A stretch of 64,000 nt of DNA from Seonamhaeicola sp. ML3 (GTDB lineage Bacteria > Bacteroidota > Bacteroidia > Flavobacteriales > Flavobacteriaceae): assembly GCF_023273855.1 (NCBI RefSeq), contig NZ_CP096884.1, positions 1,116,001 through 1,180,000 of the forward strand, written 5' to 3'. Positions 1 through 64,000 of the stretch are shown here, piece by piece. The translations under genes were made by a program, and so were the position numbers. Numbering within the stretch: the stretch's first letter is position 1; each line of letters starts with the position of its first letter. Below the pieces are notes generated by a model. The model was given only the letters and a program-made list of their open reading frames with translations, was not told the DNA's origin and did no database searches.

Positions 1-1
1 T

Positions 2-379
2 GTTGAATTCTTAATTCCTGTTACCATTTTAATTGTTGCTGTTTTTAATGTTTTTACTGCAGGAAAAAATAGCCAAAAAGAAAAAATCGGAATCGTATTT
101 CTATCAACCTTAAGTTTTGGTTTAATACATGGGCTGGGTTTTGCCCGCGAATTCCATATGATGTTTGGAGACTCTGATAACAAATTATTGTTACTGTTGG
201 AATTTGCACTGGGAATAGAAGTTGCACAGGTGGTTGTTGTTTTCGTTGTACTCTTCCTAGGATACCTATCGCAAACCATATTCAGGTTTTCTAAAAGAGA
301 TTGGGTTATGGTAGTTTCTGCTATAGTTATTGGTTTGGTTATTCCTATGATACTTAATAGTGATCTGCTGGCTTATTAA
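2..379 (+). CDS. HupE/UreJ-family membrane protein, C-terminal part
   Basis: The reading frame is open from the left edge, so the N-terminus lies outside the window. The visible 125 residues hold at least three hydrophobic segments. The stretch GLIHGLGFA is the conserved His-containing helix of the HupE/UreJ_2 family, integral membrane proteins linked to nickel/metal uptake or hydrogenase/urease accessory roles. In flavobacteria these proteins often occur without hydrogenase or urease genes, so the substrate is unknown. An internal Met pair near position 158 is not the start, because the conserved motif lies upstream of it. Family call fairly good; function open. Confidence 0.72.
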   Translation, partial: VEFLIPVTILIVAVFNVFTAGKNSQKEKIGIVFLSTLSFGLIHGLGFAREFHMMFGDSDNKLLLLLEFALGIEVAQVVVVFVVLFLGYLSQTIFRFSKRDWVMVVSAIVIGLVIPMILNSDLLAY

Positions 380-552
380 GCCTTAACTTTTATAAAACTT
401 TTAACTTCCAACGGTTGTAATTAAAATACCAAGCAATTATCTTCGTTAATAGGTTTTAGCGTGATATTAAGCTCTTGAAACATAAGAATAGAATGAATGC
501 GTAGATTCTTTCCTTAAATTTATTAGCCCATATTATTATCCAATACATTAAA

Positions 553-984
553 ATGCCAAAAGAAAAACAACTAAAATACGACAAAGCCTATCTAAGAATG
601 GCTCAAGAATGGGGCAAACTATCTTATTGTAAACGTAGGCAGGTAGGTGCTATTATTGTTAAGGATAGGATGATTATATCTGATGGATATAATGGTACAC
701 CAACGGGTTTTGAAAATTTTTGCGAAGACGACGAGGGTTACACAAAATGGTATGTGTTACATGCCGAGGCCAATGCCATATTAAAGGTTGCCGCATCTAC
801 ACAGTCTTGCAAAGGCGCTACCCTTTATGTTACACTTTCCCCTTGTAAGGAGTGTAGCAAATTAATTCACCAATCTGGTATAGTTAGGGTTGTTTTTTTA
901 ACCCGCTACAAAGATGACTCTGGACTTAAATTTCTCGAAAAGGCCGGAGTTAAAGTTGAACACATTGAGAATCTAACAGCCTAG
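553..984 (+). CDS. dCMP deaminase (cytidine/deoxycytidylate deaminase family)
   Basis: 143 residues, the normal length for a ComEB/dCMP deaminase. The zinc site is complete: HAE at residues 70-72 supplies the His ligand and catalytic Glu, and PCKEC at 97-101 supplies the two Cys ligands. The Asn-Gly-Thr-Pro stretch near residue 47 is typical of deoxycytidylate deaminases, which convert dCMP to dUMP for dTTP synthesis. Its TAG stop overlaps the GTG start of the S41 protease by one base (TAGTG), so the two are probably translated as a coupled pair. Cytosolic enzyme. Confidence 0.88.
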   Translation: MPKEKQLKYDKAYLRMAQEWGKLSYCKRRQVGAIIVKDRMIISDGYNGTPTGFENFCEDDEGYTKWYVLHAEANAILKVAASTQSCKGATLYVTLSPCKECSKLIHQSGIVRVVFLTRYKDDSGLKFLEKAGVKVEHIENLTA

Positions 985-2576
985 TGTCTTATCAAAAAAA
1001 ATATCTGCCATTAATTTTGGGCGTAGCTATAGCCGCAGGTATTTTTATTGGCGGTAAATTAAATTTTAGCGATACACCAGACCGATTGTTTTCTACAAAT
1101 AGCAAAAAAGACAAACTCAACAGACTTATAGACTACATAGATTACGATTATGTTGAAGATATAAATACCGATAGTATTGTTGATGTAACCGTTAATGGTA
1201 TTTTAAATAATCTAGACCCACATTCGGTTTACATCCCCAAGGAAGACCTACAGCGTGTAACCGAAAATATGAAGGGGGACTTTGTTGGTATTGGAGTAAG
1301 TTTCTATACTTATAGAGATACCATTACGGTAATTAAAACTATAGAGGGTGGTCCTAGCGAAAAAGCGGGCATAAAAGGTGGCGATAGAATATTAATGGCC
1401 AACGGAGACTCCCTTTACGGAAAAGGTTTTAATGATAACGAACTCGTAAAAAGCCTAAAGGGTCCAATAAATTCTAAAGTAGATTTAACCATTTACAGAA
1501 AAGGAGAGCCTAAGCTCTTAAACTTTACGCTAAAACGCGGCATTATTCCTATAAAAAGTGTGGATGCTTGCTACATGTTAACCGAAAAATTGGGTTACAT
1601 TAAAGTAAATCGATTTGCCGAATCCACCTATAAAGAATTTAAAAAAGGTTTGGATAAATTAGTGGATTTAGGAGCCACCGAAATCGCCCTTGACTTAAGG
1701 GGCAACCCCGGAGGTTTTTTATCTATAGCCGAACAAATAGTAGATGAATTTTTAGGCAAAGGCAAACTCATATTATTCACAAAAAACAAACGCGGTGATA
1801 TTGAGGAAAGTTATGCCACTCGAAAAGGAGATTTTGAAGACAACAAAGTCTATGTCTTAATAGACGAAAACTCGGCCTCTGCAAGTGAGATTGTTGCTGG
1901 AGCACTTCAAGATAATGATAAAGGTACTATTGTAGGTAGACGTTCTTACGGCAAAGGACTCGTACAACGCGAAATGGATTTAGGCGATGGCAGTGCTGTT
2001 CGACTAACCGTATCTCGTTACTTTACCCCTACAGGGCGTTCCATACAGCGTCCCTATAAAAAGAATGGGCATAAAGATTATTACGACGAGTATTCCGATA
2101 GGCTAGATAGCGGTGAGCTACTAGACCCATCTAAAATAGAAGTTGCTGATTCTCTCAAATTTACAACGCCAAATGGAAAGGTTGTTTACGGTGGTGGCGG
2201 TATAATACCAGATGTTTTTGTTCCAATAGATAATAGCCTTCATAATGAAACATTACGCTATATAGAACAATATCAATTCTTCGATAATTTTATTTTCAGA
2301 CAATTAGATTTCGACCGCCATGCTTACGACGGTATTTCTAGAAGAGAATTCATAGACAGTTTTGAACTCGACGATAGTATGGTCATTCAGTTTCAAGATT
2401 ACGTAAACACACAAACACGCTCTCAAGTTACCTTTGTGGCTTACCACGACGAAGTAAAACAATACCTTAAAGCAAGTCTGGCCGATCAACTTTTTGGCAA
2501 TGGCGCTTTCGAAGAAGTCTTTAACCAAACCGATATCATGATTGATGAGGTTATTAAGTTGAGTGACGGCAGGTAG
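984..2576 (+). CDS. S41 family C-terminal processing peptidase
   Basis: 530 residues starting at a GTG that overlaps the previous stop codon. Residues 8-24 form a signal-anchor, a PDZ domain lies at about 95-180, and the S41 core follows. The catalytic Ser is S299 in the NSASASE motif and the Lys is K324 in SYGKG; the 25-residue spacing equals that of E. coli Tsp/Prc (S430/K455). The family cleaves C-terminal tails of periplasmic and envelope proteins. The long tail after residue 400 is usual for Bacteroidetes CtpA-like proteases. The substrate cannot be read from the sequence. Confidence 0.9.
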   Translation: MSYQKKYLPLILGVAIAAGIFIGGKLNFSDTPDRLFSTNSKKDKLNRLIDYIDYDYVEDINTDSIVDVTVNGILNNLDPHSVYIPKEDLQRVTENMKGDFVGIGVSFYTYRDTITVIKTIEGGPSEKAGIKGGDRILMANGDSLYGKGFNDNELVKSLKGPINSKVDLTIYRKGEPKLLNFTLKRGIIPIKSVDACYMLTEKLGYIKVNRFAESTYKEFKKGLDKLVDLGATEIALDLRGNPGGFLSIAEQIVDEFLGKGKLILFTKNKRGDIEESYATRKGDFEDNKVYVLIDENSASASEIVAGALQDNDKGTIVGRRSYGKGLVQREMDLGDGSAVRLTVSRYFTPTGRSIQRPYKKNGHKDYYDEYSDRLDSGELLDPSKIEVADSLKFTTPNGKVVYGGGGIIPDVFVPIDNSLHNETLRYIEQYQFFDNFIFRQLDFDRHAYDGISRREFIDSFELDDSMVIQFQDYVNTQTRSQVTFVAYHDEVKQYLKASLADQLFGNGAFEEVFNQTDIMIDEVIKLSDGR

Positions 2577-2666
2577 TCTTTTCTTTCATTTTTATGAGAT
2601 TTGTCATTTTTTATTTCGAAAGAAAAAAATTACCTTGCTATGCGTTTTTTTCTTAAAGACATCAAT

Positions 2667-5600
2667 ATGAAGGACAAAATCTTATTATTTTTAGCCATAT
2701 TATCTTCAATTTATCTAGTCCACTCTCAAAACTTTATAAAAGATTTTTATTCCATTACAGATTTCACTTCCTCAAATAATCAAGTTTTTTTTGTTGCCAA
2801 TGATGTTACACACGGTGATGAAATTTGGGTTTCAGATGGAACAAAACAAGGCACCCATATTGTTAAGGATATATTCACTGGCCCCTTCAGTAGTAGCCCT
2901 AAGAATTTATTTGTGTTTAAAAACGAACTTTATTTTTCAGCTAATAATGGATTTACAGGAAATGAATTATGGAAAACTGATGGTACACAAGCGGGCACAA
3001 GTTTAGTTAAGAATATTTATGAGAAATTAAGAGCTAGTTCGTCAATTAATAGTTTTACTATATTTAATGATGAGTTATTTTTCTTGGCTTCAAATAATAG
3101 AGGTAATAGTACGCAAATTTGGAAAACAAATGGAACAGCCGAAGGAACTTTAATGGTTTATGATGCTAATACTCAGATAAAAAATCTAATTGTAGCTAAC
3201 GATAAAATGTATTTCGTTGCTTCAAATAAGTTATGGGAATTTGAAAATTCGAATAACGTTAACCAACTTAATATAGACGAGTATTATTTCATAGACGAAC
3301 TTAATTCGTTTAACAATGAATTGTATTTTATAACAAACACCTCTTCCCGTCAAAGTATTAGATTTTATAGGAGAGATGTTAGCGGAAATAATATTATGCT
3401 TAAAGAGTTTAATCAACCGCAATATGGAGATATAGATATCCATAATTTTACTCAAGTAGGAAGTCTAGTTTACTTTTCAATCACTACAGACTTTAATTCT
3501 GATAATGACACAGACGTTTTATGGAAAACAGATGGAACGCCATCGGGAACTGTACCCGTTAAGAGTTTCTACTGGGATAGACATTGGTCTAAATCCAATA
3601 TTTCAGACTTCATTGACTTCAACGGAAATCTTTACTTCAATGGAGGGAGACAAAATGAATCTAAGCTATGGAAATCTGACGGCTCAGAACAAGGGACAAT
3701 ACAAGCACTCAATATTTCAGAAAGCGGATTAACCAATTTAATGAAACTAGAAGGTTTGCTTTATTTTTTTAGTAACGAGAAACTATGGATTTTTAATGGT
3801 TCTGACAGTAACCCTCAAGAATTTTCAGAATTTATGGTTACTAGTAAAGAGTCGCAAGATTTATTTAACGCTGAAAAGGGTCTAGGAAAAATATTCTATG
3901 AGGGAGTAAAAGGAGACAAAAAAGGATTATACACATCAGATTTAAAACCTGTTTTAGAGGTTAAGTATGATAATTATAGTGTAGGAAATAATAAAAAAAT
4001 ATATTTAGAAGCAAAAAAAGATAGTGTTCTAAGAACAACTGTAAAGCTAAAAAATTCAGGTAATTCAAATCTGTTTTTCACTAAGATTTCAATTTCTGGT
4101 AAAGACTATTATTTAGATGGTGTTCAGGATAATAACATTAATATTGAAAACCCTGGTGGAAATTTTCAACAAGTATTATCTCCCAATGAAGAGTCGGAGT
4201 TTGAAATTTTATTCTTCCCAAGTTCATTAGAAACAAAATCTTCCCAACTTGAAATTTTAAGTAATGATGTGTTTTCTTCAATATTTAATTTAGAATTTCT
4301 TGGTAGTGTAGAGGAAGAGGCCATCCCACTGCTTGAAGAAGATGTGGTTCTTAGTAAAGAAATTTTGTTTACAAATGAAAGTTATTCGATTGTATTGGAT
4401 AAAAATACGATAGTTGAGAACCAAAGCATAAACGAAATAATTGGAAATTTAAGAGTAGAAGGTAGTATCTTGAGTTACAACTTTGAGTTAGTTCCAGGAG
4501 AAGGCGATACAAATAATAAAGATTTTAAAATTGAAGATAATAAAGTTGTCGCTAATGCAATTTTTGATTATGAAACAGCAAATAGCTTTTCGATAAGAAT
4601 AAGAGCTACAAATAATGAGAGTAGTGAAGTTGTGGAAAATCAGGTTTTTATTTCTGTTCTAAATGAAACCGAAAACAAACCACTAGTTTCATGTCGAGCT
4701 GAAGTTTTCAGTATGCCAATAGGATTTTTAGATGTAGAATTTATAAATGACGACACTGCTATTGCGGTAGGTACACATGGTGTAATTTTAAAATCTTCTG
4801 ATAAAGGTAAAAATTGGAAAATAATTAGGCGTGAATCTGTCAACAGGCCAATTTATTATTCAAACGTGCAATTCATTACTTCAGAAATAGGTTATGTTAC
4901 TGGTTACAAAGACCTATTAAAGACCGAAGACGGAGGAGTAACATGGTTTTCGTTATCTCTTCCAGATGAATCATACCCATTTCCAAATAATTTATTATTT
5001 CTAAATGAAGAGGTTGGTTTTGTTTTTGGGGAAGATGGTAAAATATTTAAAACTAAAGATGGTGGTGTTTTTTGGGAAAAACAGGTATTAAGTTTTGATG
5101 ATATTAGCGATGCGCATTTTTTTGACGACTTAAATGGTATTATTTCACTAGATGAAACACTATGGCAAACTAATGATGGTGGAGAAACTTGGACAGAAAG
5201 AAGTTTAGGTGTAGATGGTCTTAGGTACAGTTTTAAAATAACTAATATTGAGTTTATAAGTACTGAAATAGGATTTTTAACAGGTAATAGAGGTGAAATC
5301 ATAAAAACTGAAGATGGTGGAGATACTTGGAACTTAATTTCGACTATTGAAACAAATTATTCACTAAATGACATACTTTTTATAGATACTAATCATGGCT
5401 ATGTTACAGCAAATGGTATTTATGAGACGGTTGATGGTGGGGTGAATTGGACTCGCCTACAATCTTCAATTCCTTTAGAAAACTATAATAGTATCAAAAA
5501 GAATAATAACGGTGATTTAATAGTTGTGGGGATGGTAGATTATGGGGCATTGTTTGATAAAGGCGGTATTATAAAAACAAAAGAAGCAAACGGTAATTGG

Positions 5601-7646
5601 GAATTGATATCTTCATTTAATGGCGGTAATTATACTAAACACGATTTTTATTTTAAAGGGGATATAGGCTATGTTTTTGGGGAAAACGAGTCTAAAAAAA
5701 CGATTGATGGAGGTATTACTTGGCAAAATTTTAGTATTCCCGATATAACCGTAAAACAATTTGAAGTTGTAGACAATAGTATGTTTCTATTTGGCATAAA
5801 TACCCAATATCAGAATGTGCTTTTTAAAAGTATAGATAACGGTACTACATGGCAAAACATAACTAATTTAGAATATGTCAATAATATTTATTTTGTAAAT
5901 GATTTAATAATGTTCACTACTAAAGAAACTGGAATATTCAAATCTGTAGATGGTGGTGTAAACTGGAAAAATGTGGACACGAGCCATAACCCTTATGATT
6001 TGTTCATTATAAACGAAAGTAAATTATTTGCAGCAGGTGTATTTGGTGTCATTAAAACAGAAGACGGAGGAGAGACTTGGGAATCTGCCGATTTAGAATT
6101 GGAAAACGGAAATTCTTTTGTGTATTCGATAAGTTTTTTTGACGACAAAATAGGTTTGGCCGGTTCAAATGATGGAATAATTTATAAAACAACAAACGGA
6201 GGAGAGACTTGGGAAAAAATATACACATTAATTCATAGAAATGTAAAACACATACATGCTATTAGTGAAGAGGAATGGTTTGCCACAGGAGATGGTTATT
6301 TTTTGTACAAAAGTTATGATGCAGGAAATACATGGAACATAATTAGTTCTAGTTCAAATGATTTGAAGATTGTCCATAAGGACAACAATACTTTTTACGG
6401 CTTAGGTAATGGAAGTTTTATAAAACTAGATTTCAAAGACATCAGAGGTATTATCCCATCAAAGGTTTCTGGCAATGAATACCCCAATAGCAAAAATAAA
6501 GAAAGATATAAGGTTTTAAATGAATCAGGTGTTCATTATAAATGGAGTGTTTCTGGAGATAATGAGATAAATTACAATAATGAATCAGCAGAAGTATTTT
6601 GGAAAACCCCTGGGAATTATACGCTTTCGGTCACAGCATATAATGAATGTAGCCAAGGCAAAACCAGGACAATAAATGTTATTGTTGAGGATGTTGAAGA
6701 ATCGCCTGTAATCATCGAAGGTAATACTGAAGTTTCTGAGTATAGTTTGAATAATTCCTATACTACTATTCTAGAATCTAATTATAGTTATAATTGGTTT
6801 CTACAAGGTCATCAAAGCGCTAGCGCCAATAACAATAATATCAAAATTGATTGGGATAAATCCGGAAACGGAATAGTGAAAGTCATTAAAACCAATACAG
6901 TAACTGGTCAAAGAAGAACAGGAAATCTTGACATAACCATTTCTCCTATTGCTGTCTCTCATAATAATTTTACAATTCAGGCTGTTGGTGAGACCTGCCC
7001 TGATACAAATAATGCAAAGATTTTGATTTCAGCATTAGAAAATCATAATTATACAGTAACTATAAATGGACAAGATTACGAATTTTCTTCTGATTTAGTT
7101 ATTGAGAACTTAACTCCTGATTCATATGATTTTTGTGTAGAGATTTTAGATTCTTCATTCAGTCAATGTTTTTCGGTTAACTTGGCAGAAAGCACTACCA
7201 TTTCAGGAAAAACATCAAATGACAGGAAAGGAAAAGTCTCTGTAAACATACAAGAAGGAACTGCACCTTATTCTGTCTATAGAAACGGTAAAGAAGTCCT
7301 AAAAACATCTTCAAAATCATTTGAGGTTGTCGCTTCTCATGGCGATTTAATTGATGTAACTACAAGTAAATCATGTGAAGGTAAACTATCCAATAGGATT
7401 GATACCATAAACAATATAGTTGCTTACCCCAATCCAACCAGTGGTCGTTTTGAAATTGCTTTACCCATTTTAGATGAGGAAATAAAATTAGAGGTTTTTA
7501 CTATTCAGTCTCAACTAATTTCTTCTTCTATTTACAAAGCTAATAATGGCAAAATAGAACTGGACTTTCAAGAACAACCCAACGGTGTTTATTTCTTAAA
7601 AGTCAACTTAAAAAAACCTATTACCGTTAAAATAATTAAGAATTAG
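2667..7646 (+). CDS. giant T9SS-secreted protein with ELWxxDGT and BNR-type repeats
   Basis: About 1659 residues. The ATG at 2667 gives a clean signal peptide (Lys-rich start, hydrophobic core, VHSQ cleavage region); an in-frame ATG at 2640 is the alternative. From the N-terminus: about six repeats of the IW/LWKTDGTxxGT type (ELCAP-like, residues ~40-390), an Ig/cadherin-like region (~430-670), about twelve BNR/YCF48-like repeats of the KTEDGGxTW type (~680-1240), PKD/Ig-like modules, and a C-terminal domain beginning VAYPNPTSG near residue 1586. That last domain matches type A type IX secretion signals, which send cargo through T9SS to the cell surface. It lies alone, with a hairpin terminator behind it. 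Role probably adhesion or surface binding; no catalytic domain was recognised. Confidence 0.85.
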   Translation: MKDKILLFLAILSSIYLVHSQNFIKDFYSITDFTSSNNQVFFVANDVTHGDEIWVSDGTKQGTHIVKDIFTGPFSSSPKNLFVFKNELYFSANNGFTGNELWKTDGTQAGTSLVKNIYEKLRASSSINSFTIFNDELFFLASNNRGNSTQIWKTNGTAEGTLMVYDANTQIKNLIVANDKMYFVASNKLWEFENSNNVNQLNIDEYYFIDELNSFNNELYFITNTSSRQSIRFYRRDVSGNNIMLKEFNQPQYGDIDIHNFTQVGSLVYFSITTDFNSDNDTDVLWKTDGTPSGTVPVKSFYWDRHWSKSNISDFIDFNGNLYFNGGRQNESKLWKSDGSEQGTIQALNISESGLTNLMKLEGLLYFFSNEKLWIFNGSDSNPQEFSEFMVTSKESQDLFNAEKGLGKIFYEGVKGDKKGLYTSDLKPVLEVKYDNYSVGNNKKIYLEAKKDSVLRTTVKLKNSGNSNLFFTKISISGKDYYLDGVQDNNINIENPGGNFQQVLSPNEESEFEILFFPSSLETKSSQLEILSNDVFSSIFNLEFLGSVEEEAIPLLEEDVVLSKEILFTNESYSIVLDKNTIVENQSINEIIGNLRVEGSILSYNFELVPGEGDTNNKDFKIEDNKVVANAIFDYETANSFSIRIRATNNESSEVVENQVFISVLNETENKPLVSCRAEVFSMPIGFLDVEFINDDTAIAVGTHGVILKSSDKGKNWKIIRRESVNRPIYYSNVQFITSEIGYVTGYKDLLKTEDGGVTWFSLSLPDESYPFPNNLLFLNEEVGFVFGEDGKIFKTKDGGVFWEKQVLSFDDISDAHFFDDLNGIISLDETLWQTNDGGETWTERSLGVDGLRYSFKITNIEFISTEIGFLTGNRGEIIKTEDGGDTWNLISTIETNYSLNDILFIDTNHGYVTANGIYETVDGGVNWTRLQSSIPLENYNSIKKNNNGDLIVVGMVDYGALFDKGGIIKTKEANGNWELISSFNGGNYTKHDFYFKGDIGYVFGENESKKTIDGGITWQNFSIPDITVKQFEVVDNSMFLFGINTQYQNVLFKSIDNGTTWQNITNLEYVNNIYFVNDLIMFTTKETGIFKSVDGGVNWKNVDTSHNPYDLFIINESKLFAAGVFGVIKTEDGGETWESADLELENGNSFVYSISFFDDKIGLAGSNDGIIYKTTNGGETWEKIYTLIHRNVKHIHAISEEEWFATGDGYFLYKSYDAGNTWNIISSSSNDLKIVHKDNNTFYGLGNGSFIKLDFKDIRGIIPSKVSGNEYPNSKNKERYKVLNESGVHYKWSVSGDNEINYNNESAEVFWKTPGNYTLSVTAYNECSQGKTRTINVIVEDVEESPVIIEGNTEVSEYSLNNSYTTILESNYSYNWFLQGHQSASANNNNIKIDWDKSGNGIVKVIKTNTVTGQRRTGNLDITISPIAVSHNNFTIQAVGETCPDTNNAKILISALENHNYTVTINGQDYEFSSDLVIENLTPDSYDFCVEILDSSFSQCFSVNLAESTTISGKTSNDRKGKVSVNIQEGTAPYSVYRNGKEVLKTSSKSFEVVASHGDLIDVTTSKSCEGKLSNRIDTINNIVAYPNPTSGRFEIALPILDEEIKLEVFTIQSQLISSSIYKANNGKIELDFQEQPNGVYFLKVNLKKPITVKIIKN

Positions 7647-7668
7647 TTATAAAATCCAAGTTGAAAGA

Positions 7669-7710
7669 GATTAATCGCTGTAAGGCAAACCTACGATTAA
7701 TCATGTTTTT
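7669..7710 (+). terminator. hairpin downstream of the giant T9SS protein
   Basis: GATTAATCG at 7669-7677 and CGATTAATC at 7694-7702 form a perfect 9-bp stem with a 16-base loop, followed by a short T-rich tract (GTTTTT). Plausible rho-independent terminator, although the stem is AT-rich and the loop is long. Confidence 0.5.
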
Positions 7711-7748
7711 AGCTGTTATTATCCATATTTAATTTCTTAAATACACAT

Positions 7749-7756
7749 TAGTTTTG
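7749..7756 (+). promoter_or_regulatory. putative -7 box of the globin gene
   Basis: TAGTTTTG matches the Bacteroidetes -7 consensus TAnnTTTG and lies 29 bases before the globin ATG. No clear TTG -33 element stands 17-23 bases upstream, so support is partial. Confidence 0.4.
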
Positions 7757-7785
7757 CTTCTGTTAAATTCAAACAAAACCAATCT

Positions 7786-8241
7786 ATGGAAGCCAAAACC
7801 ATCGAATTAGTACAAGGAACATTTAAAGAAGTTGTTCCTATCGCAGATAAAGCTGCAGAAATATTTTATGATAAACTATTTGATTTAGACCCAAGCCTTA
7901 AGCCTTTATTTAAAGGGGACATGAAAGAACAGGGAAAAAAATTAATGACCATGATAGGCACCGCCGTAAATGGCTTAAATAACTTGGATGCTATTGTTCC
8001 AGCCGTTCAAAACCTTGGAAGAAACCACGTAGGTTATGGTGTTAAAGACAGCCATTACGATACTGTTGGTTCTGCCCTTATTTATACATTAGAAACTGGA
8101 CTAGGAAAACTTTTTACTCCTGATGTAAAAGCGGCCTGGGTAGAAGTATACACTGTCTTAGCAACCACTATGAAAGACGCTGCAAACCAAGCAGAAGCTG
8201 TAGCTGTAGCTGATGAAAAGCCGTGGTGGAAATTTTGGTAA
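7786..8241 (+). CDS. single-domain bacterial globin
   Basis: 151 residues, the size of a haemoglobin domain without the reductase half of a flavohaemoglobin. Key positions are present: Phe42 (CD1), Gln49 at the E7 position as in Vitreoscilla Hb and Hmp globin domains, proximal His81 (F8) in GRNHVGYG, and Trp118 in the H helix. Such proteins bind O2 or NO in the cytosol. The C-terminus ends in an odd Trp-rich tail (PWWKFW). The gene is monocistronic between a -7 box and a bidirectional terminator. It converges on a flavin-type oxidoreductase that could in principle be a reductase partner, but nothing here shows that. Confidence 0.88.
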   Translation: MEAKTIELVQGTFKEVVPIADKAAEIFYDKLFDLDPSLKPLFKGDMKEQGKKLMTMIGTAVNGLNNLDAIVPAVQNLGRNHVGYGVKDSHYDTVGSALIYTLETGLGKLFTPDVKAAWVEVYTVLATTMKDAANQAEAVAVADEKPWWKFW

Positions 8242-8273
8242 AATCCATTTACATGGTCTTAAGAACATGAAGA

Positions 8274-8300
8274 AGCAGGTTTAACAGACCTGCTTTTTTA
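8274..8300. terminator. terminator between the globin and the FAD oxidoreductase
   Basis: AGCAGGT (8274-8280) and ACCTGCT (8288-8294) form a 7-bp stem with a 7-base loop, followed by six Ts. It is a good terminator for the plus-strand globin. Its T-run reaches into the TAA stop of the convergent minus-strand gene. Confidence 0.75.
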
Positions 8301-8903
8301 TTGTATTTTATCATGTACCTTGGTATGCTTCCCTTTGTTCCAAAGGGTAAGAATATCGGTCGCAACATGAGCACCACTTCCCGATGCAATTGCAAACTGG
8401 CTTCGCCATCCCGCCAAAGTTCCAGCTACGTATAGGTTGTCACGTATTAAATGATTAGTGTTTTTTAACCAAATACGTTCCTTTTCGGGAACATCTCTTG
8501 GGTGTGGTTCAATATAATTCTCGAGGCCTTTTATCCGCATTAAATTGGTGTAACCAACAGCTATAACCACAAGTTTTGATTTGTAGGTGTTTTTATTAGT
8601 TTTCACCTCAAACCCATAATCTGTTTCATTAATTTCAGAGACCTTTTCCTTATTAATCTGTTCCACATGTGGGTATAGATCCGATAACTGCTTTTTACCA
8701 GTTTCCAGAATAGAGGCTCCTGTGGTTCCTGGGGCTAAACCCAGAACATTATTGAATAAAGCAGTCTGTAAATGCGAGGTTTTTTGATGCGCTATAATAC
8801 CAATGTACTTGTCTTTAGCAAAAGCCTTGTCTTTGGCCGACCCAAGAACTAAAGCACAAGATAAGCCCGCAGCACCTCCACCTACTATCAATGCATCGAA
8901 CAT
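8298..8903 (-). CDS. FAD-domain-only oxidoreductase (thioredoxin-reductase-like fold)
   Basis: 201 residues. The N-terminus carries the dinucleotide-binding GGGAAGLS motif (residues 8-15) and the C-terminal half holds the second FAD motif (YVAGTLAG). Compared with thioredoxin reductases (about 310 residues), the inserted NAD(P)H domain and the redox CxxC are absent, so only the FAD-binding half remains. Flavobacteria carry such short proteins annotated as NAD(P)/FAD-dependent oxidoreductases. The electron donor and acceptor are unknown. It ends the run 9108-8298, directly behind a small membrane protein with a one-base gap, so the two are probably cotranscribed. Confidence 0.75.
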   Translation of the reverse strand: MFDALIVGGGAAGLSCALVLGSAKDKAFAKDKYIGIIAHQKTSHLQTALFNNVLGLAPGTTGASILETGKKQLSDLYPHVEQINKEKVSEINETDYGFEVKTNKNTYKSKLVVIAVGYTNLMRIKGLENYIEPHPRDVPEKERIWLKNTNHLIRDNLYVAGTLAGWRSQFAIASGSGAHVATDILTLWNKGKHTKVHDKIQ

Positions 8904-8904
8904 A

Positions 8905-9108
8905 CTATTTTCCCTTTTTTACTTTTTCCTCAATACGCTTAGATACTCTTAAAATAGCCATTAACAATATGGCACACAGCGCTGCTACAACCGTGATAAC
9001 AGCAACCATACTTTCACCTTCTAAAGGTGCCTTAAAATCTATCTTAGTGAAATTGAAAATGGCCATAATCACAGCCAGAACAATAATTACAACAGAAGCA
9101 ATTTTCAT
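8905..9108 (-). CDS. small two-helix membrane protein
   Basis: 67 residues from an ATG at 9108. There are two hydrophobic segments (about residues 2-20 and 35-54), a short polar loop between them, and a Lys/Glu-rich C-terminus. It stops one base before the FAD oxidoreductase begins, which suggests a bicistronic unit. No family recognised. The size, hydrophobic pattern and tight spacing argue for a real gene. Confidence 0.6.
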   Translation of the reverse strand: MKIASVVIIVLAVIMAIFNFTKIDFKAPLEGESMVAVITVVAALCAILLMAILRVSKRIEEKVKKGK

Positions 9109-9180
9109 TTTTTAAAAATTTTTGTTTTTGGATTTAGCTCCATTCAACTACTCAAATAATCAAACAACTTTGTGTTTTAG

Positions 9181-9771
9181 TTAATTGAACAAAACTTTAA
9201 TGTTTTCGGCAAATAATTTAACCGCAATAGCAAGGAGTACAACTCCAAATACCTTTCGTATTATACTTATCCCGTTCGAACCTAAAAAACTTTCAATCCT
9301 TTTAGATGTTTTGAGAACAATATAAATGAATATGACATTTAAAATAATAGCAACGATAATATTCTCTACTTCAAATTCCGCCCGCAACGACAGTAAGGTT
9401 GTTAAACTACCAGGGCCCGCTATTAAGGGGAAAGCCAAAGGGAATATAGATGCCGTCATTACACTATTCTCTTCTTCTTTGTAAAGCGTTATCCCTAAAA
9501 TCATTTCAAGGGCAATGAAAAATAAAATAAACGCACCGGCAACTGCGAACGAATTAACATCAATACCAATTAAATTTAAAATGCTCTTTCCCAAAAAAAG
9601 AAAGGTAATCATAATGGCACCCGCAATTAGCGAAGCTTTTTCACTTTGAATATGCCCTACTTTCTTTCTTAAATCTATTATAATTGGAATGTTTCCAACA
9701 ACATCAATAACGGCAAATAAAACCATAAAAGCGGTAAAAATTTCTTTTGGTACGAGCTTCATATTGATCAT
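9181..9771 (-). CDS. MarC family membrane protein
   Basis: 196 residues with about six hydrophobic segments. The start (PKEIFTAFMVLFAVIDVVGN) and the FPLAFPLIAGPGS stretch in the middle are MarC/UPF0056 hallmarks. These are inner-membrane proteins of uncertain function; the old link to multiple antibiotic resistance is not supported. Start ATG at 9771, with a second in-frame ATG at 9762. Monocistronic, divergent from the DUF3109 gene. Confidence 0.85.
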   Translation of the reverse strand: MINMKLVPKEIFTAFMVLFAVIDVVGNIPIIIDLRKKVGHIQSEKASLIAGAIMITFLFLGKSILNLIGIDVNSFAVAGAFILFFIALEMILGITLYKEEENSVMTASIFPLAFPLIAGPGSLTTLLSLRAEFEVENIIVAIILNVIFIYIVLKTSKRIESFLGSNGISIIRKVFGVVLLAIAVKLFAENIKVLFN

Positions 9772-9844
9772 TAATTATTTTGACAAAGGTCGGTATTTAA
9801 ATTTAAAGTTTATCTATTTTTACACCGCTTAAGATTACAGAATA

Positions 9845-10408
9845 ATGTTTCAACTCGGAAAAACCATTGTTTCAGATGATATTGTAAAAAAAGACTTTCT
9901 ATGCAATCTGTCTGCCTGCAAAGGCGCCTGTTGTATAGACGGTGATGCTGGAGCGCCTCTAGAGAAAGATGAAATAAACATACTAGAGGACATCTACCCA
10001 AAGGTAAAACCCTTTTTGCGACAAAAAGGTATCGATGCCATTGAAGCACAAGGCACTTCCATTTCAACCGAAGAAGGAGAACTTGAGACCCCCTTAATAA
10101 ACAATGCCGAATGTGCCTATGTGATTTATGATGAAAATGACGTAGCGCTTTGTGCCATCGAAGAAGCCTACAACCAAGGAGAGATTTCCTGGAAAAAACC
10201 GGTCTCTTGTCATTTATACCCTATTCGGGTTACGGATTATTCTGAATTCTCGGCAGTTAACTATCACAAATGGCAAATTTGTGATGATGCTTGCACGCTT
10301 GGTGAAGAACTTAAAGTACCTATCTACAAATTTGTTAAAGAAGCACTCATAAGAAAATTTGGAGAAGATTGGTATTTAGAACTAGAAAAAGTTGCTAAAA
10401 CGTTATAA
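9845..10408 (+). CDS. DUF3109 family Cys-rich protein
   Basis: 187 residues. The N-terminal Cys cluster (C20, C25, C29, C30 in CNLSACKGACC) plus later Cys in AECAYV, ALCAIE, VSCHLYPIR and QICDDAC resembles the CxxxCCxxC-type clusters of YkgJ-like proteins. A metal or Fe-S centre is therefore likely. The combination matches the Bacteroidetes DUF3109 family of unknown function. Cytosolic, no signal peptide. The gene stands alone ahead of the long nrdB leader. Confidence 0.8.
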   Translation: MFQLGKTIVSDDIVKKDFLCNLSACKGACCIDGDAGAPLEKDEINILEDIYPKVKPFLRQKGIDAIEAQGTSISTEEGELETPLINNAECAYVIYDENDVALCAIEEAYNQGEISWKKPVSCHLYPIRVTDYSEFSAVNYHKWQICDDACTLGEELKVPIYKFVKEALIRKFGEDWYLELEKVAKTL

Positions 10409-10825
10409 ACATCCTAAAATTTCATCGAAAAAAAAGTATAAAACCCTTTGTTTAAAAGGCGTTTAGAAAGTTAATCGTATATTATTTTTTTGTAAACTTT
10501 TTGATTTCCAAAAAAAGTTATTTACTTCATTTTCAATATTTTAACCTATTTTTCTTGTAAACTTTATTATTTTACTCCTGTTTTTTCTTTGTTAAAAACT
10601 TGTTGAAAACGTTTTTTTAACTGCATAAAAATGTATTAATCATTTTGCAATCTTTGTGAAACTCAATTCTGAGTAAAAAATACAATTATCAATACATAGC
10701 CTTTGTTGAATTCCTTTTATTAAGAATTATTTCATCAAAGTTTTTTAAAAATATACCAAATAATTTGGTGTGTTTTCAGGATGTTCCTGTAGCAATCGGT
10801 GTGTCAAAATTTAACTAACCAATAA
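10409..10825. other. long AT-rich region ahead of nrdB
   Basis: 417 bases without a convincing gene. It holds the 30-bp element at 10591-10620 that recurs behind nrdA, a CTTTG-containing weak -7 match near 10649, and two small hairpins just before nrdB: ACCAAA/TTTGGT (10755-10769) and CAGGA/TCCTG (10777-10789). A long structured leader for nrdBA is plausible but unproven. Confidence 0.45.
10591..10620. repeat. 30-bp element, upstream copy (before nrdB)
   Basis: It starts GTTAAAAACT and contains GTTAAAAAC and GTTGAAAAC spaced exactly 11 bases apart, then a palindromic AAAACGTTTT. It matches 13999-14028 at 27 of 30 positions. The position upstream of nrdB suggests a regulatory role, possibly a DnaA- or repressor-type site (inference). 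Confidence 0.6.
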
Positions 10826-12100
10826 ATGGAAATAACTCATATTATTAAGCGTGATTACGAAACTAGTCCTTTCGTTTTAGACAAAATTACCAACGCTGTA
10901 GAGAAAGCCATGCTCTCAGTAAATCACGGGTCAAGGCAAGATGCCAGTGAAATCTCAGACCGCGTTTTCGAATCGCTTCTAGCTAGAAAAGCTATGGATG
11001 CAAGATATGTCCCTACTGTAGAACAAGTACAGGATATTGTAGAAGACAAGCTAATGGGTAGTGCCTTTCATGATGCTGCCAAGGCTTACATTCTTTACAG
11101 AGATGAGCAGAACAGGAAAAGACAGACCAACATCTTTGAAAAACGTATTAACCTTAAACCTTATGAATATCCAGATTTATATGAGTATGTAAATGCCATT
11201 AGACATTCTTATTGGATCCACACTGAATTTAATTTTACTAGCGATATTCAAGATTTTAAAGCGCAACTAAATTCAGTAGAAAAATCGGCCATAAAAAATA
11301 CCATGTTGGCGATTTCTCAAATTGAAGTCGCTGTTAAAACCTTTTGGGGCGATATTTACCAAAAAATGCCAAAGCCTGAGATTGGTTCTGTTGGAGCAAC
11401 TTTTGCCGAGAGTGAAGTACGTCACCATGACGCCTATTCACATTTATTGGAGATTTTAGGATTGAATGCGGAATTCAAAGCGCTAAAAAAGAAGCCCGTT
11501 ATCATGAGGCGTGTGCACTATTTAGAAACCGCACTAAAAAATTCTAAAAGTGAAAACATACAAGAGTACGCAGAATCGATTTTATTATTCTCATTATTTA
11601 TTGAACACGTATCGTTATTCTCTCAGTTCTTGATCATTATGGCTTTCAATAAGCACAAAAATATGCTTAAGGGTATTTCTAATGTGGTTGAGGCAACATC
11701 GAAAGAAGAGCAAATTCATGGCGACTTTGGTATTGATGTTATCAAAATCATCAAGAAAGAGAACCCATCTTGGTTTGGAGACGATTATAACGTAAAAATT
11801 CAAGAAATCTGTAAAGAAGCCTTTAAAGCTGAAAGTGATATTGTAGACTGGATTTTTGAAGAAGGCGAATTAGACTTCTTGCCTAAAAACGTTGTAAACG
11901 AGTTTATTAAAAACAGATTCAACAATTCTTTGGAAAGTATAGGAATTGACAAAGTCTTTGATATTGACCAGGAATTAGTAGCCCAAACAGAATGGTTTGA
12001 TGATGAAATCATTGGAACCAAACATGGCGATTTCTTTGTAAAAAGATCCATTAACTATAGTAAAAGAACAAAAAGTATAACTAGCGACGACCTTTTTTAA
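10826..12100 (+). CDS. nrdB: ribonucleotide reductase small subunit with N-terminal ATP-cone (class Id-like)
   Basis: 424 residues, longer than a standard NrdB because residues ~3-93 form an ATP-cone, normally found on NrdA. The ferritin-like domain keeps its metal ligands: E167, E197/H200 (EVRH), E260 and E295/H298 (EQIH). Y204 sits where the radical Tyr122 of E. coli lies. NrdB-borne ATP-cones are known from Leeuwenhoekiella blandensis, where dATP inactivates the enzyme by tetramerising NrdB; that group (class Id) uses a dimanganese centre without needing a tyrosyl radical. Here the same mode is inferred. The C-terminal tail would bind NrdA, whose gene starts 3 bases after the stop. Confidence 0.93.
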   Translation: MEITHIIKRDYETSPFVLDKITNAVEKAMLSVNHGSRQDASEISDRVFESLLARKAMDARYVPTVEQVQDIVEDKLMGSAFHDAAKAYILYRDEQNRKRQTNIFEKRINLKPYEYPDLYEYVNAIRHSYWIHTEFNFTSDIQDFKAQLNSVEKSAIKNTMLAISQIEVAVKTFWGDIYQKMPKPEIGSVGATFAESEVRHHDAYSHLLEILGLNAEFKALKKKPVIMRRVHYLETALKNSKSENIQEYAESILLFSLFIEHVSLFSQFLIIMAFNKHKNMLKGISNVVEATSKEEQIHGDFGIDVIKIIKKENPSWFGDDYNVKIQEICKEAFKAESDIVDWIFEEGELDFLPKNVVNEFIKNRFNNSLESIGIDKVFDIDQELVAQTEWFDDEIIGTKHGDFFVKRSINYSKRTKSITSDDLF

Positions 12101-12103
12101 AAT

Positions 12104-13894
12104 ATGAAACTTAACACACAGCAACAAGACAACCAAACCACAGAACAACAATCTAATTACAACGATTTAATTAATGCTCGTAAAGAGCAAATTAAAAATG
12201 TAAATAGCAAAGAAGAGTTAAATTTTGAATGGCTAACCGAAAACAGCCGTAAATTCTTGGCATCTGGATACCTAACAGAAGGTGCTACTCCAGAAGAAAG
12301 AATACGTGAGATAGCCGAAAGAGCCGAACAAATTCTTAAAATTGATGGCTACGCAGACAAGTTTTACAAATACATGTCTGAAGGCTTCTATTCTTTAGCT
12401 TCGCCTGTTTGGTCTAATTTTGGAAAAAAACGAGGCTTACCAATTAGTTGTTTTGGTTCTAACATTGCAGATGATATGGGTAACATCCTGTACACGCAAT
12501 CTGAAGTTGGAATGATGTCTAAATTAGGCGGTGGAACTTCTGGTTATTTTGGGAATCTTAGACATAGAGGGGCGCCTGTAAAAAATAACGGTTCATCTTC
12601 GGGTGCAGTTCATATCATGCAGCTTTTCGAGAAAATGGTAGATGTTGTTAGTCAAGGCTCTGTAAGACGCGGACGATTCTCGCCATATTTACCTGTTGAA
12701 CACCAAGATATCAATGAATTTTTAGAAATTGGTACTGAAGGAAACTCTATCCAAGAGCTAACACACGGTGTTACTGTTAGCGACAAGTGGATGCAAGAAA
12801 TGATAGATGGCGATGTTGATAAGCGTTCTATTTGGGCAAAAGTTATACAACGTAGAGGTGAAATAGGATATCCATACATTTTCTTTAATGATCATGCCAA
12901 TAACCAAGCGCCTGAAGTATATAAGGAGAATAAGCATAAAATTGTTGCTAGCAATTTATGTACTGAAATCATGCTACCATCCAATGAAAAATGGTCGTTT
13001 GTATGTGTGTTATCATCTGTGAATTTATTACACTACGATAAATGGAAAGATACCGATGCTGTTGAAACCATGGTATACTTTTTAGATGCTGTAATTACTG
13101 AATTTATCGATAAACTTGAAGAGTTTAGAGATTCTGATGATTTAGACGACAGACAAACATTCATGTTTATGGAGCGCGCCTATAATTTTGCGAAAGATAA
13201 TAGAGCGTTAGGTTTAGGCGCTCTAGGATGGCACTCTTTATTACAGTCTAAAATGTTACCGTTTGACAGTGCTGAAGCTTATGACTTGAATAGTGAAATA
13301 TTTAGAGTGATTAAAGAGAAGTCGTATAAGGCATCTGAAGAATTGGCTGAACGCTTTGGAGAACCAGAAGTTTTAAAAGGCTACGGAAGACGTAACGCTA
13401 CATTAAACGCTATTGCGCCTACAACCTCTTCGGCGTTTATTCTTGGTCAGGTTTCTCAAGGCATCGAACCTATTTGGTCTAATATTTATGTTAAGGATAT
13501 TGCTAAGATTAAAACCACAATAAAAAATCCGTACTTATTAAACCTTCTTGAAGAAAAAGGAATGAATACACCAGAAGTATGGAAAAGTATAAGAGATCAC
13601 GATGGTTCTGTTCAACATCTTGAATTCTTAACTGAGCTTGAACGTGATGTATTTAAAACATACTCGGAGATTGACCAGTTAACAATTGTATACCAAGCAG
13701 CGAACAGACAAAACCATATCGATCAGGGACAGTCAGTAAATATTATTGTGCACCCAGATATGCCTGTAAAAGACATTAATAAAATCTACGTTACAGCGTG
13801 GCAATTAGGGTTAAAGTCTTTATACTATCAGCATAGTATGAATGCAGCTCAAAAGTTTAAACAGAAAAAAGAGTGCACTAGCTGCGAAGGATAA
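12104..13894 (+). CDS. nrdA: ribonucleoside-diphosphate reductase large subunit, without ATP-cone
   Basis: 596 residues, short for NrdA because the N-terminal ATP-cone is missing (it is on NrdB). The catalytic set is complete: C116 (GLPISCFGSN), N284/C286/E288 in NLCTE, C301 (FVCVLSSVNL), the Tyr-Tyr relay pair Y574-Y575 and the C-terminal CxxC (C591, C594) for re-reduction by thioredoxin/glutaredoxin. The enzyme reduces NDPs to dNDPs. It forms an operon with nrdB (3-base gap). Specificity-site residues were not checked. Confidence 0.95.
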   Translation: MKLNTQQQDNQTTEQQSNYNDLINARKEQIKNVNSKEELNFEWLTENSRKFLASGYLTEGATPEERIREIAERAEQILKIDGYADKFYKYMSEGFYSLASPVWSNFGKKRGLPISCFGSNIADDMGNILYTQSEVGMMSKLGGGTSGYFGNLRHRGAPVKNNGSSSGAVHIMQLFEKMVDVVSQGSVRRGRFSPYLPVEHQDINEFLEIGTEGNSIQELTHGVTVSDKWMQEMIDGDVDKRSIWAKVIQRRGEIGYPYIFFNDHANNQAPEVYKENKHKIVASNLCTEIMLPSNEKWSFVCVLSSVNLLHYDKWKDTDAVETMVYFLDAVITEFIDKLEEFRDSDDLDDRQTFMFMERAYNFAKDNRALGLGALGWHSLLQSKMLPFDSAEAYDLNSEIFRVIKEKSYKASEELAERFGEPEVLKGYGRRNATLNAIAPTTSSAFILGQVSQGIEPIWSNIYVKDIAKIKTTIKNPYLLNLLEEKGMNTPEVWKSIRDHDGSVQHLEFLTELERDVFKTYSEIDQLTIVYQAANRQNHIDQGQSVNIIVHPDMPVKDINKIYVTAWQLGLKSLYYQHSMNAAQKFKQKKECTSCEG

Positions 13895-13922
13895 TTAAAA
13901 AGAGACATGATTGGTTTCTTGT

Positions 13923-13946
13923 GGGTTCCCTCGAGAGAGGGAACCC
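13923..13946 (+). terminator. GNRA-capped hairpin after nrdA
   Basis: GGGTTCCCTC and GAGGGAACCC form a perfect 10-bp stem closed by a GAGA tetraloop, 28 bases after the nrdA stop. No T-run follows it directly; a second hairpin with a T-run comes 9 bases later. It may protect the mRNA 3' end or work together with that terminator. Confidence 0.6.
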
Positions 13947-13955
13947 CAAATTTAT

Positions 13956-13980
13956 AAAGCACCTCCCAGGAGGTGCTTTT
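13956..13980 (+). terminator. rho-independent terminator of nrdBA
   Basis: AAAGCACCT (13956-13964) pairs with AGGTGCTTT (13971-13979), extendable by two CC/GG pairs in the loop, and ends in TTTT. Its core is nearly the same as the terminator at 15081-15098. Confidence 0.75.
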
Positions 13981-13998
13981 AAAATTAACAGATAATAT

Positions 13999-14028
13999 GT
14001 TAAAAACTAGTTGAAAAGCTTTTTTTAA
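13999..14028. repeat. 30-bp element, downstream copy (after nrdA)
   Basis: Same element as 10591-10620 with three differences. Two of these change the central palindrome from AAAACGTTTT to AAAAGCTTTT, so its symmetry is kept. The 11-bp spaced GTTAAAAAC / GTTGAAAA units are retained. Confidence 0.6.
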
Positions 14029-14100
14029 AATTTATCTAAAAGAAATAAGTTAAAAGTAAATTTGAGTATTAAATTAAAACATAAGTAGAGTTTTAAAAGC

Positions 14101-14128
14101 AAAAAAAAAGGGACATTTGAAATATCCC
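14101..14128 (-). terminator. minus-strand terminator
   Basis: On the minus strand GGGATATT and AATGTCCC pair over 8 bp around a 3-base loop (one G-U wobble that would be a C-A mismatch on the plus strand), followed by nine Ts. The strand-specific pairing says something is transcribed leftward here, namely the doubtful 62-codon frame or a small RNA. Confidence 0.6.
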
Positions 14129-14136
14129 TCTTGATT

Positions 14137-14325
14137 TTATTTTTTTACAAATTTGGTTTGGACCCCTTTATTGTAAAAATACAGAAGTGAGATTAACTCA
14201 TCTCCTATTTTGTTCTTCAAACGTACAAAATTAGCCTCTTCTGACCAAGTTAAATATTTCTGTGATTTAATTAAAACCTGAAAACAGTTGTAAAATAAGA
14301 ATTTATGACCCTTATTTTTTATCAA
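14137..14325 (-). CDS. doubtful 62-residue protein or remnant
   Basis: The open frame of 62 codons has only a TTG to start from (no Met codon inside), and a TAA lies in frame two codons upstream. The residues look protein-like (aromatic and charged mix, LTWSEEANFVRLKNKIGDEL). A strong minus-strand terminator sits directly behind it, which is the main argument for a real transcript. It may be a small protein, a 5'-truncated pseudogene or the body of a non-coding RNA. Not recognised. Confidence 0.25.
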   Translation of the reverse strand: MIKNKGHKFLFYNCFQVLIKSQKYLTWSEEANFVRLKNKIGDELISLLYFYNKGVQTKFVKK

Positions 14326-14392
14326 CCGATTTTAGGGTTATTAACAATTAGAGCGAAAATATCTTACAAAAGCTCTATAAAATATTTAAAAA

Positions 14393-15070
14393 ATGACAAA
14401 AGAAATTAAAATTTCTATAAATCAGTTTGCGGATTTTTCTAAAGCAAGCGATTCTAAAAAAAGAACAATTATAAAGCAACAAAAAAATCCTAATAAATTT
14501 TTGGTTTCATGGTATCAATTAAGCAAATCTAGAATAAAAAAGTCAATAGAAAACAATGGTGATTTAGATCCAATTATAAAAGGGATAGAGGAATTAAAAG
14601 GTAGAATTCCTAAAAAACCGAGACAAGTCCTAGACCGAATAGTTTCAATTGAAGCATTACAGAGATATATACATATAAAACTTCCTGATATGCTGAAAAC
14701 GATTCCTTATGAAACTATAAAAAAAGTGGAATCGAAATCTGTTTATATCAATGGCGTAGAAATCATTGTATCACCAGATGTAATTATTAGGATAAAGGTA
14801 AACGGAAAAACTTATTTAGGAGCTGTAAAAATACATGTTTCGAAAAGTAATATCTTTGATAATATTCAATCTCGATATATATCAGTATTGATAAAAAAAT
14901 ATTTAGAAGAAGTTGTTGCTAAAGATGGAGATAAGGTTCTAGATGATCTTTGTCTATCCATAGATATATTTGGAGAAAGGATAATTTCTGCTCCAAATAA
15001 TATATCTAAAGCGATTACAGAGATTAATGTAATCTGTAATGAAGTAAAATCCTTTTGGAATGCAGCTTAA
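14393..15070 (+). CDS. orphan 225-residue protein, possibly PD-(D/E)XK nuclease-like
   Basis: Not recognised as a named family. The N-terminal half is Lys-rich and helical (KKRTIIKQQKNPNKFLVSWY). The second half has a pattern that recalls RecB/Cas4-type nucleases: a hairpin ending in a Pro-Asp (VEIIVSPDVIIRIKVNGKTY), then GAVKIHVSKS, where K would be the catalytic Lys, and a following helix QSRYISVL like the family's Gln-Tyr motif. The acidic residue expected two places before the Lys is Ala, so it may be degenerate or the resemblance may be false. The gene is visibly AT-rich, stands alone and ends in a bidirectional terminator. Real gene likely; function only a hypothesis. Confidence 0.7.
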   Translation: MTKEIKISINQFADFSKASDSKKRTIIKQQKNPNKFLVSWYQLSKSRIKKSIENNGDLDPIIKGIEELKGRIPKKPRQVLDRIVSIEALQRYIHIKLPDMLKTIPYETIKKVESKSVYINGVEIIVSPDVIIRIKVNGKTYLGAVKIHVSKSNIFDNIQSRYISVLIKKYLEEVVAKDGDKVLDDLCLSIDIFGERIISAPNNISKAITEINVICNEVKSFWNAA

Positions 15071-15074
15071 AATT

Positions 15075-15110
15075 AAAAAAGCACCTCTGTTGAGGTGCTT
15101 TTTTTTAATT
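15075..15110. terminator. bidirectional terminator between the orphan gene and the OmpA gene
   Basis: GCACCTC (15081-15087), loop TGTT, GAGGTGC (15092-15098), with an A-run on the left and a T-run on the right. It serves the plus-strand orphan gene and the convergent minus-strand OmpA-family gene. Confidence 0.85.
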
Positions 15111-15123
15111 ATGAGATAAAATT

Positions 15124-16005
15124 CTAGTCTAAAATTTTATTCTCTGCCAATGTGGTATCCTCATCTGCCATTAATGCAAAAAACTTATCAATGTTAGGAA
15201 GAATCACTATACGTGTTCTACGGTTTCTAGCTCTGTTTTTCCAAGTTTTATTATCTGTTATCGGTTGGTAACTGCTTCTTCCTGCAGCAATCAACTGTTC
15301 TGGAGCTACTTTAAATCTGTGTTGCAACCTTCTTACAACCGAGGTAGCTCTTAAAACACTTAAATCCCAGTTATCTGTAATTTTTTCGGTATGGATTCCT
15401 CTAGAATCTGTATGGCCTTCAACCATAACATCTAAACTTGGTTCAGACTTTATAACATCGGCTAATTTTGCTAAAATTCTATCTGCTTTAGAACTTACTA
15501 CATAGCTACCACTATTAAACAACATTTTATCAGAAATAGAAATCATAACAACAGTTTCGTTAATATTAACAGCTATGTCCTCGTCTTCATCAATATCATT
15601 AGAATCTATTACTTTTTCTAAATTATAAGCCACCGCTAAATTCATAGAATCTTTAAGTGTCTTGGCATTACTTAATTTGGCAGGGTCAACTTTTGCCAAA
15701 GTAGCTCTCATTTGTTCTTTAGCCTTATTAGAGATTACAGCACCGCTTTTAAGCGTTTCAAACTTAGAATCACTTTCTTCAGTTAAGACATCGACGTCTT
15801 CTTTTAAAGATTCTATTTTGGTATTGTATTCAGTCACTCTAGTTTGAATTTTAGCAAACTTAGTTTCTAAGTCTTCTTTAGCTACTCTTGTTTTAAGCAG
15901 TTCACTTTTAATCTGCCCATTTTCTTGTTCTATAGCCACATACTTCTTTTTAGAGACACACGAAAAAGTGAGGGCAACTACTAATAAAATTGAAATTTTC
16001 TTCAT
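15124..16005 (-). CDS. OmpA family outer-membrane lipoprotein
   Basis: 293 residues. The signal peptide ends in a lipobox-like FSC, so the N-terminal Cys is probably lipidated. Residues ~22-75 are a coiled coil rich in Glu/Lys. The C-terminal ~120 residues form an OmpA-like peptidoglycan-binding domain with VEGHTDSRG, the Asp in NWDLSVLRA and the Arg-rich NRARNRRTRIVI. It probably tethers the outer membrane to the cell wall. Transcribed alone, converging on the terminator at 15075-15110. Confidence 0.9.
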   Translation of the reverse strand: MKKISILLVVALTFSCVSKKKYVAIEQENGQIKSELLKTRVAKEDLETKFAKIQTRVTEYNTKIESLKEDVDVLTEESDSKFETLKSGAVISNKAKEQMRATLAKVDPAKLSNAKTLKDSMNLAVAYNLEKVIDSNDIDEDEDIAVNINETVVMISISDKMLFNSGSYVVSSKADRILAKLADVIKSEPSLDVMVEGHTDSRGIHTEKITDNWDLSVLRATSVVRRLQHRFKVAPEQLIAAGRSSYQPITDNKTWKNRARNRRTRIVILPNIDKFFALMADEDTTLAENKILD

Positions 16006-16076
16006 AATTAAATGGATTTGGTTTACCTCATTTACGTAAGGAAAACAAAATCAGATCATGAAGCATTAAAATCTTT

Positions 16077-16796
16077 TTAATTCAAAATGTCGGTTCCTAA
16101 AAGCTGATCATTTTTATTATAATACCAGGCTCTATTCTTTGGCATTCTAATACCATTTACTAACTCTTCTTCAGTTAAGAGAATATACTCTCCGGAGTTG
16201 TTTTCTTGAACACTATTTTTGTCTGTTTTGTAGAATTGATAGACTTCCATGGCATAGGTTTCAGGATTAAAATAAAAGTACCAGATATCGTTACCTACTT
16301 CTGAATTATAGGTTACCCTTAAAACCAAATAATCCTTTCCTTTAAACGACTTTCTCTTAACGTTTGGGTGAATGATAGTTCCTGGATCTCTAAGTTTCAT
16401 TGGTAAACCATACAAATACGTGTAGTAATTCTTTAATAATTCTGCACGCTTACAGTTTAAGTTATATTTTTTTAGGTCTACTTCCGAAATATTTTCTGAA
16501 TCGTTTAAAGCGAAAGAACACGCTTTTTTACTAATTATCATTTCTATCTTTAAGGAATCTCTTTTCGTAATCGACTTAAAGTATTGGTTCGGTAAATCGA
16601 TAGTTATAAAACTTTGACGAGGTAATTTGTTGGGAATTTGCATCGTTATATCAAGAGTTCCCTCGAAGTCTTGCCAATTATTATGTGGGTCATGATAGAG
16701 AATAGCTTTTTCTAGCAATTCTTTACCAGTTATTTGCTGCGAATACACTTGCAATGAAATGGCCAGCATAACAAAAAGTAAACTGTTTATTTTCAT
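16077..16796 (-). CDS. DUF6503 family secreted protein
   Basis: 239 residues with an N-terminal signal peptide (ending VYSQQ). The sequence GKELLEKAILYHDPHNNW followed by a beta-rich body matches the Bacteroidetes DUF6503 family of periplasmic or outer-membrane-associated proteins of unknown function (LolA-like shape is often suggested). Located behind the PiT transporter but separated from it by a terminator, so it is probably an independent gene. Confidence 0.75.
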   Translation of the reverse strand: MKINSLLFVMLAISLQVYSQQITGKELLEKAILYHDPHNNWQDFEGTLDITMQIPNKLPRQSFITIDLPNQYFKSITKRDSLKIEMIISKKACSFALNDSENISEVDLKKYNLNCKRAELLKNYYTYLYGLPMKLRDPGTIIHPNVKRKSFKGKDYLVLRVTYNSEVGNDIWYFYFNPETYAMEVYQFYKTDKNSVQENNSGEYILLTEEELVNGIRMPKNRAWYYNKNDQLLGTDILN

Positions 16797-16826
16797 AATG
16801 ATATTTTCTTATAAGATACAAAACAA

Positions 16827-16852
16827 AAAGACACCTTAACCAAGGTGTCTTT
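16827..16852 (-). terminator. terminator of the PiT transporter gene
   Basis: AAAGACACCTT (16827-16837), loop of 4, AAGGTGTCTTT (16842-16852): a perfect 11-bp stem. On the minus strand it is followed by TTGTTTTG. It ends the PiT transcript before the DUF6503 gene. Confidence 0.75.
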
Positions 16853-16891
16853 GTATCGTTTTTTAATCTTTATCCTTAAATATTTTCGGTT

Positions 16892-19192
16892 TTACTCTTC
16901 CTCTTCTACATTGTTGCTAGCTGCAGCTGTTGCGGGTTCTACTGTAGCATCATGCGAATTATAATATTCTTCCAAAAGGCTTATAGTTGCTGTTAACAGG
17001 TCTTTTGTTTCCAATAAAACGCCAAAATAAAGCGTCGTGTTTTTTGGACTGGATTCTTCAGTTCTTGTGCGCTCAACTTGCTTTTGGATTTTACGTGATA
17101 TCGAATTAAATATGTCGTGTTTTTTCTCTAATACTGCTCCAATCTCGTCAAAAGAGCCCGACATGAATGCATTCTTCGTATTGGCAAATAATTCTTCTAA
17201 AGTAATGTCTATATCCTTTAATTCCCTTATTTGACTAAACTTTAATTTTTTGTGGTTATTGTTTACGTGCTTATAACTTGTATTCGATATATAGCCTAAA
17301 GATTGAGCCATATCTTGCAAGTACCTTAAAATACTTAAGTAGAAATTACTGGCATTAACACTTGGCTCATCAAGATTTTTAATAAAATAATAGATATTAT
17401 CCTTTAAGTCCTCTATTTCATCCGTTAGTTTTTCAACTTGGGCTTTGTTCTTTTTTAATTTTTTTAAATCGTGTGTTGCCAGTCCTGCAACAGCATTAGT
17501 ATATATTCTGTTACTTCTATTAATGACGTTGGCAATATTGCTAGCACTCTCTAAAATTACACCTTGTGTAGAACTGCTCTCTGCTCTTTGTAGGCTATCC
17601 TCTTCTTTAAGTTCTTTAGATTTCTTCCTGTGGCTTAAATAATTTCTAACCAGTACCAATATGGCAAAAGCAATTAAAGCCGCTAAAGCATAACCTCTAC
17701 CATAATATAAAATCAAGGCCATTATGGCGGCAGCAACAAAAGCACATAGAGCTGTCATGAACCATCCACCAATAACATTAAGTACACCAGCTACTCTATA
17801 TACAGCACTTTCACTTCCCCATGCTCTATCTGCTAAAGAAGTACCCATGGCGACCATAAAAGTAACGTAAGTGGTAGATAAAGGTAATTTCATTGAAGTT
17901 GCAATCGAAATAAGTACACTCGCTACCATTAAATTTACCGCAGCTCTCACCATATCGAAAGCCGGCATATCTTCTTTTTTTATAGCAGCCGAAATTACAG
18001 GTTTTTGAAACTGCTTTGAAATAACGCGTTTAGCAGCATTAGGCAACATACTGTTAATACTATCAGATGCTGCTATGGTCATTCTTACAATACTTCTGGA
18101 TAGAAAATTTGGTTCAAAACGTTCTTTCACATCATCTTGACGTGATAAATCTACCGATGTTTTTACAACCGCTTTAGCTTTACTGGAAAACCAAAGCGTT
18201 AATACCATAATTAATCCAGCAATGAGCAGAATATAGGTAGGTGTGTGAATTTTGTTTGCCAAACTATCCATTCTGAACTCAGTAGCTAAAACACCTAATG
18301 TATTATGTGCTTCAGTATAATCTTGAAATGCCTGGTATGCTCCAGTTGTTGGTCCAATAAAATTCACCAAATCGTTCCCAGCAAAAGCCACTGCCAAAGC
18401 AAATGTTCCTATAATAATTATAATCTTATAGATGTTCGTCTTTAAGAATAGAATCAATGCAAAAGAGGCTAGCGTGAAAAATAAAAAGCCTCCCACCAAA
18501 ACTATTTCAGTATTACCCGATATAAAGGCTTTTATACTATCGTTCATGAAGGTTGCATTCTTTATACCCTTTATAAGGATAAAATACATTATTGAAGTTA
18601 CCGCAAAACCACTAAAAATTGCGCCATAAAACTTTGGCTTCTCATTAAAGTTGAATGATAACAGAAGTCGCGCCACGTACTGAATTAATGCACCAATAGA
18701 AAAGGCCACAACCACCGAGAGCAAGATTCCCAAAATGATTTCTATGGCTTTTTCATTATTAATGTAGTTGCCTAAGTCTAATAAAGACTGGCTGTTATCG
18801 GCAGAAATCTTTAAAATCGCCATACACACAGAGGCGCCTAAAAGTTCAAAAACAATCGATACAGTTGTAGATGTAGGTAAACCGAGTGTATTGAAAAAGT
18901 CTAATAATAATATATCGGTTATCATCACGGCCATAAAAATGATCATGATTTCATCGAAGACAAATTCTCCTGGAACAAAAATACCTTTACGGGCAATTTC
19001 CATCATGCCACTAGAAGATAGTGCCCCAAAAGCAACACCTACACTAGCAACAATCATAAGCGTTTTAAAAGAAACGGCCTTAGAACCAATAGCTGAATTC
19101 AAGAAGTTTACAGCATCATTACTTACACCAACTACCAAATCTGCAATTGCCAAAACAGCAAGTGCAACGATCATAAAAGTATAAATATCCAT
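16892..19192 (-). CDS. PiT family inorganic phosphate transporter with C-terminal PhoU-like helical domain
   Basis: 766 residues. Two inverted PiT signature repeats are visible: GVSNDAVNFLNSAIGSKA near residue 22 and AFAGNDLVNFIGPTTG near 270. Ten or more membrane segments fill the first ~530 residues. The last ~230 residues are soluble and helical, like the DUF47/PhoU-type regulators that are usually separate proteins beside PiT; here the two are fused. PiT proteins take up phosphate with H+ or Na+. Three tandem 11-bp boxes lie 50-230 bases upstream, suggesting control by phosphate. Confidence 0.9.
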   Translation of the reverse strand: MDIYTFMIVALAVLAIADLVVGVSNDAVNFLNSAIGSKAVSFKTLMIVASVGVAFGALSSSGMMEIARKGIFVPGEFVFDEIMIIFMAVMITDILLLDFFNTLGLPTSTTVSIVFELLGASVCMAILKISADNSQSLLDLGNYINNEKAIEIILGILLSVVVAFSIGALIQYVARLLLSFNFNEKPKFYGAIFSGFAVTSIMYFILIKGIKNATFMNDSIKAFISGNTEIVLVGGFLFFTLASFALILFLKTNIYKIIIIIGTFALAVAFAGNDLVNFIGPTTGAYQAFQDYTEAHNTLGVLATEFRMDSLANKIHTPTYILLIAGLIMVLTLWFSSKAKAVVKTSVDLSRQDDVKERFEPNFLSRSIVRMTIAASDSINSMLPNAAKRVISKQFQKPVISAAIKKEDMPAFDMVRAAVNLMVASVLISIATSMKLPLSTTYVTFMVAMGTSLADRAWGSESAVYRVAGVLNVIGGWFMTALCAFVAAAIMALILYYGRGYALAALIAFAILVLVRNYLSHRKKSKELKEEDSLQRAESSSTQGVILESASNIANVINRSNRIYTNAVAGLATHDLKKLKKNKAQVEKLTDEIEDLKDNIYYFIKNLDEPSVNASNFYLSILRYLQDMAQSLGYISNTSYKHVNNNHKKLKFSQIRELKDIDITLEELFANTKNAFMSGSFDEIGAVLEKKHDIFNSISRKIQKQVERTRTEESSPKNTTLYFGVLLETKDLLTATISLLEEYYNSHDATVEPATAAASNNVEEEE

Positions 19193-19242
19193 TCAGGAAA
19201 AAGTAAAATTATAAAGAGCAAATGTCAGATATTTTATTAAAC

Positions 19243-19264
19243 CTAATGTTATGCTAATGTTATG
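19243..19264 (-). promoter_or_regulatory. Pho-box-like tandem repeat 1
   Basis: CTAATGTTATG occurs twice in exact tandem. Read on the minus strand this gives ATAACA-N5-ATAACA, like the PhoP box TTAACA-N5-TTAACA known in Bacillus. It lies 50 bases ahead of the PiT gene. Confidence 0.6.
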
Positions 19265-19325
19265 TTCTTTACTCTAAATAATAAAAACTACGGTTAATAA
19301 TGCTCAACAAACCAATATACACTTA

Positions 19326-19342
19326 TGTTAACTTAATGTTAC
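19326..19342 (-). promoter_or_regulatory. Pho-box-like tandem repeat 2
   Basis: TGTTAA at 19326 and TGTTAC at 19337 are 11 bases apart; on the minus strand GTAACA-N5-TTAACA. It lies in the divergent region between the PiT and MORN-type genes. Confidence 0.55.
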
Positions 19343-19391
19343 TAATTTTAAAAATATTAAAATATTGTTATTCAATTAGTTACAGTTTTAA

Positions 19392-19419
19392 TGTTAATTT
19401 AATGTTATGTAAACGTTGT
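19392..19419 (-). promoter_or_regulatory. Pho-box-like tandem repeat 3 (three units)
   Basis: TGTTAA (19392), TGTTAT (19403) and a weaker CGTTGT (19414) keep an 11-base period. The first two sit in identical TTAATGTTA units. It is 60-90 bases ahead of the plus-strand MORN-type gene. Confidence 0.6.
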
Positions 19420-19479
19420 CTACTTGTAAATTTATACATATATTTGTTATGTAATTATTAATTAAAAACCCCACATATT

Positions 19480-19827
19480 ATGAAAAAATATATCTTTATC
19501 CTTACAGTTTTATTTATAGGCACCTCTGTTTTTGCACAAGAAGATAAAAAAGTAACACACAAAACTATAGGAGACTTAATTGAAACCACCTACTTCTACG
19601 CAGATGGTAGCATACAACAACAAGGTACTTTTAATAAAGAAGGAAAACTACATGGCACCTGGACCAGTTTTGATACTAAAGGCAATAAAATAGCTGTTGG
19701 TAACTACGAAAATGGAAAAAAAGAAGGTAAATGGACTTTTTTAGTAAATGGTGAAATTAAAGAGGTTGACTATGTTAACTCTAAAGTGACTAAAATTTCT
19801 AAAGTAGACAAAGCTGTATCGCTTTAA
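19480..19827 (+). CDS. small secreted MORN-type repeat protein
   Basis: 115 residues with a clear signal peptide (cleavage after VFAQ). Two or three MORN/YwqK-like repeats follow (QGTFNKEGKLHGTW, GNYENGKKEGKWTF). Similar flavobacterial proteins are sometimes labelled as antitoxins or as nicotinate-nucleotide adenylyltransferases; nothing here supports an enzyme. It is divergent from the PiT gene, with tandem Pho-like boxes in its upstream region, so it may belong to the same response. Exported; function unknown. Confidence 0.8.
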   Translation: MKKYIFILTVLFIGTSVFAQEDKKVTHKTIGDLIETTYFYADGSIQQQGTFNKEGKLHGTWTSFDTKGNKIAVGNYENGKKEGKWTFLVNGEIKEVDYVNSKVTKISKVDKAVSL

Positions 19828-19843
19828 CTACAATAAAAAGCAT

Positions 19844-19876
19844 AAAAAAGCCGATGCAATGCATCGGCTTTTTTTT
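19844..19876. terminator. bidirectional terminator between the MORN and TonB-receptor genes
   Basis: GCCGATGC (19850-19857), loop AAT, GCATCGGC (19861-19868), with six As before and eight Ts after. It serves both convergent genes. Confidence 0.9.
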
Positions 19877-19893
19877 ATCTAAAATTTAAGCTA

Positions 19894-22728
19894 TTAGAAC
19901 TTAAGAGAGTATCCTATGGAAAACTCGGTTCCAGGCTGTCTCAAAGAAAAGATTCTATCTTGTGCCTGAAAAGATTGATAAACACTTTCCACCTCGGCAC
20001 CTAAAATATTACTTACCTTAATATCTATAGCAGATTTTTTATTTTCTCCAAAAACCTTGTTTAAGGTAAAGTTTAAGCTTTCAAATGGAAGCGTAAACAC
20101 ATCTGGAACACCACCTAAACCAACAACTTCAAGTGTTTTCCCTTGCATGTTAAAGAATAAACCTGTTTGCAATCCAATATCAGAATTGGTATAGTTTAAA
20201 CTTGTGTTGATTAAGAAAGGTGACTGCCCTTGTAGATTACGTTTTCTATCAATAGTCTCTCCTGTTCTGGCATTTTGAGATCTAGAGAAAAACTCCCCTT
20301 CAGACATGGTTAACTCAGACTCTGTTACAGAGGCATTTAATGAGAACTTCAAATTTCTTAAACCTTCTGCAATGAAGCCTAAATTTTGTCTAAACTCAAT
20401 TTCAGCACCGTAAACATCGGCACTACCTAAGTTTGCGACCGTAAGTTGCGTTGGAGCTGATGCAAAGAAGGATTTTTCGATAGGATCATCAAACTTCTTA
20501 TAGAAACCACTTATAGCAAACATTTGTCCAGCTTCACCAAAACGCTCAAACCTTAAATCGAAATTATCAACATAGGTAGGATTCAGGTTAATATTACCAA
20601 TAAACAATCTATCTGTAATAGGATCGAAAATCTGTACAAAAGAAGCTTCCTTGAATGAAGGACGAGCGGTTGTTTTGTAATAAGATGTTCTTATGTTCGA
20701 TTCCTCTCCTACAGCATAAATAAGATTTGCCGATGGGAAGAAATCATGTTTATCAAGTACTTTAAACCTTAAAAAGTCATCACCTGTTGTATTGTTTCTA
20801 CCAGTATAATACGATGTAAAAATCTCGGCACGTAACCCTAAAATAGCTTTAAGTTTTTCACTAACGTTAAACTCGTTAGAGATGTACGTAGATGCTATGT
20901 TTTGTTCACCTTCATAGGCATCACCAGGGTTGAAAATATCACCAGAGATTAAGAATGTACCATTTACACTATTATCTCTACTCCAAATATTTTCTGGAGC
21001 AAGTAAATTATTTGGATTACCATCTACAACCTCTGCACCATTATTGTTAAAGGTATAATCATCGATGTTAAAATCCCTAAACTTATAAGTGTAGCCACCT
21101 CCAAATTTTACTTTAGCAGGTCTACCACCTAATTGGTACTTCTTGCTAAAATCGAACTTTGAAGCCCAGTTTTCTTCTTGTAACCATCTCCAGATTCGAA
21201 TAGGAAATGTTGCAGCCGATGGCGATATAAAAAACTCACCGTTATCAGCCTCTTGTAAAGGTGTTACTCTATGGTCTTTATCGTAAACCTTTGCAAAAGT
21301 TGGTGAAAATTTCCAATCAAAATCCCAATCATTTTCAGCACCGAAAGAGTGATCACCACTTACTAAAAGATTAGTTACCGAACGCTCTGTATAGGTAATA
21401 GCGTCTTTTGTTAAAGGCTCAAAACCAGAACCAGAACCAGAACCTCCCTGAGCGATAAGCTGATCGAAGAAACCACCAGCAGACTCTCCGTTTTGGATAT
21501 GTAGTACGTTTACTTTGTATTTTGATCTTTCACTTTTATACGTTAGACCAACCAGACCATTAAGGAGAATGTTATTGATACCCTCGCTACCCTCAGAAAT
21601 TCTATCGATTACAAGTTCTGTGTTAGCTGGATTATTCGCGTCTATAGAGAAAGCACCATCTACACGATTCTCGTAAAAAGTAGTTGAGTTCTTATAAGAG
21701 AAAGATGCTTGATAACCGAACTTATCTTCTCCAATTTCAAATTGGTCACCTAGCGTAAATCCGAAGTCAAAATTAGGATTACTAGTTTGTTGTTTAGCTC
21801 TTAATTCGCTATCAAAACGACCAGTTAAAGATGTTAAAAGTCCACGATTTTCAAATCTTCCCGGTATAGGTTGATACCTGTTTATTTGCAGGTTTCTAGT
21901 ACCATCATCATATCCCCAAAAATCGGTATCACCGCCAGTTCCAATAAGAAAGTTGTCATTAAAATGCATATCGGGGTTGTAACCTGTTCCCAAAGAAATA
22001 GAAGCCTCAAATTTTGTTGGGAAATCTTTGGTAACAATATCTACAACACCTCCAGTAAAATCTGCCGGATACTCTGCAGCAGCAGACTTAACTACTATAA
22101 TGTTATCTAAAATATTGGTAGGGAAAATATCCATCTGAATTGTGTTTCTATCAGGATCTAATCCTGGAATATCCACACCATTCAAAGTAGATTTCGTATA
22201 ACGGTCTCCTAGACCTCTAACGTATACATATTTACCCCCAACCACAGAAACTCCAGGAACACTTTTTACGGCAGTAGCTAAATTACTTGCTCCACTCGAT
22301 TTTATACTCTGAGCAGATAACCCATCTAGTAACGTTACCGATTTTTTCTGGATGTCTAATACTGCACTTTCAGTATTTCTTTTAATACTTGTAGTGATAA
22401 CAATCTCATCTAAAGAGTTTGATGACAAGGTTACATCTAAATCTACAACTTGTCCACTCTGTATAACTACATCGCTTATTTCTTTGGTTTGATAACCTAC
22501 AAATGAGAAAATAACGGTATAAGTACCAGTCTCTAAGTTTAACTGATACTTACCATCAAAATCTGATGTTGTACCAATGGTAGTTCCTTTTACTATTACA
22601 TTGGCAAAGGCCATAGGCTCATTGTTATACTCGCCATCAAGGATATTTCCAGCAAGAGTTCCAGTTTGAGAGGAAGCAGCTAAAACAGAACCTAAGAACA
22701 GTAAGAGAAATACATAAATATTTTTCAT
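19894..22728 (-). CDS. TonB-dependent outer-membrane receptor with CarboxypepD_reg-like N-terminus
   Basis: 944 residues. Signal peptide (~1-20), carboxypeptidase-regulatory-like beta-sandwich (~24-108), plug domain (~115-240, with YVRGLGDRYTKSTLNG and an AEYPADFTGGVVDI region), then a long 22-strand-type barrel ending in Phe. No TonB-box experiment is possible here, but the layout is that of an active uptake receptor. It lies directly behind the beta-helix surface lipoprotein gene, separated by a strong stem-loop, and its operon has Pho-like boxes upstream. The substrate is probably a phosphorus compound (inference); no SusD partner is present. Confidence 0.9.
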   Translation of the reverse strand: MKNIYVFLLLFLGSVLAASSQTGTLAGNILDGEYNNEPMAFANVIVKGTTIGTTSDFDGKYQLNLETGTYTVIFSFVGYQTKEISDVVIQSGQVVDLDVTLSSNSLDEIVITTSIKRNTESAVLDIQKKSVTLLDGLSAQSIKSSGASNLATAVKSVPGVSVVGGKYVYVRGLGDRYTKSTLNGVDIPGLDPDRNTIQMDIFPTNILDNIIVVKSAAAEYPADFTGGVVDIVTKDFPTKFEASISLGTGYNPDMHFNDNFLIGTGGDTDFWGYDDGTRNLQINRYQPIPGRFENRGLLTSLTGRFDSELRAKQQTSNPNFDFGFTLGDQFEIGEDKFGYQASFSYKNSTTFYENRVDGAFSIDANNPANTELVIDRISEGSEGINNILLNGLVGLTYKSERSKYKVNVLHIQNGESAGGFFDQLIAQGGSGSGSGFEPLTKDAITYTERSVTNLLVSGDHSFGAENDWDFDWKFSPTFAKVYDKDHRVTPLQEADNGEFFISPSAATFPIRIWRWLQEENWASKFDFSKKYQLGGRPAKVKFGGGYTYKFRDFNIDDYTFNNNGAEVVDGNPNNLLAPENIWSRDNSVNGTFLISGDIFNPGDAYEGEQNIASTYISNEFNVSEKLKAILGLRAEIFTSYYTGRNNTTGDDFLRFKVLDKHDFFPSANLIYAVGEESNIRTSYYKTTARPSFKEASFVQIFDPITDRLFIGNINLNPTYVDNFDLRFERFGEAGQMFAISGFYKKFDDPIEKSFFASAPTQLTVANLGSADVYGAEIEFRQNLGFIAEGLRNLKFSLNASVTESELTMSEGEFFSRSQNARTGETIDRKRNLQGQSPFLINTSLNYTNSDIGLQTGLFFNMQGKTLEVVGLGGVPDVFTLPFESLNFTLNKVFGENKKSAIDIKVSNILGAEVESVYQSFQAQDRIFSLRQPGTEFSIGYSLKF

Positions 22729-22741
22729 ATAAATTATTTAT

Positions 22742-22778
22742 GTACTTCTGCCTAATTAAAAGGCAGAAGTACTTTTTT
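22742..22778 (-). terminator. intra-operon stem-loop between lipoprotein and receptor genes
   Basis: GTACTTCTGCC (22742-22752) and GGCAGAAGTAC (22762-22772) form a perfect 11-bp stem with a 9-base loop. The T-run lies on the plus-strand side; on the minus (gene) strand the following bases are only AT-rich. It may partly terminate, or act as an RNA stabiliser setting the lipoprotein:receptor ratio. Confidence 0.6.
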
Positions 22779-22799
22779 GTTTTGTAATTCTTTTTGAAT

Positions 22800-24134
22800 T
22801 TAGAAGCCTAAACCTCCAGCTGAATTTGCGTAAGTCCAGCTAAGGTTTGTAGTATTTGCACCTACAGTTTGTGAACCGTCGTTTACTTGAGTAGCCCATC
22901 CTGCCGCTCTTGTTGTAAAGTCTGGGTTTAAGATGATTTTATCTTCATCGATATCATTATCTTCATCGGTATCATCACAGTTTTGTGCACAACCTACTTT
23001 TTCAACAAAAATACTGTTATCAAAACCTACTATTTGCCAGTTAGAAAAAGTAATTAACCCATCAAGGAAGTTTTGAGAAACACCATTGTTATCTAACTCT
23101 ACATCTTTACCTGCAGGGAAACCTTTAGCAAAAACATTAGAAGTAGTTCCTCTTGCTTTACTTCTGTAATCGGCATACTCACCATTACTAGTGCTAGAGT
23201 TACCAATAATAGTAGCGTTAGTTAATGTAAATGAACCTTCGCTTCCGTTTGGAGTACTACCTTCAGGACCATCAATTTCGAAAGCGTGATCTGAGGCAGA
23301 ACCTAAAACAACTACAGCATTATCTATAGTTCCAGAATATGCTTGATCAATATCGATAGCATCGTCACCTTGTGCCCACACTAATAAATTAGAAGCGTTT
23401 ACAGTTCCACCAAAAAACTCAATGCCATCATCTACATTGGCGACAACTTCAACGTTGTTTATAACTGTACCTGAACCTACTCCTCCAAGTGTTAAACCAT
23501 TAATTTCGTTTCCTTCACCTATTAAAGCTCCACCGTGACGGATAGAAACATACTCTAATCTACCTGAATCATCTGCAGCATCACTACCTCCATAAAGACC
23601 GAAAGTATCATCAGCAGGAATTCCTTCTATTTGTGCTTCAGCTAAATCTCCTTTTAAAGAACAAGGCGCATTTCCAAGAATGATTAAACCACCCCAAAGT
23701 CCTCTGTTATCTTGATTTAAATTAGTACCAGCAGTTTCTCCAGCATCAATATTATCACTTGTAGAAGTGAATATGATTGGAGCAGAAGCTGTACCAACAG
23801 CGTTTATTTTACCACCTCTAGCAACAATTAATGCAGAAGCTAAAGATCCTGTACCTGCTCTACCTTTAATTATTGTACCAGCCTCAATGGTTAAAGTAAC
23901 ACCATCTTGAACCACAACTCTTCTGTCTAATTCATATATGTTATCACTTGTCCAAGTTTCGTCTAAAGCAATACCACCAGCTTTTACAATTACAGGAGTC
24001 CCTGTTGGTGTGTTACCTCCTCCTTCATTAATAATTGTCACCTCCTCTATAATTATAGGAGTGTCATCATCTTTAAAACATCCCGTAAATACTAAGGTAG
24101 ATGCTACTAAAAGAGTTAAAAATATTTTTTTCAT
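22800..24134 (-). CDS. surface-exposed beta-helix lipoprotein, partner of the TonB receptor
   Basis: 444 residues. The lipobox Cys is C19 and is followed by F-K-D-D-D, close to the lipoprotein export signal (Lys plus Asp/Glu right after Cys) that sends Bacteroidetes lipoproteins to the outer face. The body is a right-handed beta-helix (VVQDGVTLTIEAGTIIKG, GGLIILGNAPC, NNVEVVANVDDGIEFFGG, ASNLLVWAQGDDAIDID), rich in Gly/Asp/Asn and possibly Ca-binding. It precedes the TonB-dependent receptor in the same direction, in the place where a SusD-like binder would be. Proposed role: capture or processing of the ligand at the surface. Confidence 0.8.
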   Translation of the reverse strand: MKKIFLTLLVASTLVFTGCFKDDDTPIIIEEVTIINEGGGNTPTGTPVIVKAGGIALDETWTSDNIYELDRRVVVQDGVTLTIEAGTIIKGRAGTGSLASALIVARGGKINAVGTASAPIIFTSTSDNIDAGETAGTNLNQDNRGLWGGLIILGNAPCSLKGDLAEAQIEGIPADDTFGLYGGSDAADDSGRLEYVSIRHGGALIGEGNEINGLTLGGVGSGTVINNVEVVANVDDGIEFFGGTVNASNLLVWAQGDDAIDIDQAYSGTIDNAVVVLGSASDHAFEIDGPEGSTPNGSEGSFTLTNATIIGNSSTSNGEYADYRSKARGTTSNVFAKGFPAGKDVELDNNGVSQNFLDGLITFSNWQIVGFDNSIFVEKVGCAQNCDDTDEDNDIDEDKIILNPDFTTRAAGWATQVNDGSQTVGANTTNLSWTYANSAGGLGF

Positions 24135-24195
24135 TGTGTTTAAATTTTAGATGTATTTTTTTGTTTCCATTTACGCTGCAAAGAAATACACATTA

Positions 24196-24212
24196 TGTAA
24201 ACATGATGTTAC
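24196..24212 (-). promoter_or_regulatory. Pho-box-like tandem repeat 4
   Basis: TGTAAA at 24196 and TGTTAC at 24207, 11 bases apart; on the minus strand GTAACA-N5-TTTACA, 62 bases ahead of the lipoprotein ATG. Confidence 0.5.
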
Positions 24213-24239
24213 TTAAGCATTAAAGAACAGTAATAAAAG

Positions 24240-24256
24240 GGTTATCTTAATGTTAT
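24240..24256 (-). promoter_or_regulatory. Pho-box-like tandem repeat 5
   Basis: GGTTAT at 24240 and TGTTAT at 24251, 11 bases apart; on the minus strand ATAACA-N5-ATAACC. The second unit has one mismatch. Confidence 0.45.
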
Positions 24257-24447
24257 GGGATTTCACAGTGTAATTTGCGTTGGAAACAATTTGTTAACAT
24301 TAAAAACTATATAGTTTTAAAAAAGCATATATTATCTTCTAGAACATAATACATGTGATAAATCAACAATCGCTCTAGTCTACGATTAAATCAAAATCAA
24401 GAGTGACTAATAATTAGAAAAAAAGTTGTTGTGAGTAGTTCGAACCT

Positions 24448-24849
24448 CTAGTTAAGAGAGGATGATGTAGATGCCTGACTCTCTAAAGTATGAGACTGCT
24501 TGGTAGTTTCGGCCGAAGCTATATCTGTTTGGGGAAGCGTAAAAGCACCTAAAGCCAACTTAACCTCTGAAGGATTAATAGCATCTACTTTTACTTTAAC
24601 TTCCTTAGACTCATATCCTGGGAAATTAAAAACTAAAACGTAATCTCCAGCTTCTAAATTTTCAAGAAGAAACATTCCCGAAAAATCTGAAGAAACACTA
24701 ATAGAAGTTCCTTTAATGGAAACGTTTGCAAACGCCATGGGCGTATTATCGGCTTCTTTATCCAACACTTTACCAACAACCATACCCGTGTTTTGAGCAA
24801 AAGAGATTGCGGCAAATAAAAAGAAGAATAAAGTTATAATACGTTTCAC
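24448..24849 (-). CDS. free-standing CarboxypepD_reg-like secreted protein
   Basis: About 133 residues. The frame opens at a TTG (24876), but a GTG at 24849 gives a textbook signal peptide (KRIITLFFFLFAAISFAQ); TTG at 24855 is another option. The mature part is a single carboxypeptidase-regulatory-like domain with PMAFANVSIKGTSI, SDFSGMF, GDYVLVFNFPGYESKEV, strikingly like the N-terminal extension of the neighbouring TonB receptor (PMAFANVIVKGTTI, SDFDGKY). It then ends in a Ser/Thr-rich tail without plug or barrel. No frameshifted receptor remains follow, so it looks like a dedicated small protein rather than a broken receptor. Two Pho-like boxes stand 50-100 bases upstream. Confidence 0.7.
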   Translation of the reverse strand: MKRIITLFFFLFAAISFAQNTGMVVGKVLDKEADNTPMAFANVSIKGTSISVSSDFSGMFLLENLEAGDYVLVFNFPGYESKEVKVKVDAINPSEVKLALGAFTLPQTDIASAETTKQSHTLESQASTSSSLN

Positions 24850-24901
24850 TTTCAATATGAATTTTGTGTGGTACAAATAACCGACATTAATTAAACTACA
24901 A

Positions 24902-24918
24902 TGTTACCTAATTGTTAA
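24902..24918 (-). promoter_or_regulatory. Pho-box-like tandem repeat 6
   Basis: TGTTAC at 24902 and TGTTAA at 24913, 11 bases apart; on the minus strand TTAACA-N5-GTAACA, about 50 bases ahead of the CarboxypepD_reg-like gene. Confidence 0.55.
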
Positions 24919-24934
24919 TGGTATTTCATTTTTA

Positions 24935-24951
24935 CGTTACCCTAATGTTAA
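24935..24951 (-). promoter_or_regulatory. Pho-box-like tandem repeat 7
   Basis: CGTTAC at 24935 and TGTTAA at 24946, 11 bases apart; on the minus strand TTAACA-N5-GTAACG. It lies between the CarboxypepD_reg-like gene and the divergent dgt gene. Confidence 0.5.
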
Positions 24952-25006
24952 GGAATTTGAGATTTCATTTTTATTTAAATTATTTATCTTGCCAAGGCTT
25001 TAAACA

Positions 25007-26335
25007 ATGACTATGAACTGGGAACAATTACTATCCTTAAAGCGCTTTGGCGACACCAATAAAAGACTTAGAAAAGAACAGGACGAAACGCGTGTTGGTT
25101 TCGAAGTAGATTACGACCGTATCATTTTTTCTTCAGAATTTAGAAGCCTACAGGATAAAACCCAGGTTATACCACTTTCTCAAACCGATTTTGTACATAC
25201 CAGACTTACCCATAGTTTAGAGGTGAGTGTTGTTGGGCGGTCTTTGGGACGTAAAGTTGGTCAAAAAATACTGGAAAAATATCCGCATTTAAAAGAAATA
25301 CACGGCTACCAGATAAACGATTTTGGTGCTATTGTTGCTGCTGCTGCTTTGGCTCACGATATAGGCAATCCGCCATTTGGGCATTCTGGTGAAAAATCTA
25401 TTGGAGAATTTTTTAAAACGGGTGAGGGTTTACACTACAAGAATCAATTAACCGATAAAGAATACCAAGACCTTTGCGATTTTGAAGGTAATGCTAACGG
25501 TTTTAAAATTATTACCCAAAAAAACCTAAGGTTAAGCTACGCAACACTGGGTGCTTTTATGAAATACCCTAAAGAATCTTTACCTAAGAAACCATCTTCC
25601 CATATTGCTGATAAAAAATATGGTTTTTTTCAATCTGAAAAAGCCTTGTTTACTAATGTGGCTAACGAACTGGGACTTCTGGAACGTAGCAAATCTAACA
25701 TAAGCTATTCGCGACACCCATTGGCATATTTGGTCGAAGCGGCCGATGACATCTGTTACACCATAATAGATTTTGAGGACGGTATTAACCTCGGACTCAT
25801 TGAAGAAGAATTTGCTTTAGAATATTTGTCGAAAATCATTAGAAATACGATCATCCCAGAAAACTATTATAATTTATCTAGTAAACAAGAACGAATAGGT
25901 TACTTAAGGGCTCTGGCTATAGGTACTTTAATCGATGAGGCTGTAGCCATTTTTATGGAACACGAAGAAGCCATTTTAAATGGCACATTCAACTATGCTT
26001 TATTGGATAAGAGCAAATACGAGGCACAGATTAATGATATTATTAAAATAAGTATTGAAAAGATTTATCATTCTGAAGAAGTTATAGACAAAGAAATTGC
26101 TGGCTACCAAATAATAAATAAACTTTTAGGTATTTATACAAAGGCCGTAAACAACAATTTTGATGGTACCGCATCTAACTACGATAAACTTGTTCTTAAA
26201 CGACTTCCCAAAACCATAGACTTTTCAAGTGAAAACTTATACGACCGCCTCCTAGCGGTTTGCCATTATGTTTCGTTACTATCGGACAGCAAAGCTATTT
26301 TGAATTTTAAGACTATTGAGGGGGTTACTTTTTAA
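25007..26335 (+). CDS. dgt: deoxyguanosinetriphosphate triphosphohydrolase
   Basis: 442 residues, the usual length. HD-domain metal ligands are visible: H69 in RLTHSLEV, H117-D118 in AHDIGNPPFGH, and a later Asp in EAADDICY. The FRSLQDKTQV segment is the dGTPase signature. The enzyme hydrolyses dGTP (and often other dNTPs) to deoxynucleoside plus triphosphate, lowering dNTP pools; it would act against the nrdBA product, though the two loci are 11 kb apart. ATG at 25007, with a second ATG two codons later. Confidence 0.92.
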   Translation: MTMNWEQLLSLKRFGDTNKRLRKEQDETRVGFEVDYDRIIFSSEFRSLQDKTQVIPLSQTDFVHTRLTHSLEVSVVGRSLGRKVGQKILEKYPHLKEIHGYQINDFGAIVAAAALAHDIGNPPFGHSGEKSIGEFFKTGEGLHYKNQLTDKEYQDLCDFEGNANGFKIITQKNLRLSYATLGAFMKYPKESLPKKPSSHIADKKYGFFQSEKALFTNVANELGLLERSKSNISYSRHPLAYLVEAADDICYTIIDFEDGINLGLIEEEFALEYLSKIIRNTIIPENYYNLSSKQERIGYLRALAIGTLIDEAVAIFMEHEEAILNGTFNYALLDKSKYEAQINDIIKISIEKIYHSEEVIDKEIAGYQIINKLLGIYTKAVNNNFDGTASNYDKLVLKRLPKTIDFSSENLYDRLLAVCHYVSLLSDSKAILNFKTIEGVTF

Positions 26336-26431
26336 AAGTTTCAATATTACCTTAAAAAGTAGTGTTTTATATTCTGGTTGCTAAAACAAATTTTTGTTGG
26401 TTGTTCTAGAACTATGTGTATTGTTTATAAT

Positions 26432-27349
26432 TTAGTTCGCAGTAATTACTGCCTCTGGTGGTGCTTCAAGGTAACCTAACGCAACTAAAAACTCATCCAT
26501 TTTATGTACAGTATCAACGAATAATGCATTAGATTTTCTTCCGTAATTAAAAAACCCATGTCCCTCGCCATTATACGCAACCATTGTACAAGTGTTGCCA
26601 AACTTATGCATTTGCTGAGTGAATAATTCTACCGATACAAAAGGCACGGTTTTATCGTTTGTTCCATGAAAAATAATGGTTGGAGACAATGCGCTTACCA
26701 CGTGATGATAAGGAGACATATTCTCTGGTTTTGTTCCCATTCTTTTTTCTAAACGGGCCAGTCTTTCATTCGATGGCGTTTCAATACCATCTATTGGCGC
26801 AAGTACAAGAGCTGGATTAAAGAGGACTAAGGCGTTTGGTTTAGAACTGATTGATTTATCTTCATTTTCATCATCAAAATTAGGTAAAATAGCAGATGCC
26901 GCTGCTAAATGACCTCCTGCAGAACCACCTCCTGCAGCAATTCTGTTGCTATCAATACCCAAATCTCCGGCATGCTCGCGAACCCAGCGAATGGCCGATT
27001 TAGCATCCGAAACACAGTCTTTTACGAGAACACCATGCCTACTTTTAACACGATAGTCTGCAACAATCGCGACCATTCCCCTTGCCGACAAATATTCGCA
27101 ATGTTTTACAAATTGAGTAGGGCTTCCTGCACTCCAACCGCCTCCAAAGAAAAATACAATGGCAGGTACAGTATGGGTTGATTTATGATTTTCTGGACTG
27201 AATACCCACAAACTTAATTCTGATCCATTAATAGTTTTATAAGTGACTTCATTTGCTCCATCTATATCTGGAGGATATCCTGCCTGTCCTTTCGCTTCAA
27301 AACTCAAACTTAAACAGCATATTAATGCTACTAACGCTATTTTTTTCAT
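26432..27349 (-). CDS. secreted alpha/beta hydrolase (HSL/acetylesterase-like)
   Basis: 305 residues with a signal peptide (cleavage near AKGQ). FFGGGW (68-72) is the oxyanion-hole motif (HGGGW type with Phe for His). The nucleophile elbow GGGSAGG places Ser143; Asp232 (HGTNDKTVP) and His264 (GEGHGFFN) complete the triad. This is the carboxylesterase/acetyl-xylan-esterase-like branch of the fold. The substrate is unknown. Monocistronic; a small TTCAAAG/CTTTGAA inverted repeat lies upstream at 27415-27430. Confidence 0.85.
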   Translation of the reverse strand: MKKIALVALICCLSLSFEAKGQAGYPPDIDGANEVTYKTINGSELSLWVFSPENHKSTHTVPAIVFFFGGGWSAGSPTQFVKHCEYLSARGMVAIVADYRVKSRHGVLVKDCVSDAKSAIRWVREHAGDLGIDSNRIAAGGGSAGGHLAAASAILPNFDDENEDKSISSKPNALVLFNPALVLAPIDGIETPSNERLARLEKRMGTKPENMSPYHHVVSALSPTIIFHGTNDKTVPFVSVELFTQQMHKFGNTCTMVAYNGEGHGFFNYGRKSNALFVDTVHKMDEFLVALGYLEAPPEAVITAN

Positions 27350-27466
27350 GTCTTATTTATATTAAAATAGTTTGCTGTGTTGTGTTTAAGATAAGCAAAA
27401 AAAACAAGTTCAGGTTCAAAGAACTTTGAAGACAGTTGTAAAATGTTAGCAGAAAGTTTTAATGAG

Positions 27467-29218
27467 TCAACTATACCTGTTAAAGACACTTTTCAAGCTT
27501 TCTACATCCAAGCCAATCAATTTTTGTAATTCATCAACTTTACCATGTTCAACAAAATTATCTGGAACGCCTAAAGTTTTGATTATTTTGTTGTAATCAT
27601 GCTCTGAAGCAAACTCGAGAATAGCACTCCCAAAACCTCCTTTTACAGTACCATCTTCAACGGTAATAATGGTATGATATGTCTTGAATATATTATGAAG
27701 TAAAACCTCATCTAAGGGTTTTACAAACCGCATATCGTAATGAGAAACATTTAAATCTGCTATTATGGCTTCAGTAACATTTTTAGCGATAGCTCCAATA
27801 CTTAAAACAGCAAGGTTTTCACCTTGTTGTAATTGGTCGCCTTTACCAATCTCTATGGTATTAAATGGTTGTTTCCAGTTTAAAGTCACTCCTTTTCCTC
27901 TTGGGTAACGAATGGCTATAGGGTGTTCTAATCCCAACTGCGCCGTATACATAATATTGCGTAACTCAATTTCGTTTCTCGGAGTAAAAATAATTAGGTT
28001 AGGGATGCATCTTAAATAAGCCAAATCGAAAACACCGTGATGTGTAGCCCCATCCTCACCAACCAAACCAGCTCTATCTAAACAAAAAACTACTGGCAAA
28101 TTTTGTATGGCCACATCGTGTATTACTTGGTCGTAAGCACGCTGTAGAAACGTAGAGTAAATATTGCAAAACGGTATTAAACCTTGGGTGGCCATACCTG
28201 CTGATAAAGTTACTGCGTGTTGTTCTGCTATACCAACATCGAAAGCACGATCTGGCATTTCATCCATCATATATTTAAGGGAACTTCCAGTAGGCATTGC
28301 TGGTGTAATTCCAATAATTTTTTCATTTTGTTTGGCTAATTCTACGATGGTATGACCAAACACATCCTGATACTTTGGAGGCTGTTGTAAACCAGATTTC
28401 GGTAACAAATCGCCTGTAGAGGCATCAAATTTACCTGGTGCATGATATTTTACTTGGTCGTGTTCGGCTTGTTTTAACCCTTTGCCTTTTGTAGTAATGA
28501 TGTGTAATAATTTAGGCCCTTTAACCGATTTTAATCGCTCTAATTCTGAAATAATTTTATTGATATCATGCCCATCAATGGGTCCAGAATAATCAAAGTT
28601 TAAAGCCTCTATAATATTATTACGCCTTTGCGTCCCTTTTTTAACGTTGGTTAAATATTGTTTTAAGGCGCCTACACTTGGATCAATTCCTATGGCATTA
28701 TCATTTAACACTACCAATACGTTGGCATCGGTTACTCCTGCGTGATTCAAACCTTCAAAAGCCATACCGCTAGCAATAGAAGCATCGCCAATAACGGCAA
28801 TGTGATGTTTGTATTCTCCTTTCAGTTTAGATGCAATAGCCATTCCTAATGCCGCTGAAATGGATGTAGATGAGTGTCCAACACCAAAAGCATCATACTC
28901 GCTTTCCTCTCGTTTTGGAAATCCGCTTATACCGCCTAATTGCCTATTGGTATCAAAAATATCTTTTCTTCCTGTTAGGATTTTATGGCCATAGGCTTGA
29001 TGCCCCACATCCCAAATCAATAAATCTTCTGGGGTATTAAATACATAATGCAATGCAATAGTGAGTTCTACAACCCCTAAACTGGCACCAAGATGTCCTT
29101 CTTTAGTTGCCACAATGTTGATGATAAACTCCCGTAACTCTTTGGCCAAAAGAGGCAACTGGTCCTCTTTCAAATTACGTAAATCTACAGGTGAGTTTAT
29201 ATGTTTTAACAATTGCAC
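27467..29218 (-). CDS. dxs: 1-deoxy-D-xylulose-5-phosphate synthase
   Basis: 583 residues from the GTG at 29218. The open frame extends to an ATG at 29237-29239, but that lies upstream of a strong -7 box (29229-29236), so the transcript probably starts just before the GTG. Motifs: HLGASLGVVELTIALHYVF near the N-terminus, the thiamine-diphosphate region GDASIASGMAFEGLNHAG...NDN, and transketolase-type central and C-terminal domains (GEDGATHHGVFD, RYPRGKG). It condenses pyruvate and glyceraldehyde 3-phosphate, the first step of the MEP isoprenoid pathway. Confidence 0.95.
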   Translation of the reverse strand: MQLLKHINSPVDLRNLKEDQLPLLAKELREFIINIVATKEGHLGASLGVVELTIALHYVFNTPEDLLIWDVGHQAYGHKILTGRKDIFDTNRQLGGISGFPKREESEYDAFGVGHSSTSISAALGMAIASKLKGEYKHHIAVIGDASIASGMAFEGLNHAGVTDANVLVVLNDNAIGIDPSVGALKQYLTNVKKGTQRRNNIIEALNFDYSGPIDGHDINKIISELERLKSVKGPKLLHIITTKGKGLKQAEHDQVKYHAPGKFDASTGDLLPKSGLQQPPKYQDVFGHTIVELAKQNEKIIGITPAMPTGSSLKYMMDEMPDRAFDVGIAEQHAVTLSAGMATQGLIPFCNIYSTFLQRAYDQVIHDVAIQNLPVVFCLDRAGLVGEDGATHHGVFDLAYLRCIPNLIIFTPRNEIELRNIMYTAQLGLEHPIAIRYPRGKGVTLNWKQPFNTIEIGKGDQLQQGENLAVLSIGAIAKNVTEAIIADLNVSHYDMRFVKPLDEVLLHNIFKTYHTIITVEDGTVKGGFGSAILEFASEHDYNKIIKTLGVPDNFVEHGKVDELQKLIGLDVESLKSVFNRYS

Positions 29219-29228
29219 TTGCACGGCA

Positions 29229-29256
29229 CAAAAGTACAAGAATTATTATTCTTCAA
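29229..29256 (-). promoter_or_regulatory. dxs promoter (TTG-N17-TACTTTTG)
   Basis: On the minus strand TTG (29256-29254), 17 bases, then TACTTTTG (29236-29229): a full match to the Flavobacterium consensus TTG-N17-23-TAnnTTTG. The -33 element lies in the end of the upstream tonB-like gene. Transcription would start at about 29222, a few bases from the GTG start, so the mRNA may be nearly leaderless. Confidence 0.65.
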
Positions 29257-30211
29257 CATTAAAAACGATTGGTAAGGTATAAGCTATTTTTATAGGTTTT
29301 CCCCTTTGCTTGGCAGGAATAAATTTTGGTAATAGCCCAAAGACTCTTTTCGCTTCTTTTTCAAGAGCTGGATGAGGAGCTCTTACTTGGATTTTAGAAA
29401 TACGCCCAGTATTATCGATTTCAAAACGGACAACTATTTTTTGCTTGCCTTTTAAGCCCGAGCACACATCTGTTTTGAAATTTTCTGACACAAATTCTGT
29501 CATTCGCTTCTGAAAATAATCTCGCTTTTCTTTGATGGAAAAATCTACAGCTGTGCCTTTAAACTCTGGTGGATTCTCAACAGCTACAAAACCCATAATC
29601 ACATCTCCTTTAATCTCATGTTCTGCTTCAGGACACCATGTCGGCACTACCATTTTGTTAATTAATGAGTCTGTGTTAGGTTCTGAATAGTCTATATCTC
29701 CAACTATAGGAATGGCTATCTCTCCATCAATTGGAATTTCCTCAATGTCATCTGCTTTTTTAGACTTTGGTCTTTGTTCTGGTATTGAATCCATTTGCTC
29801 GATTATGGGTAAACCCCCTAAAACATCAACAGTCTCTTTACTTAAAGAATCTATAACCTCTACACTATCAATTTTTTGGTGTTCGCCCCTTTTATTGGTG
29901 CAATTCATCAAACTGGTTCCCATAGTAATTAGTAATGCTAGTAAAAACAGTTTATGAAAGCTATGTTGTCTCTGCAAAACTTCTGATGGCACACGAATAT
30001 TTATACTGTCTAATTGCGTTGGTTTAAAATGTCCGCAAATGCGCTTTCCCATATTCAGATTAACAAAATCCTGAATTTCATTGGTGTTCATTTTAGTAAA
30101 ATCGATTACCGTTTTAGAACAAGCGTCGCAATAACGACCTTTTTCCTTAGGTGTCATGGTATTCCAATCTTCATGACAAGGTTCTGGAATTTTGATAGAA
30201 AAATATTTCAT
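29246..30211 (-). CDS. energy transducer TonB-like protein with N-terminal Cys-motif domain
   Basis: 321 residues. The N-terminal ~75 residues form a Bacteroidetes-specific module with Cys12, CxxC (GRYCDACSKTVIDF) and a later Cys (RICGHF), possibly a metal ribbon. A single membrane helix follows (~86-104). Then comes a long acidic/Pro linker and a TonB C-terminal domain (KIVVRFEIDNTGRISKIQV ... KPIKIAYTLPIVF). It would couple the proton gradient to outer-membrane receptors, or serve as an envelope sensor; which receptor is unknown. It precedes dxs, but dxs has its own promoter. Confidence 0.8.
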   Translation of the reverse strand: MKYFSIKIPEPCHEDWNTMTPKEKGRYCDACSKTVIDFTKMNTNEIQDFVNLNMGKRICGHFKPTQLDSINIRVPSEVLQRQHSFHKLFLLALLITMGTSLMNCTNKRGEHQKIDSVEVIDSLSKETVDVLGGLPIIEQMDSIPEQRPKSKKADDIEEIPIDGEIAIPIVGDIDYSEPNTDSLINKMVVPTWCPEAEHEIKGDVIMGFVAVENPPEFKGTAVDFSIKEKRDYFQKRMTEFVSENFKTDVCSGLKGKQKIVVRFEIDNTGRISKIQVRAPHPALEKEAKRVFGLLPKFIPAKQRGKPIKIAYTLPIVFNVEE

Positions 30212-30279
30212 AATGGTAAGTGATTTGTAAATATTTTCATCAAACTCCTTGCCGAAATATTTAATATCATCTGAAATCG

Positions 30280-30287
30280 TAAATTTG
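30280..30287 (+). promoter_or_regulatory. putative -7 box of tadA
   Basis: TAAATTTG, a perfect TAnnTTTG match, 5 bases before the tadA ATG. That would make the transcript leaderless or nearly so. The nearest TTG is 28 bases upstream, slightly too far. Confidence 0.4.
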
Positions 30288-30292
30288 CTCTT

Positions 30293-30742
30293 ATGGAGAA
30301 CATTTTTGATGATGCTTATTTCATGCGGAAGGCTTTACAAGAGGCTGAAATGGCTTTTGAAAAAGGCGAGATTCCTGTTGGTGCAGTCATTGTAATTGAC
30401 GATAAAATTATTGCCCGCGGACATAACCTTACCGAAACTCTAAACGATGTTACTGCGCATGCTGAAATGCAAGCTATAACAGCAGCAGCAAACTTTCTAG
30501 GAGGAAAATATCTTAAAAATTGCACATTATACGTAACGCTAGAACCTTGCCAAATGTGTGCTGGAGCCTTGTACTGGAGTCAAATTTCTAGAGTAGTTTA
30601 CGGTGCTAGGGATTTAGAACGCGGATGTATCAATATGAAAACCAAACTGCACCCAAAAACAAAAATTGAAGGAGGGGTCTTGGCCGATGAAGCCAGTGAA
30701 ATATTAAAACGCTTTTTTATTATTAAGCGGAATTTGAATTAG
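30293..30742 (+). CDS. tadA: tRNA-specific adenosine deaminase (TadA-type)
   Basis: 149 residues. Zinc and catalytic residues: H56-A-E58 in HAEMQ, and C86/C89 in PCQMCAGAL. EIPVGAVIV near residue 26 and MRKALQEAEMA are TadA-like. It converts adenosine 34 of tRNA-Arg to inosine. Flavobacterial paralogues acting on other nucleosides (guanine deaminase) exist, but the VYGARDLERGC stretch fits TadA. The last 4 bases overlap the end of the convergent small membrane gene. Confidence 0.88.
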   Translation: MENIFDDAYFMRKALQEAEMAFEKGEIPVGAVIVIDDKIIARGHNLTETLNDVTAHAEMQAITAAANFLGGKYLKNCTLYVTLEPCQMCAGALYWSQISRVVYGARDLERGCINMKTKLHPKTKIEGGVLADEASEILKRFFIIKRNLN

Positions 30743-30975
30743 TGCTTATTCTCTTTCTGAGACGCCTTCATTTTATCCAAATTCTCCTTAGTTAGCATAT
30801 AGTCTTTTATGTCCTTATCTTTCCAACGGTAATAAGAAAAAAGGGGAAATACGACAAGAAATAATCCTGCTGTACCAAATCCAATAAGCTTTTGCGAGTA
30901 TTCTAAATCCAATAAAAAACCCGTTAGAATTAGACCTATTGAAACTATTAAAAATATAAGAACGATATGCTTCAT
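30739..30975 (-). CDS. small two-helix membrane protein behind the ClC gene
   Basis: 78 residues with two hydrophobic segments (~3-23 and ~32-50) and a charged Lys-rich tail (NLDKMKASQKENKH). Its ATG begins immediately after the TAA stop of the ClC gene, so translation is probably coupled. No family recognised; perhaps a companion of the channel. It overlaps tadA by 4 bases tail to tail. Confidence 0.65.
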   Translation of the reverse strand: MKHIVLIFLIVSIGLILTGFLLDLEYSQKLIGFGTAGLFLVVFPLFSYYRWKDKDIKDYMLTKENLDKMKASQKENKH

Positions 30976-32763
30976 TTAATGTGTAACGTTTATTAATTGT
31001 CGGCGATAAGCAGTTAATAGTTTAGATTTAGATATATACCCATAGTATTTGCCCTTTTTAATAACGGGTAAATTCCAAGCACCACTGGTTTTGAATTTTT
31101 TCATAATGTCGCTCATGGAGTCTTCATCATAATTAATGATTCCTGCATCGGCGTGCATTAAACTTTCGGCGGTCACTTTATCATAAAGATCGGTATTAAA
31201 CATCATATGCCTTATATCGTCAAGTCTAATCACCCCTAAAAATTCATGATTCTCGCTTACGACAGGAAAATGGTTTCTAGAAGATTTTGCTACAGCATTT
31301 TTAAGAATCTTACCAAGGCTCATATCTGGTGTTAGTATAACGAAATTGGTTTCTATAACCTTATCGATTTCAAGCATCATCAATACATTTTGATCCTTGT
31401 TATGAGTAATAAGCTCTCCTCGTTTTGCCAATTTGAATGTATAAATTGAATGCGATACGTAGTATTTTGTAATGGCAAATGAAATCGCAGATACTAACAT
31501 TAGTGGTACAAATAACTCATAGCCTCCTGTAATTTCTGCTATAAGGAAAATAGCAGTTAAAGGGGCATGTAATACTCCTGCCATTAACCCTGTCATACCA
31601 ATAAGGGTGAAGTTAGACTCTGATACATTAACATCTAAGCCCAAATTATTAATAATCTTAGCAAAGGCATTTCCCAAGGCGCTGCCCATAACCAGTGTTG
31701 GAATAAAAACACCACCAACACCACCAGCTCCAAAGGTAGTGGTCATAGCAATGGCTTTAAACAGTGTAATTCCAATAAGAAGGGCGATAACAATCCAAAT
31801 ATTCTCTAAATCAAAATTAAAAGGGGTATTGCCTATAGCTGCGATATGATCACCTTTTAAAAGGTTGTTCATAATACCATAACCTTCACCATAGAGTGGA
31901 GGAATAACGTATAACATTGTACCTATTGCCAGACCTCCAATGACTAGGCGTTTCGCTCTACTTTCGAACGACTTGAAAAAGTCTGTTATACTAAAAAAAA
32001 CTTTTGAAAAATAAACCGACATAAGCCCAGTTACCAAACCTAAAAGCACATAAAACAGAATATCGTTAATCTCGAATTTGTCTATCAATTCAAAACGAAG
32101 CAATACGTCTGTTCCAAGAAAAAAATAAGAAGTAACAACTGCAGAAACTGAAGCCAAAAGTAAAGGCACTAAAGAAGCAAAAGCGATATCTAAGCTAAAA
32201 ATTTCTATAGCAAATACAATGGCGGCAATTGGCGCCTTAAACATCGATGCCATAGCACCTGCAGAGGCACAACCAATAAGTAGCATTCGTGTTTTTGTGT
32301 TCATATGGAATAGCCTGGCGGTATTAGACCCCAATGCTGAACCAATACTTACCGCAGGCCCTTGCAACCCCACAGAACCACCAAAACCAGCAGTTAACGG
32401 TGCCGTAATCAATCCCGCATAGATATTGTATCTAGGTATGATTCCATTAAGCTTGGATATGGCATGTAATGTCGTGGATATACCATGGCCAATATGCTTT
32501 TTTAGCCAAGTTTGCTTTATAATATAGACCAGTAAAAGACCAATAATAGGAAGTATAAAATAAAGGGTGCTTTGGTAATCTTTAAAGATATATAGATTAA
32601 AAAAATACCTAATGTAGTAGGTGAGGTTTTTTAGTACCACTGTCCCCATACCTGCCAAAAAACCAACAAGAATACTAAGCATGTAAACGAATTGTCGCTC
32701 TGAAATATGCTTGTATTTCCAGATTAGAAATTTTCTTAAAAGACTCTTGACGCTTAAAGGCAT
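30976..32763 (-). CDS. ClC family chloride channel with CBS pair; gating Glu replaced by Gln
   Basis: 595 residues from the ATG at 32763; the longer GTG frame starts inside the aspS terminator and is rejected. ClC landmarks: GHGIS near residue 93 (selectivity motif), GSVGLQGPAVSIGSALG near 128-144 and GGVFIPTLVMGS (GxFxP). Two CBS domains fill the last ~130 residues. In the second motif most ClCs have G-R/L-E-G/A-P; here the Glu (E148 of E. coli ClC-ec1) is Gln134 (codon CAA). In ClC-ec1 the E148Q change abolishes proton coupling, so a passive channel is predicted. Inner membrane. Confidence 0.9.
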   Translation of the reverse strand: MPLSVKSLLRKFLIWKYKHISERQFVYMLSILVGFLAGMGTVVLKNLTYYIRYFFNLYIFKDYQSTLYFILPIIGLLLVYIIKQTWLKKHIGHGISTTLHAISKLNGIIPRYNIYAGLITAPLTAGFGGSVGLQGPAVSIGSALGSNTARLFHMNTKTRMLLIGCASAGAMASMFKAPIAAIVFAIEIFSLDIAFASLVPLLLASVSAVVTSYFFLGTDVLLRFELIDKFEINDILFYVLLGLVTGLMSVYFSKVFFSITDFFKSFESRAKRLVIGGLAIGTMLYVIPPLYGEGYGIMNNLLKGDHIAAIGNTPFNFDLENIWIVIALLIGITLFKAIAMTTTFGAGGVGGVFIPTLVMGSALGNAFAKIINNLGLDVNVSESNFTLIGMTGLMAGVLHAPLTAIFLIAEITGGYELFVPLMLVSAISFAITKYYVSHSIYTFKLAKRGELITHNKDQNVLMMLEIDKVIETNFVILTPDMSLGKILKNAVAKSSRNHFPVVSENHEFLGVIRLDDIRHMMFNTDLYDKVTAESLMHADAGIINYDEDSMSDIMKKFKTSGAWNLPVIKKGKYYGYISKSKLLTAYRRQLINVTH

Positions 32764-32777
32764 TTTTAAAATTAATA

Positions 32778-32804
32778 AAAAATCCCGCACAAAGCAGGAT
32801 TTTT
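32778..32804 (-). terminator. terminator of aspS
   Basis: AAAAATCC (32778-32785) pairs with GGATTTTT (32797-32804), with an inner GC/GC pair across one mismatch. On the minus strand the T-rich arm follows. It lies just behind the aspS stop. Confidence 0.75.
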
Positions 32805-32809
32805 ATAGG

Positions 32810-34564
32810 TTATGATTTTAAGTTTAGTTTTAAACTTAGTTCTTCAAGTTGTTCATCATCTATAGGTGCTGGTGCATCTATCATTACATCGCGTCCAGAA
32901 TTATTCTTAGGGAAAGCGATAAAATCCCTTATGGTTTCTTGTCCGCCTAAAATGGCCACCAATCTATCCAGTCCAAATGCTAATCCACCATGTGGTGGCG
33001 CGCCGTATTGGAAGGCATCCATTAAGAATCCGAACTGCGCTTTAGCTTCTTCTTCAGAAAACCCTAAATAATCAAACATTAATGCCTGCGTTTCTTTATC
33101 ATGAATTCTAATAGAACCTCCTCCAATTTCGTTACCGTTTAATACTAAATCGTAGGCATTAGCTTTAACAGCGCCTGGATCTGTCTTTAATAGTTCAATC
33201 TGTCCAGGTTTCGGTGAAGTAAATGGATGGTGCATGGCATGGTAACGTTCTGTTTCCTCGTCCCATTCCAATAATGGGAAATCCATGACCCAAAGTGGAG
33301 CGAACTCGTCCGGCTTACGTAAACCTAGACGCTCGGCCAATTCCATTCTTAAAGCACTCAGTTGTGTACGTACTTTATTGGTATCTCCAGAAAGTACACA
33401 AATTAAATCGCCAGCCTTAGCTCCAGTAACCTCAGCCCACTTGGCTAAATCGTCTTGGTCGTAAAATTTATCTACAGACGATTTAAATGAACCATCGTCA
33501 TTACAACGACAGTAAACCATTCCTAGAGCACCAACTTGCGGACGTTTCACCCAATCTATTAATTTATCTATTTCCTTTCTAGTATAACTGTTTCCACCTG
33601 GTACGGCAATACCAACTACCAATTCGGCTTTATTAAATACGTTGAAACCTTTATGTTGAGCTACTGCATTCAACTCCCCGAATTCCATTCCAAAACGAAT
33701 ATCTGGCTTGTCGTTGCCATATAAGCGCATGGCGTCGTCATACTGAATTCTCGGGAACTTATCTATTTCAACTCCATTAATTTCTTTTAACAAGTGACGT
33801 GTTAACCCTTCGAAAGCATTCAATATATCCTCTTGCTCAATAAACGCCATTTCACAGTCTATCTGTGTAAACTCTGGCTGCCTATCGGCACGTAAATCTT
33901 CATCTCTAAAACATTTTACAATCTGGAAATACTTATCCATACCGCCTACCATAAGCAATTGCTTAAAGGTTTGTGGCGATTGTGGTAAGGCGTAAAACTC
34001 ACCTTCGTTCATTCTAGATGGCACTACGAAATCACGAGCACCTTCTGGTGTAGATTTGATTAAATATGGTGTTTCAACCTCAACAAAACCATCTTTTGAT
34101 AGGTAGTTTCTAACTTCTTGAGTTACTTTATGCCTAAAGATTAAACTATCTCTAACCGGATTACGACGAATATCTAAGTAACGATATTTCATACGTAATT
34201 CTTCTCCACCATCAGTTTCATCTTCAATTGTAAAAGGAGGGACTATGGCTTCATTTAAAACATTAAGTTCAGAAACCAAAATTTCAATATCCCCCGTTTG
34301 GATATTTGGGTTTTTAGAAGCACGCTCTACAACTGTTCCCCTAGCCTGAACTACAAATTCTCTTCCAAGGCTTTGGGCCTTTTCTATAATTTCTTTTGAA
34401 GTACGCTCTTCATCAAAAACCAATTGAGTAATGCCGTATCTGTCTCGCAAATCTACCCAAACAATAAACCCTTTATCGCGAGATTTTTGCACCCAACCGG
34501 CTAGGGTAACCTCTTCATTTATATTTGCAGCCCTTAACTCGCCACAATTATGACTTCTATACAT
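32810..34564 (-). CDS. aspS: aspartate--tRNA ligase
   Basis: 584 residues from the ATG at 34564 ([11 protein letters not shown]); the seven extra codons upstream start at TTG. N-terminal OB-fold anticodon domain ([24 protein letters not shown]), class II motif 2 ([20 protein letters not shown]), bacterial-type insert domain and motif 3 ([14 protein letters not shown]). The length and the insert mark the bacterial AspRS. It charges tRNA-Asp. It has its own promoter and terminator. Confidence 0.97.
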
Positions 34565-34582
34565 GCTTATGATTTTGAGGTG

Positions 34583-34615
34583 CAAATTTAATGAAGTTTG
34601 TTGACTCTACATCAA
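34583..34615 (-). promoter_or_regulatory. aspS promoter (TTG-N22-TAAATTTG)
   Basis: On the minus strand TTG (34615-34613), 22 bases, TAAATTTG (34590-34583), a full match to the flavobacterial consensus, 18 bases before the aspS ATG. Confidence 0.65.
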
Positions 34616-34759
34616 AATTCCAAACTCAAAATTCCAAATCCCAAAAACTGAATAAAACTAATATAAATGGCTCGCCAAGTCGTTAAGAGACAAATCTTAA
34701 ATCTCAAGTTCTAAATCGAAAAAACTGTTGACTGCATTATACTTTCTGCCAACTGAAAC

Positions 34760-35116
34760 CTACTCAATAAATTCTGTTTCCAAAAAATAGTTTACAATGG
34801 CTTCTTTCATCAATATACTTTGCTCACCAGCTTTTAAGTGGGGAAGTGCTTCTAGCATTTTATAATGAGGCCAACCCTCTGAATCCACAAAGTCTAATTC
34901 ATAATAACCATATGGCACAAGTAACTTGCAAATTGCTATGTGCATAAGATCCAATTTTTGATCCTTTTTAAATGCTCTATCAAGCTGCCCAAGTTCCTGT
35001 ACACCAATTAAATAAATGATGGCATCTAAATCCAATTCATCACCATCTGCAAACTGATTGGATAATTTTTCAACCACCTGCTCCCATCTCGCCTTTAATT
35101 GTTCGTCTCTGGACAT
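34760..35116 (-). CDS. conserved hypothetical acidic protein, 118 residues
   Basis: Soluble, Asp/Glu-rich, mostly helical in appearance (MSRDEQLKARWEQVVEKLSNQF), with LVPYGYYELDFVDSEGWPHY in the middle. No signal peptide. I recall similar lengths and wording among uncharacterised Flavobacteriia proteins but no function. A -7 box (TAACTTTG) lies 17 bases upstream. Likely a real, independently transcribed gene. Confidence 0.7.
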   Translation of the reverse strand: MSRDEQLKARWEQVVEKLSNQFADGDELDLDAIIYLIGVQELGQLDRAFKKDQKLDLMHIAICKLLVPYGYYELDFVDSEGWPHYKMLEALPHLKAGEQSILMKEAIVNYFLETEFIE

Positions 35117-35132
35117 ACTAATTTTTAAGTTG

Positions 35133-35140
35133 CAAAGTTA
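35133..35140 (-). promoter_or_regulatory. putative -7 box of the 118-residue protein gene
   Basis: TAACTTTG on the minus strand, a perfect TAnnTTTG match 17 bases before the ATG at 35116. No TTG at the expected distance. Confidence 0.45.
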
Positions 35141-35170
35141 ATAAACTAGGAACTTTTTAAAGAGTTGATC

Positions 35171-35178
35171 TATATTTG
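35171..35178 (+). promoter_or_regulatory. putative -7 box of the CvpA gene
   Basis: TATATTTG, a perfect TAnnTTTG match 17 bases before the ATG at 35195. It excludes the upstream TTG at 35165 as start. Confidence 0.5.
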
Positions 35179-35194
35179 TTTAAATTCAAATTTT

Positions 35195-35722
35195 ATGGGT
35201 GTTATCGATATTGTTTTGGGAGCTTTAATCCTTTTCGGATTAATTCGTGGATTAATGAAAGGGCTTTTTGTTGAAGTCGCCTCTCTAGTTGCCCTAATCG
35301 CTGGTGTTTATGGCGCCATTCATTTTAGTAATTATGCCGCCGATTTTTTAGTTGAAAAAGTTGAATGGGACCAAAAATATATAAATATCGTTGCCTTTGC
35401 AGTAACCTTTATTGTTATTGTACTTGCCATTGCACTTGCTGGTAAAGCACTAACTAAAATTGCCGATTTTGCTGCCTTAGGCTTTATTAATAAAATTTTA
35501 GGGGGCGTATTTGGGGCAGCAAAAATAGCTATGATTTTAAGTATTGTTTTAATTATTTTCGATAAGTTTAATAAAACGATCCCTTTTGCAGATGAAGCAG
35601 ACCTAGAAGCCTCTGTACTTTATCGCCCTGTTAAATCTCTTGTCCCTACTATCTTTCCCTATATATTAGAATTTGAAAATAAAGAACCTTTAGATTCTGA
35701 AGAAGAAAACAAAACAACCTAA
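35195..35722 (+). CDS. CvpA family membrane protein
   Basis: 175 residues from the ATG at 35195. Four hydrophobic segments. The beginning MGVIDIVLGALILFGLIRG and GLFVEVASLVALIAGVYGA follow the CvpA/colicin V production family pattern. A Glu-rich soluble tail of ~25 residues follows. In E. coli CvpA is an inner-membrane protein needed for colicin V production and linked to envelope stress. It faces the 118-residue gene head to head. Confidence 0.87.
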   Translation: MGVIDIVLGALILFGLIRGLMKGLFVEVASLVALIAGVYGAIHFSNYAADFLVEKVEWDQKYINIVAFAVTFIVIVLAIALAGKALTKIADFAALGFINKILGGVFGAAKIAMILSIVLIIFDKFNKTIPFADEADLEASVLYRPVKSLVPTIFPYILEFENKEPLDSEEENKTT

Positions 35723-35742
35723 GCCTCTTTAATAACTCAGTT

Positions 35743-36411
35743 TTAAATATTTACAAATGCTATTACATTAACCTGATCCCTTCCGGAGGTTTCAAAAAAT
35801 TGGTTCATGTATCCTAATTCTAATCTCAACGACTTGGAAACGGTATAGCCTAAGCCACCATAAACACGATTTCGGTCAAAAATTGAAGATTTAGTATTAA
35901 GAAATATTTCATTGTAAGCCGATATATAAAACTTACTGTCTTCTTGCGCTTTGGTTTTAAAAGGAACTTTTATTGCCAAAAAATACCTGAACCTCATTTT
36001 AAAAACGTCCTCTATAAAACGCTGCTCAAAACGGTATCTATGTGTTAAACCAATACTTCCTACGTTTTGCTTAGATATAAACTGCTGGAAAATTCTGTGT
36101 TCATTTACAGATACTTTAGTATCCAAATTATCGAGATAATTTTCCGAAAGAATATAGCCATACCCCAACAGGACATTACTCTTACCTTCATTAAAAGTGT
36201 AACCTAAACCTGTTCTTAATAATAATTGTTCTAAATCACCAATGGCATCGTAATTTCTGTATTGAACTTCGTGGTGCAAATCCCATTTATTATTCAATTT
36301 CTTATTACCAATATATATCAACCAATTCCCCAAGTCGCTATCTTGACTAAAGCCCATTGACGAGAAACATAACAAAATCGCTAGAACTATATTTCGGGTA
36401 TATAAAAACAC
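35743..36411 (-). CDS. DUF2490 family outer-membrane protein
   Basis: 222 residues starting at GTG (no nearby ATG). Signal peptide ends near GFSQ. The body alternates polar and aromatic residues in short strands (WLIYIGNKKLNNKWDLHHEV, EHRIFQQFIS, THRYRFEQRF, GGLGYTV, LELGYMNQFF), typical of a small beta-barrel; this matches DUF2490. It lies 36 bases behind the SulP transporter and is probably cotranscribed with it. Confidence 0.8.
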   Translation of the reverse strand: MFLYTRNIVLAILLCFSSMGFSQDSDLGNWLIYIGNKKLNNKWDLHHEVQYRNYDAIGDLEQLLLRTGLGYTFNEGKSNVLLGYGYILSENYLDNLDTKVSVNEHRIFQQFISKQNVGSIGLTHRYRFEQRFIEDVFKMRFRYFLAIKVPFKTKAQEDSKFYISAYNEIFLNTKSSIFDRNRVYGGLGYTVSKSLRLELGYMNQFFETSGRDQVNVIAFVNI

Positions 36412-36447
36412 GTCTATTTTTCTAATAATGATAATTAAACGCTTTCT

Positions 36448-38046
36448 TTAAGCAGGGTATTTTTCCTTGATTTCTTTTTTAAAAAACTTAATGTAGCTTG
36501 TTGGGTTTTCCTCTTCACCTCTTTGAGAAACCAATTTAACTTTAATATTTCTCTCCCTGGCTTTTAGACCGAAATCTTCAAGAATTTCGATGATATCATT
36601 ATCTAGATATTTTGTGTTTTTAACATCTAATTCTAAAAAGGAATTTGGTGGAATATTATCCAACTCTTTTAAAATAGCACCCTTATTGAAGAACGTTACC
36701 TCTTCTGCTAAAGTCATTTTTATTTTTCCGTCATCAACATCTTCTCCTTCTTTATGTAAGAAATGAGAATTTTGGTAACTCTTTATCATAATAATTAAAA
36801 TACCAACAACTAGCCCAAGACCTATTCCCCATAATAAATCGATAAAGACAATACCTAATATGGTTACTATAAAAGGCACCCATTGTTTCCAACCTAATCT
36901 AAACATAGTCTTAAATGTAGAGGGTTTTGCCAGTTTAAAACCAACAATAAAAAGTACAGCTGCCAAGACAGATAATGGAATCATGTTTAATAGTTTTGGA
37001 ATCACTATTACTGTAATGAGTAAGAAGAAACCATGAATAATGGCAGACATTTTAGACACACCTCCAGATTGAATATTGGCAGAACTTCTAACAATTACTT
37101 GTGTGATAGGTAATCCGCCTATAAACCCGGATATCATATTCCCAGTACCTTGGGCAAAAAGCTCTCTATTGGTTGGTGTTACATTTTTATGTGGATCTAA
37201 CTTATCTGTAGCTTCAACACAAAGTAACGTTTCAAGAGATGCCACTAAAGCAATTGTAAAACCAGTTAGCCAAACTTCACCATTAGCGATGGCACTAAAA
37301 TTCGGAAAACTAAACTGACCCAAAAACATATCAAAGTTTTCTGGAACAGGAACATTTACAAGGTGATTATCTTCTAGGTTTAGGGAACTATCTTGTGTAA
37401 TGATGTAATAAACAATACCCAAAACAACAGCAACCAAAGGCCCTTGCACTAATTGAAATATCCTACCTTTCTTAGAAAGTACATTAGACCACAATATCAA
37501 TATACCCATAGCAACTATGGCAATTACTGTTGCGCCAACACTAAAATTTCCACTTATTAAAGCATTAATTGCATTTAAAAGCTCTGTTAAGGTGTTTTTT
37601 CCATCAACTTGTAAAAAAGCAAAATCCCCTTGTGGGTTTTTATCCATACCAAAGAAATAAGGAATTTCTTTTAGTATGATTATTATACCTATACCTGTTA
37701 ACATGCCCTTGATGACAGATGAAGGAAAGAAATATCCAATAATACCCAAACGTAAAACACCAAACAATAACTGAATAGCGCCACCAATAACAACAGCCAC
37801 CAAAAAGTTCTCATAACCTAGCGATGAAATTGCAGCCAAAACAATAGCTGCTAAACCTGCAGCAGGACCACTTACACCAATTTTAGACCCACTAATTGCA
37901 CCAACTACGATTCCTCCAATAATACCGGCTATTAAACCTGAAAAAAGTGGTGCGCCACTTGCCAAAGCAATACCCAAACAAAGTGGTAGAGCTACAAAAA
38001 ATACGACAATACTTGCCGGTAAATCATTTCTTAACGTCTTAAACAT
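36448..38046 (-). CDS. SulP family anion transporter with STAS domain
   Basis: 532 residues from the ATG at 38046 (MFKTLRNDLPASIVVFFVALPLCLGIA); a longer TTG frame is rejected. About 12-14 membrane segments, with the SulP-typical SGAPLFSGLIAGIIGGIVVG and GVSGPAAGLAAIV near the N-terminus and GMLTGIGIIIILKEIPYF in the middle. The last ~110 residues form a STAS domain. The family moves sulfate, bicarbonate or other anions; in Bacteroidetes bicarbonate (BicA-like) is a common guess. A GCCC-TTA-GGGC hairpin (38062-38072) sits 16 bases before the start. Confidence 0.9.
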   Translation of the reverse strand: MFKTLRNDLPASIVVFFVALPLCLGIALASGAPLFSGLIAGIIGGIVVGAISGSKIGVSGPAAGLAAIVLAAISSLGYENFLVAVVIGGAIQLLFGVLRLGIIGYFFPSSVIKGMLTGIGIIIILKEIPYFFGMDKNPQGDFAFLQVDGKNTLTELLNAINALISGNFSVGATVIAIVAMGILILWSNVLSKKGRIFQLVQGPLVAVVLGIVYYIITQDSSLNLEDNHLVNVPVPENFDMFLGQFSFPNFSAIANGEVWLTGFTIALVASLETLLCVEATDKLDPHKNVTPTNRELFAQGTGNMISGFIGGLPITQVIVRSSANIQSGGVSKMSAIIHGFFLLITVIVIPKLLNMIPLSVLAAVLFIVGFKLAKPSTFKTMFRLGWKQWVPFIVTILGIVFIDLLWGIGLGLVVGILIIMIKSYQNSHFLHKEGEDVDDGKIKMTLAEEVTFFNKGAILKELDNIPPNSFLELDVKNTKYLDNDIIEILEDFGLKARERNIKVKLVSQRGEEENPTSYIKFFKKEIKEKYPA

Positions 38047-38115
38047 AAAATAAAAATTAGTGCCCTTAGGGCGTTGAATATTAATTAGAGGAGCTTTTAA
38101 ACTCAAAAAAAGATA

Positions 38116-38421
38116 TTAGAATAAGGCGATGTATTCTGGAGGTGGCGAAACGAGATTTAAATGCGGTTTCGAATATTTTTTATGAATGTACCCTAGTTCG
38201 TCCGTAGGGTTTACAGCAGCTATATAAATAGAAGCAAAATGAGGATTGAAAACAATCTTTTCTACATCTTTATTTTTTTCATTACCCTTTTCTTCTTCTT
38301 CGGCTGAGGTATAGAAAATAGAAATATCGACAGAATCATCAACCAATACAATGATTGTTGGCCCTGCTATAAAAGCCAAAAAAACGATTGAAAATAAAAC
38401 TGAAATAAATTGTCTTGACAC
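38116..38421 (-). CDS. hypothetical exported or membrane-anchored protein, 101 residues
   Basis: GTG start at 38421, directly after an in-frame TAA, so no earlier start is possible. One N-terminal hydrophobic segment (~6-28), then an acidic low-complexity stretch (EEEEKGNEKNKDVEK) and a C-terminus with SPPPEY. Not recognised. A perfect -7 box lies 23 bases upstream, supporting a real gene just ahead of the SulP operon. Confidence 0.6.
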   Translation of the reverse strand: MSRQFISVLFSIVFLAFIAGPTIIVLVDDSVDISIFYTSAEEEEKGNEKNKDVEKIVFNPHFASIYIAAVNPTDELGYIHKKYSKPHLNLVSPPPEYIALF

Positions 38422-38443
38422 TTAATTTTGATGCTTATCAAAA

Positions 38444-38451
38444 CAAATATA
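38444..38451 (-). promoter_or_regulatory. putative -7 box of the 101-residue gene
   Basis: TATATTTG on the minus strand, a perfect TAnnTTTG match 23 bases ahead of the GTG start. No clear TTG element upstream. Confidence 0.45.
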
Positions 38452-38474
38452 TGTTTTTAATTGATATGTAAGCG

Positions 38475-39233
38475 TTAAAATTCTTTCAGCAGTTTGATGT
38501 CATCAGAAATTATCCAACCTGTTTTACCATCAGATAGTTTGATTTTTTTCCAATCATCATAGGCATCAATAACCTGAACTTTAGTGCCTTCATGCAATCG
38601 AAAAGCTTCATCACTTCTAAGGTTAGGATTACTCATAACCTTAGATTCTTGTACAAAAACAATTGCAGGATTGTCTTTTTTGTCTAAATTATATTTATGA
38701 AAAGCAAAGGCTAAGGCGACACATACAAGAAAAAGCGACACTAGGCTACTTACAAAGGTAAAACGCTTCACTAAGGTTGAATACGCAAAGTAGTATACTA
38801 AAAACAAGATTACAAAACAAAACACTAAGGCTACTGTGAGCTTAGCCCAACTGTCAAACGAAAGGGTGTTGGTAGTGTTCTTAACAATTTTGGAAAGCCC
38901 AACTTCTGGTATTACATCAATAGCATCTATAGTCATATTTTTAGCAAATGCTATGTTGTTCTCAATATCTGTATCGTCTGGATTTAACAATATCGCCTTT
39001 TCGTAATAATAAATACTTGGGGCAATATGATTTAACTTATAATGGGCGTTCGCCAGATTATAATACAGTCCAGCAGAGTGGTTGCCCGTTTCTAAAATAG
39101 CGGTATATTTATCAATAGCTTCAGCATATTTACCTTCATTGTACAAGGTGTTGCCTTCCTCAAATAAATTTTGATTTTGAGCAAAAAGCATCGTACTAAA
39201 CAAAAACGAAACTATGTAAATAAACTTCTTCAT
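38475..39233 (-). CDS. batE: BatE-like TPR and SH3 protein
   Basis: 252 residues. Signal peptide (~1-18), two TPR units (~20-95, LYNEGKYAEAIDKY, GLYYNLANAHYKL), two membrane helices (~125-180) and a C-terminal bacterial SH3 domain (~190-250, DDWKKIKLSDGKTGWI). This is the BatE layout that closes the Bacteroides aerotolerance operon. ATG immediately after the batD stop. It probably acts in the envelope with the VWA proteins BatA/BatB. Confidence 0.85.
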   Translation of the reverse strand: MKKFIYIVSFLFSTMLFAQNQNLFEEGNTLYNEGKYAEAIDKYTAILETGNHSAGLYYNLANAHYKLNHIAPSIYYYEKAILLNPDDTDIENNIAFAKNMTIDAIDVIPEVGLSKIVKNTTNTLSFDSWAKLTVALVFCFVILFLVYYFAYSTLVKRFTFVSSLVSLFLVCVALAFAFHKYNLDKKDNPAIVFVQESKVMSNPNLRSDEAFRLHEGTKVQVIDAYDDWKKIKLSDGKTGWIISDDIKLLKEF

Positions 39234-41009
39234 TTATCGTGCTTGTTTGTCTATTAATGAAATGGTTTTTGCCGCTTTATCATAGTCCTCTTGCATGGTT
39301 ACATTATCAATAGGTGTGTATCTGGCTAATTCACAACTTTCAATGATAGCTACAAAATCATTTATAACAACTTCTTCAACTTGTTTTCCTTTGAGCAAAT
39401 CTATAATTTTACCCTTACTCATATCGCTGGTTTCAATATGCAGTTTTGCCTTTAGATAATTGTGTAATGCTTTTTCTAAGGCGATATAAAAGTCCACTTT
39501 ATTTCCTGAAGATTTCTTGGCGTTGCTCAAATATTTTCTAGCTAATTTATCTGCCTTTCTAATGCGGTTTCCATAAACATCGGCATCTCTATTTGCTTTT
39601 TTCTTTCTCACAAAAACCGCTAAAGGAATTACTAAAAACGGTGCTAATAATAATCCCCAAAATAATTTTGTTTTGAAGAAATACGATGTATTGGTCGAAG
39701 TGAAATTTGTCTTTGTTTTAATAAAAGAAAATTGGTCGCTATTAAGTACTACGGCTTGTTTGTTTGTAGTAAGTGCAGTGTTGTTTGAATTCGAGGTGCT
39801 GGAAGACGACGGGCCATTTAACACGTTAATTACAATTTCATCAGAGGATAATCTCTTATAGCTTTCTGTTTTTAAATCGAAGTATGAAAATGAAATGCTA
39901 GGAATAGGATATTTTCCTTTGTACTGAGGCACCACGGTATAACTATCTGAAATAGTCCCTTGCATACCTCCTAAATTCGTCTTTACACGTTCTGTATGTT
40001 CTGGCTCATAAACTTCTAAAGAACTAGGTAATGATACTTTAGGAAGTTTAAAAAGTTTTAAATTTCCTTTACCATTAACACTTACTTTAACCTGAAGTGA
40101 TTCTGTGGCATCTAATTCTTTTTTTGAGGCTACAACGTCTAAATCGAACACACCTACAGCTCCTGTAAAATCAATAGGTTTTCCTGCTTCTGGCAATGCT
40201 TTTACGTTTATTGTTTTGCTGCCTGCAGATATTGTTCTGTTAACACCAGTCATAATACGACTCCCAAAAATATCACGCCTGTTTGTTGGCACTCTTAAAG
40301 ACACATCTAGTGTTAACGGTTCTATTTTAAGTTTTCCTGTTTTTTGTGGATACAAGACTGTTTTCCTTAGAATTAAAAGTCGGTAATCCTCACCTTTATA
40401 AGTAACGTTTTCCACTTTTTGACCTTGAACATCTATATTTTGACTCCAGAAATCGTTATATCTTGGGCTATCTAGTTCGTTATAATTTGTAACACCAATT
40501 TTTGGAGATATGTATAGTTTGTAAACCAGGGTGAGTGCCTCGTTTAAATACGGATTGGTTTTAGACACTTCAGCAACCAAATGAATACTCTCAGAAGCAA
40601 CATAGTTTGGATCGTTAGGGTCTTTTGGGATTTCAACTGCTGCAGTTACTTCAACCTTAACCGGAGTTGTTTTATAAATCTCACCTTTAATCTCTATGGT
40701 AGCTTGAGAAATTGTGAATGTCCCTCTTTTTTTTGGCGCCAAAAAGTAGGTATACGTTTTCTTGTAGGTTCTTACACCATTTATCCAAGAATTACTAACC
40801 GATTGATTTGGGCCACCCACAACGGTAAAATTTTTAAAATCTGGAGATGTAAAATTATCGCCATCCTCGTTCATTTCAAAAACTACCCTTAAACGTTCAT
40901 TAACTCCGAGTTTATTCTTACTCACTTTGGCTTCGAACTTTACTTGAGCCAAAGCAAAACCGGAAACTAACAACAGTACAATTAACGATATGTGTTTTCT
41001 AAACTTCAT
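39234..41009 (-). CDS. batD: BatD family protein
   Basis: 591 residues, the normal BatD length. Signal peptide ending ALAQ, then beta-sandwich repeats (VKFEAKVSKNKLGVNERLRV near the start; ESIHLVAEVSKTNPYLNEAL near 160). One transmembrane helix follows near residue 445, then a cytosolic helical tail with Lys-rich segments. BatD proteins are large periplasmic-facing scaffolds of the Bat complex. Preceded by a repeat-rich 80-base spacer after batC. Confidence 0.9.
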   Translation of the reverse strand: MKFRKHISLIVLLLVSGFALAQVKFEAKVSKNKLGVNERLRVVFEMNEDGDNFTSPDFKNFTVVGGPNQSVSNSWINGVRTYKKTYTYFLAPKKRGTFTISQATIEIKGEIYKTTPVKVEVTAAVEIPKDPNDPNYVASESIHLVAEVSKTNPYLNEALTLVYKLYISPKIGVTNYNELDSPRYNDFWSQNIDVQGQKVENVTYKGEDYRLLILRKTVLYPQKTGKLKIEPLTLDVSLRVPTNRRDIFGSRIMTGVNRTISAGSKTINVKALPEAGKPIDFTGAVGVFDLDVVASKKELDATESLQVKVSVNGKGNLKLFKLPKVSLPSSLEVYEPEHTERVKTNLGGMQGTISDSYTVVPQYKGKYPIPSISFSYFDLKTESYKRLSSDEIVINVLNGPSSSSTSNSNNTALTTNKQAVVLNSDQFSFIKTKTNFTSTNTSYFFKTKLFWGLLLAPFLVIPLAVFVRKKKANRDADVYGNRIRKADKLARKYLSNAKKSSGNKVDFYIALEKALHNYLKAKLHIETSDMSKGKIIDLLKGKQVEEVVINDFVAIIESCELARYTPIDNVTMQEDYDKAAKTISLIDKQAR

Positions 41010-41015
41010 AACTAT

Positions 41016-41086
41016 GAGTTACGATTTACAGAGTTACGATTTACGAGACTTTATAATCTACAATCGTAATTCATTATTCGTAATTC
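41016..41086 (-). repeat. direct/inverted repeat cluster in the batC-batD spacer
   Basis: GAGTTACGATTTAC occurs at 41016-41029 and 41031-41044; TCGTAATTC occurs at 41064-41072 and 41078-41086, and ATCGTAA is the reverse complement of the TTACGAT core. The whole 80-base gap is built of these units. Confidence 0.6.
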
Positions 41087-41089
41087 GTT

Positions 41090-41953
41090 TTACCAATCTT
41101 TATCAGTTTTTACTTTAATACCTTTTTGCTTTTCGGCATTCATTTTTTCTTGAACCTTTTGTTCTTGGTTATTCATAGCCTCTAACAAATTCTTGATTTG
41201 TTGAGGAGACATTTTTCCCTGTTGTGGTTTTGGAGGGCTTTTTTCTTTACCATCTTTTTGGTCTTCTGGCTTACCCTTATCGTCTTTCTCGTCATTAGGC
41301 TTGCCATCTTTATCTTCATCTTTATCACCTTCCTTGTCTTTCTCTTCGCCTTTGTCTTCGTTTTCCTTATCGTTTTTATTATCGCCTTCCTTATCGTCGT
41401 TCTCCTTGTTTTTGTCGTCCTTGTCTTCTTGGTTTTCGTTGTCCTTCTCCTGTTCGTTATTTTTATCGTCTTGGTTCTGATCTTTATTTTCCTGCTCGTC
41501 TTTTGCACAGTCTTTTGCAAGAGCTAGGTTATACCGTGTTTCATCATCGGTTGGATCATTTCTTAGTGCACTTTTGAACGCCTCTACGGCTTCGCGACAC
41601 TTTTTATTCTGCATTAAAATATTACCTATATTGTGGAATGCTTTATGTTTTTCGGCTTTTGTTTTTGCATTGGTAGCCGCTTTTTGATGCCTATATAATG
41701 CTTCTTCAAAATTACCTTCTTGGTAATAGGCATTTCCTAAATTATACTGCGCTTCAACAGAATTGTTGTTTTCAGAAAGGGCTTTTCTATAGGCCATTTC
41801 ACTAGAAATAAAATCGTCTTCTATCAATTTATTTCCTTGATAAACATAATTATTAGCCTTCTTTAAAGCCAATAGTTGTTCTTTATCTTTTTTGTCTTGC
41901 GCAAAAGAGACCGATACACATAAGGTTAATAATAGGAGTAATAAACGTTTCAT
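41090..41953 (-). CDS. batC: BatC-like TPR protein with charged low-complexity tail
   Basis: 287 residues. Signal peptide ending SFAQ; three to four TPR units (~25-150, AQYNLGNAYYQEGNFEEALYR). Then ~95 residues made almost only of Lys, Asp, Glu, Asn and Gln (~155-245), and a short conserved end (KMSPQQIKNLLEAMNNQEQKV). This is the BatC layout. The charged tract gives long false frames on both strands. It lies between batB and batD. Confidence 0.88.
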   Translation of the reverse strand: MKRLLLLLLTLCVSVSFAQDKKDKEQLLALKKANNYVYQGNKLIEDDFISSEMAYRKALSENNNSVEAQYNLGNAYYQEGNFEEALYRHQKAATNAKTKAEKHKAFHNIGNILMQNKKCREAVEAFKSALRNDPTDDETRYNLALAKDCAKDEQENKDQNQDDKNNEQEKDNENQEDKDDKNKENDDKEGDNKNDKENEDKGEEKDKEGDKDEDKDGKPNDEKDDKGKPEDQKDGKEKSPPKPQQGKMSPQQIKNLLEAMNNQEQKVQEKMNAEKQKGIKVKTDKDW

Positions 41954-42007
41954 TTTCTTTCTACATTCTAATATATAAAACCCTGTTTTTTTAGTTCGTT
42001 AAAGAAC

Positions 42008-43048
42008 TTATAAATTCTCATTAAATAAATTCAGCTTTTTTAACCAGGCTGTTTTACGTTCCAACAAAAATATATCTAACAACAAAAAGAATATCCCAAA
42101 GCCCAAAAACCATTGAAACTGATCTTTAAAGTCGGCAAATTGTTTGGCCTCGAATTCGGTTTTATTCATTTTGCTAAGAATATCCTTGATTTCCTCTACT
42201 ACATCTTTGGTACTCTTACCATTAATGTAAGCGCCATTAGCTTCTTCTGCAATGGCTTTTAGGGTTTCTTCATCTAAGCGGGTAATTACGGTTTCACCTT
42301 CCTGATCTTTTTTGTAATTTAAAACAACACCGTTTCGCTTTATTGGAATTGGTCCACCTTTAACATCGCCAACACCAATAGTGAATATTCTAACCCCCTC
42401 TTCACTGGCCTGTTCTGCGACTAAAGCAGCTTCTTCACTGTGGTCTTCGCCATCTGAGATTATAATAAGCACCCTATTGGTTTGCTCATCATCATTGAAA
42501 TACGTCGTTGCTAACTTTATGGCTTCGCTGATTGCAGTGCCTTGAGAAGACAACATGTTTGTATTCATACCCTGTAAAAACATTTTTGCCGATGCATAAT
42601 CGGTTGTTATGGGTAACTGCGGAAAAGCTCTTCCCGCATAGGCGATTATGCCTATGCGATCACTTGCCAAATTATTGATGATTTGTGTAACAAGCTGTTT
42701 AGACTTCTCAATACGGTTTGGCGCAATATCTTCAGCAAGCATACTTTTAGAAACATCTACTGCGAAAACAATATCTACGCCTTCTCGTTTTACGGTTTCT
42801 AATTTGGTTCCATTTTTAGGGTTTACCAGTGCAATTACCAAACAAGTAAATGCGAGGCACAATAATATCATTTTAAAAACCGATTTGAACAATGACTTAT
42901 CAGGGCTTAATCTGTTCATCATTTTTTTGTCGGCAAATTTATTTTGCGCATTTCGCTTCCAGAGTTGAAGTAATAGAAATAGAATTACAATAACCGGTAC
43001 GATTAGCAATCCCCAAAACCATATTTTTTCTTCTAATAAATCAAACAT
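42008..43048 (-). CDS. batB: BatB-like VWA membrane protein
   Basis: 346 residues. Two N-terminal helices (~9-27, ~58-75), a von Willebrand A domain (~90-300) with the MIDAS sequence DVSKS (DxSxS), and a C-terminal helix (~312-328). Downstream of batA with a 6-base gap, so translation is probably coupled. BatA and BatB are VWA partners in the Bacteroidetes Bat complex. Confidence 0.9.
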   Translation of the reverse strand: MFDLLEEKIWFWGLLIVPVIVILFLLLQLWKRNAQNKFADKKMMNRLSPDKSLFKSVFKMILLCLAFTCLVIALVNPKNGTKLETVKREGVDIVFAVDVSKSMLAEDIAPNRIEKSKQLVTQIINNLASDRIGIIAYAGRAFPQLPITTDYASAKMFLQGMNTNMLSSQGTAISEAIKLATTYFNDDEQTNRVLIIISDGEDHSEEAALVAEQASEEGVRIFTIGVGDVKGGPIPIKRNGVVLNYKKDQEGETVITRLDEETLKAIAEEANGAYINGKSTKDVVEEIKDILSKMNKTEFEAKQFADFKDQFQWFLGFGIFFLLLDIFLLERKTAWLKKLNLFNENL

Positions 43049-43054
43049 AATGCT

Positions 43055-44059
43055 CTATACAAAACTTCTAAAAACCGTAGATTTTAGTACTAATTCCAGT
43101 AATAAAAGTATTCCAGCTAAAAGCACGAGTGCTCTGTACTTTTCTTCGTAATTGTAAAATTTGAATTCCTCTACTTCTGTTTTTTCTAATTTGTTTATCT
43201 CTTCGTAAATCTCGGCTAATTTCTTGTTGTTGGTTGCTCTAAAATACTTACCACCTGTGGCCTTCGCTATTTCCTTTAACAGCTCTTCATCAATTTCAAC
43301 TTGAATACGTCCGTATTGAAAGTTACCATTAGGTAATATACCTACTGGCGATAGTGCCATACCATTGGTTCCAAGACCTATAGTATAGGTTTTAATACCA
43401 TATTCTACAGCAAGTTCACTGGCTGTTAGTGGATCAATAAAACCTGCATTGTTTACACCATCGGTTAACAGGATAATTACCTTGCTTTTTGCCTTGCTGT
43501 CTTTAAGCCGGTTTACAGAAGTCGCTAAACCCATTCCTATGGCTGTGCCTCCTTCTATAATGTTGTTATACCTAATACTTTTTAATGATCTTAGAACAAT
43601 AGATTTATCGCTTGTTATTGGTGTTTTTGTATAACTCTCGCCTGCATATTCCACCAAACCAATTCTATCGTTAGGCCTCCCTTTAATAAATTCTGCTGCC
43701 ACTTTTTTTAGGGCTTCTAATCTATTTGGTGATAGGTCTTTGGCCAACATACTTGCCGAAACATCTATCGCCATAACAATATCTATACCCCTTGTAGTCT
43801 TGGTTTTAGACGATACATCTACCGTTTGTGGCCTTGCCAAAGCGGTGATTAAGAGGGCCAATGCCAATAATCTCAACACAAATAAGAAGTGCCTTAATTT
43901 AGGCAACCATGAATTGGTGACTTTAAACCCTTTTAAACTCGATATTTTGAGTTCGGCTGTTTGTTTTCTATGCTTAAATACATACCATACTATGGCAAGT
44001 GGGATTACCAACAGCGCCCAAAACCATTGTTTATTTAAAAACTCAATTCCCTCCAACAT
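43055..44059 (-). CDS. batA: BatA-like VWA membrane protein
   Basis: 334 residues from the ATG at 44059 (MLEGIEFLNKQWFWALL); a longer TTG version is rejected. The start lies 17 bases inside the end of the upstream BatD-like gene, so the two genes overlap. Two N-terminal helices, a VWA domain with intact MIDAS (DVSAS) and TDGVNNAG, and a C-terminal helix. This is a classical BatA. Confidence 0.9.
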   Translation of the reverse strand: MLEGIEFLNKQWFWALLVIPLAIVWYVFKHRKQTAELKISSLKGFKVTNSWLPKLRHFLFVLRLLALALLITALARPQTVDVSSKTKTTRGIDIVMAIDVSASMLAKDLSPNRLEALKKVAAEFIKGRPNDRIGLVEYAGESYTKTPITSDKSIVLRSLKSIRYNNIIEGGTAIGMGLATSVNRLKDSKAKSKVIILLTDGVNNAGFIDPLTASELAVEYGIKTYTIGLGTNGMALSPVGILPNGNFQYGRIQVEIDEELLKEIAKATGGKYFRATNNKKLAEIYEEINKLEKTEVEEFKFYNYEEKYRALVLLAGILLLLELVLKSTVFRSFV

Positions 44060-45683
44060 TAGCTTCTTCTTTTTTAAGTTCAATTGAATTTAAAATGCGG
44101 TCTATCATTTGATCGGCATAAACATCATTATCTGGATAAGTAATGATTACCTGCTGCATAACATTTTCTGCAGCAAATTGCAATAACACGTATTTACCTT
44201 TTATTTCATTTTGGGTAAGTGGATTTTTAACCTTGAGTGTGCCATAGGTCTTCAACCCCTCAGCTCCATTGGGTGTTTCAAACTTATCCCTTAGCACTAC
44301 GACATCTTTTGCACCTTGAGCTTCCATTTGTTTTATACTGCCTTCGGAAGCTTGATCTAAGTTTATTTTATTCTCTCCCATGTCTGGAAACCTCGTGGTG
44401 TTTACCATAACACTGAACGCGTCCAGCAATGTACCATACATAAACGTCGTCATTTTCACTTTGCCTTTTAGCTGGTCTGGTACTGGAAGCTCAAAACGTT
44501 TTAAAACCTTTGGTGTTGCTATGTGCAGTGGTGGAAATCCGTAAGAACTATACACCCATTCATCTTCTAGTAATTCTTTACTATCGTGACCAATAATGGT
44601 GTCCTTAACATAGTCGAAACCATATTTAATAGAGAATCCAGCCACGGTTACCATTAATAGAAAAACACTAACAGCAATTGTAATAATTACTTTTTTACGC
44701 TTCTTTTTACGTTCTAGTTCATTCCTATAGGCTTCGTCCAGAAGCTTTTCCTCTTCAGAAGGTTCGGGCAGTACTTCTTTAACATGATCAATTTCAGAGC
44801 CTATTGTTTTTCTATCTAACTCTGCTAAAGCAATATCAGGAGCAGATTTTGCGAACTTCACCAAATCAGCTCGCTTTAAAATACTTTCAATGTTTTTAAT
44901 AGTGTCTTTACTAAGGTCGATTTGATTGCCGTCTTTTAACAGTCTAAGTTTAGAAATGAGTTCATCGGTTGTACTTTCCAAAGAGTGATCATAAACCTTT
45001 TCATCAAGGTACTTCCTAATGATTAAGGTTAATTCTGAGTAATACGCTTTTATCTCTTCGTATTCCAAATAATGACTTTCATCTAATTTCTGTAAAGCCA
45101 ATTTAGCTCTATCATAGGGTGGCAAAAGCGCAATTTGTTCATCTTCGGAAAGTGGTTTTTTACGCCAAATAAACCACCATAACACAGCCGCTATAACGGT
45201 TAAGATAATTAGAGTAATTAACACATATTTCCACCAGTTTCCTCCTTGTTTCTTTACCTCAATTATTGGTTTAATATCGAACAACCCTTGTTTTGTGGTA
45301 TCAACTAGAATATTATTCACCTCAACCTTTAAGGAATCTGTTAGGAACACTTTATCTCCTACAACAATTTTTTGCCTCGGAATAGTGTAAGCTCCAGAAT
45401 CGAATTGTGTTAAACCATATTTTTTAATCAGGTTGTATTTATCCTTCTTTTTTAGGGTATCAATATCATACGATTCAATCATTTCCAGAGGCGCAAATGT
45501 TTGTCCCTTTGGAAACACCACTAGATTGGTTGTATCTGTTTCAACTTGGATTTTGTATGTTATCTGCTCACCAATTTTAATGGAAGTTGAATCTATTGAT
45601 GAAGTGACTTGAGCTGATAAGGCATTAGAAAAAAGGCATAAGGTTATTGTTAGGCTTGCCAACAAACACTTATTCTTAAACAT
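44043..45683 (-). CDS. BatD-like/DUF4381-type membrane protein of the Bat operon
   Basis: 546 residues from the ATG at 45683 (MFKNKCLLASL); the longer frame uses GTG. Signal peptide ending LSAQ; a beta domain (SIDSTSIKIGEQITYKIQVE); a membrane helix near residue 155-175; a soluble helical part (PPYDRAKLALQKLDESHYLE, typical of the DUF4381-like BatD relatives). After a second membrane helix (~345-360) comes a ~180-residue domain (ELPVPDQLKGKVKMTTFMYG). It lies between DUF58 and batA, the usual place for this protein. Role in the complex unknown. Confidence 0.78.
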   Translation of the reverse strand: MFKNKCLLASLTITLCLFSNALSAQVTSSIDSTSIKIGEQITYKIQVETDTTNLVVFPKGQTFAPLEMIESYDIDTLKKKDKYNLIKKYGLTQFDSGAYTIPRQKIVVGDKVFLTDSLKVEVNNILVDTTKQGLFDIKPIIEVKKQGGNWWKYVLITLIILTVIAAVLWWFIWRKKPLSEDEQIALLPPYDRAKLALQKLDESHYLEYEEIKAYYSELTLIIRKYLDEKVYDHSLESTTDELISKLRLLKDGNQIDLSKDTIKNIESILKRADLVKFAKSAPDIALAELDRKTIGSEIDHVKEVLPEPSEEEKLLDEAYRNELERKKKRKKVIITIAVSVFLLMVTVAGFSIKYGFDYVKDTIIGHDSKELLEDEWVYSSYGFPPLHIATPKVLKRFELPVPDQLKGKVKMTTFMYGTLLDAFSVMVNTTRFPDMGENKINLDQASEGSIKQMEAQGAKDVVVLRDKFETPNGAEGLKTYGTLKVKNPLTQNEIKGKYVLLQFAAENVMQQVIITYPDNDVYADQMIDRILNSIELKKEEANVGGN

Positions 45684-45736
45684 AATTCTATGAAACTTAT
45701 CCCTTGTCACTTTTAACTTTTAGCTTTTAACTTAAA

Positions 45737-46603
45737 TTATCCTCTTCGTTTAAAATAGCCCAACAGCTTTTTTACATAGCTTTCGTCTACTCTACAATCT
45801 ATAGTTCCAGCGCCAGACCTTTTAAAACTTTCCTTATAGTAATTCACTTTTTCACTGTAAAACTTACCATAGTTGAGCCTCACTTTTTTAGATGATGTAT
45901 TTACCAACATCAACTCACCAGTTTCTTCATCTAACATTTGCACCATTCCTAAATTGGGTATGTCTTCCTCTCGTTTATCGTAAACTCTAATACCCGTAAC
46001 ATCATGCTTTCCTGAAACTATTTTCATGGTATGCTCATAGTCGTCTGCGATGAAATCTGACATCACGAAAACAATAGCTTTCTTTTTCATCACGTTCGAT
46101 AAGAACTTCAAAGCCTCTGCGATATTAGTTTGTTTACTTTCTGGTTCGAACTCTATAAGTTCACGAATAATTCTAAGTACGTGAGAGCGCCCTTTTTTTG
46201 GCGGAATGTAAAGTTCTATTTGATCTGAAAATAAAATGAGTCCAATCTTATCATTGTTCTGGGTGGCTGAAAATGCCAATGTTGCAGCAATTTCGGTAAT
46301 GACTTCATTTTTAAATTGCTGTTCTGTACCAAAAAGCTCCGAGCCCGAAACATCAACCATAAGCATCATGGTTAATTCGCGTTCTTCTTCAAATACTTTT
46401 ACATAGGGCTCATTGGTACGCGCCGTAACATTCCAATCTATATTTCTTACATCATCGCCAAACTGATACTGGCGTACCTCACTAAAAGTCATACCGCGCC
46501 CCTTGAAGGTAGAATGATATTCACCTCCAAAGATATGATTGGACAACCTACGTGTCTTGATCTCAATTTTCCGTACTTTTTTTAGTAATTCCTTAGTATC
46601 CAT
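45737..46603 (-). CDS. DUF58 domain protein (VWA-like)
   Basis: 288 residues, no signal peptide. GEYHSTFKGRGMTFSEVRQYQFGDDVRNIDWNVTAR is the conserved DUF58 core (shown here only in part by its key residues: G-R-G-M, F-G-D-D, I-D-W), followed by DVSGSE with a MIDAS-like DxSxS. DUF58 proteins work with MoxR ATPases; its gene follows moxR here. The start is ATG at 46603, ahead of which is a 106-base repeat-rich spacer. Confidence 0.9.
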   Translation of the reverse strand: MDTKELLKKVRKIEIKTRRLSNHIFGGEYHSTFKGRGMTFSEVRQYQFGDDVRNIDWNVTARTNEPYVKVFEEERELTMMLMVDVSGSELFGTEQQFKNEVITEIAATLAFSATQNNDKIGLILFSDQIELYIPPKKGRSHVLRIIRELIEFEPESKQTNIAEALKFLSNVMKKKAIVFVMSDFIADDYEHTMKIVSGKHDVTGIRVYDKREEDIPNLGMVQMLDEETGELMLVNTSSKKVRLNYGKFYSEKVNYYKESFKRSGAGTIDCRVDESYVKKLLGYFKRRG

Positions 46604-46615
46604 TTATTCAGTTCG

Positions 46616-46692
46616 CAGTATTCAGTCTTCAGTAAACAGTCAGCAGTAATTACAAATCAAGAATTCAGTAAGTTACTGCCTACTGAATACTG
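46616..46692 (-). repeat. large inverted-repeat element between moxR and DUF58
   Basis: CAGTATTCAGT (46616-46626) and ACTGAATACTG (46682-46692) are perfect 11-base inverted arms; GCAGTAA (46643-46649) and TTACTGC (46673-46679) form an inner pair. CAGT occurs many times between them. The transcript could fold into a long stem. Confidence 0.65.
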
Positions 46693-46709
46693 ATTTACTG
46701 TTGACTATT

Positions 46710-47714
46710 CTATGGTACTTCTATTTCGTTTACTATTTTGTTGATGATATCTACTGAAGTGACATTTTCGGCTTCAGCTTCATAGGTAATACCAATTCTA
46801 TGACGTAATACATCATAAACCACTGCTCTAACATCTTCTGGAATAACGTATCCGCGACGCTTGATAAAGGCGTAGCACTTAGCTGCAGTTGCCAAATTGA
46901 TACTTCCACGGGGAGATGCTCCAAATGAGATTAATGGTTTTAAATCGGCTAGTTTATATTTTTCGGGATATCTAGTGGCAAAAATGATATCCAAAATGTA
47001 TTTTTCAATTTTCTCATCCATATAAACCTCTCTAACTGCTTGTTGAGCGGTTAAAATCTGTTGGATTGAAACGACTGGATTAACCTTTTCAAATGCCCCT
47101 TTTAAGTTAGCTCTAATAATAAGCTGCTCTTCATCAATTTTAGGATAATCAATAACTGTTTTCAACATGAAACGGTCTACCTGAGCTTCTGGTAACGGAT
47201 AGGTTCCTTCTTGTTCAACAGGGTTTTGCGTAGCCATAACCAAAAAGGGTTTATCTAAAATAAACGTTTCGTCACCAATAGTTACTTGTTTCTCCTGCAT
47301 AGCCTCTAACAAAGCAGATTGTACTTTCGCAGGTGCTCTGTTAATCTCATCTGCTAACACAAAGTTTGCAAAAATTGGACCCTTCTTAATAGAGAAGTCG
47401 TTCTCTTTTATGTTGTAGATTAATGTACCAACCACATCGGCCGGTAATAAATCTGGTGTAAACTGTATTCTACTAAAACTACCATCTACAGCTTGAGACA
47501 AGGTATTTATGGCTAATGTTTTTGCAAGCCCAGGAACACCTTCTAGTAATATGTGTCCTTGTCCTAGTAAGCCAATAAGTAAACGTTCTACCATACCTTT
47601 TTGGCCAACGATTACTTTATTCATTTCCAGCATCAGTAAATCAACAAAAGCACTTTCCTTTTCAATCTTCTCGTTAATGGTCTTAATATCAATTGTACCT
47701 GTTTCTTCCATCAT
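46710..47714 (-). CDS. moxR: MoxR-type AAA ATPase, first gene of the Bat operon
   Basis: 334 residues. Walker A GVPGLAKT (~57-64), Walker B FVLADEINRAPAKVQSALLE, sensor/arginine region ATQNPVEQEGTYPLPEAQVDRFM and SFGASPRGS: all MoxR marks. Cytosolic chaperone-like ATPase acting with VWA proteins. It starts the eight-gene minus-strand series moxR, DUF58, BatD-like, batA, batB, batC, batD, batE. Confidence 0.93.
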   Translation of the reverse strand: MMEETGTIDIKTINEKIEKESAFVDLLMLEMNKVIVGQKGMVERLLIGLLGQGHILLEGVPGLAKTLAINTLSQAVDGSFSRIQFTPDLLPADVVGTLIYNIKENDFSIKKGPIFANFVLADEINRAPAKVQSALLEAMQEKQVTIGDETFILDKPFLVMATQNPVEQEGTYPLPEAQVDRFMLKTVIDYPKIDEEQLIIRANLKGAFEKVNPVVSIQQILTAQQAVREVYMDEKIEKYILDIIFATRYPEKYKLADLKPLISFGASPRGSINLATAAKCYAFIKRRGYVIPEDVRAVVYDVLRHRIGITYEAEAENVTSVDIINKIVNEIEVP

Positions 47715-47935
47715 TTTTTATTTTTTAAAAGCCCGAATATAGTGAGCTTCATTGAAGGTTGCAAATTGTTAAAATTTTTATTGATATGGTGTTAAAGGAA
47801 GGTTAAAAATAAAAGCTGTAATTCCAATAAATTCAGCAGCTAACAAATGTTAATAGATCATTTAAAAACTATAAAAACTGAGTATAAAATGTAGCCTTGT
47901 TTTAAGTATTTTTATACTAAATCAAAGAACGATAA

Positions 47936-48697
47936 ATGAAGAAAACAGCTTTAATAACAGGAGCAACTAGTGGTATTGGTTATGCTACAGCTTTCGAATT
48001 TGCAAAACATGGTATAAACTTGATTCTTTGTGGCCGACGATTGGAAAGATTACAAACCATACAGAAAGATTTAAGCAAGCTCACCGATATACACATACTT
48101 AACTTTGACGTAAGAGATAAAGAAGCTGCTTTTAGTGCTATTGAATCTCTACCAGAACATTTCAAAACTATTGATATATTGATTAACAATGCCGGTAATG
48201 CTCATGGCCTAGACCCCATTAACAAAGGCAGTATTGACGATTGGGATGCCATGATGGATATTAATGTTAAGGGCTTATTGTATGTAAGCAAAGCTGTAAT
48301 TCCGGGAATGACAGAACGCCAATCTGGCCATATCATAAACATTGGGTCTTCTGCAGGAAAAGAAGTTTATCCTAAAGGTAATGTGTACTGTGGAAGTAAG
48401 CATGCTGTGTTGGCTATTACGGAAGGTATGCGTATTGATTTAAATCCCTATGGAATCAAAGTAGGTGCCGTAAACCCCGGGTTGGTAGAAACCGAGTTTT
48501 CTCAAGTACGATTTAAAGGCGATAAAATTGCCGATACTGTATATAAGGGTTTTAAAGCATTACAAGCAGAAGATGTGGCCGAAGTGATTTATTTTGCTGT
48601 ATCCAGACCGCCTCATGTTAATATTGCCGATGTGCTCATGTTCTGTACCGCTCAAGCTAATAGTACTATTGTGAAAAAGGAAATCGAATTACTATAA
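47936..48697 (+). CDS. short-chain dehydrogenase/reductase (YdfG-like)
   Basis: 253 residues. Rossmann TGATSGIG at 9-16, NNAG at 84-87, catalytic Ser near 138-139, Y151 and K155 (VYCGSKHA). Cys/Arg residues after strand 2 (CGRR) suggest NADP preference. The pattern resembles the YdfG group (L-allo-threonine/3-hydroxypropionate dehydrogenases), but the substrate is not certain. A repeat hairpin separates it from the next gene. Confidence 0.88.
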   Translation: MKKTALITGATSGIGYATAFEFAKHGINLILCGRRLERLQTIQKDLSKLTDIHILNFDVRDKEAAFSAIESLPEHFKTIDILINNAGNAHGLDPINKGSIDDWDAMMDINVKGLLYVSKAVIPGMTERQSGHIINIGSSAGKEVYPKGNVYCGSKHAVLAITEGMRIDLNPYGIKVGAVNPGLVETEFSQVRFKGDKIADTVYKGFKALQAEDVAEVIYFAVSRPPHVNIADVLMFCTAQANSTIVKKEIELL

Positions 48698-48703
48698 CAA
48701 TGA

Positions 48704-48721
48704 TTCCTGCTTTCGCAGGAA
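48704..48721. repeat. short intergenic hairpin repeat
   Basis: TTCCTGC-TTTC-GCAGGAA: a perfect 7-bp stem with a 4-base loop. The wording is familiar from dispersed flavobacterial intergenic hairpins (recall, not checked). A related one, ATTCCTGT-GAAA-ACAGGAAT, is at 63342-63361. Confidence 0.55.
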
Positions 48722-48728
48722 GTAGTCT

Positions 48729-49862
48729 ATGATTAACAAACGCCTTCTTATTAAACACCTTTTAGCTCATAACGATGAGAACAGTTTTTATGATAAAAAA
48801 CGTAAGGTCGATATAAGTCATAAAGAAGGCAAAGGCAAATTTTTGAAACACATTTGCGCACTTTCAAACAGTAACCCTAAGAACAATTCATATATCGTTA
48901 TTGGGGTTCAAGATGAAGACAACAACATTATTGGTGTAGATTTTTTTGATGATAGTAAAATTCAAAATCTAATTAATGCTTATCTCACCAATCCGCCTAT
49001 TGTGCAATACGAAAACATCCCTTTTCCGCATTTGCCTGAAGATAAAGTTGTTGGATTAGTAACCATTAGACCAACCGGAAAAATTACATCATTAAGAAAA
49101 AACATTTGGAAATATTATGGTGGCTCCGTCTTTTTTAGAGACGGCAGTATGAGTATGCCCAAAGTCTTTGATATTGAAATAAAAGACGTGAATTCTAAAA
49201 TTGTTGCCGCCATTGAAAAAAATGCACAAAACAACATTGAGCATACCCTAAATGGCGTTTTTGATTTTATGAATAATCGTAAAGACTTTAACGCTCAATA
49301 CAAAGTTTTTAAGGAATATTTTGTGCTTTGTTGGTCTGGACAAAAAAAGCAGGTTAAAGATGAAGTCTTCTATTCTCGCGTTGACATTGAATTAATAAAC
49401 GAACAAGTACGTTTGTTCTTCTCTGCACTAGATGAAGTTTCTATTTTTTTTGATAACAATAGTTTTAAAATTATTGAATATGTAAATCTTGGTCTTCAAA
49501 ATACCGATAAGTATTATAAACTAGAGGAAACCATAATAAGGTTTGAAGACAATGCCAATTATAATATTGATACCAAACTCTTGTTTGAGCCACCTCAATT
49601 CAACAAAAAGGTATTACACCACATCTACAACACCAATAATATCCTTTTGGAAAAATTAAAAAAGGGGCTAACGCTTACAAAAAATGAGGAGGTTGATTTA
49701 CAAAACCTACCGCACACCTACTTAATCTGTTATCTTAACTTGTTTCATGAAGCCATTGATAAACTCAAAGAAGCAAAGCCACATTTGAAACAGCACAGTA
49801 CCGAGGTATATCAATATTATAAGGAGACCATGCGCATTTTAAGAAAAGTAAAATATAGTTAA
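48729..49862 (+). CDS. AlbA_2 (Schlafen-type) domain protein
   Basis: 377 residues. The N-terminal ~150 residues carry the AlbA_2 putative nucleic-acid-binding domain (GKGKFLKHICALSNSNP, YIVIGVQDEDNNIIGVD, VVGLVTIRP). The rest is helical and unrecognised. Such proteins are usually annotated ATP-binding or transcriptional-regulator-like, with little experimental backing. Follows the SDR gene after 31 bases and may share its transcript. The 3' side has a strong hairpin (49936-49986). Confidence 0.75.
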   Translation: MINKRLLIKHLLAHNDENSFYDKKRKVDISHKEGKGKFLKHICALSNSNPKNNSYIVIGVQDEDNNIIGVDFFDDSKIQNLINAYLTNPPIVQYENIPFPHLPEDKVVGLVTIRPTGKITSLRKNIWKYYGGSVFFRDGSMSMPKVFDIEIKDVNSKIVAAIEKNAQNNIEHTLNGVFDFMNNRKDFNAQYKVFKEYFVLCWSGQKKQVKDEVFYSRVDIELINEQVRLFFSALDEVSIFFDNNSFKIIEYVNLGLQNTDKYYKLEETIIRFEDNANYNIDTKLLFEPPQFNKKVLHHIYNTNNILLEKLKKGLTLTKNEEVDLQNLPHTYLICYLNLFHEAIDKLKEAKPHLKQHSTEVYQYYKETMRILRKVKYS

Positions 49863-49873
49863 CTCTTAACCTT

Positions 49874-49893
49874 AAATTAACATATGTTAATTT
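49874..49893. promoter_or_regulatory. perfect 20-bp palindrome
   Basis: Reads AAATTAACAT followed by its exact reverse complement. It lies 9 bases ahead of a perfect -7 box and is a plausible operator for the transcript at 49916. Confidence 0.5.
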
Positions 49894-49901
49894 ATTTTTC
49901 T

Positions 49902-49909
49902 TACATTTG
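49902..49909 (+). promoter_or_regulatory. -7 box of a candidate small RNA
   Basis: TACATTTG, a perfect TAnnTTTG. No protein start follows; instead a terminator comes within 80 bases. Confidence 0.45.
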
Positions 49910-49915
49910 TATTGC

Positions 49916-49986
49916 TATTAATCTTTTTAAGATACAACCTTGTTTCTCCCATATAAATTGGCATTGAAGCAAGGTTTTTCTTTTTT
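49916..49986 (+). ncRNA. candidate small RNA (~70 nt)
   Basis: Bounded by the -7 box at 49902-49909 and a strong terminator: AACCTTG at 49936-49942, then T-TTC, pairs with GAA-G-CAAGGTT ending at 49976 (11 pairs, one G-U), extended by CCA/TGG inside the loop and followed by TTTTTCTTTTTT. No open frame of useful length. It may instead be only the 3' terminator of the AlbA_2 gene; the promoter is the argument for an independent RNA. Confidence 0.4.
49936..49986 (+). terminator. strong rho-independent terminator
   Basis: 11-bp stem (49936-49946 with 49966-49976) with an inner CCA/TGG helix and a long T-run. Confidence 0.8.
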
Positions 49987-50077
49987 ATTTGCATTACCTG
50001 AAGGGATAATTATCCTCAATCAATAAACTATGGAAAAATGCATGCCTCTTATATTCAATATAATAGAGCGAACTTTT

Positions 50078-51268
50078 CTAAATAAAATTTAACTGCTTGA
50101 ATGATTTATTTAAAATCTTTTCGTCATCTGCTTCCAACCATTTGCTTAAAACAGTTGCGTAAATAGTCCTAAAATCTATTTCGAATTTTAAGTCGCCATT
50201 ATCATCCAGATTATCCAAATTTGCCAATTTGTTATAAATACCAGGCTTCTTTAATTGGTTACCAATAACAAAAAGATTATTTGCAGTACCATGATCGGTT
50301 CCTGAGCTTGCATTTTGTTTTACACGACGCCCAAACTCAGAAAAAGTTAATATCAAAGTATCATTAAAAGTGCCTCCAGCTTTTAAATCTTCAACAAATG
50401 TTTCTACACTTTGAGCATATTGGTTCAATAGTCGTTTCTGGGTTGGCATTTGGTTAACATGAGTATCAAAACCATTTAATGAAGCATAATATACCTTGGT
50501 ATCGAGATGAGAATTAATAAAACGTGCTGCCGTTTTTAACTGTTTGCCAAATTTATTATTTGGGTATTCCCGTTTTGCAGAAACCGTTTTACTGGTCTCA
50601 AAAATATATTTTGAAGAGGAGTGCGACTCAATCATAGACTTATAGAGATAGCCTAAATTATGTTCACTGAGATGTGTGTCTTTGTTGTGCTTATTAAGAT
50701 TTTCAAAATAAGGATCTCTAGATAAATTGTACAAGGATTTTGGGTCTTGTGTGGCAATAGCATTTTTAGTTTCTCCTTTCATGGCTAACGATAAACTTTC
50801 ATCGATTTGTATAGCCGAATAGGGAGCTTCTCCATAATGGTCTAGATACCTACCTATCCAACCACTTTGAGAATATTCGTTGGAGTCTACCGCAGTTTGC
50901 CATATATCCATTGACCTAAAGTGAGAACGATTGGGGTTAGGGTACCCCACATTATTGATTATGGTCAACAAACCTTGGTCATAAAGCCTATTTAAAGGTG
51001 CCAAACTTGGGTGTAAACCAACCTCATCGGTTAACTTTAGAACATTACTTTTTGGGATGCTAAGCGAAGTTCTTTCTTTGTAATAAATATCATTATGAAA
51101 TGGGATAACGGTATTTAATCCGTCGTTTCCTCCCGATAATTGTATAATTACCAAACGCTTGTAACCTAAACGACTAGCAGCTATATTTTCGAAAGCCTTG
51201 ACAAAACTTGGAACGAAAAACAAACTACTTGCTAACGACGATTGTTTTAAAAATTTTCTTCTGTCCAT
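50078..51268 (-). CDS. DUF1501 family secreted protein
   Basis: 396 residues from the ATG at 51268, two bases after the DUF1800 stop. The N-terminus MDRRKFLKQSSLASSLF has an RR and hydrophobic stretch and may be a Tat signal, as usual for DUF1501. Core features: VIIQLSGGNDGLNTVIPF, NRSHFRSMDIWQTA, FSEFGRR and GTDHGTAN, which follow the alkaline-phosphatase/sulfatase-like superfamily. DUF1800-DUF1501 pairs are widespread in Bacteroidetes and planctomycetes; function unknown. Confidence 0.88.
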   Translation of the reverse strand: MDRRKFLKQSSLASSLFFVPSFVKAFENIAASRLGYKRLVIIQLSGGNDGLNTVIPFHNDIYYKERTSLSIPKSNVLKLTDEVGLHPSLAPLNRLYDQGLLTIINNVGYPNPNRSHFRSMDIWQTAVDSNEYSQSGWIGRYLDHYGEAPYSAIQIDESLSLAMKGETKNAIATQDPKSLYNLSRDPYFENLNKHNKDTHLSEHNLGYLYKSMIESHSSSKYIFETSKTVSAKREYPNNKFGKQLKTAARFINSHLDTKVYYASLNGFDTHVNQMPTQKRLLNQYAQSVETFVEDLKAGGTFNDTLILTFSEFGRRVKQNASSGTDHGTANNLFVIGNQLKKPGIYNKLANLDNLDDNGDLKFEIDFRTIYATVLSKWLEADDEKILNKSFKQLNFI

Positions 51269-51270
51269 GA

Positions 51271-52650
51271 TCAACACATTTGATATTCGGGTAACGACAT
51301 TAATTGAATACAATACTCTTGTTTAGATATCTTTTCTAAGGAATCTAAATAGTGTTTTGCTGTTAGTGATAAATCACAAGCTAATATATGTTCCTTTAAA
51401 TCATCAATGGAGACGTTGCTAAACTTATCTGTAAAATAGGCCCAATTGTTTTCTACGTTAAATCGCTTTCCGTAGTTCTTCTTGAAAAATTGCTTCTTCT
51501 GTTCTAACCTAGAGTCTTCATTACCTTTTTTTGTATTGGATATGTAGGCACTATTTAAAAGTAAAGATGGAAGTTTAAGTCTCAAGGCCACAGTGTTACT
51601 ATCTATCCAATTTCGCCCGCCTTTCCATCCGGCAACATTGGGCGGATCCAATAAAACTTGTCCCAGTAATCGTTGCAAGTTTATAAGTTGTCTTTTGTTT
51701 ATGAATTCTACAGGTACAACCGTTTTAATACCTACCAGAAACTCTATGGGCGATTTAATTTTTGTTCCCATATTTTGGTCGTCATAAAACCAAGCGGAAG
51801 TACAAATAAAACGCATTAGTTTGTCGATATCATAATCTTTATAGAACACATCGGTCATTGCACTAACATGACTTTCATTAAGGTTGTCATTAACAAAATA
51901 CTTGTATAGTTTTTCACAGATATACTCCGCACATCGTCTCTGTTCTAAAATAATATCTATAATATCTTCACCATCAAAATTACCTGTTTTACCAAAAAAG
52001 TTCTTTTCCCCATAGTCGTGAATTCTACCCCTAAAAACAAAATCTCCCTGCATGTTATGGCTGTAACCTGTAAAGGCTTTGGCACTCTCTTTTATGTCCT
52101 GTTCAGTGTAATTACCAACACCCAAGGTAAAGAGTTCCATGAGCTCTCTGGCAAAATTTTCGTTGGGCTTTTGCTTTTTATTTTGCTTGGTATTTAAATA
52201 CTTTGTCATGGCCGCTTCCTTAGAAATCGCCACAACAAAATCTTTAAAATTACCCAAAGCATGGCGCCTAAGCGTATTGTGATAATTCTGTGTGTATAGA
52301 AAATTGTTGTCTTCACAAACAAAGTGATTGGCCCAAAACAGCGTCATTTTTTCTCTTAACAATTCTTCAGGACTGGCAAGTCTCTCTATCCAAGCGTGGT
52401 TTAATTTTAGAGTTAATGACCGGCTTAGTTTTTGAATTTTCTGAATATTGGGCTTCGCCGTTATGTAAGAATCGCCCATTAAGCTTTTTAACTCAGAAGT
52501 ATCAAGCGTAAGTGGCGTTGTGTTTTTAGACGCATTAAAAAGGGTGTTTACAACTTCCTTCGTTTTTTTACTACTAAGCCTGCTTAACTCGTCTGGTAAT
52601 ATTCCAAATCCCAGACGTCTGTATAAATGCTGAATATGCTTTTTTTCCAT
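51271..52650 (-). CDS. DUF1800 family protein
   Basis: 459 residues. HLYRRLGFG near the N-terminus, LREKMTLFWANHFV, NENFARELMELFTLGVGNY and DPPNVAGWKGGRNWI are the DUF1800 marks. No signal peptide evident. Overlaps nothing; the following DUF1501 gene starts two bases behind its TGA, so translation is coupled. The two proteins are thought to act together, but the activity is not known. Confidence 0.9.
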   Translation of the reverse strand: MEKKHIQHLYRRLGFGILPDELSRLSSKKTKEVVNTLFNASKNTTPLTLDTSELKSLMGDSYITAKPNIQKIQKLSRSLTLKLNHAWIERLASPEELLREKMTLFWANHFVCEDNNFLYTQNYHNTLRRHALGNFKDFVVAISKEAAMTKYLNTKQNKKQKPNENFARELMELFTLGVGNYTEQDIKESAKAFTGYSHNMQGDFVFRGRIHDYGEKNFFGKTGNFDGEDIIDIILEQRRCAEYICEKLYKYFVNDNLNESHVSAMTDVFYKDYDIDKLMRFICTSAWFYDDQNMGTKIKSPIEFLVGIKTVVPVEFINKRQLINLQRLLGQVLLDPPNVAGWKGGRNWIDSNTVALRLKLPSLLLNSAYISNTKKGNEDSRLEQKKQFFKKNYGKRFNVENNWAYFTDKFSNVSIDDLKEHILACDLSLTAKHYLDSLEKISKQEYCIQLMSLPEYQMC

Positions 52651-52767
52651 TATTACAGGGTTTCTTGTTAGTTAAAAAGCTATAATCCTTTAGACTTTAA
52701 TGAGTTAAAAAGGTTTAATTGTAAAAAGGTACAAAAAAAACTAATTTAATATATCATGTTTATACTG

Positions 52768-53292
52768 CTACTCCTTATAGGGTGGTGGTGGAAGAATTGG
52801 GTACAAAAACGCTTTAGGTATTTTCTCTACATACTCGCTATGATAAAAACTAAATACATGTCTCCACCAATCTTTTAAACTTTCTTTTTCAGTAAATAAA
52901 TAAGAGTTATTAACTTCAAAAGGTGTTTTGTTAGTATTAATACTAATTACTGCAACTAAGTAATAGGGTTCTTTTTTATTTACATCGTAAACAAAAAAAT
53001 TATATGCAAAAAATCCTTCTTCTAAAATAGATTCCTCGATAAAACTTCCAAAAGTAAGCCTATCTCTGTTTTCATTTAAAACGTTCTTGTAAGCCTCTAA
53101 CTTAGAATACACCCAAGTCCCTACTGGTGGTTTTACATTTTTCAATCCATCGATTTTGCCTTCCCTAAGTTGCCCAGTGTATAATTCTCCTAGAGTCTTT
53201 ATTTTATTGAAGAAAATATCATCCTTTTGCCCAAAGCTTTGCTTGCTAAATATGAAAAAGCTGATAATCAAAAATAACCTAGAGTACTTCAT
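52768..53292 (-). CDS. secreted hypothetical protein, 174 residues
   Basis: Signal peptide ending SFGQ; mature part mixed alpha/beta, aromatic-rich in the middle (EEGFFAYNFFVYDVNKKEPYY), ending in a poly-Pro motif (LPPPPYKE). No family recognised. It follows the aldehyde dehydrogenase gene by two bases, so it is cotranscribed, although no functional link is visible. Confidence 0.6.
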   Translation of the reverse strand: MKYSRLFLIISFFIFSKQSFGQKDDIFFNKIKTLGELYTGQLREGKIDGLKNVKPPVGTWVYSKLEAYKNVLNENRDRLTFGSFIEESILEEGFFAYNFFVYDVNKKEPYYLVAVISINTNKTPFEVNNSYLFTEKESLKDWWRHVFSFYHSEYVEKIPKAFLYPILPPPPYKE

Positions 53293-53294
53293 TA

Positions 53295-54848
53295 CTATAA
53301 ATCAAACTTTATCCCTTGTGCCAAAGGTAACTCTGTGGTGTAATTAATGGTATTGGTTTGTCTGCGCATATAAATTTTCCAGGCGTCGGAACCTGATTCC
53401 CTACCGCCTCCGGTATCCTTTTCGCCTCCAAAAGCACCGCCTATTTCGGCTCCAGAAGTTCCTATATTTACATTAGCTATACCACAATCGCTTCCGGCAT
53501 GAGATAAGAATTGTTCGGCTTCGCGAAGGTTATTGGTCATGATTGCAGAACTTAGGCCCTGTGCCACGTTATTCTGAATATCTATAGCGTTTTCAACATC
53601 TCCAGAATACTTCAACAAGTATAAAATAGGCGCAAAGGTTTCATGCTGTACAATTTTAAAATTAGGCTCAGCTTCGGCAATAGCTGGTTTTACATAACAA
53701 CTACTTTCATAACCTGCACCTGAAAACACTTTACCCTCAACAATAATATTCCCGCCTTCTTTAACAACTTCTTCTAAAGTTTTATTGTACATATTCACTG
53801 CATCGTAATCAATTAAAGGCCCCACATGATTATTCTCATCTAGCGGGTTACCAATTTTTAACTGCTTATATGCATCAACAATAGCTTGTTTTACTTTGTC
53901 ATAAATAGCTTCGTGTATAATGAGTCTGCGGGTACTTGTACAACGCTGTCCTGCGGTGCCAACAGCTCCAAAAACAGCTCCAATAACCGTCATTTTAATA
54001 TCGGCACCAGGTGTTACAATAATAGCATTGTTCCCCCCAAGTTCGAGTAACGAGCGTCCTAATCTACCTGCGACTTCTTGTGCTACAATCTTCCCCATTC
54101 TAGTAGATCCTGTAGCAGAAACCAATGGAATTCTAGTATCTTTGGTCATGAATTCACCAACCTTATAATCGCCATTTATTAAACACGAAATGCCTTCGGG
54201 TAAATCGTTCTCCTGCAAAACTTCAGCAATGATATTTTGGCAAGCCACACCACATAATGGGGTTTTCTCACTGGGTTTCCATACACACACATCACCACAC
54301 ACCCAGGCCAAAGCGGTGTTCCAGCACCAAACCGCAACCGGAAAATTAAACGCAGAAATGATTCCCACAACTCCTAACGGGTGATACTGCTCGTACATGC
54401 GGTGACCAGGTCTTTCACTGTGCATTGTAAAACCATGTAGTTGTCTCGATAGACCAACGGCAAAATCGCAGATATCAATCATTTCTTGAACTTCACCTAA
54501 TCCCTCTTGGTAGCTTTTCCCCATTTCGTAAGACACCAATTTTCCCAGTGCCTTTTTCTTTTTCCTTAGTTTATCTCCAAACTGACGTACAATGTCACCA
54601 CGTTGGGGCGCAGGCAATAAACGCCATGTCTTAAAGGCCGAAATCGCACTCACCATTACGGTTTCATAATCCGATTTTGTAGTTGTCGTTACAGATGCTA
54701 TTCGGTTGCCATCAACCGGAGAGGTACTCTCAATGGGGGCTCCATCTCCAAAGTTTTTTATACCTGTAGAGGTTCCTGCATTTAAATCTTTTATGCCTAA
54801 TTCGTTTAAAGCGTCTTGAATACCGAATTCAACTGCTATCGATTTCAT
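53295..54848 (-). CDS. ALDH7-type aldehyde dehydrogenase (probable alpha-aminoadipate semialdehyde dehydrogenase)
   Basis: 517 residues. Catalytic C303 (GQRCTSTRR), general base E269 (LELGGNNAIIV), N168 (AFNFP) and the NAD site. The ELGGNNA motif and overall wording follow the ALDH7/antiquitin group, which oxidises alpha-aminoadipate semialdehyde in lysine/pipecolate breakdown. No other lysine-catabolic gene is in the window, so the substrate is inferred from family only. Cytosolic. Confidence 0.87.
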   Translation of the reverse strand: MKSIAVEFGIQDALNELGIKDLNAGTSTGIKNFGDGAPIESTSPVDGNRIASVTTTTKSDYETVMVSAISAFKTWRLLPAPQRGDIVRQFGDKLRKKKKALGKLVSYEMGKSYQEGLGEVQEMIDICDFAVGLSRQLHGFTMHSERPGHRMYEQYHPLGVVGIISAFNFPVAVWCWNTALAWVCGDVCVWKPSEKTPLCGVACQNIIAEVLQENDLPEGISCLINGDYKVGEFMTKDTRIPLVSATGSTRMGKIVAQEVAGRLGRSLLELGGNNAIIVTPGADIKMTVIGAVFGAVGTAGQRCTSTRRLIIHEAIYDKVKQAIVDAYKQLKIGNPLDENNHVGPLIDYDAVNMYNKTLEEVVKEGGNIIVEGKVFSGAGYESSCYVKPAIAEAEPNFKIVQHETFAPILYLLKYSGDVENAIDIQNNVAQGLSSAIMTNNLREAEQFLSHAGSDCGIANVNIGTSGAEIGGAFGGEKDTGGGRESGSDAWKIYMRRQTNTINYTTELPLAQGIKFDL

Positions 54849-54961
54849 AGTCTATTGATTATTTAGTGATATTTACGAATATACCATTTAAAAGTCATTT
54901 TTATCGACATTTCAAAACACCGAAATTAGTACCTTTATGGACCAACTGTTTGTCGCTACCT

Positions 54962-56053
54962 ATGAAAAAATCCATACGCGCTCTTTGTATTCTATTGATA
55001 ATTACATCCTGTAAAAATGAATTAAAAACAGAGGGCAGACCCTTGGAAAAGCAAACTGAAAAAACCGATTTTGCTATCGTAATTCATGGCGGTGCAGGTT
55101 TTATGAGAAGAGATAACATCTCTAAAGAAAAAGAAGAAGCTTACCGAAACAAACTTGAAGAAGCTATTCGTGTTGGTTATGATATTCTAAAAGACGGTGG
55201 CTCTAGCGTAGACGCGGTACAAAAAACGATTAATATCCTCGAAGACTCTCCCCTTTTTAATGCTGGCAAAGGAGCTGTCTACACAAACGAAGGCAGCTGT
55301 GAACACGATGCCTCTATCATGGATGGCAAGAGCTTAAATGCTGGGGCATCGGCGGGAACCAAAACCGTTAAAAACCCGATTAATTTAGCACGTGCTGTTA
55401 TGGAAAAATCACCTCACGTCATGCTGGCAAGGGAAGGCGCCGAAAGCTTTGCCAAAACAAAAGGTTTACAAATTGTTAGTCCCGAGTATTTTTTAACCGA
55501 AAATAGTGCTAAAGCGCTGGAACGTGCTAAATCTTCTGAGCAGAATAAAACGGCCTCTTATTACGACAACCGCATTCAAAATTCAAAATTTGGCACCGTT
55601 GGCTGCGTTGCACTGGATAAAAATGGCAACCTAGCCGCTGGCACCTCTACGGGTGGTATGACCAACAAACGCTGGGGACGCATTGGCGACTCTCCAATTA
55701 TTGGCGCTGGAACCTATGCCAATAATAAAACATGTGCTGTTTCTTGTACAGGTTGGGGCGAATATTTTATGAGAGGGATGGTCGCTTACGATATTTCTGC
55801 TCTTATGGAATATAAACATTTGAGTCTAGAAGATGCGGCAAAAGATGTTATTCAAAATAAATTACCTAAGCTAGGTGACGGTAAAGGTAACGGTGGTATT
55901 ATTGCTGTTGACCATTCTGGTAATATGGTTATGGAATTTAATACGCCTGGAATGTTTCGCGCTACCATGAATGACAAAGGCGAACTTTATATTGGCGTTT
56001 TTGGTGATTTGGCATTCGGACTCTCCTTTTTCAAGAATAGTTGTGTAAAGTAA
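54962..56053 (+). CDS. isoaspartyl peptidase/L-asparaginase (Ntn-hydrolase), lipoprotein
   Basis: 363 residues from the ATG at 54962 (MKKSIRALCILLIITSC); the longer frame from 54866 would lead with an unlikely 32-residue extension. The signal peptide ends in TSCK, a lipobox-type Cys. FAIVIHGGAG near the start and NAGKGAVYTNEG are family marks; autocleavage would free Thr212 (FGTVG), with GTSTGGM behind it. It splits isoaspartyl dipeptides or asparagine. The 3' end overlaps the convergent CAP gene by 67 bases. Confidence 0.9.
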   Translation: MKKSIRALCILLIITSCKNELKTEGRPLEKQTEKTDFAIVIHGGAGFMRRDNISKEKEEAYRNKLEEAIRVGYDILKDGGSSVDAVQKTINILEDSPLFNAGKGAVYTNEGSCEHDASIMDGKSLNAGASAGTKTVKNPINLARAVMEKSPHVMLAREGAESFAKTKGLQIVSPEYFLTENSAKALERAKSSEQNKTASYYDNRIQNSKFGTVGCVALDKNGNLAAGTSTGGMTNKRWGRIGDSPIIGAGTYANNKTCAVSCTGWGEYFMRGMVAYDISALMEYKHLSLEDAAKDVIQNKLPKLGDGKGNGGIIAVDHSGNMVMEFNTPGMFRATMNDKGELYIGVFGDLAFGLSFFKNSCVK

Positions 56054-56502
56054 TAGGTTCCCGAACTATTCTTTATAGCGGCTATACCAATGTGTGTAAA
56101 ATCGCCTTCAATATTTCTACGGTGACCAGGACTGTTAAGCCAAGCATCCATAACGGCTTGGGCAGTACGTTGCCCAAAAGCAACATTCTCTCCTGTTTTT
56201 GTGGCATTTTCTTCAGCAAATAATCTGTCGGAACGCTGGTTGAAATCATCGTGACTAATATCATTTTCATCAATCATATACAAGGTATGTTCTACAGCCA
56301 AACTATTCGCCAAGACATTGAATGCCAGCTCTTGTTTACCAATACTTTTTCTATGTGCGTTTACTAACTGGAATATTTCTTCTACAAAAGTTAGTGTTTC
56401 AGAAGACTCTGTAATCTCATTATCTTTCGAGCACGAGCTACCAAAAAGGATTATAAAGCAAAAACATAAAATGGAGTAGGTTTTTAAGTGAAGTGTTTTC
56501 AT
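55987..56502 (-). CDS. CAP/SCP-domain lipoprotein
   Basis: 171 residues. Lipobox GSSC followed by SKDNE, an acidic surface-export-like sequence. CAP domain features: LVNAHRKSIGKQELAFN, HDDFNQRSDRLF, TGENVAFG, AVMDAWLNSPGHRRNI and GTYYFTQLF. The bacterial CAP family (YkwD-like) has unknown activity, possibly protease- or ligand-binding. The last 22 codons lie on the opposite strand of the asparaginase gene. Confidence 0.88.
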   Translation of the reverse strand: MKTLHLKTYSILCFCFIILFGSSCSKDNEITESSETLTFVEEIFQLVNAHRKSIGKQELAFNVLANSLAVEHTLYMIDENDISHDDFNQRSDRLFAEENATKTGENVAFGQRTAQAVMDAWLNSPGHRRNIEGDFTHIGIAAIKNSSGTYYFTQLFLKKESPNAKSPKTPI

Positions 56503-56745
56503 GGTTTTAAAAATTTGGGAAATTAAATATAGGTTTCTAAACGTTTATTTGGTGTCTATTATTGAACAATTCGTTGACTTTCATGCTAAAACCCCCGTTT
56601 ATCGATTCCTTTTTTAAAAACTAAACAAAAATCTTAAGACTTATTTAACGTTTCAATAAAAACTATAATACGAAACTTAAACGTAACTTTATTAACAAGA
56701 ATCATCGTACGTGTTTCCTTTTTTCCATTTTAAACCATTAATCTC

Positions 56746-59700
56746 ATGTATTTTAAAAATCTTTCTTTCTTCATTCTAGCCATTTTTCTAGTTACATCAT
56801 GTAAAAAGAAAATTGTTGAAACCGATAATATTTTTAAGTACAGAGATTACATAAGCTACACCACTTCTGGAATGACTTCGGTTGCCAAACCAATTCAAAT
56901 CAATTTGGCGAAAGAAGTTGAAAGTTGGGAAATGAACCAAAACATTAAAGACAACATTGTTTCTATTACGCCTCATGTTGAAGGTACATTAGAAGCCCTA
57001 AACAAGCATACCTTAATCTTTACGCCCGATGAACATTTAGAACCTTCAACCGAATACACCGTAGTTGTTAAATTATCTGAAATCTATAACGATGTGCCTT
57101 CCGATTTTAAAGACTACACGTTTCAATTTAAAACCATTACACCAAACTTTAATATTGTGACCAACAACTTGCAATCGTATAGCAAAAACTGGCAATATCT
57201 AGAAGGCGTAATTAAATCTGCAGATCTCATTTCCTTAGAAAATGCCAAACAACTGGTTACTGCCGAGCAGAGTGGCAATAGTTTAAATATTGTATTTAAT
57301 GAAGGGGATACAAACAGCAATATTTTTGAATTTAAAATTGACAGTATCCACAGATTAATTGAAGACAGTAAGATTGAAGTATCCTGGAACGGAAAACCTA
57401 TAAAATCAGATAACAAAGGCAAAAACACGATTACTATCCCTGGAATTAACAACTTTACCATCACGAAAACCGAAGTGATTCAAGCGCCTGAACAGTATCT
57501 TTCTATCAACTTTTCAGACCCCTTGAAAAAACAACAAAATTTCGATGGGTTGGTATCACTTCAAAAAGCCAATAAACCAAAATACATTATTGACGGGAAT
57601 ATTTTAAAAGTGTATCCCAACGGTAAATTAGTCGGCAATATTAGGGTAGATGTGTTTCAAGGCATCAAAAACACAGACGGTTTTAAACTTAAGAAACCAT
57701 ATTCTGAAACCATTGCCTTCGAATCCCTAAAACCGCAAGTGCGTCTTACAAACAACGGTGTTATTCTTCCAAATTCCCAAGAATTAAAATTCAATTTTGA
57801 GGCAGTGAATTTGAGCGCAGTAGACGTTAGAATCATCAAAATTTTTGAAGACAATATACTTCAGTTTTTACAAGACAACAATTTAAATAGTAATGATCAA
57901 TATGATATCAAAAAAGTAGGCCGACGAATAGCCAAACAAACCATTCAGTTACAAACAGCTACCGAAAACACCGGAAAATGGAAAGCCTACAGCATCGATT
58001 TATCTAAGTTTTTTAATGCCGATACGGGGTCTATCTATCGTGTAGAAGTGAGCTATGACAAAAGCTATTCTTTATATGATTGCGAAGCAAATTCAGATAG
58101 TTCTGTCTCTGAAGAAGACGATTATTACGAGGAAGATTTTTATGAAGGCGACTATGATACCTTATCTGAAGAAGACCAAGAATTACGCGAAGAGGAATAT
58201 TGGGACAACTTACAATATCAATACAAGGACTATGTTTACAATTGGCACCAAGAAAAGAACCCATGTCATGATGCCTATTACAATCGTCGTAAAATAGTTT
58301 CTCAAAATCTAATTGCCTCAAATTTGGGGGTAATTGCTAAACGTGGCACGAACAATTCTTACTTCTTCGCGGTGACAAATATTTTAAGTACAGAGCCTGA
58401 AGCTAACGCAAAAATTGCATTGTATAATTTCCAAAAACAAGAAATGGAAAGCACGGTTACCGATAAAGATGGATTGGCCATTATCGATGCTGAAAAGCAC
58501 GCCAATTTTGCCATAGTTTCAAAAGGAAATAATACTACTTATATACGACTTTATGATGGCAATGCCTTATCCTTAAGCAAGTTTGATGTGTCTGGAAGCA
58601 GACTGCAACGTGGACTTAAGGGTTACATTTATGGCGAGCGTGGTGTTTGGAGACCCGGCGATTCCTTGCATTTAACTTTTATGCTAAATGACAAAGCCAA
58701 TAAACTGCCTAAGGGTCACCCTGTGAAAATGGAAATCACAGACCCCAACGGTAAATTGGTTTACAAAAATGTTACCAGCGAGCATGTCAATAATTTCTAT
58801 AAATATACCGTCCCTACCTCTACAGAAGATAAAACCGGAAACTATAATGCTAGGGTATCCGTTGGAGGTGCATCTTTTAGCAAAACCTTAAAAATTGAAA
58901 CGGTTAAACCAAATCGTTTAAAAATTAAAATTGATTTTGATGACGAGGTATTAACAGCTAAAAAAGCTCTTACCGGAGATTTAGATGTAAAGTGGTTACA
59001 CGGTGCTCCAGGCAAAAATTTAAAAGCTGAAGTAAAAGCGAAATTCAGCACCTCATATTCGGGATTTGAAAACTACAAAGACTATGTGTTTACAGACCCT
59101 TCAAGAAAATTTACCACCGAAGAATTCAATGTTTTTGAAGGCAAGGTCAATGAAGCTGGAATAGCCAAAATAAACAGTAAAATCAATGTAAAAAAGAACG
59201 CTCCGGGGATGTTAAACGTTCAATTCTTGGTTCGTGCATTTGAAAATGGTGGCGATTTCTCAATAGATGCTTTTACAAAAAAATATGCGCCTTATAAATC
59301 GTTTGTTGGTTTGCGTTCACCTAAAGGAAATGCTTATGGGTCTTATTATACAGACGAAAACCAAACCTTTGATGTTGCTGTTGTAGATGCCAACGGAAAA
59401 CCTGTAAAACGCAACGGACTTCAAGTAAAAGTATACAAAGTACAATGGCGCTGGTGGTGGAATTCATCTTATGATAATTTGTCTAGTTATGTGTCAAGTA
59501 GGTATCATCGTCCTTATTCTACCTCAAAAATAAATACGGATGTTAACGGAAAAGCAAGTTTTAAAATAAAAGTGCCAGACCATGATAGGGGCCGTTATTT
59601 AATAAGAGTTTACGACCCCGAAAGCGGGCATGCTACAGGTAGAACGGCATACTTCTATAAAAACTGGTGGTCAAACTCAGGCTCTGGAGATAAGGAAGCT

Positions 59701-62310
59701 GCAAAAATGCTCATTTTCTCAAGTGATAAAGAAACCTATAATGTGGGTGAAACAGCTAAAGTGACTTTCCAATCTGGGAATAAAGGTCGTGCTTTAGTAA
59801 GTATTGAAAACGGCACCGAGGTTTTAGAGCATAAATGGGTAAAAACCCAAAAAGGAGAGACTTCTGTCGATATTCCTGTAACCTCTGAAATGGCTCCAAA
59901 TGTGTTCATCAATATTTCATTATTACAACCACATGCCATTACTGCCAATGATTTACCTATAAGATTATACGGTGTCATTCCGATGATGGTGGAAGACCCT
60001 AATACCAGATTGGAACCCCAAATAAATATGCCAGATGTATTACGTCCAGAGCAGGAATTTAAAGTAACTGTTTCAGAAACAAACAAAAAACCAATGACAT
60101 ATACTATTGCCATGGTGGAAGAAGGTTTATTAGACTTAACCCGCTTTAAAACGCCTAACGCATGGAACAGCTTTTATGCCCGTGAAGCTTTGGGTGTAAA
60201 AACATGGGACATTTTTGATGATGTTGTAGGTGCCTATTCAGGAAGCATAGACCAAGTATTCGCAATTGGTGGAGACGGTAGTGCCGCTGATGGCAAAAAG
60301 AAAAAAGCCAATAGATTTAAACCGGTCGTGAAATACTTTGGGCCATTCAGTTTAAAATCTGGTCAAAAGAAATCACATACCATTAAAATGCCTAATTACA
60401 TAGGTTCGGTGAGAACCATGGTGGTTGCAGGAGACTATACAAAGGAAGCTTACGGAAGCACTGATAAAGCGGTTCAGGTTAAAAAGCCATTAATGGTATT
60501 GGCAACCCTTCCGCGGAAGTTAAGCCCTGGTGAAAAGGTAACCTTACCGGTAACCGTTTTCGCTATGGAACCTAAAGTAAAAAATGTAAATATCAGTCTA
60601 AAGTTAAGCAATGGTATTAAGGTTGAAGGCAATCCAACACAATCATTGTCCTTCCCAAAACCAGATGAAAAAATGGCTTATTTCACATTAGATGTTAGCA
60701 AAGCAAAAGGCATCAATACTGTAGAGGTCATTGCCAGTGGTAATGGTGAAAAATCGACTTATAAAGTGGAGCTGGACGTAGTAAATCCTAATCCATTCAC
60801 TTCAAAGTCTATCGATAAAACCTTAGCTGCAAACACTACTGAAAATATAACTTTTGAAACCTTTGGAGTTGTAGGAACTAATTCGGCTACAGTGGAGTTT
60901 TCAACCTTACCTCCAATGGATTTCTCGAGAAGACTTCAGTATTTGATTCGTTATCCCCATGGGTGCGTAGAGCAAACTACATCTAGCCTGTTTCCGCAGT
61001 TATTTTTAGGTGATATTTTCGATTTAACTGCCGATAAAAAACAGGCCATACAAGACAACATCAAAAACGGCATAAAACGTCTTGGTCACTTCCAAAGACC
61101 TCATGGTGGTTTAAGTTATTGGCTAGGTGAAAATAGTGCCAATGACTGGGGAACGAGTTACGCAGGGCATTTCATGATAGAAGCCGAAAAGAAAGGATAT
61201 GTTTTACCACTTACTTTTAAAAGCAATTGGATTAAATACCAAAAACAAACCGCACGCGATTGGAGACCAAGTTACAGACGTTATAATTCAGACCTGGCTC
61301 AAGCGTATAGATTATACACTTTGGCTCTTGCCGGAAGTCCTGATTTGGCATCCATGAACAGATTACGTGAGTTTTCAGAATTATCAAATGAAGCTAAATG
61401 GCGATTGGCTGCGGCATACGCCTTAGCAGGTCAAAAAGAAGCTAGTGAAAGCATTTCTAAATCTGCTAATATCAATTTTGTTCCAAACAAATATGATTAT
61501 TACTCCTACGGTTCGGTAGATAGAAATAGAGCGATGGCTTTAGAAACCATGGTGCTGACCAAAAATGAAAAAACTAGGGAACTGGCCGAATATATTGCTA
61601 AAGATTTGTCAACAGACCGATGGATGAGCACACAAACCACGGCCTACAGCTTATTGGCTATGGCAAAAATGGTGGATGCTAATGGTGGAAAAGCCATGAA
61701 ACTAAACTACACCCTCAATGGAAAAACCAATACCATTGACACCAAAAACGCCATTGCTCAACGCGAATTAAACGTGGTTGATGGCAGCAATAGTTTATCG
61801 TTCAAAAATACCAATAGCAATGTGGTTTACCTTCGGGTTTTAAACTCTGGAAAACTTCCGTTAGGACAAGAAATTGCAGAACAACGCGGATTGAGCATTA
61901 GCTATTCTTATAAAGATTTACAAGGTAACCGGGTAAATGTTGCCGAACTGCAACAAGGGCAAGATTTTATTGTAACCGTTAAGGTAAGTAACCTTAAAAG
62001 CTCTGAAGTAAAAGATGTTGCTCTAACCCAAATATTCCCTTCGGGTTGGGAAATAGTAAATACCCGATTTACCGATTTTGGAAATACAACCTCTAGTCAA
62101 GCGCGCTACACAGACATAAGAGATGACCGTGTGAATTTCTATTTTGACTTAAGCAGAAACGGAAATTCCAATAGCACCAAAACATTTTCGGTGATGTTGA
62201 ATGCTTCCTATTTAGGACGCTATTACTTACCGGGAATCCAAGCGGAAGCTATGTATGATAATAACTTTTTAGTGAGAACTAAAGGAAAATGGATTAATGT
62301 AATTAAATAA
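56746..62310 (+). CDS. bacterial alpha-2-macroglobulin lipoprotein with intact thioester
   Basis: 1854 residues. The signal peptide ends in a lipobox (VTSCKKK). Macroglobulin beta-sandwich domains run through the protein; MG2-type sequence GYIYGERGVWRPGDSLHLTF is near residue 626. The thioester motif C1407-V-E-Q1410 (HGCVEQTTS) is complete, as in E. coli ECAM (CLEQ). A helical thioester domain and final beta domains follow. It traps proteases that attack the envelope. An acidic stretch at ~450-490 (EEDDYYEEDFYEGDYD) is unusual. The E. coli partner pbpC is not in the window. Confidence 0.92.
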   Translation: MYFKNLSFFILAIFLVTSCKKKIVETDNIFKYRDYISYTTSGMTSVAKPIQINLAKEVESWEMNQNIKDNIVSITPHVEGTLEALNKHTLIFTPDEHLEPSTEYTVVVKLSEIYNDVPSDFKDYTFQFKTITPNFNIVTNNLQSYSKNWQYLEGVIKSADLISLENAKQLVTAEQSGNSLNIVFNEGDTNSNIFEFKIDSIHRLIEDSKIEVSWNGKPIKSDNKGKNTITIPGINNFTITKTEVIQAPEQYLSINFSDPLKKQQNFDGLVSLQKANKPKYIIDGNILKVYPNGKLVGNIRVDVFQGIKNTDGFKLKKPYSETIAFESLKPQVRLTNNGVILPNSQELKFNFEAVNLSAVDVRIIKIFEDNILQFLQDNNLNSNDQYDIKKVGRRIAKQTIQLQTATENTGKWKAYSIDLSKFFNADTGSIYRVEVSYDKSYSLYDCEANSDSSVSEEDDYYEEDFYEGDYDTLSEEDQELREEEYWDNLQYQYKDYVYNWHQEKNPCHDAYYNRRKIVSQNLIASNLGVIAKRGTNNSYFFAVTNILSTEPEANAKIALYNFQKQEMESTVTDKDGLAIIDAEKHANFAIVSKGNNTTYIRLYDGNALSLSKFDVSGSRLQRGLKGYIYGERGVWRPGDSLHLTFMLNDKANKLPKGHPVKMEITDPNGKLVYKNVTSEHVNNFYKYTVPTSTEDKTGNYNARVSVGGASFSKTLKIETVKPNRLKIKIDFDDEVLTAKKALTGDLDVKWLHGAPGKNLKAEVKAKFSTSYSGFENYKDYVFTDPSRKFTTEEFNVFEGKVNEAGIAKINSKINVKKNAPGMLNVQFLVRAFENGGDFSIDAFTKKYAPYKSFVGLRSPKGNAYGSYYTDENQTFDVAVVDANGKPVKRNGLQVKVYKVQWRWWWNSSYDNLSSYVSSRYHRPYSTSKINTDVNGKASFKIKVPDHDRGRYLIRVYDPESGHATGRTAYFYKNWWSNSGSGDKEAAKMLIFSSDKETYNVGETAKVTFQSGNKGRALVSIENGTEVLEHKWVKTQKGETSVDIPVTSEMAPNVFINISLLQPHAITANDLPIRLYGVIPMMVEDPNTRLEPQINMPDVLRPEQEFKVTVSETNKKPMTYTIAMVEEGLLDLTRFKTPNAWNSFYAREALGVKTWDIFDDVVGAYSGSIDQVFAIGGDGSAADGKKKKANRFKPVVKYFGPFSLKSGQKKSHTIKMPNYIGSVRTMVVAGDYTKEAYGSTDKAVQVKKPLMVLATLPRKLSPGEKVTLPVTVFAMEPKVKNVNISLKLSNGIKVEGNPTQSLSFPKPDEKMAYFTLDVSKAKGINTVEVIASGNGEKSTYKVELDVVNPNPFTSKSIDKTLAANTTENITFETFGVVGTNSATVEFSTLPPMDFSRRLQYLIRYPHGCVEQTTSSLFPQLFLGDIFDLTADKKQAIQDNIKNGIKRLGHFQRPHGGLSYWLGENSANDWGTSYAGHFMIEAEKKGYVLPLTFKSNWIKYQKQTARDWRPSYRRYNSDLAQAYRLYTLALAGSPDLASMNRLREFSELSNEAKWRLAAAYALAGQKEASESISKSANINFVPNKYDYYSYGSVDRNRAMALETMVLTKNEKTRELAEYIAKDLSTDRWMSTQTTAYSLLAMAKMVDANGGKAMKLNYTLNGKTNTIDTKNAIAQRELNVVDGSNSLSFKNTNSNVVYLRVLNSGKLPLGQEIAEQRGLSISYSYKDLQGNRVNVAELQQGQDFIVTVKVSNLKSSEVKDVALTQIFPSGWEIVNTRFTDFGNTTSSQARYTDIRDDRVNFYFDLSRNGNSNSTKTFSVMLNASYLGRYYLPGIQAEAMYDNNFLVRTKGKWINVIK

Positions 62311-62333
62311 CGTTACTTAAAACCTGAACTGTC

Positions 62334-62426
62334 ATTCTGAACTGTCACACTGAGCGGAGTCGAAGTGTTGTTTCAGAATCTCACCCTCTTATAAATTGCT
62401 TTGAGAACCTGAAATAAATTCAGGTT
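62334..62426. repeat. nested repetitive intergenic hairpins
   Basis: First element: ATTCTGAA (62334-62341) with TTCAGAAT (62372-62379) encloses ACACT...AGTGT (62347-62368). Second: AACCTGAA (62406-62413), 5-base loop, TTCAGGTT (62419-62426), a related unit in opposite orientation. Sequence style matches dispersed flavobacterial repeats (recalled, unchecked). Confidence 0.65.
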
Positions 62427-62468
62427 GACAAAACATAGGTTTATAGTAACATCAAAAAACTTAAAAAA

Positions 62469-63338
62469 ATGACAAAATATATTTATATAGTGGTGGTATT
62501 GATGGTATTCAATATGGCCCAAGCTCAAGAAATTAGATACGTAAACGCCGATAACGGATTGTTTTTAAGAGACAAACCTAGTCAAGATTCCAAACGCATA
62601 AGTAAGTTAGTTTATGGTACAGAACTGGAAGTAACACATCGTACCAATTTAAAATTGGATGTTAGAGACCGTGAAGAAATCATCTCTGGTGAATGGGTAA
62701 AAGTGACCTGCAATGAAGACATTTACAATCACAGAACGGGCTATGTATTTAATGGTTTTTTAACCGAAGAAAAACTTGAAAAACATTTTAGGGTAGGGTT
62801 TGAAGAATTTACTTTGGAGTTTGAGAATTTAAGTGCCGAAATGATCGATAATCCTCAGTTTTCTGTTCATGCTTCAAATGCTGTCGATGCTATTATTGAA
62901 TTGGGTGAAACCATTGAAGACAAGACCTTACTAATCAGGCATCATTCAAAATATAAAAAGATAGAAGTCTATCAAAGACATGAAAACAGTATCTCCATTT
63001 TGAATGAAGGTCCGCATTGCGACCTCAACGATTGGAAACACTATTACTCGGCTTGGCAACCATTAAAAATCGCAGGTAAAAGCAATGTTTTTACAACTGT
63101 TTCCTACAGCCCTAAAGCTTGGAGCAAATTTGTAAAGGTAGACTTAGCGGAGTTCAAAAATGCCGTAAAAGAGCATTGTGGTGAAGAATGGTACAACCTC
63201 GTAAAAGACTCTAAAGACATTAAGAAAGGTGCCTCTACTGTTTCCATCAGTAAAATCTATTTCAAGGTCATTTTCACTACCATGAATGATGAAAAAATAG
63301 AGAAAACAGTTGCTTTTGATGTCCCCATGGGATGCTAA
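62469..63338 (+). CDS. secreted SH3-domain protein
   Basis: 289 residues. Signal peptide ending AQAQ; bacterial SH3 domain at ~20-100 (VNADNGLFLRDKPSQDSKRI, GEWVKVTC, GYVFNGFL). The remaining ~190 residues are mixed alpha/beta without a recognised family; a Cys near the end (VPMGC). It may bind the cell wall. It follows the alpha-2-macroglobulin gene after a repeat-rich gap, so cotranscription is uncertain. Confidence 0.75.
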   Translation: MTKYIYIVVVLMVFNMAQAQEIRYVNADNGLFLRDKPSQDSKRISKLVYGTELEVTHRTNLKLDVRDREEIISGEWVKVTCNEDIYNHRTGYVFNGFLTEEKLEKHFRVGFEEFTLEFENLSAEMIDNPQFSVHASNAVDAIIELGETIEDKTLLIRHHSKYKKIEVYQRHENSISILNEGPHCDLNDWKHYYSAWQPLKIAGKSNVFTTVSYSPKAWSKFVKVDLAEFKNAVKEHCGEEWYNLVKDSKDIKKGASTVSISKIYFKVIFTTMNDEKIEKTVAFDVPMGC

Positions 63339-63341
63339 AAA

Positions 63342-63361
63342 TTCCTGTGAAAACAGGAATC
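63342..63361. repeat. GAAA-capped hairpin repeat
   Basis: ATTCCTGT-GAAA-ACAGGAAT, a perfect 8-bp stem closed by a GNRA tetraloop, three bases after the SH3 gene. Related to the hairpin at 48704-48721. It may also terminate the gene, although no T-run follows. Confidence 0.5.
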
Positions 63362-63398
63362 CATTAATGGGGTGGATTCATTAATAATATCTTAAACA

Positions 63399-63431
63399 GA
63401 CCTGTCAGGTTTTAGAAACCTTACAGGTCTA
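63399..63431. repeat. long hairpin repeat between convergent genes
   Basis: AGACCTGT-C-AGGTTT (63399-63413) pairs with AAACCT-T-ACAGGTCT (63417-63431): 14 of 15 positions pair around a 3-base loop. It resembles a dispersed element familiar from Flavobacteria (recall). It could act as a bidirectional transcription block. Confidence 0.6.
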
Positions 63432-63450
63432 AATCTTGGCACTAAAAAAG

Positions 63451-63999
63451 TTAATATTCTGTATACCTTCTGGTTACAGCATTATAGCCATATTTAGCCT
63501 TAGTATAAACCGTTTCGTTTACCACAACATACCCTTCGGGGTGTCCTTGCTTTAGAATTTCCTCACTGGTTTGTACAAACTTGCCCAAGGCGCCATCAAT
63601 CCAAACTTTATCGAAACAAACTTTAGTACCCTGCTTTACAATAATGACACGTTTGTAGGTTTTAGCAAGTTCTGTTCTATCTATAGAAATAGAAACTAAC
63701 TTTATAATTGGATTTTGCATAGCTATCTCTATACCTTGTAATCCCTTTTTTTCTAAGTTGGTTATACCTCTAACCGCTGGCCTTTTTACTACAATAGGTT
63801 TGTCTTTCGAAATACTAATTTCATAAAAGTCTGAATACGAATAACACAAAGCATTTGTTAAATTTAGCTGGTTTTCGGCGACTTTAGTTCTGTAAAAAAC
63901 TCGAGTACTTGTTGGTACTATTTTGTAGGTCTCATTTTGAGCTCCAGGAATATCATCCCAATTAATACCATCTTCACTCTTTTGCCACTGGTAAAAATG
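63451..63999 (-). CDS. C-terminal part of a secreted Ig-like-domain protein
   Basis: The frame is open to the right edge of the window, so the start is outside; 182 residues plus stop are visible. The first visible part reads FYQWQKSEDGINWDDIPGA ... TRVFYRTKVAENQ, the repeat type (YQWQxSxDGxxWxDIxGA ... YYRxxV) of Bacteroidetes Ig-like domains in large secreted or gliding-type proteins. The last ~130 residues (from CYSYSDFYEIS) are beta-rich, ending VTRRYTEY, without a T9SS signal that I can see. Any Met-like start inside, for example at 63849, is a TTG and not the real one. Confidence 0.7.
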   Translation of the reverse strand, partial: HFYQWQKSEDGINWDDIPGAQNETYKIVPTSTRVFYRTKVAENQLNLTNALCYSYSDFYEISISKDKPIVVKRPAVRGITNLEKKGLQGIEIAMQNPIIKLVSISIDRTELAKTYKRVIIVKQGTKVCFDKVWIDGALGKFVQTSEEILKQGHPEGYVVVNETVYTKAKYGYNAVTRRYTEY

Positions 64000-64000
64000 A

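Follow-up and report, generated by a model that had tools for sequence, protein, structure and literature searches.

Putative Pho-box operators in two orientations at a probable phosphate-regulon cluster of Seonamhaeicola sp. ML3 and its relatives

The tandem 11-bp repeats found upstream of a phosphate transporter gene and its neighbours in Seonamhaeicola sp. ML3 are very probably Pho-box operators of a compact phosphate-starvation regulon, and the protein that binds them would most likely be a PhoB-like regulator encoded in the same genome, as far as can be judged from sequence comparison. The window is the whole stretch of 64,000 nucleotides that was analysed, and positions refer to it unless stated otherwise. 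An initial annotation of this DNA had proposed a probable Pho regulon cluster, and this proposal is supported by the sites themselves, by their conserved placement, and by the linkage to phosphate genes and to phoB in relatives.

Results

Tandem half-sites with an 11-bp period

Seven direct-repeat pairs with an 11-base period had been reported in the region, and all of them are present. They were scored with a 19-base matrix derived from the -65 sites of PiT genes in 72 of 80 loci of relatives; the window was excluded, and the eight PiT loci that have no site with at most four mismatches between -80 and -40 were left out of the training. Six of the seven window pairs reach at least 13 bits with this matrix trained on the PiT sites of other genomes, and the seventh, at 24193, is weak (8.1 bits), yet it lies in register within a six-unit array. 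The intergenic DNA of the window (6,379 bases) holds nine sites of at least 13 bits, compared with a mean of 0.068 and a maximum of 1 in 500 first-order Markov sequences. The claim that such sites are confined to the upstream regions of the cluster genes holds for eight of the nine, which fall into the three named intergenic stretches, but not for a site at 49867 (15.7 bits), which lies outside the cluster in the same window.

The half-site is best described as TAACATT repeated every 11 bp (TAACA-N6-TAACA), that is, about seven conserved and four free bases. Because the base preceding TAACA is mostly A in the first half-site and A or G in the second, the proposed core TTAACA-N5-TTAACA is not the best description, and the asserted match to the Bacillus PhoP core TTAACA is inexact for a consensus TAACATT preceded by A or A/G. 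The pairs at the lipoprotein gene, the pairs at the CarboxypepD_reg-like gene and the triple at the MORN gene turned out to be pieces of longer arrays. A footprint of 25 cluster representatives anchored on TTTG only, the conserved end of the Bacteroidetes -7 element TAnnTTTG, also has peaks at both half-sites.

Sense arrays in register with the -7 element

The phosphate transporter that had been recognized in the cluster is confirmed as PiT, and no other gene of the PHO4 family was found in the genome. The features around its promoter are:

16892 to 19192, minus strand: PiT phosphate transporter (PF01384)
19219 to 19226, minus strand: predicted -7 element of PiT, GACATTTG, with TTTG 22 bp after the second half-site
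19244 to 19262, minus strand: putative PiT operator, two TAACATT half-sites with 11-bp period in sense orientation (22.5 bits)
19323 to 19341, minus strand: extra two-unit site between PiT and the MORN gene (20.7 bits)

The two PiT units of the window are located 22 and 33 bp from TTTG, and the spacing of 22 bp is found in 75 of 81 sequences, the window included. A sense site precedes 76 of the 81 PiT-labelled open reading frames (ORFs) of relatives, a count that is partly circular in that it includes the training set; when PiT sequences are clustered at 80% identity, the box is present in 23 of 25 clusters, followed by TTTG at a distance of exactly 22 bp. The distance between the starts of the extra site at 19323 and of the MORN array is 66 bp (6 x 11); in two loci (L033 and L034), a comparable extra site is 55 bp (5 x 11) away from the local MORN array.

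Two longer sense arrays belong to the remaining genes on the minus strand:

19894 to 22728, minus strand: TonB-dependent receptor with CarboxypepD_reg domain and plug, following the lipoprotein gene
22800 to 24134, minus strand: predicted outer-membrane lipoprotein, predicted parallel beta-helix (structure model)
24194 to 24255, minus strand: putative lipoprotein/TonB-receptor operator, six half-sites in 11-bp steps, the last 11 bp before TTTG at 24179-24182 (site 24237, 13.8 bits)
24448 to 24858, minus strand: CarboxypepD_reg-like protein (start codon uncertain, TTG)
24899 to 24950, minus strand: putative operator of the CarboxypepD_reg-like gene, five half-sites in 11-bp steps, the middle one poor (sites 24899 and 24932, 23.7 and 18.2 bits)
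25007 to 26335, plus strand: dGTPase-like gene

Read from 24255 to 24194, the lipoprotein array consists of TAACATT/TAACCCT/TTACTGT/TAATGCT/TAACATC/TTACATA; its units lie 11 to 66 bp from TTTG, and two of the six are poor, with three mismatches to TAACATT. The array of the CarboxypepD_reg-like gene extends from 22 to 66 bp from TTTG at 24874-24877, and a box in sense orientation is found at 28 of its 34 orthologues. The ORFs of the dGTPase-like gene have an inverted site in 29 of 42 cases and a sense site in five, the inverted sites being a consequence of the upstream region shared with the CarboxypepD_reg-like gene.

The placement of the sites was surveyed for 1190 ORFs in 80 loci, a site being counted if it scored at least 13 bits and lay no further than 300 bp upstream; site orientation was called with the matrix from PiT alone, and the main table contains labels with at least eight ORFs, smaller labels being tallied separately. 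It should be noted that the relatives share ancestry, so that counts are not independent, and that the counts for OprP, the TonB receptor, the CarboxypepD_reg-like gene and phoB are not circular. Sense sites precede 27 of 31 OprP (PF07396) ORFs and 21 of 50 TonB receptors (three inverted), leaving 29 of 50 receptors without a 13-bit sense site. Nine control families have no sense site and one inverted site among 223 ORFs, and the unlabelled ORFs have 29 sense and eight inverted sites among 528. Unlabelled ORFs of TonB-receptor length often have a site about 100 bp upstream. The register is equally conserved: TAACA lies at phase 0 of 11 counted from TTTG in 124 of 154 instances at PiT, 40 of 43 at OprP, 55 of 71 at the CarboxypepD_reg-like gene and 113 of 139 at the TonB receptor, and in none of 18 at control genes.

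For the lipoproteins of the 80 loci, only 7 of 72 have a 13-bit site in sense orientation (eight inverted), and 65 have no sense site; in relatives, many lipoprotein genes are located downstream of the receptor. When in-register units with at most two mismatches are counted, 14 of 16 lipoprotein genes without a preceding receptor have at least three units, versus 3 of 55 that follow one. At least three such units are also found at 34 of 50 TonB receptors, 24 of 34 CarboxypepD_reg-like genes and 21 of 31 OprP genes, and at 1 of 223 control genes; PiT has at least three in 14 and at least two in 69 of 81 cases.

The structure model of the lipoprotein (pLDDT 81.9, pTM 0.83), for which the alignment comprised 26 of 62 homologues plus the sequence of the window, has mostly beta-helix enzymes as top fold matches, with a best E value of 4.1e-3 and thus no match at E <= 0.001; a sequence search against solved structures gave nothing at E 0.1. 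These weak beta-helix matches fit, and do not prove, that the lipoprotein belongs to the pectin-lyase-like family described in Flavobacterium johnsoniae. A second lipoprotein paralogue (L152, 33%) was rejected as a target, as no site with at most four mismatches was found in the 300 bp upstream.

Inverted arrays at the MORN gene and phoB

The array next to the MORN gene has the opposite orientation relative to its gene:

19390 to 19429, minus strand: putative MORN operator, four half-sites, inverted relative to the MORN gene (site 19389, 20.0 bits; next unit along, 14.0 bits; together the first three units)
19439 to 19446, plus strand: predicted -7 element of the MORN gene, TATATTTG, 50 bp after the start of the 19389 site
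19480 to 19827, plus strand: predicted secreted protein of MORN_2 type with 115 aa (PF07661, match with E 2.8e-5 that falls short of the cut-off)

Along the plus strand, the units read AATGTTA/AATGTTA/AACGTTG/CTTGTAA, and in the window the array begins about 53 bp and ends about 14 bp ahead of TTTG, overlapping the position at which a -33 element is usually located. The inverted orientation is found at 71 of 76 MORN ORFs of relatives (one sense), a count that is not circular, although in many loci the MORN gene and PiT share one intergenic region; 51 of the 71 boxed ORFs have the matrix site 50 bp before TAnnTTTG. The starts of the MORN gene and PiT are between 274 bp and roughly 4 kb apart, and one locus has the MORN gene after PiT. 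Since both distance and order vary, the inverted array belongs with the MORN gene rather than with PiT. With the exact MORN promoter pattern, taken from the window, 18 matches turned up in 17 of the 59 genomes searched (control: 1). Of these matches, 17 precede MORN genes; at three of them (L163, L165 and L179), neither PiT nor another cluster gene was found in the surrounding 3 kb.

The second gene with inverted sites is phoB, with 24 of 28 ORFs in the 80 loci inverted and one sense; one phoB-labelled ORF among the 28 (L035) belongs neither to the close orthologues nor to the 24 ORFs that have an inverted site. In the own genome, a site with 15.3 bits lies 90 bp upstream of phoB, likewise in inverted orientation. 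TAnnTTTG was absent at the tested offsets in 24 of 24 boxed phoB promoters.

In our estimate, the chances are about even that one phosphate regulator serves two conserved promoter classes, namely sense arrays on the 11-bp grid for uptake genes and inverted arrays for phoB and the small secreted MORN protein. Alternatively, the inverted arrays might be repressing operators that would mediate negative autoregulation of phoB and switch the MORN gene off at low phosphate. We regard this as possible, if rather doubtful: the MORN array overlies the usual -33 site and its orientation is the reverse of that of the presumed activating sites, as would be expected for repression, but phosphate depletion raises the F. 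johnsoniae PhoB (log2 3.06), as given in the available part of the report (PMC8115612), and the portion consulted of a study on Riemerella anatipestifer states that PhoPR is upregulated in phosphate starvation (PMC9603813); both observations fit activation better if the promoters are alike. If the two-class reading is true, the MORN protein would be among the most constant members of the regulon, with its inverted array retained even where PiT is not seen alongside, and the orientation of a tandem-dimer regulator would encode a different output, be it timing, sign or polymerase contact.

Candidate regulators

The genome was found to encode two PF00486 regulators, a PhoB-like protein at G000:C1:1715794-1716474, which is accompanied by a PhoR-like kinase (L102), and a protein closest to RprY (L103, on G000:C1). 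The best NCBIfam model for the PhoB-like regulator is PhoB, below its cut-off (219.6 of 296.2 bits; the Bacteroidetes model gives 208.5 of 270), and none of the best matches of the four regulator and kinase proteins reaches the NCBIfam cut-off. Of the 80 loci, 27 have an orthologue of the PhoB-like regulator with 75-85% identity; in 26 of these, it is encoded on the strand of PiT and follows PiT at no more than about 1 kb, in one case (L095) with the MORN gene in between. Divergent from a boxed TonB receptor, an orthologue (63-82% identity) was found in 3 of 59 genomes.

It would be conceivable that the RprY-like protein, as the second OmpR/PhoB-type regulator, binds the arrays and that they serve envelope or redox stress instead of phosphate. 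It is the sole other candidate of its kind, as only two PF00486 proteins were found, and the Riemerella motif has been likened, in the accessible text of the respective paper, to that of the redox regulator ArcA (PMC9603813). This is nevertheless improbable: an RprY-type match beats the PhoB-type match in just one full-length case of the 80 loci (L060, 42% identity), orthologues of the PhoB-like protein lie after PiT and beside boxed TonB receptors in the numbers given above, phoB is itself boxed, and the boxed targets include phosphate importers, even, in a different family of the order, an unrelated Na/Pi cotransporter. The PhoB-like protein thus is the preferred candidate.

Genome scans and phosphate genes

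The exact sense pattern TAACA-N6-TAACA-N24-TTTG, taken from the PiT promoter of the window, has two matches only in the own genome, at PiT and at the CarboxypepD_reg-like gene. In 59 genomes, the own included, 39 matches were found in 28 genomes, versus seven for the reversed control, and no match in the other 31. PiT accounts for 17 of them, as expected for the source of the pattern; seven precede a CarboxypepD_reg-like gene beside the dGTPase-like gene and one another CarboxypepD_reg-like gene, three a TonB receptor divergent from a phoB orthologue, one a Na/Pi cotransporter (PF02690 plus PhoU) and one an adjoining gene with a weak porin match. Together, 30 of the 39 are located at phosphate or cluster genes, and the nine others are about at the control level. 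The box targets that serve phosphate acquisition are PiT, OprP and the Na/Pi cotransporter; for the MORN and CarboxypepD_reg-like proteins, we know of no role in phosphate metabolism.

The anticipated enrichment of sites at phosphate genes is therefore seen in relatives (39 versus 7 matches, 17 at PiT and 13 at other cluster or phosphate genes) and not in the weak matches of the own genome, which are near the control level (17 versus 8 with one mismatch, 21 versus 15 with up to two). As these scans exceed the control by a modest margin only, weak distant targets are inseparable from noise. The neighbours of the two-mismatch sites, ten proteins that include a pyrophosphatase, M1-like, AraC-type, EF-Ts and rhamnosidase proteins, have no consistent phosphate theme and were not accepted as targets. 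The view that the arrays are a few A+T-rich direct repeats of intergenic DNA that arose by chance or composition, to which the mostly noisy weak matches of the own genome would conform, retains practically no credibility, since exact sites occur only in the cluster of this genome, the intergenic sites of the window far exceed expectation, and the sites hold their positions in the majority of the 80 loci, a conservation that refutes it.

Boxes had also been predicted in front of pst and phoX, and this prediction fails or is inapplicable. No PstS was found over the cut-off in the own genome; the sole match below it, a 327-aa ORF, is LysR-like by eye and was discarded. At the single PhoX gene, a weak site of 12.8 bits is located 33 bp from TTTG, and no site above 8 bits is present at the four orthologues of at least 50% identity, so that PhoX was rejected as a member for now. 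A box at a PhoX-type phosphatase gene is not obligatory in every Pho regulon. OprP and a Na/Pi cotransporter were not found in the own genome, and PiT alone was found of the three families of Pi importers that were searched.

Discussion

From the observed sites, their grid and orientations, their conservation and the gene linkage we infer the binding protein, the activation and the phosphate signal. The PhoB-like regulator would bind as head-to-tail tandem dimers to two to six 11-bp half-sites (TAACATT-N4), as E. coli PhoB does. At the sense promoters (PiT, the lipoprotein/TonB-receptor operon, the CarboxypepD_reg-like gene and, in relatives, OprP), the half-sites are set on an 11-bp grid counted from TTTG, and the regulator would replace the -33 element and recruit RNA polymerase at low phosphate; it would occupy the -33 place because TTTG follows the end of the last good half-site at a distance of 22 or 11 bp. 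At the MORN gene and phoB, where the arrays run oppositely, polymerase would for that reason be met from the other face of the regulator.

The core of the E. coli PHO box is CTGTCAT. This box consists of 11-base direct repeats with about seven conserved bases and is bound head-to-tail, as the part of the literature at hand describes (PMC4415409). The arrays described here resemble it in being 11-base direct repeats at phosphate uptake genes, and differ in the core TAACATT, in having up to six units, in the register to the Bacteroidetes -7 TTTG, in the inverted array of two genes, and in a genome without a PstS over the cut-off. The PhoP box of Bacillus subtilis is TTAACA, so that 11-bp direct repeats and a near-identical A+T-rich core are shared, in spite of mostly A or G instead of T before TAACA, another phylum and another promoter type; a literature search on the strand of the Bacillus PhoP box found nothing pertinent.

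Within Bacteroidetes, several reports, each available to us in part, allow a comparison. For R. anatipestifer PhoP, binding was established by DAP-seq and gel shift, with an ArcA-like motif whose most conserved part is TTTAACA (PMC9603813). It is likewise a PhoB/PhoP-type regulator of Flavobacteriales; it differs in its 583 peaks and virulence-centred regulon. The main text of that paper does not contain the term "phosphate transporter", and a rule for register or orientation was not found in the portion consulted (PMC9603813). In a Riemerella phoPR mutant, pstS was reported to be 8-fold higher, the opposite of activation, in the section of that study consulted (PMC5399024).

In F. johnsoniae, a cluster of phoBR, OprP, a TonB receptor and a pectin-lyase-like lipoprotein has been described, and the phoBR-linked receptor and lipoprotein are strongly induced at low Pi, whereas OprP is not induced (log2 -1.3, not significant), according to the accessible text (PMC8115612). 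The cluster of the window differs in lacking OprP and phoBR. OprP is boxed in the surveyed relatives, though it is uninduced in F. johnsoniae. The words "promoter", "motif" and "MORN" are absent from the main text of the F. johnsoniae study (PMC8115612). The PhoB of Bacteroides fragilis binds the pst promoter, and a putative phosphate/sulphate permease, BF3715, is listed as PhoB dependent; B. fragilis uses PstSCAB, whereas PstS was not found in the genome studied here, and a consensus of the binding site was not found in the available text of that report (PMC3547664). For plcP of marine bacteria, flavobacteria included, predicted Pho boxes have been marked without a consensus in the part seen (PMC4796936).

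In the open full-text articles searched, no description was found of the Pho control sites of these marine bacteria, nor of the 11-bp grid, the inverted class or the MORN gene in this context. The kind of Pho operator is already known; the novelty lies in the form of the operator, in the register that it keeps with the Bacteroidetes promoter, and in the conserved arrays of inverted orientation.

The low-phosphate genes of this large group of marine bacteria were already known, and the arrays add a putative operator with which its phosphate regulon may be searched for in genomes. This putative operator would account for the co-location of PiT, OprP, TonB-receptor and lipoprotein genes, and it names an uncharacterised MORN protein as a probable core member of the regulon. 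In addition, the conserved inverted arrays offer a test case for the effect that the orientation of a PhoB-type array may have.

The window holds two further sites, scored with the matrix trained on the sites of relatives in front of PiT, the phosphate transporter gene:

49867-49885 (+), an isolated strong site (15.7 bits), directly past the ORF 48729-49862 and inside the gap preceding the convergent ORF 50078-51313
24284-24302 (+), a 13.4-bit site about 30 bp upstream of the operator array of the lipoprotein/TonB-receptor operon, and opposite to that array in orientation

In the Aquimarina-type loci among L058-L101, inspection by eye indicated that the gap between PiT and phoB, the gene for a PhoB-like regulator, apparently often contains two inverted pairs upstream of phoB, with a spacing, likewise judged by eye, of about 33 bp. 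Several boxes oriented opposite to the genes also precede two genes in another genome (G036, L146), the second of which encodes a CYTH (triphosphatase-type) domain. In the organism's own genome, a box with two mismatches lies between the genes for an inorganic pyrophosphatase and a divergent M1-peptidase-like protein (L006, G000:C1:854674).

The sense promoter pattern, TAACA-N6-TAACA-N24-TTTG, is present without mismatch at two genes of G045, a genome from another family of the same order (L121 and L148). One encodes a Na/Pi cotransporter with a PhoU domain; the other, whose own copy of the pattern lies 1.9 kb beyond that of the cotransporter, matches a porin only weakly. The pattern also accompanies TetR-type genes, with one mismatch in the own genome (L118, G000:C1 near 2950490) and exactly in a related genome (L155, G011). 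These two genes resemble each other and, because similar genes carry the pattern in both genomes, the TetR-type gene may be a further target.
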